64,000 bases of DNA, taken from contig NZ_AP021872.1 in assembly GCF_014218255.1 (NCBI RefSeq), positions 868,001 to 932,000 on the forward strand, read 5' to 3'. How positions within the stretch are numbered: the stretch's first letter is position 1; every line of letters begins with the position of its first letter. The position numbers were made by a program, and so were the translations under genes. The notes beneath the pieces were generated by a model. It worked only from the letters and a program-made list of their open reading frames with translations. It did no database searches and had not been told where the DNA came from. The stretch is from Mycoavidus sp. B2-EB. Its GTDB lineage: Bacteria; Pseudomonadota; Gammaproteobacteria; Burkholderiales; Burkholderiaceae. Positions 1 through 64,000 of the stretch are shown here, piece by piece.

Positions 1-1021
1 TTCGGTTTTACTGGCGCTACGCGCGATCGCGCCTGCTCAGCAGCAGATTGCTTGTGCTCATTATTACAATTCAGAGGTCGGGTCGTCTAACGAGCTTGAA
101 CATGCTCGTCGCGTCGCCCAAAGCGTGGGAGCTCAGCTTGGTGAAATCGACACGGACGTTTTGTCGTTCGCACCGGTTAAACATCTCCCGCGAGTTGCAA
201 AGCCGCATATCCGATATTGCTTGCTCGCATTTAATCAGCATTTTGCGAGCCGGCTCGAGGAGCGTGAAAACAGTGTTCTGATTAGTGGGCATGGCGGGGA
301 TTCGTTATTTCTTGCCCCCCCACCTTTTGGCGTGCTGGCGGATGCAATGCTTACGCTGCGCTGGCAACAGCTGTATCGGATTGCGCTTAATTTAGCGTTA
401 ATTCGCAGAGCATCGCTGCTCCATATTGCGGGGCAGGCCATCAAGGCGGCATTTTCGGCTGATCCTTCTGAGGGGGTGAGCGGCACCTTCGGGTTAATGT
501 CTAAGGCGGCTGAACTCAAGCCATTGGATGGCCGGTCCCATTTGCACCCGTTTATGCAAAAGACGAAGATTCGCCTGCCTGGCAAGCTATACCAATTATT
601 TCTCGCCTATTTGTCGCTAGATGATGTAAGAACGCCGGCACATCCATTCAAAAAGGGGACACATTATCCCTTTCTGTGTCAGCCAATGGTCGAATTTGCG
701 CTGTCGATACCCAGCTATCGGCATTTTGACGGTCCTCATAATCGAATTATCGTGCGGCAATCTGTCTCCGAGGCAACCGGCTATGCGCATCTTTGGCGGC
801 GCAACAAAGGAGAAACCTCTGGCATTGATTTGCTCGGCATACGCCAACATAAGGAACATGTGATGGCGCACTGTCTCGAAGGTTTTCTGGTCAGGCAAGG
901 GTATATCGACCCGATTAAAACTCATGCGGCAATCCAGGAAAGTTGCAAAGGCCGTAGTGAATATTTCATGGATATTCTTCATCTTTATGCAGCAGAACTC
1001 TTTATTCAAGGATGGCAATAG
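1..1021 (+). CDS. Asparagine-synthetase-like lasso-peptide cyclase (C protein), 5' end outside window
   Basis: The reading frame is open from base 2 and has no start inside the window. The first residues read SVLLALRA, which fits the stretch just after the SGG-DSS pyrophosphate motif of the asparagine synthetase fold, so the N-terminal part is missing. SGHGGDSLF at about bases 282-308 matches the second ATP-site loop. The following residues (LAPPP) are more like lasso-peptide cyclases, such as CapC of capistruin, than like asparagine synthetase (ELFGGY). The stop lies 3 bases before the start of an ABC exporter, as in capC-capD/mcjC-mcjD gene pairs. Inferred role: ATP-dependent formation of the macrolactam ring on a lasso precursor. 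The precursor and B-protease genes would lie upstream. The alternative is an asparagine-synthetase homologue of another peptide pathway. Confidence 0.72.
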   Translation, partial: SVLLALRAIAPAQQQIACAHYYNSEVGSSNELEHARRVAQSVGAQLGEIDTDVLSFAPVKHLPRVAKPHIRYCLLAFNQHFASRLEERENSVLISGHGGDSLFLAPPPFGVLADAMLTLRWQQLYRIALNLALIRRASLLHIAGQAIKAAFSADPSEGVSGTFGLMSKAAELKPLDGRSHLHPFMQKTKIRLPGKLYQLFLAYLSLDDVRTPAHPFKKGTHYPFLCQPMVEFALSIPSYRHFDGPHNRIIVRQSVSEATGYAHLWRRNKGETSGIDLLGIRQHKEHVMAHCLEGFLVRQGYIDPIKTHAAIQESCKGRSEYFMDILHLYAAELFIQGWQ

Positions 1022-1024
1022 CCC

Positions 1025-2821
1025 ATGAAATTACGCAAAGTTCCTAAAGTTTTCAAGGTGCTGGGTTTTTTGCTGCGTTGCTTATGGACGCATGAGCGTT
1101 ATGCGCGCTGGCAAGTGGTGGCCGCCACCGGGTGTACTGGATTTTCAATTGGCTTGGCTGTGGTGACGCCGGTACTGCTTAAATTACTGATTGACGATTT
1201 TTCGAATTTATCGACCTCATCCATCACCGCTTATCTGTTGTGCGTCGCTTATGGTTGCGCGTGGTTTTTCTCGCAGGCGTTGCGGCGTGGCGAGCAATAT
1301 CTGGTGACGGCAATCAATGAGCGCATTAAACGGTCAATCACCATCAATTATGTGAGTCAGGTGCTCGGCCGTTCTGCGGCTGCGCTGAGTGAGCACCAAA
1401 GCGGTGCTTCGGCGAGCGAGGCGAGCCGCGCCCAAGACAGCGTGATGCGTGCTCTGCTTGGGATTTTTTGGCATATTGCGCCGCTTTGCATTGAAATCGG
1501 CTTAGCCTGCATTGTCGTGTTTTCGATGTTTGGCGCGGTTTATGCTTTGGTCTTATTTGGCTTTTTATCCGCTTATCTGTATTCCACGACCCTCACGATT
1601 TCATATTATACAGGCTTACAACGTAAGAAAAATCTGGCCTCGGACCGCGCTTCAACGTTGCTGATTGATACCCTCACGCATGCCGATACGGCCAAAGCTT
1701 TTGCAAATGAAGCGGGTGAACTGGGACAGCTTGACCGAGTTTACCAAGCCCGAGAACAAGCGAGTGTCCAGCTTGCTCGCAAAATGGAAATCTTTGGCGT
1801 GCTGCAATTACTGATTGTTGGCATTGGACTCACGACGTTGACGAGTCTGGCATGCCGGGATATTTTTGCAGATCGGCTTACCGTGGGTGACTTCGCGCTT
1901 TTAAATGGTTATCTGTTGCAATTCACCCTGCCATTGAGTTCTTTTGGCTATGCAATTCGTGAAGCACGGCTTGGTTTATTCAATCTCGAAGAGCTGCTGG
2001 ATAAATTGACTACGCGCTGGGATTTCAACGCGACTAGCCATGCGCTATTTGAGCGAGCACCTTCGATTCAATTTAAGCATGCGAGTTTTAGCCATACCCC
2101 GGGCCAATACGTTTTGCGAGATGCTAGTTTTTCCGTTCCAGCGGGTGCCTTTTGTGCGATTGTTGGCCCGACTGGCGCAGGCAAGTCTACCTTGATGAAA
2201 CTATTGTTGCGGTTGTATTCTCTTGAAAGCGGAGAGATTTTGATTGATAGTCGACCGATTGCATCGTTTTCTGAGGCAAGGTTGCGCCAATCGGTCAGCT
2301 ACGCCACGCAGGATGCGCATTTGTTAGACCGCTCACTCCGCGAAAATATCTGTTTTGCTTGTCCGCAGGCATCTGATGCAGAACTTGCGCGGGCCATCAG
2401 CACAGCGGCGCTCACGCCCGTCATTACGGCGGCAAAGGCTGGGCTAGAAACTCAAATCGGTGAGCGAGGCAATAAACTTTCAGGGGGAGAGCGGCAGCGT
2501 GTTACGCTGGCCCGCGCCCTTCTGAGGCAAAGTCACTTGCTCCTTTTGGACGAACCCACAGCCGCGCTCGATGGGCAAACTGAAGCAACAATTTTCAAGC
2601 ATTTGCATGAACGTTATCGTCAAACCACCCGACTGATCATCGCCCATCGTCTGTCAGCCATTCAACATGCGGATTTGATCTTAGTTTTAAAAGATGGCGT
2701 GATTGCGGAGCAAGGCACGCATGATGGTTTGTTGGAGAAAAATAGCATCTATGCAAGCCTTTGGCATAAACAGGTTGGGACGCCTATGACTGAGCGGCGT
2801 CAAGTCAGTGCTGTGCTTTGA
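1025..2821 (+). CDS. ABC exporter (TMD-NBD fusion), probable lasso-peptide export/immunity protein
   Basis: This is a 598-residue half-transporter of the exporter type. An N-terminal membrane domain with several hydrophobic segments covers about residues 25-320. The nucleotide-binding domain has Walker A GPTGAGKST (about 381-389), signature LSGGERQR (about 485), Walker B LLLLDEPTAALD (about 506) and the IIAHRLS switch histidine. The size and fused layout match McjD/CapD-type exporters. It starts 3 bases after the cyclase stop, with AAGGA in the end of the upstream gene as a possible ribosome site, so translation is probably coupled. Inferred role: export of the mature lasso peptide and self-immunity. 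MsbA-like lipid export is less likely because a separate msbA starts at 63514. Confidence 0.8.
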   Translation: MKLRKVPKVFKVLGFLLRCLWTHERYARWQVVAATGCTGFSIGLAVVTPVLLKLLIDDFSNLSTSSITAYLLCVAYGCAWFFSQALRRGEQYLVTAINERIKRSITINYVSQVLGRSAAALSEHQSGASASEASRAQDSVMRALLGIFWHIAPLCIEIGLACIVVFSMFGAVYALVLFGFLSAYLYSTTLTISYYTGLQRKKNLASDRASTLLIDTLTHADTAKAFANEAGELGQLDRVYQAREQASVQLARKMEIFGVLQLLIVGIGLTTLTSLACRDIFADRLTVGDFALLNGYLLQFTLPLSSFGYAIREARLGLFNLEELLDKLTTRWDFNATSHALFERAPSIQFKHASFSHTPGQYVLRDASFSVPAGAFCAIVGPTGAGKSTLMKLLLRLYSLESGEILIDSRPIASFSEARLRQSVSYATQDAHLLDRSLRENICFACPQASDAELARAISTAALTPVITAAKAGLETQIGERGNKLSGGERQRVTLARALLRQSHLLLLDEPTAALDGQTEATIFKHLHERYRQTTRLIIAHRLSAIQHADLILVLKDGVIAEQGTHDGLLEKNSIYASLWHKQVGTPMTERRQVSAVL

Positions 2822-2963
2822 ATTATCGCCTCAGAATTTAAAGTTCAAACGAACCGCCAATTTTCTCACGCTAGATGAGGGAGAGAGAGTCTACGGGCGA
2901 GGAAATTTCCATCATTAAATAAAATGAAAGTGATTCATTAAGCACCAGACGGGCATCCGTATA

Positions 2964-2982
2964 GCGGCTTTCACTAAGCCGC
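2964..2982. repeat. Perfect 7-bp hairpin in the exporter-dcd gap
   Basis: GCGGCTT and AAGCCGC flank a 5-base loop. No T-run follows, so it is at most a weak or Rho-assisted terminator or an mRNA structure before dcd. The rest of the gap 2822-3030 shows nothing else I can name. Confidence 0.4.
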
Positions 2983-3030
2983 AACAATCAAGTAAAATGA
3001 TCTCTTTTACTTCTCTTCTCAGCACATCGA

Positions 3031-3600
3031 ATGACAATTAAATCCGACCAATGGATTCGGCGCATGGCCGAAACGCATAAGATGATCGAGCCGTTTTCAG
3101 CACACCAGATTCGTACCGATGAACACGGCAAAAAAATTGTCAGTTATGGTACGTCAAGCTATGGCTACGATATTCGGTGTGCGGACGAATTTAAAATCTT
3201 CACCAATATCAACTCAACCATTGTCGATCCGAAAAATTTCGATGAAAAGTCGTTTGTTGATTTTAAAGGTGACGTGTGTATTATTCCGCCCAATTCATTT
3301 GCGCTGGCGCGTACGGTTGAATATTTTCGGATTCCACGCAGTGTCTTGACGGTTTGCTTAGGCAAATCGACCTATGCACGCTGTGGCATTATCGTTAATG
3401 TGACGCCGTTTGAGCCAGAATGGGAAGGTTTTGTGACGCTGGAGTTTTCTAATACGACACCGCTGCCCGCCAAGATTTACGCTAATGAAGGCGTGGCGCA
3501 GGTATTATTTTTTGAGAGCGACGAGGTATGTGAAGTTTCATATCGTGATCGTGACGGAAAATATCAAGGGCAAAGCGGTGTGACTTTGCCCAAAACTTGA
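3031..3600 (+). CDS. dcd: dCTP deaminase
   Basis: The enzyme deaminates dCTP to dUTP, the first step towards dTMP when dUTPase follows. The 189-residue protein has the usual length for the proteobacterial enzyme and is collinear with it. Segments include [13 protein letters not shown] near residue 45, [10 protein letters not shown] near 95, and [19 protein letters not shown] at about 112-130, which holds the catalytic-site region with the conserved Arg and Glu. It ends [13 protein letters not shown]. The ATG at 3031 gives the family's usual N-terminus ([13 protein letters not shown]). I see no strong ribosome site. The decarboxylase downstream is on the same strand with a 123-base gap. Confidence 0.97.
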
Positions 3601-3723
3601 TCGCTTAAGGCGCGGCTTTGGCCGCTGATGTTTGAGCAAAATGCTGTGTGCTTGCTATGCTGGGCAGATATCTTTGTATGCAGGTCTGGCAATTCTCTAC
3701 CCCGTCTTTGAGAAACCCCTTTA

Positions 3724-5997
3724 ATGAAATTCCGTTTTCCCGTCGTTATTATCGATGAAGATTTTCGCTCCGAAAACATTTCGGGCTCTGGTATTCGTGC
3801 ACTGGCTGAGGCGATTGAAGGCGAGAGCATGGAGGTACTTGGCTTAACCAGTTACGGTGATCTGACCTCATTTGCGCAGCAATCAAGCCGTGCCTCGTGT
3901 TTCATTCTTTCGATTGATGATGATGAAATCAGCGCTAACGGCGTGGATGAAAATGGCGAAATTGTGCATGCCTTGATTGCCTTGCGCGCTTTCATTGCCG
4001 AAGTGCGCCGGCGTAATGCGGATCTGCCGATTTTTTTATACGGTGAGACGCGCACTTCGCGCCATATTCCAAACGATATTCTGCGTGAGCTGCATGGTTT
4101 TATTCATATGTTTGAAGACACGCCGGAGTTTGTCGCGCGCCATATTGTGCGCGAGGCGAAAAGCTACCTGAATTCGCTCGCGCCACCGTTTTTTCGCGCG
4201 CTGACTCATTATGCGGAAGATAGTTCATATTCATGGCATTGCCCAGGGCATTCAGGGGGCGTGGCCTTTTTAAAGAGCCCAATTGGTCAGATGTTCCATC
4301 AGTTTTTTGGTGAAAACATGCTGCGCGCCGATGTTTGCAACGCCGTTGATGAATTAGGCCAGTTACTCGATCATACGGGGCCAGTTGCTGCCTCAGAGCA
4401 TAATGCCGCGCGCATTTTTAGTGCGGATCACGTGTTCTTTGTCACGAATGGCACATCGACTTCTAATAAGATTGTTTGGCATGCAACCGTTGCCCCCAAT
4501 GATATTGTCTTGGTTGACCGTAATTGTCATAAGTCGATCTTACACGCTATTACAATGACCGGCGCGATCCCCGTGTTTTTGACGCCTACGCGAAATCACT
4601 ACGGCATTATTGGCCCCATTCCACGGGATGAATTTAAACCAGAAAATATTCGCCGCAAGATTGAAGCCAACCCGTTTGCACGTGAGGTCCTTAAGCAAAA
4701 TCCGCTAGTACGGCCACGCATCTTGACCATCACCCAGAGCACCTATGATGGGGTGGTGTACAACGTTGAAATGATTAAAGAGCTGCTTGGAGATCTACTG
4801 GATACGTTGCATTTTGACGAAGCTTGGTTGCCCCATGCAGAGTTCCATCCTTTTTATCGGGATATGCATGCCATCGGGGCAGGTCGCGCTCGCACCGGCG
4901 CACTGGTTTTTGCGACACATTCAACGCATAAATTGCTGGCCGGAATTTCGCAAGCATCGCAAATTGTCGTGCAAGATTCGGAGCACTGTTCTTTCGATCG
5001 ACATCGCTTTAACGAAGCTTATTTGATGCACACTTCAACCAGCCCACAATACGCGATCATCGCCTCCTGCGATGTGGCTGCTGCGATGATGGAGCCGCCT
5101 GGTGGCACGGCGCTGGTTGAGGAGTCGATTGCCGAGGCGCTGGATTTTCGTCGCGCGATGCGCAAAGTGGGTGCTGATTATGGCGCGGATTGGTGGTTTG
5201 AAGTGTGGGGGCCAGAAGCCTTAGCAGAAGAGGGCATTGGCGACCGTGAAGATTGGATGCTAGCGCCGCATGATCGCTGGCATGGCTTTGGCGAGCTAGC
5301 CGAAGGTTTTAATATGTTAGACCCCATCAAGGCGACAATTATCACGCCTGGATTGAATGTAGAGGGAGACTTTGGCGCAAGCGGCATTCCGGCAGCGATC
5401 GTGACCCGTTATCTGGCCGAACATGGGATTATTGTTGAAAAAACTGGGCTCTATTCTTTTTTCATCATGTTTACGATTGGCATTACCAAAGGCCGATGGA
5501 ATAGCATGGTGACCGAGCTCCAGCAATTTAAGGATGATTACGATAATAATCAGCCACTATGGCGTATCTTGCCCGAATTTGTCGCGCATTATCCGGCGTA
5601 TGAAAGAGTCGGCTTGCGTGATTTGTGCCAACAGATCCACACCGTCTATAAGTCAAACGATGTGGCACGCATGACCACCGAGATGTATCTATCCAATATG
5701 GAACCGGCGATGAAGCCGGCAGATGCGTTTGCCAAACTCGCCCATCGCGAGATTGATCGGGTTCCGATTGATGAGTTAGAAGGCCGCGTCACGAGCGTAT
5801 TATTAACGCCTTATCCACCAGGCATTCCGCTGCTTATTCCAGGCGAGCGTTTTAACCGTGCAATTGTCCGTTATTTACAATTTGCGCGTGAGTTTAATCA
5901 GCATTTCCCAGGTTTTTATACGGATATTCATGGCCTGGTGACTGAGGTTGTCGATGGGCGCGCAGTCTATTTTGTCGATTGCGTGCGCGATTCATGA
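3724..5997 (+). CDS. PLP-dependent arginine/lysine/ornithine decarboxylase, large form
   Basis: This is a 757-residue fold-type I basic amino-acid decarboxylase of the AdiA/LdcC/SpeF size class. The N-terminal wing (receiver-like) domain covers about residues 1-130. The substrate-loop motif WHCPGHSGGVAF lies near 173-184. The PLP site has HFDEAW (about 364) and ATHSTHKLLAG (about 398-408), with the Schiff-base lysine in STHK. The C-terminal domain carries the conserved PYPPGIPLLIPGE near 698. Close Burkholderia proteins of this length are annotated as arginine decarboxylases, but sequence alone does not fix the substrate. Possible roles are polyamine supply or acid resistance. The start follows CCCCTTTA without a clear Shine-Dalgarno sequence. 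It converges on argH across a strong hairpin. Confidence 0.9.
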   Translation: MKFRFPVVIIDEDFRSENISGSGIRALAEAIEGESMEVLGLTSYGDLTSFAQQSSRASCFILSIDDDEISANGVDENGEIVHALIALRAFIAEVRRRNADLPIFLYGETRTSRHIPNDILRELHGFIHMFEDTPEFVARHIVREAKSYLNSLAPPFFRALTHYAEDSSYSWHCPGHSGGVAFLKSPIGQMFHQFFGENMLRADVCNAVDELGQLLDHTGPVAASEHNAARIFSADHVFFVTNGTSTSNKIVWHATVAPNDIVLVDRNCHKSILHAITMTGAIPVFLTPTRNHYGIIGPIPRDEFKPENIRRKIEANPFAREVLKQNPLVRPRILTITQSTYDGVVYNVEMIKELLGDLLDTLHFDEAWLPHAEFHPFYRDMHAIGAGRARTGALVFATHSTHKLLAGISQASQIVVQDSEHCSFDRHRFNEAYLMHTSTSPQYAIIASCDVAAAMMEPPGGTALVEESIAEALDFRRAMRKVGADYGADWWFEVWGPEALAEEGIGDREDWMLAPHDRWHGFGELAEGFNMLDPIKATIITPGLNVEGDFGASGIPAAIVTRYLAEHGIIVEKTGLYSFFIMFTIGITKGRWNSMVTELQQFKDDYDNNQPLWRILPEFVAHYPAYERVGLRDLCQQIHTVYKSNDVARMTTEMYLSNMEPAMKPADAFAKLAHREIDRVPIDELEGRVTSVLLTPYPPGIPLLIPGERFNRAIVRYLQFAREFNQHFPGFYTDIHGLVTEVVDGRAVYFVDCVRDS

Positions 5998-6000
5998 TGC

Positions 6001-6024
6001 GCTCTCCGCTGTGCGGCGGAGAGC
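6001..6024. terminator. Hairpin between convergent decarboxylase and argH genes
   Basis: GCTCTCCGC and GCGGAGAGC form a perfect 9-bp stem with a 6-base loop. It starts 3 bases after the decarboxylase stop and 8 bases from the argH stop, so it probably ends transcription in both directions. No long T-run follows on either side. Confidence 0.6.
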
Positions 6025-6031
6025 AGGTTAG

Positions 6032-7444
6032 TTAAGTTGTATAGAGCGCCTTGCGTGCGGCATTGAGTGCCTGTTGGACTTGTTCCGGCGCGGTGCCGCC
6101 CGGATGTTGGCGGCTTGCTACGGAGCCCTCAAGCGTCAAGTAGCTAAATACTTCAGGTTCGATGAGCCCTGCGTGGGTGGGCAAGATACTGCGTAACTCA
6201 TCTAGGGTAAGATCGGTCAGGTTACAACTGCGCTCAATACAAATCCGTACGGTATGCGCGACGGCCTCATGCGCATCACGGAATGGTACGCCGCGCTTGA
6301 CCAAATAATCCGCTAAATCAGTGGCGGTGGCATACCCTTGTAACGCTGCTGCACGCATGGCTTCGGGCTTAACTTGAATGCCGGCAACCATGTTTGCAAA
6401 GATGCGTAAAGTATCGACCAAAGTGTCAACGGTATCAAAAAGAGGTTCTTTGTCTTCCTGATTGTCTTTGTTATAGGCCAGAGGTTGCCCTTTGACGATG
6501 GTTAATAACGCGATCAAGTGGCCATTGACGCGACCGGTTTTGCCGCGCACCAGCTCGGGAATATCGGGATTTTTCTTTTGCGGCATGATGGACGAGCCGG
6601 TACAAAAACGGTCCGGCAAATCAATAAAAGCCACACGCGGGTTCATCCAAAACACCAATTCTTCAGATAAACGCGAGAGGTGCGTCATAATTAGAGCGGC
6701 CACTGACACAAATTCAATAACAAAGTCTCGATCAGAGACGGCATCGAGAGAATTTGCGCACAATTGATTAAAGCCAAGTAATTTGGCAACCCGCTGCCGT
6801 TTAATCGGATAGCTGGTGCCCGCTAGAGCTGCTGCGCCTAAGGGCAGGGTGTTAACGCGTTTGCGGCAATCCAGTAAACGTTCGCTATCGCGCGCCAACA
6901 TTTCAACGTAAGCCAGTAAATGGTGGCCGAAAGTGACCGGCTGAGCCACTTGTAAATGTGTAAAGCCAGGCAAAATCGTAGCCACGTGCGGTTCGGCAAG
7001 CTCAATCAGAACTCGCCGCAGCTCGATCAGCAATGGATGGATTTGATCTATTTCACCGCGTAGCCAGAGCCGCATGTCAGTTGCAACTTGATCATTGCGC
7101 GAGCGGCCAGTATGTAAACGTTTGCCCGCATCGCCAATCAGTGTGGTAAGACGCGCTTCAATATTTAAGTGAACGTCTTCTAAAGCAATCTGCCAGTTAA
7201 ATTCACCACGCTCTATTTCGCCACGGATTTGCGTCATCCCACGCTTAATGTCGTTAAAGTCGTCTAGGCTAATGATCGCGCATTCCGCCAGCATAGTGGC
7301 ATGCGCAAGCGAGGCTTCAATATCGACGAGAGCCAGTCTTTTATCAAAAAAAACGGATGCAGTGTAACGCTGTACAAGTTCGGGTAACGGTTCAGAAAAA
7401 CGAGCCGACCACGCTTCGACTTTTTTATCAAGTTGAGAGGTCAT
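6032..7444 (-). CDS. argH: Argininosuccinate lyase
   Basis: It splits argininosuccinate into arginine and fumarate, the last step of arginine synthesis. The protein has the fumarase/aspartase-superfamily motif [12 protein letters not shown] and the family segments [12 protein letters not shown] and [12 protein letters not shown]. The frame is open further upstream to an ATG at 7582. The ATG at 7444 gives the usual family start ([13 protein letters not shown]) and about 470 residues, the normal length; the extra 46 residues upstream do not look like the family. No good Shine-Dalgarno sequence precedes 7444. This is a single-gene unit. Confidence 0.95.
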
Positions 7445-7735
7445 TGAGATCGCAAATAGAGAGGGAAGGCTAGCTAGCCCGACAAACTTCAAAAGTTGCT
7501 GAATTATAGCAAGAGCTTGGCGGGAGTGAAAAATAGGCCAGTTTGGCACTCTAAGGCGAATGCACGCTCCTAGGCGGGTCAAACTGGCTTAATTTAACTT
7601 GTAATTTAAAGTCGTTAATTTATGATAGTTAAATTTCTTTTAAACTAGTATCTAAAACCGCTAATGGATTTTTTAAAGTCTGTCGGCTTATTATATTATT
7701 GATCCGGAAATTTATTTAAGGTTTCCATCACGGAA

Positions 7736-8653
7736 TCATTCATTAGCAACTCTGAGCGCTTTAATTTTATCGTCAGAAAGTTGCGTGACTTGTTTAATAA
7801 AATCGAGCTTTGTGCCGCAGGCTAGTAGATTTTTAGCAATTTCAAGCGCAGCCTCTTGCCAACCTTTTTGCTGCCCTTCTTGTAACCCTTCTTGACGTCC
7901 CTCTTCAATTAAATATTGTGCAGCAGACATAATATCCTCCTGATAATGTGGTGAGATGTTAATCATAGATTGGACAAATTGCTTGTCGATTCCTCGACTT
8001 TCATTTGCTAGATAATATAGCAATCCTCTTCTTTTTTCAACTGAGAGAGGATAACGCTCAAAGAGCTCAAATATTTTAGGCGCAAGCTGCGTTAGCTCCC
8101 AACGGTGGATGTACTTTTGCGCTAAGCTCATGGCTGCGCAACGCTTATGGGTTATCAACACCTCGTCTGGTATCGCTGATAAATCAATCAGTTGAATTGA
8201 GTGAGTTAACGCAAATATTTTTTGTGCTAGTGATTGGTGTTTGAAGCATTCTAAAAGACTGAGTGGCCCTTTATAGGGGCCTATGCCCCGATTAAAAATT
8301 AATGGCACCACCACCGGTAGTAATGCATGACCTTGATTAAGGTGTTGTTTCATAATGGCGCTTTGATAACGCCATAGCTTAAAAGGTGTTAATTGACCCG
8401 CTGCGCTTTCATGTTCTAACAGAATATACGCGGGGCCTTGGCCTTTGATGGCTTGGATTGAATAGGCAATGTCACTGTAATGCTGGCTTAAATTGTCTTC
8501 AACAAATGCGCCTGGCGCGAGGGTTAAAGTATTGAAATCAAATTCTTGTTGCAAAGAATTAGGTAAATGGGTTTGTAGAAATTCTCTGGCAATCTCTACA
8601 TCCATCAGAAATAACTTGCATAAGGCGTCATGCGGCATGGATAAAGCATTCAT
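7736..8653 (-). CDS. Rpn family (YhgA-like, Transposase_31) PD-(D/E)XK recombination-promoting nuclease
   Basis: This 305-residue protein has the typical Rpn layout. PHDALCKLFL near the N-terminus is followed by the nuclease core with an acidic residue in SDIAY (about 61) and ILLEHES (about 78); the usual form is EHQS, so Gln is replaced by Glu here. The conserved LPVVVPLIFNRG segment comes next. A C-terminal tail carries EEGRQEGLQEGQQKGWQ repeats, which are common in this family. Known Rpn proteins are endonucleases that promote RecA-independent recombination. Flanking DNA on both sides (7583-7735, 8654-8792) is AT-rich and has no gene. No ribosome site is clear; the ATG at 8638 (MPHDAL) is an alternative start. 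Confidence 0.85.
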   Translation of the reverse strand: MNALSMPHDALCKLFLMDVEIAREFLQTHLPNSLQQEFDFNTLTLAPGAFVEDNLSQHYSDIAYSIQAIKGQGPAYILLEHESAAGQLTPFKLWRYQSAIMKQHLNQGHALLPVVVPLIFNRGIGPYKGPLSLLECFKHQSLAQKIFALTHSIQLIDLSAIPDEVLITHKRCAAMSLAQKYIHRWELTQLAPKIFELFERYPLSVEKRRGLLYYLANESRGIDKQFVQSMINISPHYQEDIMSAAQYLIEEGRQEGLQEGQQKGWQEAALEIAKNLLACGTKLDFIKQVTQLSDDKIKALRVANE

Positions 8654-8792
8654 TTTGTTGATCGACGTATCGCCCCAAGAGGTTAAGCATGCTCCACATT
8701 CTGCCGCGCCGCCTCAATCATGAATACTAGGCTAAATAGCTAATTTGCTGATGATGCAATGCTCCGTAAATCAAAAAAATCGCTATCGAGGT

Positions 8793-9602
8793 TTACCACC
8801 ACTGATAAAAGTGATGCACTGGACCTGTGCCACTTCCCACGGTCAGCTTTGCGCTATTGATCAAGGTTTGGGTTAGATACGCTTTGGCATCGCTTACTGC
8901 ATTTTCTAAATCTAGTCGTTGCGGCCTTAAGGCCGCAATAGCGGCGGATAAAGTGCACCCTGTGCCATGCGTATGAGTACTTAAAATGCGTGCGCCGCCA
9001 AGACGTGTATGATGACCATTTGCTTCAATGAGCCAATCCGGGCTGAACTCGCTGCCTAGGTGGCCGCCTTTCATCAATACTGCGCGTGCTCCTAAAGCGC
9101 ATAGCGCTTCGCCCTGGAGCACCATTTCTTCTTCGCTCGTAGCGCAGTCTTGTTCAAGTAGAGCGGCTGCCTCAGGTAGGTTGGGCGTAATCAGTTCGGC
9201 AAGTGGGATAAGTTCTGCGCGTAAAATTGCAATGGCTTCTTTATCGAGCAATGCATGCTGGCTTTTTGAGAGCAACACTGTATCAAGGATCACATGCGCG
9301 GGTTGGTAGCGGTGCAGCGCAGCTGCTACCGCCCGTACAATATCTGCCGTGGCGAGCATGCCAATCTTGACCGCATCAATCTGAATGTCGCTCAAGACAG
9401 CATCAAGCTGCGCACTTACAGATTCTGCAGTCGCTGCATAAACGCCCTGTACGCCATGCGTATTTTGTGCCGTGAGTGCCGTGATAACCGTGGTCCCATA
9501 TACCCCCAGCGCTGAAAAAGTTTTTAAATCAGCCTGTATGCCAGCGCCGCCCCCAGAATCAGAACCAGCGATAGTCAGCACATTGTGAATGGAAGTAGAC
9601 AT
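8793..9602 (-). CDS. thiD: Hydroxymethylpyrimidine/phosphomethylpyrimidine kinase
   Basis: It phosphorylates HMP and then HMP-phosphate to HMP-PP for thiamine synthesis. The 269-residue ribokinase-like protein starts [20 protein letters not shown], the family's substrate-binding signature. It has VLMKGGHL and, near the C-terminus, [14 protein letters not shown] with the anion-hole/catalytic GTGC. A clear AAGGAAG ribosome site precedes the ATG at 9602. lplT lies 33 bases upstream on the same strand, so the two may be cotranscribed. I see no TPP-riboswitch signature upstream. Confidence 0.95.
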
Positions 9603-9635
9603 AAAAAGCTTCCTTTATCCGACCTTTAACAAAGT

Positions 9636-10940
9636 TTAAGGCTTATTTTCGCCAATCGATGCCACAGCATCAAATTGACGCTGATTGGCTCGATGTAAGC
9701 ACATTAACGCCCACATCATGACGCAAACGAATAGGCCGAACAAGATAATCACTAAGGTAACTGGCATTTCTAACCAAATCAAGGCTGCATAAAGGCATAA
9801 CATCGCCAAGACCGATAAATTCTCGTTAAAGTTTTGCACGGCAATTGAGTGACCCGCAGACAGCAAAACATGCCCTCGATGTTGCAATAGCGCATTCATC
9901 GGCACTAAGAAAAAACCAGAAAGTAGGCCAACTGTAACTAAGAGTAGATTGGCCAAAAGCAAATAAAGAGGGATGTGTATAGAGCCAAGATTTAACCCCT
10001 GATTCGGCGCTAGATCGTTGGTGATAAATGCCATGGCAATCAGTGCTAAGCCCATCAAAATACCGATTGGCAAAACGCTTAACGAGCGCTTTAGCGGAAC
10101 TTTAGCCGCTGCAATAATGGCGCCTGCGGCAACCCCTAACGAGACGACAATTTGGAGTGCGGCTGCTCGTGATAGGCTCATGCCCAGCGATAGCTCAGCC
10201 CATTTCAGCACAATAAATTGCAGGCTTGCGCCTACGCCCCAAAACAATGTGGTGACGGCAAGAGAAATTTGCCCAAGCTTGTCACGCCATAGCGTTACAA
10301 AACAATCGGCAAAATCCGTTATTAAGCGCAGCGGATTGCGTTGCTGTCGCGGATAGCGGGCGCCTGTATCGGGAATGCCAAGATTAAAGACGGAGGCCAA
10401 AATATAAATCCCGGTAATCACAAGAATGGCTGCTTGGGTACGAGTTTCAATCAGAGGAAAGTTCAGTCCTAGCAAATAATGCGCAACCGAGGGGTTAATT
10501 AAAATGCCGCCAAGGGCTGCGCCAAGAATAATTGAGCTGACGGTAACGCCCTCAATCCAACCATTGGCGACAACTAATTTTTCAGGGGGTAAAAGTTCGG
10601 TGAGGATGCCATATTTGGCCGGCGAATAAGCTGCTGCGCCAAACCCCACAATGCCATAAGCAAGCAGTGGATGGGCGCCCAACAGCATGGTGAGACAGCC
10701 GGCTACTTTAATCGCGTTGGTGATAAACATCACCCGGCCTTTAAGCATAGAATCAGCAAAAGCGCCAACAAAAGCCGCGAGTAGCACGTAAGAAAGCACA
10801 AAAAAAAGCTTTAATAGCGGGGTCATCCAGGGCGGTGCCAACAGATCGCTCAATAACGCAATGGCCGCAATCAGCAAAGCATTGTCGGCCAAAGAGGAGA
10901 AGAACTGCGCGGCCATAATAATGTAAAAACCTTTTTTCAT
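9636..10940 (-). CDS. lplT: Lysophospholipid transporter LplT (MFS)
   Basis: This 434-residue membrane protein has about 12 hydrophobic segments and the LplT N-terminus (FYIIMAAQFFSSLADNALLIAAIALL region). The conserved AAYSPAKYGILTELLP lies near residue 105-120. LplT flips lysophospholipids into the inner membrane for re-acylation. The usual partner aas gene is not next to it here. It is divergent from alr, with a 138-base gap to the chosen alr start. Confidence 0.9.
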   Translation of the reverse strand: MKKGFYIIMAAQFFSSLADNALLIAAIALLSDLLAPPWMTPLLKLFFVLSYVLLAAFVGAFADSMLKGRVMFITNAIKVAGCLTMLLGAHPLLAYGIVGFGAAAYSPAKYGILTELLPPEKLVVANGWIEGVTVSSIILGAALGGILINPSVAHYLLGLNFPLIETRTQAAILVITGIYILASVFNLGIPDTGARYPRQQRNPLRLITDFADCFVTLWRDKLGQISLAVTTLFWGVGASLQFIVLKWAELSLGMSLSRAAALQIVVSLGVAAGAIIAAAKVPLKRSLSVLPIGILMGLALIAMAFITNDLAPNQGLNLGSIHIPLYLLLANLLLVTVGLLSGFFLVPMNALLQHRGHVLLSAGHSIAVQNFNENLSVLAMLCLYAALIWLEMPVTLVIILFGLFVCVMMWALMCLHRANQRQFDAVASIGENKP

Positions 10941-11078
10941 TGAAATCGAATCGCTTAGCCTACTGAGATAAAAAAAGTAATGTAAAAGAGGGTTGTTTTC
11001 GTGACGTTATAACACGAAAATACGGTTTTTTAAGTGAACCGTCTTAGGACAATCGATTTGTCCTCACCATCAGAATCC

Positions 11079-12143
11079 ATGCCTCGTCCAATTTCCGCTG
11101 CTATCGATCTTACGGCGCTTGCTCATAATCTCGCTACCATTCGCCGTTTGGTACCTCAGTCAAAAATCTGGTCTATTGTTAAAGCGAACGCTTATGGGCA
11201 TGGCTTGGCCCAGGTTCTGCCAGGGTTATGTAAAACCGATGGTTTTGGTGTGCTTGACCTTGACGCTGCAATCAAATTACGGGAGCTGGGCTGGGCCGGG
11301 CCAATTTTGTTACTTGAAGGATTTTTTCATACGACCGATCTTGAGGCGGTTGATCGATACAGCTTAGCCACGATTATTCATAGCGATGAACAGTTGCACA
11401 TGTTGGCGGCAACGCGTCTGACCAAGCCTGTGAATATTCAGTTGAAAATGAATACGGGTATGAACCGACTTGGCTACCGTCCGGAATTTTATCAAGCGGC
11501 TTGGCAACGTGCCCGCGCCTGCCCGAATATTGGTCAAATCACGCTTATGACACACTTTTCCGATGCCGATAACGGTCGGGGTGTTGAGTATCAAATGGGT
11601 GAATTTGAACGTGGCGCTAAAGAGCTGACCGGCCCACGCTGTTTGGCTAATTCAGCCGCTGTGCTATGGCATGCGCGCACCCATACTCACTGGGTGCGTC
11701 CAGGTATATTGCTGTATGGCGCATCGCCTTCTGGCGTTGCGGCAGTGCCTGCCAACTATGGCTTTTTGCCGGTGATGACACTCACCAGCGAGATTGTTGC
11801 AGTGCAAACCCTAGTACCAGGAGACACGGTAGGGTATGGTTCCAGCTATAAGGCGGAAAAGCCGATGCGCATTGGCGTAGTAGCGTGTGGTTACGCGGAT
11901 GGTTACCCTCGCACTGCGCCCTCTGGTACGCCAATTATGGTGGACCATATCAGGACTCAACTGGTGGGTCGGGTGTCAATGGATATGATAACGGTTGATT
12001 TAACGGCACTGCCTACGGCCAGGATTGGTTCAAAAGTTCAATTATGGGGCGCTGAACTGCCGGTAGATGAGGTCGCGCAGGCTTGTGGCACGGTGGGGTA
12101 TGAATTGTTGTGCGCCCTCGCGCCGCGTGTCTCTGTGGTGTAA
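11079..12143 (+). CDS. alr: Alanine racemase
   Basis: It makes D-alanine for peptidoglycan. The 354-residue protein has the PLP lysine in [11 protein letters not shown] near residue 35, the [11 protein letters not shown] segment, and the second-base tyrosine region GYGSSYKA, followed by [13 protein letters not shown] and GRVSMDM. The frame is open back to a GTG at 11034. ATG 11079 gives the usual family start ([10 protein letters not shown]), and neither site has a good Shine-Dalgarno sequence. radA starts directly after the stop, so the two are probably one operon. Confidence 0.95.
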
Positions 12144-13523
12144 ATGAATATGGCGAAAAAAGCACTTTATGTCTGCAGCGCTTGTGGCGCGCAATCACCT
12201 AAATGGCAAGGGAAATGTTTTGCCTGTAACGCGTGGGATACGCTGATTGAAACCCTAGCTGAAACGCCCGCGGCTCATCGTTATCAAGCCTTGACGCAGT
12301 CAACCCCAAGTCAGAAACTGGCCGCTATTGAGGCCGCCGATGTGCCGCGCTTTTCAAGCGGCTTACAAGAGTTTGACCGGGTGTTGGGCGGTGGTTTAGT
12401 GGCGGGTGGGGTGGTCCTGATTGGCGGAGACCCGGGCATAGGAAAATCAACATTGTTATTGCAATCACTTGCCGCCTTAGCCCGTGAGCGCCGGGTATTG
12501 TATGTCAGCGGTGAAGAATCAGGTGCGCAAATCGCCTTGCGCGCGCAACGTTTAGGTCTGGTGGATAATGCTACACGCGCGAGCGAGCTACATTTACTCG
12601 CCGAGATTCAGCTCGAAAAAATCCAAGCAGCTATTGTGGCTGAACAACCGACCGTAGCGGTGATTGATTCCATCCAAACGCTCTACTCAGAAGCGCTTAG
12701 CTCAGCACCTGGTTCAGTCGCGCAAGTGCGCGAATGTGCGGCACAACTTACGCGCTTAGCCAAACAAATGGGCGTAACCATTATTATGGTTGGCCACGTC
12801 ACAAAAGAGGGCAGTTTAGCTGGGCCGCGCGTGCTTGAGCATATTGTGGATACAGTGCTGTATTTCGAGGGAGATACGCATTCCGCCTACCGGCTCGTGC
12901 GCGCTTTTAAAAATCGTTTTGGCGCAGTCAATGAACTCGGCGTCTTTGCGATGACCGAGCGTGGCTTGCGCGGTGTGGCGAATCCGTCGGCGTTGTTTCT
13001 ATCGCAGCATGAACATCGCGTGCCAGGTTCTTGTGTATTAGTGACGCAAGAAGGCTCGCGGCCGTTGTTAGTTGAAATTCAGGCTCTGGTTGACACGGCT
13101 CACGTGCCCAATCCTCGTCGACTCGCCGTTGGGCTTGAGCAAAATCGGCTCGCAATGTTATTGGCGGTGTTACACCGTCACGCAGGTATTGCCTGTTTTG
13201 ATCAAGATGTATTTTTGAACGCTGTTGGCGGAGTTAAAATCTCTGAGCCGGCTGCCGACCTTGCGGTCTTGCTTGCGATTCAATCCTCCCTGCGCAACCA
13301 GCCACTGCCCAATGGTTTAGTTGTATTTGGCGAAATTGGACTCGCTGGCGAGATTCGTCCTTGCCCACGCGGACAAGAACGTTTGAAAGAGGCGGCAAAA
13401 TTAGGTTTTTCATTGGCGTTGATTCCAACTGCAAATGCCCCTAAACAAGCCATTGAAGGGCTTGAGATTATTGCGGTGGATCGAATTGAAAAAGCCATTG
13501 AACAGATACGTGTGAGAGTGTGA
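12144..13523 (+). CDS. radA: DNA repair ATPase RadA
   Basis: RadA drives branch migration in recombination. The 459-residue protein has an N-terminal C4 zinc finger (CSACG and CFACN), a RecA-like core with Walker A GGDPGIGKST (about residue 94), the RadA-specific KNRFG motif (about 256), and a C-terminal Lon-like domain ending in the GEIGLAGEIRP region. The start abuts the alr stop (TAAATG). A second ATG two codons later (MAKKALYVCSACG) is equally plausible. Confidence 0.96.
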   Translation: MNMAKKALYVCSACGAQSPKWQGKCFACNAWDTLIETLAETPAAHRYQALTQSTPSQKLAAIEAADVPRFSSGLQEFDRVLGGGLVAGGVVLIGGDPGIGKSTLLLQSLAALARERRVLYVSGEESGAQIALRAQRLGLVDNATRASELHLLAEIQLEKIQAAIVAEQPTVAVIDSIQTLYSEALSSAPGSVAQVRECAAQLTRLAKQMGVTIIMVGHVTKEGSLAGPRVLEHIVDTVLYFEGDTHSAYRLVRAFKNRFGAVNELGVFAMTERGLRGVANPSALFLSQHEHRVPGSCVLVTQEGSRPLLVEIQALVDTAHVPNPRRLAVGLEQNRLAMLLAVLHRHAGIACFDQDVFLNAVGGVKISEPAADLAVLLAIQSSLRNQPLPNGLVVFGEIGLAGEIRPCPRGQERLKEAAKLGFSLALIPTANAPKQAIEGLEIIAVDRIEKAIEQIRVRV

Positions 13524-13820
13524 GAAATAGTGGCGCGTGAATTTTCCCTAATAAACAAGAACAAATAACATCCCGTCTTAATACAGAAGCAGGCTCTCCG
13601 ACTGTGAACACCGCTTAGCCCAATGCGGTAGGCATTTAAATTTGACTTTCAAATCGCATTATTTGCTGGGGGATTACGGACTATCTCATTATAACGACAG
13701 ATTCGAGTTTTCCGCAGCAGCTCTGCTAAAATCGCGCTTACCTTCGGCAGCATATTGTCGAGGGTTTAAGAGCGCAGCAGAACAAGAAGATTGATGAGTA
13801 AAATCTGCCTCTAAAAGCCT

Positions 13821-13850
13821 TTAGAAGCACGTTAAATGCATTTTTATAAT
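13821..13850 (+). promoter_or_regulatory. Possible sigma70 promoter for the accessory gene at 13877
   Basis: TTAGAA (13821-13826) and a perfect TATAAT (13845-13850) are 18 bases apart. AAGGAG (13865-13870) sits before the ATG. The rest of the 353-base gap 13524-13876 has a weak CCGC/GCGG hairpin near 13610 and nothing else I can assign. Confidence 0.45.
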
Positions 13851-13876
13851 ATCTTAATAAAGATAAGGAGATTTAC

Positions 13877-14590
13877 ATGCAATCTACATCAGGCGTAACC
13901 CCGATAGCAGCTGCCCAAAGCCAAACCAGTACCTTAACGTACTTGACTCTTGCTGACCAGGGCAAGCAAGCCATCAACATTGCACAGAATTACTTAAATA
14001 GCAGAGATTATGAAGGCGCACTGCGTTCATTGGAGATGGCGAAAAACAATTTTAAGGATGCGTTGGCTCAGAATAGAGTATTTGCTTTTGGTGAACAGCA
14101 GGATATTCAAGCTCATCTAGCTCGAACCTATCTAGTCAGTGGAGATATTTTATGTAATCTGAGTAGATTTGAAGAGGCGTGTGTTAGTTACGAAGATGCT
14201 TTGAAATATGGCGCGTTGGAGGCGCAGCAGAAATTAGCATCCTTGCAAAACCCGAGCAGAGAGCGAGAGGAAGTTGTAATCCAAATTGCAAATGGCTTGG
14301 GAGGACAAATGATAGATGGTTCGGGGAATACTAGCTATCTGCATTTCAACCCGACAGACAAAGATCTGCAGTTATACGCGGAAGTTCAAAAACAGCAAAC
14401 CTCTTTAGAGCAAGTGTTGGCGGTGCTGCCTCAGGTACGTGCAGGGAAAGGAGGAAGAACGGTTGTCCAATTTGCATCTGGTGTGGCGAATATCCCAACA
14501 TCTGGCCAAAATAATAAAATTACGACGATATGGGGCGTAAATAATACCTCTGAAACAATTCCTGGACCCAATCCTATGAATTTAGGCTAG
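13877..14590 (+). CDS. TPR-like protein with C-terminal pair of 25-residue repeats (paralogue of 14660)
   Basis: I do not recognise a named family for this 237-residue protein. Residues about 25-125 are helical and TPR-like (AINIAQNYLNSRDYEGALRS, FEEACVSYEDALKYGA). The C-terminal part carries two similar 25-residue segments, about 133-157 and 195-219. Both have Gln at repeat position 4, Gly at 8 and 16 and Asn at 19, in a setting of alternating hydrophobic and small polar residues. The same pair ends the next protein. A strong AAGGAG ribosome site precedes the ATG. No signal peptide or membrane segment is visible. The repeats resemble HET-s/RHIM-like amyloid-signalling motifs, which is inference. 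Its neighbours are the paralogue and a convergent NACHT gene. Confidence 0.6.
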   Translation: MQSTSGVTPIAAAQSQTSTLTYLTLADQGKQAINIAQNYLNSRDYEGALRSLEMAKNNFKDALAQNRVFAFGEQQDIQAHLARTYLVSGDILCNLSRFEEACVSYEDALKYGALEAQQKLASLQNPSREREEVVIQIANGLGGQMIDGSGNTSYLHFNPTDKDLQLYAEVQKQQTSLEQVLAVLPQVRAGKGGRTVVQFASGVANIPTSGQNNKITTIWGVNNTSETIPGPNPMNLG

Positions 14591-14607
14591 CGCGAGCTTG
14601 AGGGGTG

Positions 14608-14629
14608 CTGCCTAATAGAAATTAGGCAG
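14608..14629. repeat. 9-bp hairpin between the two paralogous genes
   Basis: CTGCCTAAT and ATTAGGCAG form a stem with a 4-base loop, followed by TATTAAG. It could be a weak terminator or an mRNA structure separating the two genes. Confidence 0.45.
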
Positions 14630-14659
14630 TATTAAGTATTTGAATATCGGAGAGATAAG

Positions 14660-17212
14660 ATGATAGGTTTGAGGAAAGTGGACGCTGCAATTGCTTTGCA
14701 AAAAGGTGAAAATTATCTAAAAGCTGCTCGTGAGCATCGGGATAAGCAAGAGTTTGATTTGGCGCTGAATCAGTTCAATCGAGCAAAAAGTGAACTGAAA
14801 AAGGCGGCTCCAACTAATTCGGCGGTTGAAACAGCGATTGCCACGGTCTACCTGGAAAGAGGGGATCTTTATGAAGCACGCGGTCAGCTCTCTTTGAGAG
14901 AGGATTTGGCCTGCGCTCACGACCTATTCAGACGGGCTCATGCGAGTTATATAAAAGCGACTGCCGAGCCTTATAATGCCCGTCAAAGTGAGGCGAAAGA
15001 AAAACTAGCTAAATTAGCTCTGCCGGAGACACCAAGCCCTTGGCAAGCAGCCTCTAGAGCTCAAGAAGCGATCAAGCAAAAGTTTTCATCTCCGTCTCAG
15101 GTCGCCTTAAGTTTTTTTAAGTCAAGTCAAAACCAGCCCCAGCCATCCCCACTTGCTCAGACCTATCCTCTTGTTACTGAGCTCGCTCAGCTGAGCGATA
15201 CTCGACACTTAGCCTGGTGTTTACAGAAGAACTATCTTTCTGAGGCGCAAGAAAAACAGTTTAAACAGCTCGCACGCGATATAGTAGAAAAATTTTCTGA
15301 TACTAATGCAAAAGGTTATTTTGAGCTGGTACGAGAAGTTGTACCACTCGCTACCATTGCTGATCGAGAGCTATACCAGCAGTTACTCAGCCAAACGGTA
15401 AATGCGCTGTCTGAAAATCAAGCGATTTTTCTGAACATACCCGTTGCACAAGGGCTGGCGGTGATGATTCGAGACTGCCCAAAAGACCTATTCAATCAAG
15501 TACCTTCTGGTGATTTGGTGAATGCGCTTAAATTGTTACACAAGCATTTGGATAAAGTTCATAAAACAAACAATTTGCTCCAGTGCCAAACCTTGTTGTA
15601 TACGGCCTCACAACTGCTTGATGCGATGACGTGTTTAGGCGTGAGTGGAATTGATCGGGAAGAGGTTCAAGCACCGCTGTATGCCACGTTAGATGGATTA
15701 ATCGGCCACTCCGATCCCGAGCTTGCTTGGCAAGCGCGCTATGCGCGTCAGGCATTAGCTCATATTCCGAACAATGAAGTGGTATGGAAATGCATATTGC
15801 GCCACACCTTTAGTGTAGGAAAGGGGGTTCTAAATCTTGCGTCTGCGATTAAGAATATAGACATAGACAAATTGGAAGCCTCACTGAACCGGTTTGAAGA
15901 TGCCTTCGTTTGTGCCCTGCAGACACTCAATCAACTGGGTGAGGTCGCAATGGCTACTGCTGAGGCCTTGCTCGCGCAATATGAAGCAGCAAGTGAGGGA
16001 TTGCAGCAGCTCAACCGTCCGCATGGATGGTATGCGGCGCTGCGCTTTGCAGATTTGTTACTGGAGGAAAATCAATTGGCGGCGCTGGAGAAACTTGCGC
16101 GTATTCCTCGCTATAGTCACAATGAGAAATTCTTACAAGGTTTATGCCAACGGTTAGAGCGAGTAGCACTCACGCATGAGGGCGAAGTGCAAAAAGGGGC
16201 GAAAGAATTTCTAAAGAGCCTTGCGCAAGATAAGCAGTGGGGCGGGCACGAGCGTGTTATGCAAATGGCGCAGAAGGCTTCGCAGCGCTTAGATCAGCCT
16301 CAGCCAATAGGTGACCAAGATTACATACCCGCGTGGTCTCCGCTCTGGCGTGTGCCACTTGAGACACAATTGTTAGATAAAGTACGAGGCGAGATTCGTC
16401 TGGAACAGGTGCCGGATAAATTAGATGTGATCAGCCTGCTGTTAAAAGGCATGCCTGATCTAGAGCAGAAAATGCAGGCCATATTAGAACAGCAGATGCA
16501 GCAAACGCAAAGCATGTTGGAGCAGAAAATGCAGCAAATGCTGGGCGTTTTAGAACAGCAACAAGCGCAACAACCGTTACCTGACCTTGCTCCATTAACC
16601 ACTTTACCGACGGACCTGAAAGAGCAAAAAGATCTGTATCTAAAGAGCCTGGAAGAAATTGGGGAGATAAAGGGCGGACTTACTCTCTATAGAGGAATGT
16701 ACGGGCAAGCGGCATCGGGTGGAAACGGGTATTTTGGTTTAGATGATATCGCGACGGTGTTTTTTGCGTCCAATGAGAGGGTTCAGCAAATTTCTGAGCG
16801 GCTTGCTGAGATGAGGTACAGACTCTTGCCGCAGCTATTTGAGCTTGCAATGAGACGGAGTGCGCAGGGACTGCCGGAAGAAAATCAAGACACGCTTATA
16901 CAAATATCAAACGGTGTGAGCAGTGAGGTGGTGAGTGGCTCAGGTAACACGAGCACTGTGCATATCAACCCCGCAGACTTAGATCCGCAGTTTTGGGCTG
17001 CAAACTCAAACCAAGTACAATTTTCTCAGGGTTTAGATGCAGCGCTTGCTTCGCGTCGTCAGTCAGGAGGGAAAGTTGTGTTCCAGTACGCGGGGGGGCT
17101 AGGCAGTAGAGCGGTATCCGGTAATAACAACGTAAGCACGACTTATTTGGGTTCGAGTCCTACTTCTACACCGGCCTCTGATCCAACAACCCGAGAAATA
17201 GAAAAGAAATAA
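14660..17212 (+). CDS. Large helical/TPR protein with coiled coil and C-terminal repeat pair
   Basis: This is an 850-residue protein of unknown function. The N-terminus (about 10-125) is TPR-like and similar in layout to the gene at 13877 (KGENYLKAAREHRDKQEFDLALNQF region). Residues 170-600 are mostly helical without a catalytic motif I can name. Residues about 608-650 are a Gln/Met/Glu-rich coiled coil (repeats of LEQKMQ). The C-terminus has two 25-residue repeats at about 746-770 and 804-829, matching those of the 237-residue paralogue. No signal peptide is visible. GGAGAGATAAG before the ATG is the ribosome site. It converges on the NACHT gene across an inverted repeat. The helical middle could be the sensor or adaptor part of a STAND-type system, but this is inference from context. 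Confidence 0.6.
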   Translation: MIGLRKVDAAIALQKGENYLKAAREHRDKQEFDLALNQFNRAKSELKKAAPTNSAVETAIATVYLERGDLYEARGQLSLREDLACAHDLFRRAHASYIKATAEPYNARQSEAKEKLAKLALPETPSPWQAASRAQEAIKQKFSSPSQVALSFFKSSQNQPQPSPLAQTYPLVTELAQLSDTRHLAWCLQKNYLSEAQEKQFKQLARDIVEKFSDTNAKGYFELVREVVPLATIADRELYQQLLSQTVNALSENQAIFLNIPVAQGLAVMIRDCPKDLFNQVPSGDLVNALKLLHKHLDKVHKTNNLLQCQTLLYTASQLLDAMTCLGVSGIDREEVQAPLYATLDGLIGHSDPELAWQARYARQALAHIPNNEVVWKCILRHTFSVGKGVLNLASAIKNIDIDKLEASLNRFEDAFVCALQTLNQLGEVAMATAEALLAQYEAASEGLQQLNRPHGWYAALRFADLLLEENQLAALEKLARIPRYSHNEKFLQGLCQRLERVALTHEGEVQKGAKEFLKSLAQDKQWGGHERVMQMAQKASQRLDQPQPIGDQDYIPAWSPLWRVPLETQLLDKVRGEIRLEQVPDKLDVISLLLKGMPDLEQKMQAILEQQMQQTQSMLEQKMQQMLGVLEQQQAQQPLPDLAPLTTLPTDLKEQKDLYLKSLEEIGEIKGGLTLYRGMYGQAASGGNGYFGLDDIATVFFASNERVQQISERLAEMRYRLLPQLFELAMRRSAQGLPEENQDTLIQISNGVSSEVVSGSGNTSTVHINPADLDPQFWAANSNQVQFSQGLDAALASRRQSGGKVVFQYAGGLGSRAVSGNNNVSTTYLGSSPTSTPASDPTTREIEKK

Positions 17213-17254
17213 TTCGAAGGTTTGTCGATCAGTCCAATTGATTCAAACCAAAAC

Positions 17255-17303
17255 GCACCACCCAAAAGCTTAGCTTGTATAGCAAAGCTAAATGGCGTGG
17301 TGC
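17255..17303. terminator. Nested inverted repeat between convergent genes
   Basis: GCACCAC (17255) pairs with GTGGTGC (17297-17303). Inside it TTAGCTT pairs with AAGCTAA. It lies between the stops of the 850-residue protein and the NACHT gene and is the likely two-way terminator. Confidence 0.55.
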
Positions 17304-17320
17304 ATTTGCACAAAATGGCA

Positions 17321-20300
17321 TTAAACTAAATGCGCATGCCCTTGAATATCTGTACATAAGCGGGCAAGTTCACCACTTGGGATTGAGGTGGGAGAGGCCA
17401 GCTCTCTTATAAGAGAAGGCTCTACAGGGCTTGAGCGATAAGCGCGGGAACGTGTCTGGATCTCTTTGAAGGAAGGGTGGCGTAATGGTACGGTGCTCTT
17501 CAACCAGGTGTTCATAAAACCACCCATGTGTTGAGTGGTTAGAGAAATGGACTTCTTTAGCCCAGCCGTTGTATAGAAATGCAGTCTATTATTGTGCATA
17601 TAAAGCGGTGCAATATGGGCGCAACTCCATGGGAATAAAACGCTCATATAGAGTGACTGTATTTGCTCAGGGGTTAGGCTTGGCAGCAAAGTGTAAAGCC
17701 GATCAATGTGTAAATTTAAAATCTTGGTAATCGCAGATAAGACAAATTTATCATTTTTCTTCTTCTCTAGCGTAGCGACCAAAGTTTGAAGCACGGCATC
17801 AGGTAATATTTCTTGTTGGTTGAGTGCTTTAGCCGTTGCGAATATGACAGAGTCTGCTTCATTCGGCTCTGCTAGCACCGTCGCTAAGGTTTGCATCACG
17901 GTTTCTGGCAGCGCCTTGGGTTGGCCTAGTGCTGTGGCTGCGGTAGATCTGGCGAGCTTTCCTCTTGCTTTATTTTTGAGGATTGCTGCCCACGCTTGAA
18001 TCACGGTTTCAGTCTGTATTTTTTGTTGGTTTAATGCTTTAGCTGCGGCGGATATGACGGAGTCTTCTTCATTCGGATCTGCGATCAACGTCACCAAGGT
18101 TTGTATCACGTTGCCTGCTAGCGTCTCGGGTTGTCCGAGTGCTTGGGCAATGCTGGATCTGAGGGAGGCATCCTCGGCTTTATTTTTGAGGATCGAATCC
18201 CATGCTTGAATGACAGCCTCAGTCAGTTCTTTTTGTTTGCTTAAAGCTTGTATCGCCTCAATTCTGAAAGTGCACTGTTGATCCAGTGAGGCTTGGGTTA
18301 GGACTAATTTGGCGTGCTCGGGCAGCGTTTGGTGTTGGCCTAAGCTCTTAATGGCCTTAGCTTGTATATCTTGATCTGCACTCGATAGCGCGGCGATCCA
18401 GGCTTGCATCACTTCGTTAGATAGGTTTTCTTGTCGGCTTAATACCATGGCGGCTGCAGAGCGGGTTTTTTGATGCTCATCTGTGAGCGCTATAATCAAG
18501 GCGCGACAGGTATTGGCAGGTAATCTTGGCTGTCGATGCAAGGCTTGAATGGCGGCGAGCCGGATCCGCCATGTTTCGTCCTGATTCTGTACTATCTCAG
18601 TTAAATCTTGAATAATCTCTTCAGAGAGTACGGTTTCTTGGCCTAATGTATCGGCAGCGGCAATTCTGCTTCCCAAGCTTTCTGTTCCAAGCTCACTTTT
18701 TAACACGGAAAGTAAAGTTTGCGTGAGGCAGGGCGGTAGCGTTTCCTGATTGTTGAGCGCTTTGGCAACCAACACTCTAATGTTTTCTTTCTCATTCTTA
18801 TCTTGTAACACGGTAGACAAGGCTTGAATGGCTGTTTCAGGTATTATTTTGCGTCGATTTAATACTTGTGCCGCGGTAGACCTGATATATTCTTTTTCAT
18901 CTTTATCCAGCAGCAGCGAGATCAAGATTTGAAGGGCTGTTTGAGCAAACGGTTCCCGCCAACTAAAAACCTCGGCGGCCGAAGCCCTTAACTCTTCGTT
19001 TTCATCTTTATTGCGCAAGACTGTGAGCAAGGCATCTATGGTCGCTTCGGACAGCGTTTGCTGCGAGCTGAATGCGTTCGCAGCTATTCCTCTGATCTCC
19101 TTGTCTTCACTTTTATTGAGTAACACTGCAACCAAAGCTTGAGTGATGATGTCAGAGAGTGGCTGCTGTTGGCCTAAAGCCTCAGTCGCCGTAGACCTGA
19201 TATGCTTTTCTTTATTCTGTAAGGCGGCTATTAAGATTTTAAGCGCCGTGTCAGGCAGTGTTTCCAGTCGGCCCAATATTTTGCCTGCGGCATATCTAAT
19301 TTCCCAGTTTGCATCTAGTAATGCTGAAATTAAGGTCAGAATGACGGCTTCGGCCAATGGTTTTTGCCGGCCTAAGGCTCCAATGGCTGCAATTCTGACA
19401 TCCTCATCTTCATCCTCATTTTGTAACACCGTGCTTAAGGCCTGAACGACGGCATCAGACAATGTGTGCTGTTGACCCAAGATTTCGGCCGCTGCACTTT
19501 TCGCCTCTTTATTTTCTTCAGGCTTAAGCAGCACTGAAATAATCGCTTGAGTCGCATGGTGAGATAGCGTTGAGCGTGCATTGAGGGTTCGAATAAGGGT
19601 GGCCTTATTGCTGTTAGGCTGATGTAGATAAGTGAGCAGCAGATGCTCTGGGAATCCCGGTTGGCGCCCTAATGCGCTGACCTTATCTAGGTTAAGACTG
19701 ATCTCAAAGTGTAGCCACTGCAGCCACTCTGTTTCTAGTCTATCGATAGTTTTTTCTTCTAATTGGGCGCGTGCTACCTGCACGCATCCCATCATCACGT
19801 GTTGATGGCGCGCGCTAAGCAAGTCCTGAGGCGTCTCTTCTAATAGCGTAAAAAAGTGTTCTAAGGCAGCGCCTTTAAGCAACCCGGCCAACATTTGCCA
19901 CATTGGCTCATAACGAGGATCGTATTTATGTTCGGCGATAAAGACATGCAATTGTGTTGGGCTGAGGATTAAACCGGAAGCGACAGGTATCTTGTTTGTA
20001 TGGGCAGACGTTTGCTCGGCTTGTGCATCAATTTTCAGCTGCTGAGCCAGGAACTTAGCTGCAAAAAATTCCTGCAAGGAGGGGTGCAAGAAATGATAAC
20101 GGCGCTCGACTTCCGGGAGCCTAATATCAGTCGTGTGTAAGAAGGAGGTATGTTTCAAATCAGTTCTGAGCCAGAACGGCGATTTTATTCCTAGCCGCGC
20201 TTGATCCTGGGTCAGCTTATCCAGATCCACTTCAAGGGTTCCGGCCTCTAATCCTTTAAAAGCTAAATAGCTTAAAGCGTGGAGTTCCGGAGCGATGAGC

Positions 20301-36627: not shown

Positions 36628-39384
36628 ATGTCTGTGCAGTCCAATTTAAAAGGCCATACCTTGTTATTGGTCGATGGCTCAAGTTATTTGTATCGTGCTT
36701 ATCATGCATTGCCCAATTTGCGCAGTCCCAATGCGGAACCGACTGGCGCGCTGTACGGCATGATCAACATGCTGCGGCGCTTGCGCAAAGACAACCCGGC
36801 GCAGTATAGCGCGTGTGTGTTTGATGCTAAAGGTAAAACTTTTCGAGAGGACTGGTATCCTGCCTATAAAGCGCATCGTTCCTCCATGCCAGAAGACCTG
36901 GTTCAGCAGCTTGAACCGATTCATCGCGCAGTGCGTGCTTTAGGCTGGCCGTTGCTGATGGTCGATGGAGTTGAAGCGGACGATGTGATTGGCACTTTAG
37001 CGCAGCAAGCCGCGCAGGCTGGCATGAAAGTCATTGTCTCAACTGGCGACAAAGACCTGACGCAATTGGTGACAAGTCAAATTACGCTAGTCAATACAAT
37101 GAGCAATGAAGTGCTCGATGAGGCCGGCGTCACGCAAAAATTTGGGGTACCACCCAGCTTAATTGTGGATTATTTAGCGTTAATCGGCGATACCTCAGAC
37201 AATGTGCCTGGGGTTGAAAAATGCGGCCCTAAAACCGCGCTTAAATGGCTGGGACAGTATGGTTCATTGGCGGGCGTGGTGGAACATGCTGCGCAAATTA
37301 GCGGAGCAGTCGGTGAGAATTTGCGCCGTGCCCTGGATTTTTTGCCTTTAGCGCGCAAGTTGATCACAGTCCGCACGGATTGCCCGCTTGAGCCGCAGGT
37401 TCAGTCCATTGAAGCCTCACTGGAGACGCGCCCTGAAGCGCAAACCGAACTGCTTGATTTATTCACCCAGTACGGCTTTAAAAGCTGGTTGCACGAACTT
37501 GCAGCGGCAGGCGTAGCCGGGCCTGAGCGTGGTGTTTCTAGCCACTCAGCTGCACCCGCGCTGGACAACGCTCCGCATTATGAGAGCATACTGAGCTGGG
37601 CACAATTCGATCTTTGGTTAGAAAAAATCAAGGCCGCCGAACTCACCGCCTTTGATACTGAAACCACTGCGCTTGATCCGTTGCGCGCGCAGCTGGTTGG
37701 TCTTTCATTCTCAGTCGAAGTCGGTCATGCAGCTTATCTGCCGTTGGCCCATCGGGGACCCGATATAGGCGGAGCAAGCGTCCAATTGCCCCGCGCTGCT
37801 GTGCTGGAGCGGCTTAAAGAGTGGCTGCAAGACCCGACTCAAAAGAAAGTGGGCCAGCATATGAAATACGATGAGCAAGTGCTGGCCAACTACGGCATCG
37901 CATTGGCCGGCATCGAGCATGATACTTTGCTGCAATCGTATGTGCTCGAATCGCATCGAAGACATGATATGGATAGTCTGGCGTTACACCACCTGGGCCT
38001 GAATACGATCAAATATGTCGACGTTTGCGGTAAAGGCGCAGCTCAAATTGGTTTTGATCAAGTCCCGCTTGAGCAGGCAATACAGTACGCGGCGGAAGAT
38101 GCGGATGTGACGTTACGCCTACATCATGCGCTCTATCCACAACTTTCAGAAGAGCCTGGCTTGTTGCATGTTTATCGTGAGATTGAAATGCCCACAGCGC
38201 GTGTACTACGTCTGATGGAGCGTGACGGTGTCTTAATTGATACTCAATTGCTGGCTCAGCAAAGTCATGAGCTTGGCGTGCGTCTGATGCAAATAGAAAC
38301 AGAAGCGCACACCTTAGCCGGTGGTCCATTTAATTTGAGCTCGCCTAAGCAAATCAGCGAGATTTTTTTTGAGCGCCTGCAATTGCCGGTTATCAAAAAA
38401 ACCCCGGGCGGCGCGCCCTCAACGGATGAGGAGGTCTTGCAACGGTTAGCAGAAGATTATCCGCTACCCAAATTGCTGCTTGAGCATCGGACCCTGTCAA
38501 AGCTCAAAACAACCTATACCGATAAACTGCCCAAAATGGTTAACCCCCAAACTGGGCGGGTCCATACGAATTATGCGCAGGCCGTTGCCGTCACAGGACG
38601 GCTGGCTTCAAACGAGCCTAATTTACAAAATATTCCGGTACGTACGGCTGAAGGGAGGCGGATCCGCGCAGCGTTTATTGCCGCACCTGGAGCGCAGATT
38701 GTGTCGGCGGATTATTCGCAGATTGAGTTGCGCATTATGGCGCATATTTCAGGCGATGAAAATTTATTGAGCGCTTTTGCGCGGGGTGAAGATATTCACC
38801 GGGCCAGCGCTGCCGAGATTTTTGGTATTGCGCCACAGCAGGTCTCTGATGAAGAGCGACGCGTTGCCAAAACGATTAATTTTGGCTTAATTTATGGCAT
38901 GAGCGTTTTTGGGTTGGCAGCAAATCTAGGTCTTTCGCGCGATGCCGCTAAGGTCTATATTGACCGCTATTTCAATCGTTACCCAGGCGTCGCGCGTTAT
39001 ATGGACGAAACGCGTGTGCGGGCCAAAGAGCAGGGTTATGTCGAAACGGTCTTTGGCCGGCGTTTATGGTTGCCTGAGATCAACGGCGGGAGCGGGCCGC
39101 GCCGTCAGGCGGCTGAGCGGGCGGCCATCAATGCACCCATGCAAGGCACTGCAGCTGACCTAATCAAACTATCGATGATCGCTGTGCAGCAGTGGTTGCA
39201 GCAAGGGGCGCATCAAGCGAAGCTCATCATGCAAGTCCACGATGAGCTTGTGCTTGAAGTGCCGGACGCGGAATTGGAGGCAGTCCGCACATGCTTGCCA
39301 ACGCTTATGGGCGACGTGGCGCAGCTGCGCGTGCCGCTGGTGGTTGAAGTGGGAGTAGGCAAAAATTGGGAAGAGGCGCATTAA
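36628..39384 (+). CDS. polA: DNA polymerase I
   Basis: The 918-residue protein has three domains. The 5' nuclease has LLVDGSSYLYRAYHAL, GVEADDVIGTLA, STGDKDLTQLV and IGDTSDNVPGV. The 3'-5' exonuclease looks intact, with FDTETTALDPL near residue 347. The polymerase has VSADYSQIELRIMAH, RRVAKTINFGLIYGMS and the catalytic VHDELVLEV. It does Okazaki-fragment processing and repair synthesis. The start shares CATATG with the divergent LOG-like gene, and no ribosome site is seen. The last 4 bases overlap the end of the convergent gene at 39381. Confidence 0.96.
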   Translation: MSVQSNLKGHTLLLVDGSSYLYRAYHALPNLRSPNAEPTGALYGMINMLRRLRKDNPAQYSACVFDAKGKTFREDWYPAYKAHRSSMPEDLVQQLEPIHRAVRALGWPLLMVDGVEADDVIGTLAQQAAQAGMKVIVSTGDKDLTQLVTSQITLVNTMSNEVLDEAGVTQKFGVPPSLIVDYLALIGDTSDNVPGVEKCGPKTALKWLGQYGSLAGVVEHAAQISGAVGENLRRALDFLPLARKLITVRTDCPLEPQVQSIEASLETRPEAQTELLDLFTQYGFKSWLHELAAAGVAGPERGVSSHSAAPALDNAPHYESILSWAQFDLWLEKIKAAELTAFDTETTALDPLRAQLVGLSFSVEVGHAAYLPLAHRGPDIGGASVQLPRAAVLERLKEWLQDPTQKKVGQHMKYDEQVLANYGIALAGIEHDTLLQSYVLESHRRHDMDSLALHHLGLNTIKYVDVCGKGAAQIGFDQVPLEQAIQYAAEDADVTLRLHHALYPQLSEEPGLLHVYREIEMPTARVLRLMERDGVLIDTQLLAQQSHELGVRLMQIETEAHTLAGGPFNLSSPKQISEIFFERLQLPVIKKTPGGAPSTDEEVLQRLAEDYPLPKLLLEHRTLSKLKTTYTDKLPKMVNPQTGRVHTNYAQAVAVTGRLASNEPNLQNIPVRTAEGRRIRAAFIAAPGAQIVSADYSQIELRIMAHISGDENLLSAFARGEDIHRASAAEIFGIAPQQVSDEERRVAKTINFGLIYGMSVFGLAANLGLSRDAAKVYIDRYFNRYPGVARYMDETRVRAKEQGYVETVFGRRLWLPEINGGSGPRRQAAERAAINAPMQGTAADLIKLSMIAVQQWLQQGAHQAKLIMQVHDELVLEVPDAELEAVRTCLPTLMGDVAQLRVPLVVEVGVGKNWEEAH

Positions 39385-39836
39385 TAGGGAGAAATAAGCG
39401 CGAGTAAGGCCTCCCTTGAATATTCATTGTCTGAATTGTACCCTTCTCGTATGATCGTTACATTTTGGCCAATAAAGTGAGCTATTGGGCCTCGAACCGG
39501 GGTCGCCCCAAAAGCCACTACGTCTTGAGGAGAACCCAGTGGGGTTGAGGCGATAGCCTGGTTCTCTAATTGAACAAATTGACCCACTGAGTCTGGCGTA
39601 ATGGGTTGTGAGAAAAAATCATCAGATTGACTCTCATGGGCTTGCATAATAATCGGAGAGGTGCCGGTAGTACTCTTAAAAGTTGTTTTTGCGAAGTGAG
39701 AAAGACACCCGATGGTGTAAGGCGGTCTTCTTATAAGCGGGGGTCTTGGGGGTTTGCTTTTAAGATCTTTAGGAGGTGCCGTAGATGAGATGAATGGATG
39801 AGAGGAAAAAACTGATACAAAAAAATTGTGCGCCAT
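39381..39836 (-). CDS. Small protein of unknown function
   Basis: I do not recognise this 151-residue protein. The first 60 residues are rich in Pro, Ser and basic residues (KSKPPRPPLIRRPPY); the rest is acidic. Near residues 105-130 it reads VVAFGATPVRG, then FIGQNVTII, a faint echo of the 25-residue repeats at 13877-17212 but without the Gln. ATG 39836 is preceded by AGGG at a fair distance; a TTG at 39842 is less likely. The first residues (FFVSVFSSHPF) loosely resemble those of the unknown protein at 27705 (FFSAHSF). The end overlaps polA by 4 bases. Confidence 0.5.
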   Translation of the reverse strand: MAHNFFVSVFSSHPFISSTAPPKDLKSKPPRPPLIRRPPYTIGCLSHFAKTTFKSTTGTSPIIMQAHESQSDDFFSQPITPDSVGQFVQLENQAIASTPLGSPQDVVAFGATPVRGPIAHFIGQNVTIIREGYNSDNEYSREALLALISPY

Positions 39837-39904
39837 GGACAACCCTATTTAAATCATAAAAAACCAAAACTTTGAGGCATTTTTTATGCCTGAATAAGTT
39901 AGAG

Positions 39905-39942
39905 AGTATATTCGTTGGTGTTTTTGCAAACGAAACTATACT
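39905..39942. promoter_or_regulatory. Imperfect inverted repeat upstream of ndh
   Basis: AGTATATTCGTT and AACGAAACTATACT face each other around a 12-base centre, about 50 bases before the ndh start. It could be an operator or a hairpin in the leader; it sits between two divergent genes. Confidence 0.4.
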
Positions 39943-39989
39943 TCGTTTAACTGGCCTAGATTTCGCTTCTTATTAGGATTTAAACAGAT

Positions 39990-41282
39990 ATGCATCGCAT
40001 TGTGATCGTGGGCGGAGGTGCTGGCGGGCTTGAGTTGGCAACCCGTTTAGGTGACCGGTTTGGCGCTCGCCAAACTGCGCACATTGTGTTGGTTGATGCT
40101 CATCCGACGCATTTATGGAAGCCTTTGCTGCATGAAGTCGCTGCTGGCAGTATGGATCCTTTTACGCATCAGCTTGAATACGCCGCGCAGGCGCATTGGC
40201 ATCATTTTGAATTCCGGCTTGGCGCATTGAGCGGTCTTGACCGCTTGGCGAAGAAGATTACGCTAGCGGCTGTCGATGATATGGATGGCGCTGAATTATT
40301 ACCTTCACGCGAACTGGCTTATGATACATTGGTCATTGCCATCGGCAGTGCTACGCATTTTTTTGATGTCGTGGGCGCTCAGCAATATGCCCTGGCGTTA
40401 GATACCGTCGCACAGGCGCAAAACTGCCATCGCCATTTACTGGCTGCATGCATGCGCGCTCATGCAAATCCGCAACCCTACCTCCAAATTGCGATTGTTG
40501 GTGGTGGTGCAACCGGGGTTGAATTATCGGCACAATTGCGCCAAACCGCCCAAATATTAGCCACCTATGGCGTATCCCCGCTTGACCCTAAACAAGAGAT
40601 TCGCATCGTTATTATTGAAGCTGGGCCACGCATCTTGTCTGCGTTGCCTGAACGCGTCTCAAAAGCCACCACAACCTTACTCGCCAAACTCAATATTGAA
40701 ATCATTCTCAATGAGCAAGTTGCTAGCGTGTCTGAACCAGCATTGTTGACAGTGAGCGGCAAAACGATACCCACGCATCTCACGATATGGGCAGCAGGCA
40801 TTAAAGCACCGGCGATACTGAGTCAATTAGATGGACTTGCGACCAATCCACGTGGTCAGCTTAAAGTTTGCGCAACGCTACAAACTGAAAGCGATCCTGA
40901 CATCTTTGCATTTGGCGACTGCGCGAGTTGTCCGTGGCCAGAGAAAAAAACCATCGTTCCCCCTCGTGCCCAAGCCGCGCATCAACAGGCCAATTTTTTA
41001 CTCCATGCCTTAACGCGCCGCTTGAAAGGCGCCTCCCTGCCTAATTTCCGTTATCGCGATTTTGGCTCACTCGTTTCGCTCGGTCATTTCAGTGCGGTAG
41101 GTAATTTAATGGGCGGCATCAGGGGGGGTAATTTGTTTATTGAAGGGCTTTTTGCGCGCCTTATGTATACATCTTTGTACCGGATGCATATAGCTGCTTT
41201 ACATGGTTTTGTATGGATGGTGACAGATACCTTGGCGCATTGGTTACGCCGTTCGACGGTACCAAGGGTGAAGTTGCATTAA
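39990..41282 (+). CDS. ndh: Type II NADH dehydrogenase
   Basis: It passes electrons from NADH to quinone without pumping protons. The 430-residue protein has an FAD-binding GGGAGGLELATRLG at the N-terminus, an NADH-binding GGGATGVELSAQL near 170, and DIFAFGDCAS near 303. A C-terminal amphipathic and hydrophobic region provides membrane attachment. TTAGGAT precedes the ATG. Confidence 0.93.
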   Translation: MHRIVIVGGGAGGLELATRLGDRFGARQTAHIVLVDAHPTHLWKPLLHEVAAGSMDPFTHQLEYAAQAHWHHFEFRLGALSGLDRLAKKITLAAVDDMDGAELLPSRELAYDTLVIAIGSATHFFDVVGAQQYALALDTVAQAQNCHRHLLAACMRAHANPQPYLQIAIVGGGATGVELSAQLRQTAQILATYGVSPLDPKQEIRIVIIEAGPRILSALPERVSKATTTLLAKLNIEIILNEQVASVSEPALLTVSGKTIPTHLTIWAAGIKAPAILSQLDGLATNPRGQLKVCATLQTESDPDIFAFGDCASCPWPEKKTIVPPRAQAAHQQANFLLHALTRRLKGASLPNFRYRDFGSLVSLGHFSAVGNLMGGIRGGNLFIEGLFARLMYTSLYRMHIAALHGFVWMVTDTLAHWLRRSTVPRVKLH

Positions 41283-41289
41283 GGTGATA

Positions 41290-41501
41290 AAAAGGGTTCA
41301 TCCCAAATGCTTGCTCAAACGAGAAGCGTTCATATCCTGTTGCATACCCAAGACGCCCTCCTTGACGGCCGGGGGTCTCGATCAACACTCTCAAGGCGGG
41401 GGCCACGGCACAACTTGCTCCATTGCCTCTAAAAATTGCCGTTTACGCATCTTCTTTGGCTTACATTCGAATACCGTTAAGCCTAGGCTTTGTTGTTTTA
41501 T
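41290..41501 (-). pseudogene. IS5-family transposase N-terminal fragment, frameshifted
   Basis: On the minus strand, one frame from about 41501 reads KQQSLGLT, then KKMRKRQFLEAMEQVVPW, the standard IS5-family start, with ATA in place of the ATG. After VVPW the match jumps to another frame (ALRVLIE, then RQGGRLGY), as in the next conserved segment. No catalytic domain follows. Only the first 70 or so codons survive. The AT-rich bases 41502-41703 before the large gene hold no other feature. Confidence 0.75.
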
Positions 41502-41703
41502 AGTGCCAGTAATGAATCCGCTAACTCAAGGGTTATGAGGCTCCTTAGCCTTTTGTGCATAGAACCTATTGCAGAAATGATGCAAATCAATAAAAATTTA
41601 TTAAAAAGATTATTTGCGAAAAATAAATAATTACGCAAGTTTATTTGGTGTTTTGAGAATCATCATTTAGACTGAGCGCATTACATATGATTAAACGGGG
41701 TGA

Positions 41704-44700
41704 ATGATGTTAAGACCTATTCATGGTATATCCACTCAATACATTCGGACTCATTCGATTACACCAGATAGGCCAGAGCAAATACCCGCCCCTTCTAATC
41801 CAGAAGCGGATGCACCGACGGCGCACCGTGCTCACTCTATCCCCCGCAGCCTGAATCGCGTTATAAAGATGGCTGGAGAGCCGGCCCAATTGATTTTTTC
41901 TAATGCCAATGGGATGGAGTGCTGCGGCTATCAATTTCTCCATACCAACCGCCTTGTGCTCACAACCGGCGAACCGGCTTTAAATCGTGACGGTGAGTTT
42001 CAGGCCTTTCGTCTAAAAACAGGTCAAATAACGATTCAAAGCAAAACAATCCTCAAAGGATATGAGCAGATTGATGTAATCGCGTATTCGATTAAAATAG
42101 AGGGCGAGTTATCCGCCAATCAAATTAACTTGAATACAGCGGTGAATGGCTCAAATCTGAGCTTGCCCGTTACGCTGCAACAGGACATAGCCGACACGAC
42201 CATTCATTCGGAGTTCCCCCGTCTGTTGCAATTCACAGGCACCGCCAAGGTAAAAGCAGAAGAACATTTGAGCATTCAAGCAGATACGCTCGATAATGCC
42301 AGTTCTCAGATTCAATCAAACGGAAATATTACCCTCAAAGCCAACCGTTTGATCGGCGCAGGAACGCTCGGCGCCACACTGGATCTTACGGCAAAGCTGG
42401 AAGAGAATTACACGCATCGCACTCAACTCAACGCCGGTCGGCATCTATCGATTTCAACGGCCCAAAGTTTCACGAATCAAGGCACTCTAAAAACGCGAGG
42501 TGAAATCACGCTTAAAGCTAAAACGTTTGAAAATCAATCCACCTCTTTGATAGACGGTGTTCACCTTAAATTCAAGGTAGAAAATGTGCTTAAGAATTAT
42601 GGAGTGATTCAGGGCAGCACAGTGGTGATTGATACGCAGCATTTGCTCAATGATGGCACTGAAGATACGGATGAGCAGCAGGCTGGGGCTATCCTCGGGC
42701 GAGATCAACTGATGCTTGGAGCAAGGACCCTGCATAACCAGGAGCATGGGTTACTGCATAGTGATGGCGACCTGACAATAGGAGATGCTTTTTATAAACA
42801 AAACACCGTCACGGATTTAGCCAAAGAGTTTATGAATGCGGAGTTTTCCACGGTTGAATCAAGAGGAAAGCTTCTGATTAAAGCTATATTTTTAAATAAT
42901 CAGAAAGGACAGATTACCGCGGGTTCTGATCTGGTTCTTGAAAGTGACACGCTCACCAATGATCAGGGGCATATAGAAGCGAAGGGAGATCAAAGCGTAT
43001 TGAAGGTGCGGGCTGATATCATTAATAATCACTCAGGTTATCTGATTCATAATGGTGCTGGACCCATCCAGATAGTTGCCGACATGATGGAGAATCATAA
43101 TGTTGAAGCAATAAAAGGGGCGGGGTTAATTAGCAGTAAGGGTCCGATAACGATCAGCGTTGCCAAGCTGTCTAATCATCAAGGTGGGACCATCCTTTCG
43201 GATCAAACACTCAAAATAGGCACTTTTTACACAGCTTCTTTGGTATGCTATTTGAAAAATCTAGCCGGCACACTATCGGCGCACCAAAAAATTGAGATTG
43301 ATACATATCAACTAGATAACAGCAAAGGTCTGATTGCCGTAGGGAAAGATGAAGCTTCCGAACCGGAGATTTCAAGTGATCCAGACCGTTCCACACAGCC
43401 GACGTATCCAGGCAGTGTCCTTGAAATTCGTGCGCATACAGTCATTAACACGGAGGGGGGGCAAATCGTTCAAAGTGGACAGGGTCAGATCCAGCTTTTT
43501 TTAGATGCGAGCGGCGGTGGCTACATAGCACAAGGGGGCTTAATGAATGCCTGGGGTCGCATCACGATAGAAGCGCCGAATATTGTCCATACGAATAAGA
43601 GCCAGATGACGGGAAAAGACCTCAATCTGGTCATCGGAGAAAGAATTCTTAACCAAGCCAATGCAACGTTATTTGCCCGCGATAGATTGTCCTTAAAAGC
43701 CTTAGCGCTCGATAATATGCAACAAGGGGTTTTGCAAAGTGAGGGGCGCATCTTCATTTTAGCGATGGCTTTTTGTAACGAAGGCACGATACACAGCCAA
43801 GGGGAGATCCGGATCCTTTCTAATAAGATGCGTAACCGTCGAGAAAGTGGCACATTGACCCAGCACTTATTGCGTTTGGCGATTCACCCGGGCCTGATTA
43901 CGGGCGATACGATTTTAATCAGTGCGCGTGGGCCTGACTCTCTGTTGAGAAATACGGAGAGCATGATTTTCGCGCAAAACAACCTTCAAATCGGGGTTCA
44001 TGAGATTCAAAATCGTGCCGGTGGTACGCTTTATAGTGGCGGTGGTTTAGCCATTGGCCGTAAGCTGAATGCGGAGTCTATCGTGCAGGGTCGCAGTGAA
44101 CGCATTCTCAATCATGGCTCCACGATGGATGCGGTGGGAGATCTAACGATTCATGCAAAAGCGCTAGTCAATCAAAATGCAAGATTCGAAATCGAAGAAA
44201 GGCTGATTGAGGAGCGGGGCATACACGAATGTCACGATGACCAGACAAACCAACGCTTTGATGGCTCCCAAATCGCCTGGCACGGCGACGTAGGGGGCCT
44301 CTACCGTGTGCACAGCTCCGGTCATGAAATATTTCGTTTTATCAACTATGTCTTTACGCGCCGAGTGACCACAACCAGGGTGACGCACAGCGAACCTGGC
44401 AAGATTCATGCAGGTGGCGCGATCTCTCTGTCAGACCAGGTGATGAACGATAAAAGCATGATTATCGCTGGAGGGGCGCTCAGCGACCTTGAAGGCAGGC
44501 CTGCCCAAATTGAAAACCGGGATGCCATCGGTCAACGCGTCACGACTGATCAGGGAACCTTGCAATACTCAGATAGAAAGTGGCGAGGCGGGTTCAAGCG
44601 CTATTTTCAACGGGAGTGGGGTGGGCACGCGCCCTACCATCCGGCACCAATGGTCGAGCATCACACGCTGACGGTCGCCGTCTCTCAACCGCATACGGCA

Positions 44701-47700
44701 GTAGAGCATTCTGCGCCCTCTACCGCCTTAGTGCCGAGTTCTTCGGCTTTAAGCCGTAATACTTTATTAAATAGCGGTTTATTGCGCCTCAACACCGATC
44801 CCAATCAACGCTATCTGATCCAGATCGATCCCCGTTTTACTCGCCACAGCGACAGCGTTTCGAGCGATGTATTGCTGCGCTTACTGAATCTGGATCCTCA
44901 GCACATTCCCAAACGCCTGGGCGATGGATTCTATGAACAGCAACTGATTCGAGACCAAATTATTGGTCTAACGGGCCATTACTACCTCTCTAACCATCGA
45001 AACCCGTTTGCTGAGATTCGGGACTTGATGCACGCCGGGGCAGACTGGGCCAAACGGTTCAATTTGATGCTCGGCATTGAACCGACACCTGAGCAAATCA
45101 ATGCGTTAACCACCAGCCCCGTCTGGCTAGTGAATCAACGTATTCAATTACCCGATGGCTCAGAACAGACGGTCCTGGTGCCTAAAGTGTATCTGGCCCC
45201 AAGCGATGCGCCGGCCATCCCACGAAGCAATGCACTGATTTCAGCCGATACGATCGAGTTAGAGAGCGACCGCCCCTTTAAAAACACCGGAACCGTGCTC
45301 AGTCGCAGCACAACACGTATTCGCGCAAGCCAGATCGATAACGCGCGCGGCACGCTGGCCAGCCGGGGCACCCTCTCTATCCAAGCCCGCGACGACATCG
45401 ATAGCCGCGCCGGTAAGCTGATTGCCGTTAAAAAACTCACCGTACAGGCCGGCCAAAATCTACAATTGCAAAGCCAGACACAGACCACTCATGCCGCCAG
45501 CGGCAGCCGAACAAACTTAGCGGGCCTCACCCAGATCCAGGCCGGAGAGCTGGAAGCGACGGCGGGATCCGATCTCCACCTAGCCGCCACCCAAATTGAA
45601 GTGGAACACACGGCAAGGTTGGACGCTCAGCAAGATCTGATCTTAGGGACCGCCACCACCGGCTTGCAACAGAAGATCGTCTGGGATGAACGGAATGCCC
45701 TCAGCCTAAGCCAGCACACTGAAGTTGGCACCCAGATTCAGGCCGGCGCGCTTGAGCTGAAGGCTGGGCGCGATGTAACTGCAACCGGCGCGTATGTCAA
45801 AGCGGCAGAGAAACTCGCGGTGAAAGCCCGCCGAGATATTCATTTGGAAGCCGCGTATGAAGAGACGGATTTTGAGGAGTCTCATTATCATGAATCGAGT
45901 CACTTCTTCGGTTCCTCAAGCGAATTAACGCGCAACGTGCTGTATAGAAAACAAGCGTTAAGCAGCACCTTATCTGGAGGCACAGTACAGATAGAAGCTG
46001 GACATGACCTGAATATCCTCGGTTCAAACGTGGCGGGGATGCATGATGTGGATCTTTATGCGGGAAATGCCCTCCAGCAAAAGGCAGTCGAACAGGCTGA
46101 GCGCACTCAGCGCTATTCCGTTCAAGAACGCTCCGGCTTATTAGAGAGCGGGAAATTCGGCGTGACGATCGGCACGCGAACCCAAAAAGACGCTCAAGAA
46201 AAGGAGCACACCCCTCAGATTGGCTCAGTCATAGGCAGCGTATCAGGTCCTGTCAGAGCGATTGCCGGCCGAGACTACGAGCAAAGCGGCAGTCAATGGG
46301 TGGTGCCCACCGGCGATATAGAGATTCGAGCCGGTCAAGGCAAGATTGAAGCGGCCTATGAGCAAAGCCGAGTCTGGCAGCGCAGTGAATGGCATCAATC
46401 GGGTCTGACGGTATCGGTCAGTGCGCCGGTGATTGCCGCGGCGCAAACGAATCGTCAGATGCTGCAAACCAGTACCCAGGTCAGCGATGCGCGGATGCAC
46501 GCGTTAGCGGCCGGTGCAGGCGCACTGGCGGCGAAAAACGCCTACGATGCGATCAAAGCAGATCCCAAAGCAGCCGGTGGCGCCACCGTGAGCGTAATGC
46601 TGGGCGAAGAGCATTCTGAAAGCGAGCAGATACAGCTCAGCCGGACAGCGCTCAACAGCACCCTGGCAGCCGGAGGGGATATCTCGATCCAGATCGGTGG
46701 CTTAGGAGAAAAATCCACGTTGGATCTGATGGGCGCTCGCATCGAAGCCAAACAGAATATAGCGCTTAACGTAGAAGGCCGTCTGAAGATGGAAGCCGCG
46801 CCGAATAGCCTGATCGAGCAAAGTCAGCAGCACAGCCAGAGTTCTGCAGTGGGGGCCGTGGCAACGCTGGGCAGTCAGAGCTCAGTGGGCGCATCGGTTG
46901 CACTCAGTGTAGGGCATGGCCGTACAAAAGGAGCGCAAATTAACTATACGCCGACTCTGATTCAGGCCGGTGGCACGCTAGAGCTCAAAGCAAAAAGTGA
47001 TGTGCGCCTCAAAGGCGCTCAGATGGTGGGCAAGCAGGTTAAAGCCCAGATTGAGGGTGACCTTGACATAGACAGTGTGCAAAACACGGCGAGGTACCAA
47101 AGCCATGCTCAAAGTATCTGTGGCAGTGCGACCGCCGGCTCTGTCTCGGCAGCGAGTCTGAATGTCTCACAACGCAGGATGGACAGTGATTATCTGAGTG
47201 TGGCAGAACAAGCGGGGATTCAGGCTGGAGAGGATGGCTTTCAGATCAGCGTTAAAGGAGATACGAAGCTGGTTGGTGGCGTGATGGCAGGTTCTGAGCA
47301 GGCGGTGCAGAAAGGCAAAAATAAACTGATAACAGCAACTCTGCACAACACGGATCTGACGAATCAGGCGAGCTATTCTGCAAGCAGTATCAGCTTAGGC
47401 GGTGGGTATAGTCAAAGTGGCAAAGGAGTGGGCTCAGACCCATCAGGAAAAGCCATAACGCCGGCGCATAGCGGCAATCAACTGGCAAGCCGGGGTGGAG
47501 TGAGTGCTGCGCTACCGATTGTGATGAGTGCTTCAGGCCAGGCAAGATCCACTACCCGCAGTGCGATCAGCGGTGCGGAGATGGTGATTACGGATGAGGC
47601 GCGGCAAATCGAGCTGACGGGACATAGCGCGGCCGAGACGATTGCAGACCTAAACCGTCATCCGGCACAGAGTCATCAAGCGTTAGCGCCGATTTTTAAT

Positions 47701-49344
47701 CAAGCGGAGATTGAAGCCGGCTTTGATATTGTCCATGCATTAGGTCGGGAAGCCAATACTTTTATCGTCAATCGAGCCCGGGAAGTAGATCAAAAGCTCG
47801 AGCAAGCTAAGCGTATCGAGATGGCGGGTAATGAGCCAATGCCTGTGGAGCAGCAAGAGGCATTACAAAACATGGCAGTTGAATTGCGCGCCCAGGCGCA
47901 AGCGCTGAATCAGCAATGGGGACCTGGTGGCTTAAGCCGGCGGATATTGACAGCGTTAACCGCAGCCGCCTCCGGTAATGTAACAGGGGCGACCGAACAG
48001 TTTGTGCAAAGCGGTGTTGTGAATTTGCTCCAACAGCACGGGGCAGGCTACGTTGGCGAGTTGGTGAAATCTGGCGCAGTAAACGAAGGCAGCGCAGCGC
48101 ATGCAGTGTTGCACGCACTGGTTGGGTTAGGTGGCGCAGCCGCCTCGAATCAAAGCCTCGGCGCGGGGGCATTAGGTGGCGCGGTATCGAGCATTTTAAC
48201 GCATGCCTTTAGTCCGACCCGTCCAGATGAAACGCGTACTGAACAGGAAGCCAAACACAATCTTGCGACCACACTGGTTGCGGGTGTAGCGGCACTGACT
48301 GGGGCCGATGCGACTGTGGCTACACACAGTGCCGCAGCGGCTATCGATAATAATTGGCTGGCTACAGAACAACTCGTGCTAGCCCAAAAAGAATTAGATG
48401 CCTGTGAAGACGATTTCGTCTGCAACGCAGGGACAATGATTAAATGGACCGGTGTTTCGGCGAAGCAAGATGCATTGACAATGTCGGGTCTGATCAGCGG
48501 TTTGGCTGAGGCGGGTTGGCATGATTTAAAAGGATTGGCCGAATTTTTTAAAGATCTTCCCAAGAGTCTAGCAGGATTGGCTTCTCTGGTTAACCAAGAA
48601 GTACGCGATCAAATAGGAGAAGAGATTGCTGCTGAGTTCAATGCCAAAATCAACCGGATGCAGGTTGCCTTAAGAGAAGGCGGCGACCAAAATGCATTAC
48701 AGCTTGGCCGGGATTTAGGCAATTTAATCTGGCAGATAGGCTCAATCGCAATGGGAACAGTAGGTGCGGCTCAGCTCACTGCATCGCTGGGTAAAGTTGG
48801 AGTTCGTTTAGGTAAGGAAGCGGCAAAAGAGTTTTTGCATGTTGACTGGGTGACGATGGGGGGGAATTTCGGTCATAACGGCAAGCCATTGCTAGACTTT
48901 AAGCAATTAGCCAACATGGAAAAAAGCATGGTGGGCGAGCACTTTGGTGGCAAATTTATTCAGAATTTACTGCCCGATGCACAACCCATTGCACGAGTGG
49001 GGGCGAGTGAAAAAGGCATTGATGCTTTATATAAGGTCAATAAGAATGGTATCGACTATGTCATAGTGGAATATAAATATGATAAATCTAGATTAAGCAA
49101 AAAAACCGCTGACGGGCCACAAATGAGCGATAGCTGGTTGATTGGGAAGAAAACAGGGCGTAACCGGATTTTGAGATTTGCAGGTCCAGAAGAAGGATTA
49201 AATATTACAGAAGCGTGGAAGATGGGGCGTGCTGAAAAATGGCTCGTCCATACGAGCCGTCATGGTAGAGTGTCCGTTAGTCTCTTAGATAAGAATGCCA
49301 AACGGATCCCTTATAATACCTCGAAACTGCTGGGGGAAAAATGA
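41704..49344 (+). CDS. CdiA-like filamentous haemagglutinin with C-terminal PoNe-type nuclease, N-terminus truncated
   Basis: The protein has 2546 residues. Residues about 50-145 match only the second half of a TPS secretion domain (AQLIFSNANGMECCGYQF, LVLTTGEPAL). The ESPR/signal peptide and the front of the domain are absent. Haemagglutinin beta-helix repeats fill about 180-1970, and a pretoxin region follows with IDNN (about 2214) in place of VENN. The last 165 residues carry GIDALYK (Asp 2440), VEYK (Glu 2456, Lys 2458) and QMSDSW, the D-ExK pattern of PoNe DNases in the PD-(D/E)XK superfamily. The next gene is a PoNi-type immunity gene with a 4-base overlap. No cdiB is in the window. Without a signal peptide, export by the CdiB route is doubtful; GGGGTGA precedes the ATG. 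Confidence 0.85.
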   Translation: MMLRPIHGISTQYIRTHSITPDRPEQIPAPSNPEADAPTAHRAHSIPRSLNRVIKMAGEPAQLIFSNANGMECCGYQFLHTNRLVLTTGEPALNRDGEFQAFRLKTGQITIQSKTILKGYEQIDVIAYSIKIEGELSANQINLNTAVNGSNLSLPVTLQQDIADTTIHSEFPRLLQFTGTAKVKAEEHLSIQADTLDNASSQIQSNGNITLKANRLIGAGTLGATLDLTAKLEENYTHRTQLNAGRHLSISTAQSFTNQGTLKTRGEITLKAKTFENQSTSLIDGVHLKFKVENVLKNYGVIQGSTVVIDTQHLLNDGTEDTDEQQAGAILGRDQLMLGARTLHNQEHGLLHSDGDLTIGDAFYKQNTVTDLAKEFMNAEFSTVESRGKLLIKAIFLNNQKGQITAGSDLVLESDTLTNDQGHIEAKGDQSVLKVRADIINNHSGYLIHNGAGPIQIVADMMENHNVEAIKGAGLISSKGPITISVAKLSNHQGGTILSDQTLKIGTFYTASLVCYLKNLAGTLSAHQKIEIDTYQLDNSKGLIAVGKDEASEPEISSDPDRSTQPTYPGSVLEIRAHTVINTEGGQIVQSGQGQIQLFLDASGGGYIAQGGLMNAWGRITIEAPNIVHTNKSQMTGKDLNLVIGERILNQANATLFARDRLSLKALALDNMQQGVLQSEGRIFILAMAFCNEGTIHSQGEIRILSNKMRNRRESGTLTQHLLRLAIHPGLITGDTILISARGPDSLLRNTESMIFAQNNLQIGVHEIQNRAGGTLYSGGGLAIGRKLNAESIVQGRSERILNHGSTMDAVGDLTIHAKALVNQNARFEIEERLIEERGIHECHDDQTNQRFDGSQIAWHGDVGGLYRVHSSGHEIFRFINYVFTRRVTTTRVTHSEPGKIHAGGAISLSDQVMNDKSMIIAGGALSDLEGRPAQIENRDAIGQRVTTDQGTLQYSDRKWRGGFKRYFQREWGGHAPYHPAPMVEHHTLTVAVSQPHTAVEHSAPSTALVPSSSALSRNTLLNSGLLRLNTDPNQRYLIQIDPRFTRHSDSVSSDVLLRLLNLDPQHIPKRLGDGFYEQQLIRDQIIGLTGHYYLSNHRNPFAEIRDLMHAGADWAKRFNLMLGIEPTPEQINALTTSPVWLVNQRIQLPDGSEQTVLVPKVYLAPSDAPAIPRSNALISADTIELESDRPFKNTGTVLSRSTTRIRASQIDNARGTLASRGTLSIQARDDIDSRAGKLIAVKKLTVQAGQNLQLQSQTQTTHAASGSRTNLAGLTQIQAGELEATAGSDLHLAATQIEVEHTARLDAQQDLILGTATTGLQQKIVWDERNALSLSQHTEVGTQIQAGALELKAGRDVTATGAYVKAAEKLAVKARRDIHLEAAYEETDFEESHYHESSHFFGSSSELTRNVLYRKQALSSTLSGGTVQIEAGHDLNILGSNVAGMHDVDLYAGNALQQKAVEQAERTQRYSVQERSGLLESGKFGVTIGTRTQKDAQEKEHTPQIGSVIGSVSGPVRAIAGRDYEQSGSQWVVPTGDIEIRAGQGKIEAAYEQSRVWQRSEWHQSGLTVSVSAPVIAAAQTNRQMLQTSTQVSDARMHALAAGAGALAAKNAYDAIKADPKAAGGATVSVMLGEEHSESEQIQLSRTALNSTLAAGGDISIQIGGLGEKSTLDLMGARIEAKQNIALNVEGRLKMEAAPNSLIEQSQQHSQSSAVGAVATLGSQSSVGASVALSVGHGRTKGAQINYTPTLIQAGGTLELKAKSDVRLKGAQMVGKQVKAQIEGDLDIDSVQNTARYQSHAQSICGSATAGSVSAASLNVSQRRMDSDYLSVAEQAGIQAGEDGFQISVKGDTKLVGGVMAGSEQAVQKGKNKLITATLHNTDLTNQASYSASSISLGGGYSQSGKGVGSDPSGKAITPAHSGNQLASRGGVSAALPIVMSASGQARSTTRSAISGAEMVITDEARQIELTGHSAAETIADLNRHPAQSHQALAPIFNQAEIEAGFDIVHALGREANTFIVNRAREVDQKLEQAKRIEMAGNEPMPVEQQEALQNMAVELRAQAQALNQQWGPGGLSRRILTALTAAASGNVTGATEQFVQSGVVNLLQQHGAGYVGELVKSGAVNEGSAAHAVLHALVGLGGAAASNQSLGAGALGGAVSSILTHAFSPTRPDETRTEQEAKHNLATTLVAGVAALTGADATVATHSAAAAIDNNWLATEQLVLAQKELDACEDDFVCNAGTMIKWTGVSAKQDALTMSGLISGLAEAGWHDLKGLAEFFKDLPKSLAGLASLVNQEVRDQIGEEIAAEFNAKINRMQVALREGGDQNALQLGRDLGNLIWQIGSIAMGTVGAAQLTASLGKVGVRLGKEAAKEFLHVDWVTMGGNFGHNGKPLLDFKQLANMEKSMVGEHFGGKFIQNLLPDAQPIARVGASEKGIDALYKVNKNGIDYVIVEYKYDKSRLSKKTADGPQMSDSWLIGKKTGRNRILRFAGPEEGLNITEAWKMGRAEKWLVHTSRHGRVSVSLLDKNAKRIPYNTSKLLGEK

Positions 49345-50273
49345 TTCGCGATAGCTTAAAAGATAAAGAGTGGTTTGATAAGTGGACTAAATTTGACGAA
49401 TATGCAATTAGTAAATATATTGAGGGGTGCAAAACTCCTTTTCATGATCCTACATATAAACCACAATATATCTTCGAGTTAGTGCAAGTATACTGGCGTC
49501 TAATGCAGCGCCGTTATTCTCGAGGCGATGCCATTCATGAATTAGCACAGTACTTCCCGCCTATGCTTGATGCTTGGGAAGAGTCTGAAAGGTTGGGGAA
49601 AGATATCTGGGACAAGCAAACACAATACACACGTAATGCGTGGGAGGTCAATTTTGATCAATACATTGATTGTTTCTGGCTGGTAGGTTTGGCTCTTGTC
49701 CTTGAAATCCCCAATGACCAATGGCAGCGATTACTTGCTTTGATTAATAATGATGGTGAAGATGAAATACTAGATCGCATTATTGCAAGCCGATCGCCTT
49801 CCCGTAAAATTGGGAACAAGCTATGCCATACAAAACCTTATCAGCGCTTGCTTGATGCTATCAATGCACCCAAGGAGCAACAAGCAAAGAAACTCAAAAT
49901 TTTTGTTGAAAAATGGTACGCTGAATTAATTCGGCAGCCTAAAAAAGAGCAACCCAAAGAAGTAGAGGCTCTATTTCCTAAGCGCCCCTATTGGTATAAA
50001 GATCATGAAATAGACGGAGCCTATTTTGGTTATTGGTGCATCGAAGCTGTAGCTGCCGTCAAAGCCTTTGGTTTAGATGACTCTTTATGCCTAGGCCATC
50101 CCAATTATCCAGGCGATTTACTACGGCCTAATGGGCCTTCTACTCACCCTGAACGAGTAGAACCAATAGAGAATGATCTAGCGGCTAAAGAAGAGCATGC
50201 TAAGGAAACACCCAAAAAGAATTTCTATCATTTTTGGTCGAGGATTTTTAATATAAAAAAGCCTAAGCTTTGA
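49341..50273 (+). CDS. PoNe-immunity (PoNi) family protein
   Basis: The protein has 310 residues and overlaps the toxin stop by 4 bases (ATGA), the standard toxin-immunity arrangement. The C-terminal half has GAYFGYWCIEAVAAVKAFG and HPNYPGDLLRP, the signature of the DUF1911/PoNi immunity domain. The N-terminal half is helical, like DUF1910. It should bind and block the PoNe nuclease at the end of the upstream protein, in the cytoplasm. The last 40 residues are a charged tail. It is intact, so immunity may be kept even if the toxin is not exported. Confidence 0.85.
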   Translation: MIRDSLKDKEWFDKWTKFDEYAISKYIEGCKTPFHDPTYKPQYIFELVQVYWRLMQRRYSRGDAIHELAQYFPPMLDAWEESERLGKDIWDKQTQYTRNAWEVNFDQYIDCFWLVGLALVLEIPNDQWQRLLALINNDGEDEILDRIIASRSPSRKIGNKLCHTKPYQRLLDAINAPKEQQAKKLKIFVEKWYAELIRQPKKEQPKEVEALFPKRPYWYKDHEIDGAYFGYWCIEAVAAVKAFGLDDSLCLGHPNYPGDLLRPNGPSTHPERVEPIENDLAAKEEHAKETPKKNFYHFWSRIFNIKKPKL

Positions 50274-50402
50274 TTAATATTTTTATGAATCTCAATAAAT
50301 ATAATTAAAAACCGCGGAAGGTGCAGGCGAAACATTGCACCACAATCTTACTTCGGGACTCATAGAATCAAGCATATTGCAGATGGCCTGAATGATGAAA
50401 CG

Positions 50403-51395
50403 ATGCGTGCTGCGTTGCATGGGGTATTGGCTTATGGCGGTGCAGTCGCACGGGGGCAATCGGGTGGCTCAGCGGCCTTGGGGGCGAGTGCCAGTGTATG
50501 GGTGAATCATCTGTTAGGTCCTGTAGAGGGTTCGTCTGAAGAGGAGAAAGAAGCGCGCAAAAATATCGTCACCAGCCTAGTAGCGGGGGTGGCCCGTGTC
50601 GGAGGAGCGGATGCGGCCTCCGCGCAGAATGCGGCGCAGATTGAGACAGAAAATAATGCTGCCGTGGTGCTGGCCGCACCATTAGCGTTCACCCCACCTG
50701 GGGTTGTTGTATTAAGCGTGGTAGCTGCGGGCTTAGTGGCATGGAATGCTAATGAAGCGTATCAAAAATATCGAGCCAATAATGCAGGGCAAGATGGAGA
50801 GGATGGGGATGAGGATCAGTTAATACTACGGCCCCCGCGGCCGATGATCACGCCGATGGAGCCACCGCAGTCGCGCCAAATTCCAGGCAGAGAGTGGCGT
50901 CAAGATAAAGAAGTGCTGCTTGAAGGTATGCCGGATCAATCGGGTGAGCATCTCGTTCAGCCTTTTGTGACGCCAAATCAATTTGGAGAATATACGGTAG
51001 CACCTCTGATACTGCCGATTACTGAAGCGCTAGGGAAATTAGGGAATGCAATTTTTAGTAAGGAGACGAAGGCTAATAGAGATAAGGATTATGTGCCGAA
51101 TGCTGGCTCTGTGCAGAAGATGGAGAATTTCTTTAATGAAACGGAGTTTGGGAGGGAGATGAAGGACATAGCTAATCCTACTAAAGAAATTTATAAAGGG
51201 TCAAGAGTATACGAAGCAACTGAAAGAATTAAAGGTAAAATAGAAGAAGGTGATCTGTTTTATCTAGATAGAAAACACAAAAATCACTTGGAAGTATATA
51301 CTGAAAACAGAGTTTCCAGGCATGTTTTGAATCTTGATGGAACAGTTAATCGGAAGAAAACAGATAAAGCGAGAGGCAGAAGATTGGAGGGTTAG
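50403..51395 (+). CDS. Orphan CdiA C-terminal cassette with colicin-E3-like end
   Basis: The frame is open from 50289. From about 50340 it matches the CdiA pretoxin region (HRIKHIADGLNDETMRAALHG), so the ATG at 50403 lies inside homologous sequence and the piece is a displaced 3' end rather than a complete gene. Residues 82-85 are TENN in place of VENN. The last 65 residues contain DLFYLDRKHKNHLEVY and KARGRRLEG. This D-x2-H then E pattern with a basic end resembles cytotoxic 16S-rRNase domains of colicin E3 type, with one extra residue before Glu. An immunity-like gene follows after one base. Expression needs either a local start or recombination onto the upstream cdiA. Confidence 0.65.
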   Translation: MRAALHGVLAYGGAVARGQSGGSAALGASASVWVNHLLGPVEGSSEEEKEARKNIVTSLVAGVARVGGADAASAQNAAQIETENNAAVVLAAPLAFTPPGVVVLSVVAAGLVAWNANEAYQKYRANNAGQDGEDGDEDQLILRPPRPMITPMEPPQSRQIPGREWRQDKEVLLEGMPDQSGEHLVQPFVTPNQFGEYTVAPLILPITEALGKLGNAIFSKETKANRDKDYVPNAGSVQKMENFFNETEFGREMKDIANPTKEIYKGSRVYEATERIKGKIEEGDLFYLDRKHKNHLEVYTENRVSRHVLNLDGTVNRKKTDKARGRRLEG

Positions 51396-51396
51396 A

Positions 51397-52203
51397 GTGA
51401 AAATAATGTTGGATTTTAATAAATTTAAATTATGTTTAATGGGGTTTTTTAAATCGCATGGGTTTGCGTATTCAGATCTAGAGGCCTTGAATAAAAAAAC
51501 TGGATATTCTGAATGGCGTATAAATTGGAGTGGTGATTATAATGAATCTTTTAAAGAGAAGTTGGATCAAATAAAAGATTCGGTTGAATTGTATAACAAG
51601 GCATTATTAAGAAAAGATTTGTTGGCAGCTAAGGCTGGCCTTATGGATATTTCCATAAGAATTGGGTTTTTGGCTAGTCGTCCATTTAATGCAATTTCAA
51701 AGGATTTAAGAAAAATTCTGAATAATAAGCGTTTTAATTGGCCCTCTTTGGGAAATGGTTATGTTATTCCAAATGAGTATTTTGATGTAAAAATAAATGA
51801 GGTGGATCAAAAAGAATTGATTGATTTAAATGGGGTTAAAATAATATTAATGGATTTCACCAAATTTCATGGCGTAACAGATGAAGAATTGGAGCGTGTG
51901 GATAAAAGAACAGGGCGATTGGTATGGGGTGTCAATTTAAAAAATGACTTTAATAAATCATTCAATGAGAAGTTGCTAGCTTTGCAGATAGCCTTTGATG
52001 GGTATGAAAAAGCATCAGTACAAAAGGATTGGCGTGCAGTTCGAGCTATTCTTCAGAGAATTAGGCTAATTAATTTTCAGCTATATAATTTTTCTAATGC
52101 TATTGGAATCGCTTTAGAAAATGCCTTGTCAGATAAGTATTTCAATTGGCCCTCTTTCCCGGAAGATTATAAAGTGCCAGCGCACTATAACTATAAAGAA
52201 TGA
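51397..52203 (+). CDS. Putative immunity protein made of two duplicated halves
   Basis: The 268-residue protein consists of two similar halves, about 6-133 and 138-268. Both read hMxFxKxHG near the start, then RTG/KTG-hxWxhN, SFxEKL, and near the end DKYFNWPS or NKRFNWPS followed by a (V)P motif. The GTG at 51397 is preceded by GGAGG at 6 bases and begins one base after the cassette stop; an ATG at 51406 is too far from it. The gene is strikingly AT-rich compared with its neighbours. Its position implies immunity to the E3-like toxin, but I do not recognise the family. Confidence 0.65.
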   Translation: MKIMLDFNKFKLCLMGFFKSHGFAYSDLEALNKKTGYSEWRINWSGDYNESFKEKLDQIKDSVELYNKALLRKDLLAAKAGLMDISIRIGFLASRPFNAISKDLRKILNNKRFNWPSLGNGYVIPNEYFDVKINEVDQKELIDLNGVKIILMDFTKFHGVTDEELERVDKRTGRLVWGVNLKNDFNKSFNEKLLALQIAFDGYEKASVQKDWRAVRAILQRIRLINFQLYNFSNAIGIALENALSDKYFNWPSFPEDYKVPAHYNYKE

Positions 52204-52266
52204 ACTAGGCCGTAGAGCAAGGTGAATTTCGCTTTGGATGACTCTTACTGTACGATCAAGTAATGA

Positions 52267-53715
52267 CTAATACAGGTTATTGTCGATCGGCAAATCGCCT
52301 CGCTCGGTATAGCGTGTCAGCATCCCCCAGTGATTCCGCATATAGGACAGCGCTTCACCCAGTGCACTCTTCGGCGTCACACCAGGCACAAGCCTTTCCA
52401 TCCAGGTGCGGAGCTTCTCAAGGATTGGTAGGCTTTGCTTCTGACGCGCAAGCCAGCGCGTCTCATCATCCACGTCTTTATGAAGACGTTCAATGTGATA
52501 GAGCTCACCAATCAGGGTAACGGCTTCGTCAGCATGACCCCGTTTGCCTTTGGGCTGTACTTTAACTGCGTCGACATAACGCCGCCTCACGTGCGCCCAA
52601 CAAACCAGCCGCTCGACCCCTTCAGTTTGGGCCAGTTTGCTATAACCCTCGTAGCCATCCGTCATCAGATAACCGCGATAGTCATGCAACAAGCGTACCG
52701 GGACCTCCTTGTTTCGACGAGGATCATAGTCGTAAATCACCACGGGCTTACCAGGCGGCCCTCCGGTTTGCACCCACATGTAGGATTTCGAAGTGGGACT
52801 TTTGTCCGGTTCTTTAAGCACCTGCACCTCGGTTTCATCTATATGCAGCACAGCGCTTTCAAGCAAGGTATCGCGCATCAAATTATGCAACGGCTGTAAC
52901 ACCGCGCTACAACCGATCACCCAGCGCGCCAGGGTCTGGGTCGGCACAGGCATACCGTGCCGATCCAGCACCTTGGCGAAACGGGTCAGCGGCAAGCCGT
53001 CGACGAATTTAACTGTCAACAGCATCGCCAGGAAGTTCGGACTTGCGTTACTCGTAGGCAGCGGCTGGGGCGGCAAGGGCGCTGTAACTGGAGCATGAAG
53101 GCTGCTCGGGCAGCCATAGCGCTTACGAACATGGCGCAATACGCGTATCTGCATCGGCACAATGTCGAGTTGCTCGCTCACGTCCTGTCCAATTTCCACC
53201 ATGGGCGTATCGCAGGCACAGCTGCGCTCGGCTTCGGGCACCTCGTGCACCACCTCAACGCGTTTCAGTTCCGCAGGTAATGGACCCCGCTTACCACGCG
53301 CCGGCTTATCTTTACGTTCTGACTGGGCCGGCAGCGGGGCAATCTCCTGCGCCTCTGTGCTCGCCTGGGCTAATCCCTCGGCCTCATCAAACAAACGGCC
53401 CTGGCCGCTGGCTTCACTACTGGGCCCAAACATGCGTCGCCGCGACAGCACAATTTGCTCGATCAGGCGCTTAAATTTCTCTTGCACCTCGATCAATTCG
53501 TTCTGCGCTTCGATCAACTCGCTCTGTGTTTCGACCAATTTGCTCTGGGCTTCCATCCACAACGTCTTGCTGGCTTTCTCTTGCGTGTGCAACAGCGCCG
53601 TGAGTCCTGCCACATCCGTGGGCAATACCTCCGGCAGCTTGATCTCCGGTAGATCAAACTCTAGGGATACATTCGATTCTTTGGCAGGGCTTTCAAGCAT
53701 GCCGTATTTTAACAA
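52267..53715 (-). pseudogene. IS66 transposase TnpC, C-terminally truncated
   Basis: 482 residues remain. The N-terminus has a coiled coil with near-exact 7-residue repeats (ELIEAQN, ELIEVQE). The zinc-binding region (CACDTP) and DDE core follow: LHIDETEVQV, MTDGYEGYSKL and VCWAHVRRRY. The protein ends ...RGDLPIDNNLY. The family continues after DNN with a conserved segment (PAEN) that carries the last acidic residue, so the catalytic site is incomplete. It starts 6 bases after tnpB. Confidence 0.8.
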
Positions 53716-53721
53716 TTTCCC

Positions 53722-54078
53722 CTATGCAATCGTATTAAAATAAAGCGTTTTATGCGGTTTATTTCGCCACAGATCAAAACCCTCCAGCAACCACTCAAAC
53801 TCCTGTACGCTTATTGTTTGTGTCGCCCCTTGTGCATCTCGTGGCCAAGCAAATCTCTCCGATTCAAGCCGTTTGAGCCATAGGCAAAATCCATTCCGAT
53901 GCCAGTACAATACTTTCAGCTTCGTGCGCTGCCGATTCACAAATACATACAGGGCTTCTCCAAACGGGTTAAGACCCAACTCTTGTTCCACCAGCGCACT
54001 CAATCCGTTGATCGCTTTCCTGAAATCAACCGGCTCCTGGCACAGATAGACCTGCTCAATCTCACAGCCTGGATGCAT
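53722..54078 (-). CDS. tnpB: IS66 accessory protein TnpB
   Basis: The 118-residue protein has the family motif VDFRKAINGLSALVEQEL and the LYVFVNRQRTKLKVLYWHRNG segment. The ATG at 54078 overlaps the tnpA stop (TAATG), so translation is coupled. A longer reading to 54183 is not needed. It looks intact. Confidence 0.92.
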   Translation of the reverse strand: MHPGCEIEQVYLCQEPVDFRKAINGLSALVEQELGLNPFGEALYVFVNRQRTKLKVLYWHRNGFCLWLKRLESERFAWPRDAQGATQTISVQEFEWLLEGFDLWRNKPHKTLYFNTIA

Positions 54079-54416
54079 TAGCGCACTCCTTGCGCTGCAC
54101 GACCCAGCGCTATCAGCCATTCCGGGGACGGCACCCCTGATAACTCTAGCCTCACCCCTGAGGCCAGAATTAGGCTGCTGCACAGACGCGGCTCACTTGT
54201 CTTCTCCGACACCCGCAGCGACACAAATTTGCTTTCTTGCTTTGGCTCTACTCTTTCTCCAACTACACTCAACTTTTTTTTCCAGTAATACAGCGCTTTT
54301 CTGGATAACCCTTCTCGCTTGGCATAATCACTCAAGGACAGGCCTTCTTTTCTCGCTGATAACAAATGCTCTGACCAAATCTTGGCGCTTAATGTCTTCT
54401 TGGCCATATCGCTCAT
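54078..54416 (-). CDS. tnpA: IS66 accessory protein TnpA
   Basis: The 112-residue helix-turn-helix protein has LSDYAKREGLSRKALYYWKKKL, the usual DNA-binding part. A second ATG at 54407 (AKKTLSAKIW) is also possible. It is the first gene of the element and looks intact. Confidence 0.88.
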   Translation of the reverse strand: MSDMAKKTLSAKIWSEHLLSARKEGLSLSDYAKREGLSRKALYYWKKKLSVVGERVEPKQESKFVSLRVSEKTSEPRLCSSLILASGVRLELSGVPSPEWLIALGRAAQGVR

Positions 54417-54488
54417 TCTTAAGTTCGAAAGCGAAAGTATCGCTGTGGATCATTTCGGCGAATAGCCTGGGGGTCGTGGCGTTCTTAC

Positions 54489-55228
54489 GAGATACAAGCT
54501 CAGGTGGGTGAAGCGAAATGAATCGAATAGAGGTTGCCATAGCGGAAGGCGGGGACCAAAATGCTGTGCAACTGGGGCGCGATGTAGGTAATTTATTCTT
54601 TCAGGCATTTACGGCAATCACTGCAGTGGGAGGGGCTGTGAAGTTGGCTGCCTCACTGGGTAGAGTAGGGATTCATGTAGGTAAGAAAACTTTAGAAAAA
54701 GTATCCAGGCTATCGAAATCTGAGAATTTGGCAAAGGTGGGTGGTTCTTCTGTAGCTGATGGTAAACTGCTCACGACTGCTAGCCGATCAGCAAATACCT
54801 CAAAAATAGAAGGTACATTTGGCAAAGTACTAGACTAATACTCAGCAATCAAGATAGGCCCGTTGCCAAATAAATTGGCTGAAACTTTTTCTGGTGGTCG
54901 ATATACTGAAGTTTTATTAACACAAGACACCGTTCTTTATCGAGCTGGGATCGCTAGTCAGCCATTTGGAGAGTTTTTTAGCCAACAAGTCTCAAATAGT
55001 GTGATTCAAAGCCGAATCGATAAGGCCATTCTACCTAAGTGGCCAGGAGGTAATGCTTCACCTATTGATTCATTAATAACGGTTAAGATACCAGCCGGAA
55101 GCAAAGTTTATATAGGTGAGATTGGTTCGCAAGGAAGCTTTTATGTTGGTGGAACCCAGCAGATTGTTGTGCAAAAACCTTGGACGATTGAGGGTATACA
55201 AATACTTAATGTGAGACCACTAAAATGA
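54489..55228 (+). pseudogene. Third CDI toxin cassette (TreTu-like end), broken by a frameshift and a stop
   Basis: From 54489, directly after the IS66 end, one frame reads EIQAQVGEAK, matching EIAAEFNAK of the large CdiA. One A appears missing in GCGAAATGAATCG at about 54513-54525. The match then continues in the next frame (NRIEVAIAEGGDQNAVQLGR). That frame meets TAA at 54836-54838 and continues open as YSAIKIGPLPNKLAETFSGG to 55228. The end (TVLYRAG, SLITVKIPAGSKVY, PWTIEGIQ) resembles polymorphic-toxin ends of TreTu type, proposed ADP-ribosylators of EF-Tu. ATG 54518 and TTG 54863 could start the two fragments. Confidence 0.65.
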
Positions 55229-55503
55229 CGCAGGCCGAAGACATAAAGCTGATATTAGTTGAAATGTTAGCCTTGCTTAAATTAAGTAATTCTAAAGACT
55301 GGGAAAGGACCATCCAAAAACTCAGTTATGAGATTCTAGGCATGCCTAATGAAACTAAGCGAGAGATACTGTCATTATATGGAGGTATGGGATCATTAAA
55401 TGATCTCATTCTCCATAAAGATGGATACCCTTTAAGAAAGGAAAATGACGAATTTGATTCTTTAAAAACACAACTATTTGATTTGTGCCACGAAGATTTA
55501 TAA
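55225..55503 (+). CDS. Small putative immunity protein for the third cassette
   Basis: This is a 92-residue acidic protein with LYGGMGSLNDLIL near residue 50-62 and ending QLFDLCHEDL. The ATG overlaps the toxin stop by 4 bases (ATGA), as in the first cassette. The GGMGSxNDL motif and size fit a small family found next to such toxins (possibly DUF6966, from memory). It has no stops or shifts although its toxin is broken. In the gap 55504-55681, one frame reads NGPQSGAGLEMV before a stop and may be a tail of another lost cassette. Confidence 0.6.
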   Translation: MTQAEDIKLILVEMLALLKLSNSKDWERTIQKLSYEILGMPNETKREILSLYGGMGSLNDLILHKDGYPLRKENDEFDSLKTQLFDLCHEDL

Positions 55504-55681
55504 TTAAAAAGCCTTTAAGGGTCAACGGACCACAAAGTGGTGCTGGCCTAGAGATGGTATGAAGCTAGAAACGTATTGAGATAGAAATCGCCTAATATCA
55601 GGAACAGCATTCGGGCTGCCCACCAACTAAAATACAACGACACTGATCACAGTTACTGAGAGTTATGATTCTGTAAGAGAA

Positions 55682-56332
55682 ATGAAATATTGGTTCCAGG
55701 ATAAACATGAAAAATGGCTAATCCTCGGCTCCAATCATGAAGCAATTTATGAATGCTGCTCACTTGAATCTGACTCAGATGAATTTGATTTTGGGCTGGG
55801 TATAGCGGTTGCAATCAGAGGGGTTACACCTAAAGCACTACTCGTCGAAAGTTATCAAACAGTGTACATAGGATTTGACTCTTATATAGCAGCGGTCTCA
55901 ACTGATAGATCCACTTCAACTATCGAAAACCTACTATTTCGGCTATATGGAGTCTTTTTTGAGTTGCTCCTACTGAAAAATGGAAATCTTTGCATTATTC
56001 ATGAAATAGGCGCGCAAGTTGTTACGAAAGAGTTAACTGAGATATGGAGTGTTCCTACAGACATTGTTTCAGATTGGGTTCTTAATGAAGAACAAGGAAT
56101 ACTGTCATTGACTGAAGTGTATTCAGGAAAAGTGATAAATATTTCAATCTCAACAGGCGCTATTGTGCCCACTCCATTTCTAAAAAAATCACACAACTAT
56201 GGCGACACCGGCCGCCAAGTTGAGCTGCAACCCCCGAGGGTTAGGTACAATAGCGGTCATGTCAAATCCTCGCTTTATCCACCTTCGCCTCCATTCCGAG
56301 TATTCAATTACAGACGGCATCGTACGCATTGA
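55682..56332 (+). CDS. Orphan immunity-like protein running into dnaE
   Basis: I do not recognise a named family. The first 170 residues look like a compact mixed beta protein (YQTVYIGFDSYIAAV, IIHEIGAQVV, GKVINISISTG), like several small immunity proteins. The last 40 residues (GRQVELQPPRVRYNSG and onward) are read from sequence that seems to belong to the dnaE leader and overlap dnaE by 74 bases in another frame. The original C-terminus is therefore probably lost at a junction near 56200. AAGAGA precedes the ATG. No toxin with it is left. Confidence 0.5.
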   Translation: MKYWFQDKHEKWLILGSNHEAIYECCSLESDSDEFDFGLGIAVAIRGVTPKALLVESYQTVYIGFDSYIAAVSTDRSTSTIENLLFRLYGVFFELLLLKNGNLCIIHEIGAQVVTKELTEIWSVPTDIVSDWVLNEEQGILSLTEVYSGKVINISISTGAIVPTPFLKKSHNYGDTGRQVELQPPRVRYNSGHVKSSLYPPSPPFRVFNYRRHRTH

Positions 56333-59300
56333 CGATGCGGTTAAAGCCGCTGCAGCTGACGGACAGGGAGCGCTTGCGCTCACTGATTTGGGCAACCTAT
56401 TTGGTCTTGTTAAGTTTTATCAAAAAGCGCGTAGCACAGGTGTCAAACCGATCATCGGTTGCGATGTCTGGCTGACTAATCCGCTCGATAGCGACAAACC
56501 CAGCCGAGTTTTGCTGCTCGTGTGCGAGCTGCAAGGTTATTTAAATCTTTGCGAATTGTTAAGTCAGGCATGGTTAACCAACCAGCATCGCGGCCGCGCC
56601 CAGATTCAAATGGAATGGCTTGAGAATGGCCTGGCAAGCGGTTTAATGGCTTTATCGGGCGGACTTTCTGGTGATATTGGACAGGCTTTTGCAGCGGGTA
56701 ATGAAGAGGCTGCACGTCGCTTTGCACAACGCTGGATGCGGATTTTTCCTAAGCGTTTTTATCTGGAAGTGCAGCGCGCGGGGCTGCCTGGCGAGGCGGC
56801 GTATATCCAGCAAGTCGCCGCGCTTGCCGCTGAGTTGCAGTTGCCGTTAGTGGCGACGCACCCAGTGCAATTTATGACGCAAGATGATTTCACTGCACAT
56901 GAGGCGCGGGTTTGTATCGCTGCCGGAAATTTACTAGCTGATCCACGCCGCGCCCGGCCGTTTACGCAGGCTCAGTACTTTCGCACGCAAGCTGAAATGG
57001 TGGAGCTTTTTGCCGATTTGCCTTCTGCCGTAGCGAATACAGTTGAGATTGCTCAACGCTGCAATTTAACGCTAGAGCTGGGCAAGCCCAAGCTCCCCCT
57101 CTTCCCAACGCCAGCCGGTCTATCGTTGGATGACTATCTGATGCAAGAAGCACGGCAAGGGTTGGAGCAGCGGCTCGAGCAGTTATTTACTGACGTAGTT
57201 CAGCGTGAGCGCGAGCGGCCCAATTATTGTCAGCGGCTTGAGTTTGAATGCGCCACGATTATCAAAATGGGCTTTCCCGGCTATTTTCTAATTGTTGCTG
57301 ACTTTATCAACTGGGCTAAACAAAATGGTGTGCCGGTAGGTCCTGGTCGGGGTTCCGGTGCAGGCTCGTTAGTGGCATTTGCGTTAGGCATTACAGACCT
57401 TGACCCGCTGCGTTATAAATTATTGTTTGAGCGCTTTTTAAATCCTGAGCGCGTATCGATGCCGGATTTCGATATTGATTTTTGTCAGCACGGGCGTGAT
57501 CGCGTCATTCAATATGTGAAGAGTAAATACGGTGCAGATGCAGTCTCGCAGATCGCTACTTTTGGCACGATGGCGGCTAAAGCTGCGGTGCGGGACATTG
57601 GCCGTGTGCTTGATCTAGGCTATAACTTTACGGATGGGGTCGCCAAGCTCATTCCTTTTAAACCCGGCAAGCATGTGACGATTGCTGACGCGATTAAAGA
57701 AGAGCCGCTGTTGGCGCAACGTTTGGCGGATGAAGATGAGGTGCAGCAATTACTTGAGTTGGCGCAACGCGTTGAAGGATTAACGCGCAATATTGGCATG
57801 CATGCAGGTGGCGTGCTGATCGCGCCCGGCAAGCTCACGCATTTTTGCCCACTCTATACGCAACATATGCCGCTGGTAGAAAACGGAGCGGGTCTTACCG
57901 AGGCCCAAACCCATAGCGGGGCGGTAGTTAGCCAATATGACAAAGATGATGTAGAAGCCGTTGGCTTAGTCAAATTTGACTTTCTAGGATTAACCACCCT
58001 GACTATTTTAGATTGGGCTGAGCGGGATATCCGCCGGCTTGATCCAAACCGTTCTGGTTGGTCGCTCGCGCAAGTCCCGTTGGATGATCCGGCAACTTTC
58101 TCGTTTCTAAAAAAAGCTAATACAGTGGCTGTATTCCAGCTTGAAAGCCGCGGTATGCAAGGGATGCTGAAAGACGCTCAGCCGGATCGCTTTGAAGACA
58201 TTATTGCGCTGGTTGCGCTATACCGTCCTGGGCCAATGGATCTGATTCCAAGTTTTTGTGCCCGTAAGCATGGCCGCGAGAAAGTCAATTATCCTGATCC
58301 TCGCGTAAAAGACGTGCTGGCAGAGACCTATGGCATTATGGTCTATCAAGAGCAGGTCATGCAGATGGCGCAGATCATCGGTGGTTATTCATTAGGTGGC
58401 GCTGATTTATTACGCCGCGCCATGGGTAAGAAAAAACCCGAAGAAATGGCGCAGCATCGCGCGCTCTTTCGGGAGGGCGCGGCGCATAATGGGCTGATGG
58501 GCGAAAAAGCCGACGAAATTTTTGATTTAATGGAAAAATTCGCCGGCTACGGTTTTAACAAATCGCATGCGGCGGCTTATGCGCTGCTTGCGTATCAGAC
58601 TGCTTGGCTCAAAGCGCATTATCCGGCTGAATTTATGGCGGCTAATATGAGCTTGGCGCTAGATGACACCGATAAAATCAAAATTTTATTTGACGACTGT
58701 CAACTGAATCAGCTAACGGTGTTGCCACCGGATGTTAACCGCTCAGTGTACCGTTTTGAACCTGCCGCAGCGAGCGCGGGGCAGCCGGCGCGCACTATTC
58801 ATTATGGGCTTGGTGCGATTAAAGGAAGCGGACAAAGCGCGATTGAAGATGTGTTGCGTGCGCGCGCTGAAAAGCCGTTTACCGATTTGTTCGATTTTTG
58901 TTTGCGGGTCGATCGCCGCATTGTCAATCGCCGTACTATTGAAGCCTTGATTCGCGCCGGCGCATTTGATGCTTTGCACCCCAATCGCGCTCAGTTATTG
59001 GCCTCCGTATCGCTTGCGTTAGGCGCGGCTGAGCAGCGTTGTGCGCACGAATTGCAGGCGGGCTTATTTGACCAGACTGAGCTGGCCGACGGTTGCGAGC
59101 TTGTAGCTGAACCTGCATGGTCAAAAAAACGCGTGTTGCAGGAAGAAAAAGCGGCCTTAGGTTTTTATTTGTCAGGGCATTTATTTGATGCCTATCGCAG
59201 CGAAATCAGTCGTTTTGTTAAACAAAAACTGAATAACTTGCAGGAAGGGCGGGAGAAGCTGGTTGCTGGGGTGATTAACAGTATCCGTACGCAGCTTACA

Positions 59301-59822
59301 CCACGCGGAAAAATGTTTATGGTGATGCTGGATGATGGCACAGCACACTGTGAAGTGACGGTGTTTAATGAGCTTTATGACGCGAACCGAGAGCTGTTCA
59401 AAGAAGATGAGCTGCTGATTGTAATGGGCAACGCGCGCTATGACAGCTTCACTGGCGGCATTCGCTTAAGCGCTAGTGCGGTGTTAGATTTGGCACGTGC
59501 GCGCGGCTCTTTTGCTCGAGCTTTGCGTATCTCTGTGAATCACCCTGTTAACCCGCGTAGATTGCATGAGCTTTTACAATCGTACAAGGCCGTGAGCGAT
59601 CTCAGCTCGTCTAGTAATCCAAGGCATAAGCCGGTCGGGCACGCTCATGATTCTCCCAAAAGAGAGTCCGATGGCGGCCTGCCGGTGCTGATTGATTACT
59701 GTAACCAAGCGCTACGCAGTGAATTTACGCTGGGGGATGGATGGCGCGTTAAGCCTTCGGATGAGTTGCTGGCGGAGTTGAAAGCGGAGGCTTGGGCGAC
59801 CTCAGTCGAAGTGATTTATTAA
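56259..59822 (+). CDS. dnaE: DNA polymerase III alpha subunit
   Basis: The 1187-residue replicative polymerase starts with the PHP domain (IHLRLHSEYSITDG). The catalytic region has GPGRGSGAGSLVAFALGIT and PDFDIDFCQHGRDRV with the active-site Asp pair. GYGFNKSHAAAYALLAYQT and the C-terminal OB-fold follow. The ATG at 56259 gives the usual N-terminus; a start at 56199 would add 20 unrelated residues. No strong ribosome site is seen. The toxin island ends directly at its leader. Confidence 0.96.
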   Translation: MSNPRFIHLRLHSEYSITDGIVRIDDAVKAAAADGQGALALTDLGNLFGLVKFYQKARSTGVKPIIGCDVWLTNPLDSDKPSRVLLLVCELQGYLNLCELLSQAWLTNQHRGRAQIQMEWLENGLASGLMALSGGLSGDIGQAFAAGNEEAARRFAQRWMRIFPKRFYLEVQRAGLPGEAAYIQQVAALAAELQLPLVATHPVQFMTQDDFTAHEARVCIAAGNLLADPRRARPFTQAQYFRTQAEMVELFADLPSAVANTVEIAQRCNLTLELGKPKLPLFPTPAGLSLDDYLMQEARQGLEQRLEQLFTDVVQRERERPNYCQRLEFECATIIKMGFPGYFLIVADFINWAKQNGVPVGPGRGSGAGSLVAFALGITDLDPLRYKLLFERFLNPERVSMPDFDIDFCQHGRDRVIQYVKSKYGADAVSQIATFGTMAAKAAVRDIGRVLDLGYNFTDGVAKLIPFKPGKHVTIADAIKEEPLLAQRLADEDEVQQLLELAQRVEGLTRNIGMHAGGVLIAPGKLTHFCPLYTQHMPLVENGAGLTEAQTHSGAVVSQYDKDDVEAVGLVKFDFLGLTTLTILDWAERDIRRLDPNRSGWSLAQVPLDDPATFSFLKKANTVAVFQLESRGMQGMLKDAQPDRFEDIIALVALYRPGPMDLIPSFCARKHGREKVNYPDPRVKDVLAETYGIMVYQEQVMQMAQIIGGYSLGGADLLRRAMGKKKPEEMAQHRALFREGAAHNGLMGEKADEIFDLMEKFAGYGFNKSHAAAYALLAYQTAWLKAHYPAEFMAANMSLALDDTDKIKILFDDCQLNQLTVLPPDVNRSVYRFEPAAASAGQPARTIHYGLGAIKGSGQSAIEDVLRARAEKPFTDLFDFCLRVDRRIVNRRTIEALIRAGAFDALHPNRAQLLASVSLALGAAEQRCAHELQAGLFDQTELADGCELVAEPAWSKKRVLQEEKAALGFYLSGHLFDAYRSEISRFVKQKLNNLQEGREKLVAGVINSIRTQLTPRGKMFMVMLDDGTAHCEVTVFNELYDANRELFKEDELLIVMGNARYDSFTGGIRLSASAVLDLARARGSFARALRISVNHPVNPRRLHELLQSYKAVSDLSSSSNPRHKPVGHAHDSPKRESDGGLPVLIDYCNQALRSEFTLGDGWRVKPSDELLAELKAEAWATSVEVIY

Positions 59823-59943
59823 ATCAATGTATTGAAGTATTCTGATGAGAGCTGCTAAATAAGCATCAGTATAATTCACTGGTGCTCTCTACATACTCTG
59901 TCAACGACTAGATAATAGCGGCAGTTACAGTGGAGACCTTTAA

Positions 59944-61296
59944 ATGCAGCAGAATTCATTGCTTACTGATGCCTCAGTATTGGCCTCATCAGGCTCAAAA
60001 TTAAGGGTTATACGCTGGTGGCGGATAATGGATACACAGCGTGTTAGCATTATCCCGCTGCCGATTTACTGCGTGTTGTTTGTAAGCCTTGGCGCTCTCC
60101 TAGCAATAGAAAAATTATCCAGCGAAATATCGATTATCTTCGGTATGCTTGCGGTACTGAGTTTTGGCTGCGCTGAATTGGGTGCGCGTATCCCAGGTTT
60201 GCGCCAAATTGGCGGTGCGGTTATCTTGACCGTATTGTTGCCTTCTTACCTGGTCCATCGTTCGCTGTTGCCAATGCAGCTGGTGCAATCTATTAGCGAC
60301 TTTTGGCAGGCCACTAATATCCTTTATCTATTTACCGTGGCGGTTATTGTCGGCGGTATTTTGAGTATGGATCGGCAACTTCTGATTAAAGGTTGTGCTA
60401 AGCTTTTCATTCCGCTTGGCGCCGGTTCGGTTGCGGCGGCAGTAGTCGGCACGCTGACTGGCATGGCGTTCGGGCTTAGCGCGCACCATGCCTTTTTTTA
60501 TCTTGTCATTCCGATTATGGCCGGTGGCCTTGGCGAAGGTGCGATTCCGCTTACGCTAGGTTATGCAGCGATTTTACAAGTCCCCCAAGCTCAGCTATTT
60601 GCCCAAGTTGTGCCGCCTGTGGTGTTGGGTAATCTTACGGCGATTGTATGTGCTGCGCTGTTTCATCAACTTGGCAAACGCTATCCGCGTTGCAGTGGTG
60701 ATGGTCATTTATTGCCGATAACGGCACCCGTTTTGCCGCTTGAGGAAAAACCATTCACAGTAACCGTTGAACATGTCGCTGCGGCCGGGATGATTGCGCT
60801 TTGCCTATATGTGGCAGGCACGGTGATTTGTCAATTTACGGGCTTGCCTGCGCCGTTGGGCATGTTGTTACTCACGGTGCTGGTTAAGCTAACGTGTGTT
60901 ATCCCGCCTAAGTTTGAGCACGGCGCGTATAAAATGTACCACTTCTTTGCTGTGGCTGCCGCGTATCCGATTTTATTTGGGATTGGTTTGATTTTAACGC
61001 CTTGGGATGCGCTGGTAGAAGCTCTAACGCTGGCGCATTTTGTCACGATCTTTGTTACGGTAGTTACCCTAACCGTAGTGGGTTTTTTGGTTGGACGCTG
61101 GGCGGGCCTGCATTCAGTTGAAAGTGCAATTGTCAATGCGTGTCATAGCGGTATGGGAAGTGTAGGAGATATGGCGATTCTAACTGCGTCGCACCGCATG
61201 CAATTAATGCCGTTTGCGCAGCTTGCGACTCGCATTGGTGGAGCGTTTACGGTGATGCTTGCGCTGCTCGTGATGAGCCAATTGCCACCCGTATAG
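59944..61296 (+). CDS. 2-hydroxycarboxylate transporter family (citrate/malate symporter type)
   Basis: The 450-residue membrane protein has about 11 hydrophobic segments and both re-entrant-loop motifs of the 2HCT family: MAGGLGEGAIPL (GGxG) near 200, and SGMGSVGDMAIL near 400. LMPFAQLATRIGGA lies near the end. Relatives (CitS, MaeN, CitP) move citrate or malate with Na+ or H+. The substrate cannot be told from sequence. GGAGA precedes the ATG. In a host-living bacterium it could import host organic acids (inference). Confidence 0.9.
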   Translation: MQQNSLLTDASVLASSGSKLRVIRWWRIMDTQRVSIIPLPIYCVLFVSLGALLAIEKLSSEISIIFGMLAVLSFGCAELGARIPGLRQIGGAVILTVLLPSYLVHRSLLPMQLVQSISDFWQATNILYLFTVAVIVGGILSMDRQLLIKGCAKLFIPLGAGSVAAAVVGTLTGMAFGLSAHHAFFYLVIPIMAGGLGEGAIPLTLGYAAILQVPQAQLFAQVVPPVVLGNLTAIVCAALFHQLGKRYPRCSGDGHLLPITAPVLPLEEKPFTVTVEHVAAAGMIALCLYVAGTVICQFTGLPAPLGMLLLTVLVKLTCVIPPKFEHGAYKMYHFFAVAAAYPILFGIGLILTPWDALVEALTLAHFVTIFVTVVTLTVVGFLVGRWAGLHSVESAIVNACHSGMGSVGDMAILTASHRMQLMPFAQLATRIGGAFTVMLALLVMSQLPPV

Positions 61297-61310
61297 CGTA
61301 TAAAAATTTC

Positions 61311-61343
61311 GCATCAGCCGCTGATGCATTTCTGCGGAGAAAT
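61311..61343. terminator. Two adjacent hairpins after the transporter gene
   Basis: GCATCAG/CTGATGC (61311-61327) is followed at once by ATTTCT/AGAAAT with a GCGG loop (61328-61343). They lie between convergent genes and probably stop transcription from the transporter. Confidence 0.5.
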
Positions 61344-61424
61344 TGCTTTGCATTTGGCCCGCTCAGGGCGCGCGTAGCCAGCGCTACATACATATACGCT
61401 AGAATAAACTTTGCAATAAGTAAG

Positions 61425-62201
61425 TTAGCGCGGGCTGTTCTTGTTGTCCTGCCGGTGCATCAGCATAAGTTTGACATAACGGTAATATGAACTTTCTGCA
61501 TTGGCGACGGCTAATAGAAAACCCTCTTTACCATCCAGAAAACCGAGTCGTACCAAATACGTGCGGATGAAAGCCCATAAGCCATGCCCGATGGCTTGGC
61601 GCAGCGAAGCGCGTCGACCTTGCTCGAAAAAAAACAGTGCCCCAGTGCTTGAGTAAGCATTAACTTTATCCAGTGCTTCGTGTAGATTGGGAATTGAAAA
61701 GTGAATAATGGGCTGATTCAATTTGCCTTTGCTACCGTCGACGATTAAGCTAGGATGAACATGCCTATCGGAAAAGCGCGCGTGACCGCGCTTAAATAAG
61801 CGCTCAACGCGATCTGGCCACCAACCGGAGTGCTTCATAAAACGGCCACAAAAGCTGGACCGGCGCGGTGTTGAAAAAGCGGCATGCGGGGTATCGCTGG
61901 TGAGTACAGACTCAATCTCTGCGCGTAACTCAGGGGTTGCGCGTTCATCAGCATCAAGACAAAGCACCCAGTCGCTGCGGGCCTGCGCCAAGGCGCGATT
62001 TTTCTGAGGCCCGTCGCCCGGCCAATCTGTCTCAAAGACGAGTGCGCCTAATTGACGGCAGAGGTCAGGCGTTCCGTCCGTGCTTCCTGAATCTAAAACG
62101 ATGACTTCGTTAGCCCAATGTCGTACTGATTCAAGACAATCGCCAATATCGTGCGCCTCATTCATGGCGACGACGATAACACTAAGGGTAGCGCGTTTCA
62201 T
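61425..62201 (-). CDS. Family 2 glycosyltransferase, LPS-core type (WaaE/KdtX-like)
   Basis: The 258-residue protein has the GT2 start SVIVVAMNEAHDIGDCLESV, VLDSGSTDGT, the DxD region CLDADERATPEL, and the C-terminal GHARFSDRHVHPSL. It adds a hexose to the inner LPS core in relatives. It overlaps the O-antigen ligase gene upstream by 20 bases, so the two are translated together. AAGGT precedes the ATG. Confidence 0.87.
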   Translation of the reverse strand: MKRATLSVIVVAMNEAHDIGDCLESVRHWANEVIVLDSGSTDGTPDLCRQLGALVFETDWPGDGPQKNRALAQARSDWVLCLDADERATPELRAEIESVLTSDTPHAAFSTPRRSSFCGRFMKHSGWWPDRVERLFKRGHARFSDRHVHPSLIVDGSKGKLNQPIIHFSIPNLHEALDKVNAYSSTGALFFFEQGRRASLRQAIGHGLWAFIRTYLVRLGFLDGKEGFLLAVANAESSYYRYVKLMLMHRQDNKNSPR

Positions 62202-63459
62202 CAGATATTACCTTATGTGTGCTGGGTTGATTAGCGCAGCCAATCAAGATCCCGCTTAACAGAACAAATAAATTGCCTTCTGAAATATCGAGCAGCAAAG
62301 AATTCACGAGGCATCCGAGCGTAAATATAAATAGCCAGGTGCATAGCAGTTGGCGGCTGTCGGGTGGAAGGCGGATTGCAGCCCGTGCAATTTGCACCAA
62401 CAAATGGATAAAAAGCCCTAAGCCAACTAGGCCCAGCTCGACTGCAAACAAAAGATATTGATTGTGCGGATTAGCCGTTATCGCCCCCCGGGCGCCCGTA
62501 TAGCCATGGGTCAATTGCTTAAATGCTTCATGCACCCCCATTGCACCATAGCCAAAAACCGGACGCTGGGTAATTAGCTCCATGCTTTTACGGTACCACT
62601 CAAGGCGCAAGCCGGTTGCGTTAGACTGATTGTGTTGCTGGTACGAGCTGATTTCAGAGCCGGTATCAGCGAGTCGAGTACTCTTAAAATAGAGCGAAGT
62701 GCTTGTCGTACCGAGCAAAAGAACGAGAAACACAGCTTGAGCCACGGCCAAGCGGCGATCATGGCGGAAGTTGATCTGTCTCAATTTACGCACGATGTGG
62801 TAAATGGCAAGCATGACAATAATGACTTGGCCGGTGCGGCCTTGCAACATGACTAACACATTAACCAGCGCGAGTAGCGAGAGTAAATAATAGAGTCCTT
62901 TCGCGCGTGCAGACGATGCCGTTTCAGCTATATCTAACGCTAGGCTAAAGAGTAGCGCTGAAAAAAGCCCCGCCGTAATATGATTTTTAAATACCCAAGC
63001 ATGCGTTAGAGGATCGCCTGCGTTATAGAGAGGGCCTAAGGCGGTTAGCCCAAGATAATTGCTGATTGACAGAAGTAAGACAAAGCTCAAGCTAATGCAT
63101 AAGCCAAGGCGCGCAACGTTGGCGAGTGGTCTGCCTTGAAAGACGGCGATTAATAATGGAATAAAAAGTAATTTCCGATATTTGGCGAGCCATTGTAGGC
63201 TTTCTTCAAGCGGCGCGGAACTATATAGTACACTGATAGCGAGCACACTCAGGAGGGCGAGCGTAGCGATACTAACCGGGTGGCGCAGAGCGTTGCGCCA
63301 ATTACGCCATACCTCTGGCGCTAGCAATGCTGCAATAGCGAACAGGCCAAGTGTAATATTGGTCAACGCTGTCGAAACAGGTACACACCATAACGCGATT
63401 AACGCAAATAGTTGGGCGCTTGCTAGCGGATATGAAACAGAAATTTTTGTGCCATGCAT
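62182..63459 (-). CDS. waaL: O-antigen ligase/polymerase family membrane protein
   Basis: The 425-residue protein has about 10-12 membrane segments and a large periplasmic loop carrying RLEWYRKSMELITQRPVFGYGAMGVHEAF and ANPHNQYLLFAVELGLVGLGLF, the Wzy_C/WaaL signature with the conserved Arg and His. It joins O-antigen or another glycan to lipid A-core on the periplasmic side. It is divergent from msbA with only 54 bases between them. Confidence 0.85.
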   Translation of the reverse strand: MHGTKISVSYPLASAQLFALIALWCVPVSTALTNITLGLFAIAALLAPEVWRNWRNALRHPVSIATLALLSVLAISVLYSSAPLEESLQWLAKYRKLLFIPLLIAVFQGRPLANVARLGLCISLSFVLLLSISNYLGLTALGPLYNAGDPLTHAWVFKNHITAGLFSALLFSLALDIAETASSARAKGLYYLLSLLALVNVLVMLQGRTGQVIIVMLAIYHIVRKLRQINFRHDRRLAVAQAVFLVLLLGTTSTSLYFKSTRLADTGSEISSYQQHNQSNATGLRLEWYRKSMELITQRPVFGYGAMGVHEAFKQLTHGYTGARGAITANPHNQYLLFAVELGLVGLGLFIHLLVQIARAAIRLPPDSRQLLCTWLFIFTLGCLVNSLLLDISEGNLFVLLSGILIGCANQPSTHKVISDETRYP

Positions 63460-63513
63460 AATAGAGGGTTTACGTTTTTAGCTTAGCCCAAAATTATAGC
63501 TTATTCCCCCTTT

Positions 63514-64000
63514 ATGAATAAATCTTCTACTGCTACTAAAACCTTAACGCGTATTTGGGGTTATCTCAAAGCGCACCGCTGGATTATGGCGTTGGCAATT
63601 GCTTCAATGGCGCTGGTGGCGGCAAGCGAGGCAGGTATTCCGGCTTTACTTAAGCCTTTGTTAGATAAAGGCTTTGGCGCTAAAGATCAAGCTACACAGG
63701 TCAAATGGCTGGTGCCGTTGGCGGTGATTGGTTTAGCTTTAGTGCGTGGTGCGGCGCAATATGCGTCTAATTATTTGTTGTCGTGGATCTCTAACCGCGT
63801 CTTGCTCGATTTGCGTTTACATATGTTTCAACGCATGTTACATGCGAGTGCATTCTTTTTTCAGCGCGAGACCGCTAGCACGATCATAAACGCGATTGTT
63901 TTTGAAGTGAACCAGGTGCTGAATATACTCACGAGCGTATTAATTACTTTGGTGCGAGATTCATTAGCGGTTTTTTTTCTGCTGTGCTATCTATTTTATT
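63514..64000 (+). CDS. msbA: Lipid A export ABC transporter MsbA, 3' part outside window
   Basis: The open frame from ATG 63514 runs off the window. 162 residues are visible: [19 protein letters not shown], then [17 protein letters not shown], and [20 protein letters not shown] with FFQRET. This is the typical first half of the MsbA membrane domain. The ATPase domain lies beyond the window. The setting beside waaL and an LPS glycosyltransferase supports lipid A-core flipping. Confidence 0.88.

Follow-up and report, generated by a model that had tools for sequence, protein, structure and literature searches.

Which peptide does the operon at the edge of this stretch make, and how far does that peptide reach beyond its own family? 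The window, the whole stretch of 64,000 nucleotides analysed here, covers bases 868001-932000 of a genome that consists of one contig of 1,876,900 bases (1.88 Mb). Its first base falls inside the cyclase gene C of an intact four-gene lasso-peptide operon, A-B-C-D. The 10 kb upstream were read as stretch L002, where window position equals L002 position minus 10000 (L002:10001 is window base 1). The operon is laid out as follows.

L002:8295-8429, plus strand: gene A, 44-aa precursor (NF042427 91.6 bits, cut-off 45, over 44/44 positions; PF19392 78.9 bits)
L002:8382-8426, plus strand: predicted core GGSGQYREAGVGRFL of gene A
L002:8460-8505, plus strand: A-B stem-loop, folding better than shuffled sequence (z -2.3 in the window genome, -5.1 and -4.8 in the congeneric genomes G018 and G039)
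L002:8540-9349, plus strand: gene B, 269-aa leader peptidase (NF033537 65.4 bits, cut-off 33; PF13471 64.8 bits)
L002:9273-11021, plus strand, from 728 bases before window base 1: gene C, lasso cyclase, 582 aa (PF00733 58.4 bits)
Window 1-1021, plus strand: 3' part of gene C, with the open frame 2-1021 containing GHGGDSLFLAPP
Window 1025-2821, plus strand: gene D, complete 598-aa ABC exporter with membrane domain and ATPase (PF00664 62.2 bits, PF00005 114.5 bits, both over their cut-offs)

All four frames are open and intact. The original prediction held that the window edge cuts a lasso-peptide cluster and that a full exporter follows the cyclase homologue after 3 bases. Both statements are borne out. 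The genome supplies A, B and the start of C upstream; gene C stops at 1019-1021, the gap is 1022-1024, and the ATG of gene D comes next. A precursor ORF and a transglutaminase-like protease, which were to be looked for upstream, both lie directly upstream of gene C. With the precursor in hand, a core, GGSGQYREAGVGRFL, can be predicted, and the earlier verdict of an unknowable product is superseded. Gene C has an alternative start, a TTG at L002:9240 upstream of the ATG at 9273, which would give 593 aa.

The operon is flanked on one side by mrp and a Cu/Zn superoxide dismutase gene (sodC), and on the other by what we take to be dcd and a lysine/arginine-type decarboxylase gene (ldc). Gene order and the mrp and sodC flanks are common to the window genome, G018 and G039; homologues of the dcd/ldc flank stand at the same place in G039. 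A promoter scan upstream of gene A gave nothing useful. Upstream of the locus, L002:38-4594 encodes a 1518-aa protein that reads as a putative NTPase-like middle with many WD-type repeats.

The NCBIfam profile search places the precursor, over its full length, in the burhizin family. At its processing site EATM is followed by GGSGQYRE, which provides the marks of a lasso precursor: Thr(-2), Gly1 and a Glu within positions 7-9. The predicted core comprises the 15 residues after EATM, with a predicted ring from Gly1 to Glu8. The calculated [M+H]+ of GGSGQYREAGVGRFL minus water is 1535.771. Two families, NF042427 and Pfam PF19392, cover the 44-aa precursor, so that the latter, listed as DUF5967 ("unknown function"), can be named.

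The cluster had been described as a capistruin-type operon. The capistruin operon of Burkholderia thailandensis has the gene order A-B-C-D, and its ring acceptor is Asp9. The two operons are alike in this order, in being proteobacterial and in having the exporter beside the cyclase. The description stands for the order and fails for the family; the predicted acceptor in the window core is Glu8. Only G1 and G4 are common to the window core and the capistruin core (GTPGFQTPDARVISRFGFN in a table of PMC12427821), that is, 2/15 positions agree, which rules out the capistruin family.

Gene B is a lasso B2 transglutaminase-like leader peptidase. Its Cys178, His210 and Asp222 are invariant in 4/4 aligned sequences, and profile searches matched no PqqD-type recognition domain in it. 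For gene C, PF00733 scores 41.2 bits on the window fragment and rises to the listed value on the whole gene (cut-off 21), well beyond chance. The motifs SGGL.S, GxGGD and KG.T are invariant in all five lasso cyclases aligned, gene C included, and its SGGLESS sits just beyond the window edge. GxGGD is therefore not the departure, marking a lasso cyclase, for which it had been taken. Gene C stays under the NCBIfam lasso-cyclase cut-offs (NF033561 84.7 against 300; NF033535 43.1 against 525). Since it passes no curated NCBIfam cut-off, its role as cyclase rests on PF00733, the motifs and the context.

Alternatively, C and D could belong to an asparagine-synthetase-like pathway other than lasso biosynthesis. 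Taken alone, the window fragment gives weak AsnB and macrolactam-cyclase matches, as such a pathway would. Against this stand the precursor and B2 directly upstream. A missing precursor or protease and an AsnB-type enzyme were the contrary findings named beforehand; instead the searches returned NF042427 at 91.6 bits, NF033537 at 65.4 and TIGR01536 (AsnB) at 46.9 on gene C, far below its cut-off of 267.1. Hence we rule out an AsnB-type enzyme of another pathway and regard a non-lasso role for C and D as extremely improbable.

Sequence comparison ties C and D to related loci. Gene D shares 64-92% identity with its counterparts in related lasso loci, and gene C is 59-65% identical to the two C genes of the Mycetohabitans genome G098. 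Searches for plasmid homologues of A and C found none, no solved structure matched B or C in sequence, and PHROGs returned a weak match to gene C only, unnamed.

If the established biochemistry of lasso peptides applies, B would bind the leader and cut after Thr(-2)-Met(-1). C would then activate Glu8 with ATP and join it to Gly1, trapping the tail, and D would export the product. We are highly confident, judging by the sequences, that the locus is an intact, single-copy lasso operon of the burhizin family (A-B-C-D) with GGSGQYREAGVGRFL minus water as its predicted product. It is carried by an endofungal bacterium of the Burkholderiaceae with a reduced genome, most likely a Mycoavidus. The window genome has one A, one B2 and one C.

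The locus adds a new, ordinary and intact member to a known family. A search of 398 genomes of the taxonomic family with NF042427 (matches at E <= 0.001) yields eight genomes, seven of them over the cut-off: the window genome (G000), G018 and G039, all of one genus, and the Mycetohabitans genomes G046, G079, G089 and G098. The eighth, under the cut-off, is Robbsia andropogonis (G052). NF042427 has no match in a further Mycetohabitans genome, G007, of 1.2 Mb.

G098 has exactly three precursors, whose core lengths are 23, 16 and 15 residues. Bratovanov and colleagues (2020) reportedly obtained mycetohabin-15 and mycetohabin-16 from Mycetohabitans rhizoxinica. Both peptides are assigned to that species in work cited by PMC12306442, PMC12299652 and PMC12696581, and in the part of PMC12696581 that concerns them their role is stated as unknown. 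The 23-residue core of G098 equals burhizin as printed in a table of PMC12427821, GGAGQYKEVEAGRWSDRIDSDDE. Burhizin and the window core both belong to NF042427 and share the G1/E8 layout, G4 and G12; the burhizin tail is longer and its loop different, and 8 of the first 15 residues agree.

The window core matches the G098 15-mer in 15/15 residues and 42/45 bases. This lies above the 33.8 bases expected under a synonymous-codon null (P 0.00025). Because of this identity and the common core length, the predicted product of the window operon is most likely mycetohabin-15. The probable mycetohabin system of G098 has the same core and precursor family, and other places in its genome encode related B, C and D. 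It differs in arrangement: no B, C or D lies within the 16-kb stretch (L029) around the 15-mer precursor, whereas the window precursor is the first gene of a complete operon at the mrp-sodC/dcd-ldc site. A 16-kb stretch of G046 (L034) likewise holds a burhizin-family precursor without homologues of B, C or D. The precursors of L029 and L034 are presumably processed by enzymes of another locus.

Is the window operon still in use? The two sister genomes carry a second lasso locus, whose precursor has a leader of the burhizin type; its core is GAVGEKNEAGFGKYDDDAV in G039 and GAVGEKNEAGFGKYDDV in G018. This locus is decaying (L027 in G039, L028 in G018): B is absent in both and D is absent in G018, where fragments of B remain between A and C. 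The window genome may have lost the second locus or may never have had one. A shrinking genome, together with sister loci that lack B or D, makes it possible that the window operon is silent too. In that case the cluster would be a relic that by chance is still whole in a genome reduced to 1.88 Mb. The absence of a second locus from the window genome fits this, but four open frames with their catalytic motifs and the A-B hairpin have been retained, and the core has kept 15/15 residues while its codons drifted (39/45 bases against G039). We therefore consider a relic unlikely. Leader and enzymes vary far more than the core does, which points to selection on the peptide product.

Precursor number varies at the window-type locus: three in tandem in G018, two in G039 and one in the window genome. 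Aligned to the G018 array, the window precursor pairs on its leader side with the first copy and on its 3' side with the flank of the last copy. An array cut down by recombination within the cores would leave such a pattern. The arrays of G018 and G039 may instead have expanded. Mrp and SodC place the window genome nearer G018; B, C and D disagree on that. The two G039 precursors have different leaders and identical 45-base cores.

Beyond the endofungal genera the same cores reappear. A degenerate core pattern was scanned against a genome collection, from which records near the window's own genome may be left out, and yielded eight stretches: four from Mycetohabitans, one from Robbsia andropogonis, one from Streptomyces iconiensis and two judged to be chance. 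Of the chance matches, L039 (Planctomycetaceae) sits in a long frame running past the core, and in L041 (Bacteroidetes) five residues precede the core, without a leader. Neither core pattern matched viral contigs.

Robbsia encodes the identical 15-mer behind a different and very short leader of about 18 residues. The core sits behind a B and a C gene, and this C is 25-28% identical to the endofungal C. Four tiny ORFs with lasso-like cores and unusually short leaders, the 15-mer and three more, stand in a row after B and C (L037:5700-6282). The Robbsia stretch that was read holds no exporter of the D type. According to a survey, as far as its scoring of this genus goes, Robbsia is without lasso clusters (PMC8506256).

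In S. iconiensis (G398:C13) the core GGSGKYREAGVGRFL agrees with the window core at 14/15 positions; it has Lys instead of Gln at position 5, and the calculated [M+H]+ of its product is 1535.808. The leader is typically actinobacterial: NF033521 matches residues 22-41 of the precursor, and NF042427 matches residues 35-53 only, at 29.6 bits against a cut-off of 45. The cluster has the ordinary order A-C-B1-B2-D. At a threshold of 1e-5 blastp does not match its C to gene C of the window operon; with other Streptomyces lasso cyclases this C shares about 40% identity. The genome is unusually rich in lasso systems: it has 10 cyclase matches and 13 precursor leaders of the L3 type. A second Streptomyces genome (G481:C1) has the core GAVGEKNEAGFGKYDDD, identical at 17/17 positions to the first 17 residues of the G039 second-locus core, behind an actinobacterial leader (NF033521 21.0 bits, cut-off 19). 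Gene C of G481 is split between two frames, which may reflect a dead cluster or an assembly error at that point. Thus two Streptomyces L3-leader clusters have cores like the endofungal ones but differ from the window operon in the NF033521 leader, a separate B1, the order A-C-B1-B2 (followed by D in S. iconiensis) and distant cyclases. Among open-licence papers we found no published account of the shared cores.

Such cores are rare in Streptomyces. We defined a pattern as GxxGxxxEAG, a residue with T as the middle base of its codon, G, one of few polar residues, and F or Y. It occurs in 2/392 Streptomyces genomes, in both cases as these two cores, while the reversed pattern occurs in 3/392. 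Across 296 genomes drawn from the class, overlapping the 392, it is found only in S. iconiensis, the centre of the draw. We also collected 48 Streptomyces loci with 45 distinct cores; 18 loci, which lean towards similarity because they were found with the S. iconiensis precursor, were joined by 30 of 73 further matches. Compared with the endofungal cores, 43/45 agree at 0-6 of 15 positions and the other two at 14 and 15.

Did DNA move recently between these genera? Our null takes the residues as given and draws codons by host usage, with codon tables from a few kilobases per genome. Under this null S. iconiensis and Robbsia share 34/45 core bases (33.6 expected, P 0.52), S. iconiensis and the window 30/45 (32.2), and S. 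iconiensis and G098 32/45 (33.0). For Robbsia the values are 31/45 with the window (33.8) and 33/45 with G098 (34.0). The second core pair, G481 and the G039 second locus, which was noticed after the fact, shares 42/51 (40.0, P 0.22). None of these cross-genus pairs is more alike than the null predicts beyond chance variation, and hence recent DNA transfer of the shared cores is unsupported by synonymous sites.

Selection on the peptide itself is the best explanation for cores that recur behind unrelated leaders, whether they arrived there through convergence or through old transfer of the core, and we hold these two routes to be about equally likely. In the first scenario unrelated lasso systems reached one sequence that fits one conserved target. 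Leaders, gene order and enzymes differ, as the S. iconiensis cyclase illustrates; codon similarity is not in excess; and the match is seen for two independent cores. Identities of 14/15 and 17/17 are very exact for such a process, and there are no partly similar Streptomyces cores among the 45. Convergence of the shared cores is a serious candidate that falls somewhat short of an even chance.

Old transfer of a core-coding segment into local precursor genes that kept their own leaders could equally account for the Robbsia and Streptomyces matches, and we rate it just as tentatively. Cores do appear to recombine within arrays: the two G039 precursors differ in leader around one shared 45-base core, and the window precursor combines the leader side of the first G018 precursor with the 3' flank of the last. 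Moreover, wherever residue 7 is Arg in the window genome, G018, G039, Robbsia and S. iconiensis, its codon is AGR, even though AGG makes up just 3-6% of Arg codons in Robbsia and S. iconiensis. The G046 and G079 precursors, however, have CGA at Arg7, and the synonymous sites of both the S. iconiensis-Robbsia and the G481-G039 pair are without excess.

Taken together, we give an even chance to the broader proposition that at least two lasso peptides of endofungal Burkholderiaceae are also made, in near-identical or identical form, by Streptomyces through unrelated leaders and distant enzymes, so that the peptide, not the gene, would be under selection. If true, either core cassettes would pass from the lasso systems of one phylum to those of another, or such systems would converge on one conserved target down to the residue.

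With this locus a known, functionally mute lasso family gains a member whose operon is kept whole in a 1.88-Mb endosymbiont genome, one that lacks the relatives' paralogous locus. More important is that the same cores recur in Robbsia and Streptomyces, because this provides natural pairs of near-identical peptides from independent systems. With such pairs it becomes testable whether cores travel apart from their leaders or a shared target pulls them to one sequence. The recurrence also flags these lasso peptides as worth target-finding.

Follow-up and report, generated by a model that had tools for sequence, protein, structure and literature searches.

Two adjacent genes in the window, the 64,000-nucleotide stretch of DNA analysed here, encode proteins (P1 and P2) with two copies each of one motif of ~26 residues at the C-terminus, and single copies of the same motif stand just before the NACHT domain of receptors in the source genome and in a congener. 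P1 and P2 are probably motif-bearing downstream partners of a HET-S/NWD2-like NLR signalling system, and the sequences are best read as a new family of the amyloid-signalling-like kind, present in two of the three congeners and compared with BASS1-10 by description. The observations behind this reading are the shared motif, one copy on receptors versus two on partners, a fixed position before NACHT, P1-P2-NLR operons in the congener, the origin of P2, and the absence of motif and partners together from a third genome. An earlier reading of the sequence alone had proposed a paired signalling-type motif tied to NACHT/STAND proteins, and profile searches supported this proposal; membership in an ordinary globular domain, or a lack of any link to STAND proteins, was checked and did not emerge.

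Paired C-terminal motifs in P1 and P2

P1 (237 aa; ORF at 13877..14590, plus strand) consists of a helical, TPR-like N-terminal part and, after it, two motif copies, r1 (residues 132-159, 14270..14353) and r2 (residues 194-221, 14456..14539). P2 (850 aa; 14660..17212) follows on the same strand after a gap of 69 bp, the two genes likely forming one transcript, and carries its copies at residues 744-771 (r1, 16889..16972) and 805-832 (r2, 17072..17155); all four copies lie on the plus strand and were located by motif profile search. The sequence-only reading had placed four repeats within 1-2 residues of these positions, and both the gap-free alignment that it described and the ~35 residues between the copies of each protein were seen again, with start-to-start spacings of 62 (P1) and 61 (P2). 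It had also recognized that the repeats share Gln and Gly, but its count of three in four copies was too low, as Gln5, Gly9, Gly17 and Asn20 (34-column register) are common to all four. The C-termini of P1 and P2 match at 38% in a 112-aa alignment (E=1e-17), a likeness that is not due to chance, and single-copy queries connected the two proteins in both directions, with E=2.6e-4 from P2 repeat 1 to P1 repeat 1 and E=1.3e-3 in the reverse search.

Across 11 proteins with paired copies, start-to-start spacing stays within 59-64, and across 57 motif copies the Gln is invariant and both glycines are nearly so. Compared with the rest of P1 and P2, the copies have little charge and a high beta propensity on rough scales. 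Asn/Gln richness was not found throughout the copies. For the motif part of P2, dN/dS was 0.73 versus 0.24 overall (one pair, few codons). Single-chain AlphaFold models of the repeats, a check that had been suggested, reached mean pLDDT values of 36.5 and 47.8, a very low confidence that carries no structural claim, and Foldseek searches with the models returned no match at E<=0.001; the helical N-terminus of P1 was the sole part that the models mildly supported.

P1 and P2 as probable receptor parts

Because both proteins are homologous to ARM_5 receptors, P1 and P2 look like receptor parts with an added motif pair. The P1 N-terminus, which matches TPR_2 below threshold (E=3e-4), shares homology with its counterparts in ARM_5-NACHT receptors (hhalign prob 98.9), and the N-terminus of P2 is related to this TPR-like part of P1. 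P2 continues with an ARM_5 domain (PF23948; 15194..16321, plus strand; E=1.6e-87 / 7.7e-89; 294.5 bits, above the Pfam gathering score of 27), a Gln/Met-rich segment that reads as a putative coiled coil (residues ~598-640, 16451..16579, plus strand), and a pre-NACHT-like segment (residues 651-708, 16595..16783, plus strand) equivalent to residues 586-643 of L017, an ARM_5-NACHT-WD40 receptor. Against an own-genome receptor of this architecture, P2 matches at 33% over 718 positions, up to its residue 708. The P-loop of L017 lies at ~648, and the homology of P2 ends where the P-loop would start; past residue 708, P2 has the motif pair in place of NACHT. As far as its sequence tells, P2 is an ARM_5 receptor cut just before the P-loop, to which a motif pair was added.

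This descent from an NLR gives some footing to the idea that the motif plays no part in signalling and came down from a common NLR ancestor as an inert or structural linker, since common descent could explain the shared sequence, and the P2 motifs change quickly. We nevertheless consider it quite improbable. ARM_5 and motif occur together in only one (receptor 461969) of ~18 ARM_5 receptors in the congener G002, counted after removal of three ARM_5 domains of neighbouring P2 genes, and in none of three in the source genome; the ARM_5 receptors behind P2 thus lack the motif, which indicates that the pair was added rather than inherited. Neither the invariant Gln and nearly invariant glycines of the 57 copies nor the retention of duplicates in 11 proteins fits an inert linker.

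With Pfam, PADLOC and NCBIfam, we recognized no enzymatic, membrane or known killing domain in P1 or P2, and no Bell, CHAT or TIR domain, although no Bell profile as such was included. Neither protein has a HeLo or HeLo-like domain, P1 being TPR-like and P2 TPR-like with ARM_5. A known defence system was rejected as an identity, as P1, P2 and the window NACHT protein had no PADLOC match.

Motif copies on NACHT receptors of the source genome

The source genome, a single contig of 1,876,900 bp, has eight clear NACHT proteins. Three (L019, L090 and L103) bear one motif copy each, N-terminal of NACHT, one (L104) bears a degenerate copy, and three have ARM_5 fused directly to NACHT and no motif; only the NACHT-HEAT protein of the window is without both. 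Matches to the motif profile across the genome were confined to the P1 and P2 copies, NACHT proteins and two small fragments. Profile A2, built from 22 copies of P1/P2-like proteins only, excludes receptor copies, so its matches to receptors are non-circular, and it retrieved L019 at E=5.6e-4. P1 and P2 lie ~97 kb from the best motif-bearing receptor of this genome. The sequence-only reading had called for an HMM search for the repeats at NACHT N-termini, and copies were found both here and in G002.

The convergent NACHT-HEAT gene beside P1 and P2 is real, as had been described (17321..21862, minus strand; 1513 aa; NACHT at residues 280-433, E=3.4e-22; HEAT_2, E=1.4e-40). The suggestion that P1 and P2 are effectors or adaptors for its product did not hold, since the protein has no motif copy, even at permissive thresholds, and it was ruled out as their partner. 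The accompanying remark that the NLR side lacks a matching motif is correct for this gene, but not genome-wide, since L019, L090 and L103 each have one.

A copy rule in the congener G002

Two genomes labelled with the same genus as the window genome, G001 and G002, were compared; all three are probably Mycoavidus, for the window genome judging from its ARM_5/NACHT-WD40 repertoire and the literature on that genus. In G002, A2 gave 32 non-effector matches at E<=0.01 (range 2e-8 to 1e-2), every one of which directly precedes a NACHT domain. When only the four window copies went into the profile, it found just a few G002 receptors and missed L019, so the wider partner set was needed. Profile-profile comparison of P1/P2 with NLR copies scored 49.3 (prob 98), while 200 column-shuffled controls reached a maximum of 15.2. 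The combined profile A5 includes receptor copies, and its counts are descriptive, the A2 search being the test; it found 64 motif copies in G002. Exactly one copy, ending 244-331 nt before the NACHT match, is present in 47 of 84 NACHT proteins (49 copies were counted upstream of NACHT, two of which are the r2 of a neighbouring P2 gene). The other 17 copies lie in P1/P2-like genes, paired save in one truncated gene, and none occurs elsewhere; the zone <=700 nt upstream of a NACHT makes up ~1% of the stranded genome.

At two G002 loci, P1, P2 and an NLR follow one another on the same strand, each of the three genes carrying the motif, whereas in the window the NLR of this order is absent and the convergent motif-free NACHT-HEAT gene stands instead. 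G001 has about 20 NACHT proteins and five ARM_5 receptors, and a search of this genome found neither the motif nor P1/P2, which are thus absent together. The NLR copies are closer to one another than to r1 and r2, and at the four loci available, no NLR copy had its best match in the partner of its operon or neighbourhood; cognate co-evolution of NLR and partner motifs was accordingly set aside.

Proposed mechanism and alternatives

In the mechanism that we propose, STAND receptors with NACHT and WD40 or HEAT sensor repeats bear one beta-prone copy, r0, just before NACHT. A ligand would cause receptor oligomerisation, clustering the r0 copies and nucleating an ordered beta assembly, which would recruit the C-terminal r1 and r2 of both proteins, P1 and P2, thus concentrating their TPR and ARM_5 domains. 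P1 would serve as an adaptor or co-polymer and P2 as a trans-acting effector. ARM_5 stands at the N-terminus of other NACHT receptors, in the source genome and in G002, and P2 would therefore supply in trans what those receptors have in cis. We infer that the r0 and r1/r2 motifs interact and that the output would be a defence or cell-death response.

The same receptor parentage could make P1 and P2 regulators, that is, motif-bearing truncations that buffer or dominantly block receptors. Such a role would suit a P2 that is the N-terminal half of an ARM_5 receptor without NACHT, a P1 that is barely more than a TPR-like part plus motifs, the lack of a recognized enzymatic or membrane domain in either, and the few P1/P2 loci set against 47 receptors. 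ARM_5, however, holds the N-terminal, effector position in other NACHT receptors, and 46 of the motif receptors lack an ARM_5 domain and would need a partner in trans; we regard regulation as unlikely.

For the amyloid nature of the assembly, we put the chances at about even. A less probable reading, which nevertheless deserves serious weight, makes the motif a small beta module of non-amyloid type, such as a strand-exchange or heterodimer contact, that docks P1 and P2 on resting or activated receptors without templated polymerisation. The homotypic distribution and the copy rule require interaction and not amyloid, the copies are not rich in Asn/Gln throughout, and the low-confidence models suggest some three short strands in each repeat. 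NLR type B resembles r1 beyond the 26-residue core, into the next segment, but in NLR type A and r2 the 26-residue copies are isolated between unrelated flanks. Against docking alone also stand the copy numbers and termini, one copy versus two and N- versus C-terminal placement being the pattern of known amyloid signalling pairs (PMC4518210; passages of PMC7889193).

Counted against the HET-S/NWD2-like partnership that we favour were the closer NLR-NLR copies, the non-cognate neighbours, the ~35-residue linker and the ~97 kb distance, together with the missing killing domain, the low-confidence models and the faster-changing P2 motifs. Since receptor copies are mutually closer, best matches do not lie among neighbours and linker length exceeds that in HRAM, the motif, if it signals, may be a shared hub language rather than a set of insulated pairs.

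Comparison with known amyloid-signalling systems

In HET-S/NWD2 and HRAM, whose genes are often adjacent, one ~21-residue copy is N-terminal on the NLR and two are C-terminal on the partner; in HRAM, the NLR r0 matches its cognate r1/r2, and the inter-repeat loop has 6-18 residues (PMC4518210). The system described here resembles both in its single NLR copy, paired partner copies, conserved Gly and motif subfamilies, and, at two G002 loci, in adjacent genes. It differs from them in its linker of about 35 residues, in that no cognate matching was detected, in that P1 and P2 are without the HeLo domain of the partner, and in that the receptor copy follows a TPR-like or short N-terminus and precedes NACHT. 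The motif sequence is unrelated by profile to either. A Pfam-A scan of 22 copies at E<=10 left HET-S, NACHT_sigma, Ses_B and RHIM all silent; only about 25% of HRAM motifs match the Pfam HET-S profile (PMC4518210). Homology to HET-s was rejected, with no profile match and no HET-s/HELLF structure in a PDB sequence search, whose best match, 6iai (DUF1076; E=0.0085, 22 positions), we take to be chance or a turn-rich beta stretch.

RHIM, PP and BASS3 offer a similarly short Gln-Gly beta motif, and NLR subtype C reads VQIG-NG. The comparison with RHIM cores made in the sequence-only reading nonetheless found little in its favour, the [IV]Q[IVLC]G tetrad being present in 5/59 copies and the longer core in 0/59, with no match from Pfam RHIM or Ses_B, and RHIM identity was dismissed.

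BASS systems, described mainly from multicellular Actinobacteria and Cyanobacteria, with Bell and less often CHAT or TIR domains (PMC7889193), are likewise bacterial and, as here, place one short motif (20-40 residues in BASS) both at the NLR N-terminus and at the partner C-terminus; on the partner side, repeats of BASS4 are frequent (PMC8086366). The present system differs in its TPR/ARM_5 partners, its fungal-endosymbiont-type Burkholderiaceae and its ~47 receptors for a few partners. The gene adjacency of BASS is seen at the two G002 operons, whereas the neighbouring NACHT gene of the window lacks the motif. The comparison with BASS1-10 was made by description.

NLR_Helical receptors are listed for Mortierellomycetes, Pezizomycotina and Mycoavidus in passages of PMC9815663, and ARM_5 probably corresponds to this domain, judging from common taxa and position. 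P2 shares ARM_5 with these receptors, full ARM_5-NACHT-WD40 forms of which exist in the same genome, but P2 has neither NACHT nor sensor and bears the motif pair where these would be. The Mycoavidus passages of PMC9815663 do not mention the motif, and in the part of the literature covered, which also holds further work on Mycoavidus (PMC11291939; PMC8759367), we found no published account of it with respect to amyloid or NACHT.

Distribution and wider setting

Among 398 Burkholderiaceae, the motif was present in the window genome and G002 only, and among 398 Pseudomonadota, it was present in the window genome only, three weak matches (E 1.7e-4 to 9e-4) being at chance level for that many genomes. 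A scan with the motif-to-NACHT region for relatives outside the genus gave 80 loci, of which none had the motif, and P2 had no relatives outside the genus in the genome collection, from which near relatives of the window genome may have been left out.

The source bacterium most likely lives as an endosymbiont in a Mortierella-type fungus. In the literature covered, amyloid NLR-effector signalling has so far been described mainly in multicellular bacteria and filamentous fungi; the layout seen there recurs here, amplified to dozens of receptors, in a probable fungal endosymbiont, with truncated receptors as partners rather than pore-forming domains. A far-reaching and speculative extension, to which we give little credence, is a many-to-few NLR network in which a single promiscuous amyloid motif would link dozens of sensors to a few receptor-derived trans-effectors (P1/P2), the motif being shared with or seeding receptors of the fungal host, and ARM_5 receptors being exchanged with that host. 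With a defined motif family and its natural absence from the sister species G001, the system lends itself to asking directly whether the receptors of fungus and endosymbiont use one templating language. One P2-like gene of G002 has its two motifs followed by pentapeptide and WD40 repeats with no P-loop, and motif-free ARM_5-NACHT proteins also occur in Legionellales-type and Myxococcales MAGs.

Receptor repertoire and motif-bearing proteins

NACHT proteins number about 84 in the 2.8-Mb genome of the congener G002, versus about 20 in its sister G001 and 8 here, a striking receptor expansion within one lineage. In G002, a P2-like protein with two motifs (L057 14613-19001; G002:158612 onward) lacks the NACHT P-loop; the motif pair occupies the place expected for NACHT, and pentapeptide and WD40 repeats lie C-terminal of both motifs. 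In the Mycoavidus sp. B2-EB genome itself, motif copies at G000:C1:1680361-1680423 (locus L020) and G000:C1:1169364-1169462 lie in tiny ORFs of 96 aa and 72 aa, respectively, which are probably leftovers of decayed receptors. The P2 motifs r1 and r2 (window 16889-17155) evolve faster than P2 overall, with dN/dS of 0.73 versus 0.24 for the whole protein, as estimated from a single sequence pair (this genome and G002) and 52 codons.

ARM_5-NACHT proteins were also found in three MAGs, assigned to Myxococcales (L111), Legionellales (L109, with ankyrin repeats at the end of the protein) and a gammaproteobacterium (L110), indicating that ARM_5 ranges more widely than fungi and Mycoavidus. The motif was absent from all three proteins.

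Other features of the window

An ORF that reads as DNA polymerase III gamma/tau (22201-23946, +) contains 9.6 perfect tandem copies of a 9-bp unit (23353-23438); this repeat encodes a Ser-Gln-Ala run and is a possible slippage site. Further along, a 2546-aa filamentous-haemagglutinin/TPS protein (41704-49344, +) is directly followed by a PoNi immunity protein (49341-50273, +), and together the two are a contact-dependent-type polymorphic toxin/immunity pair.
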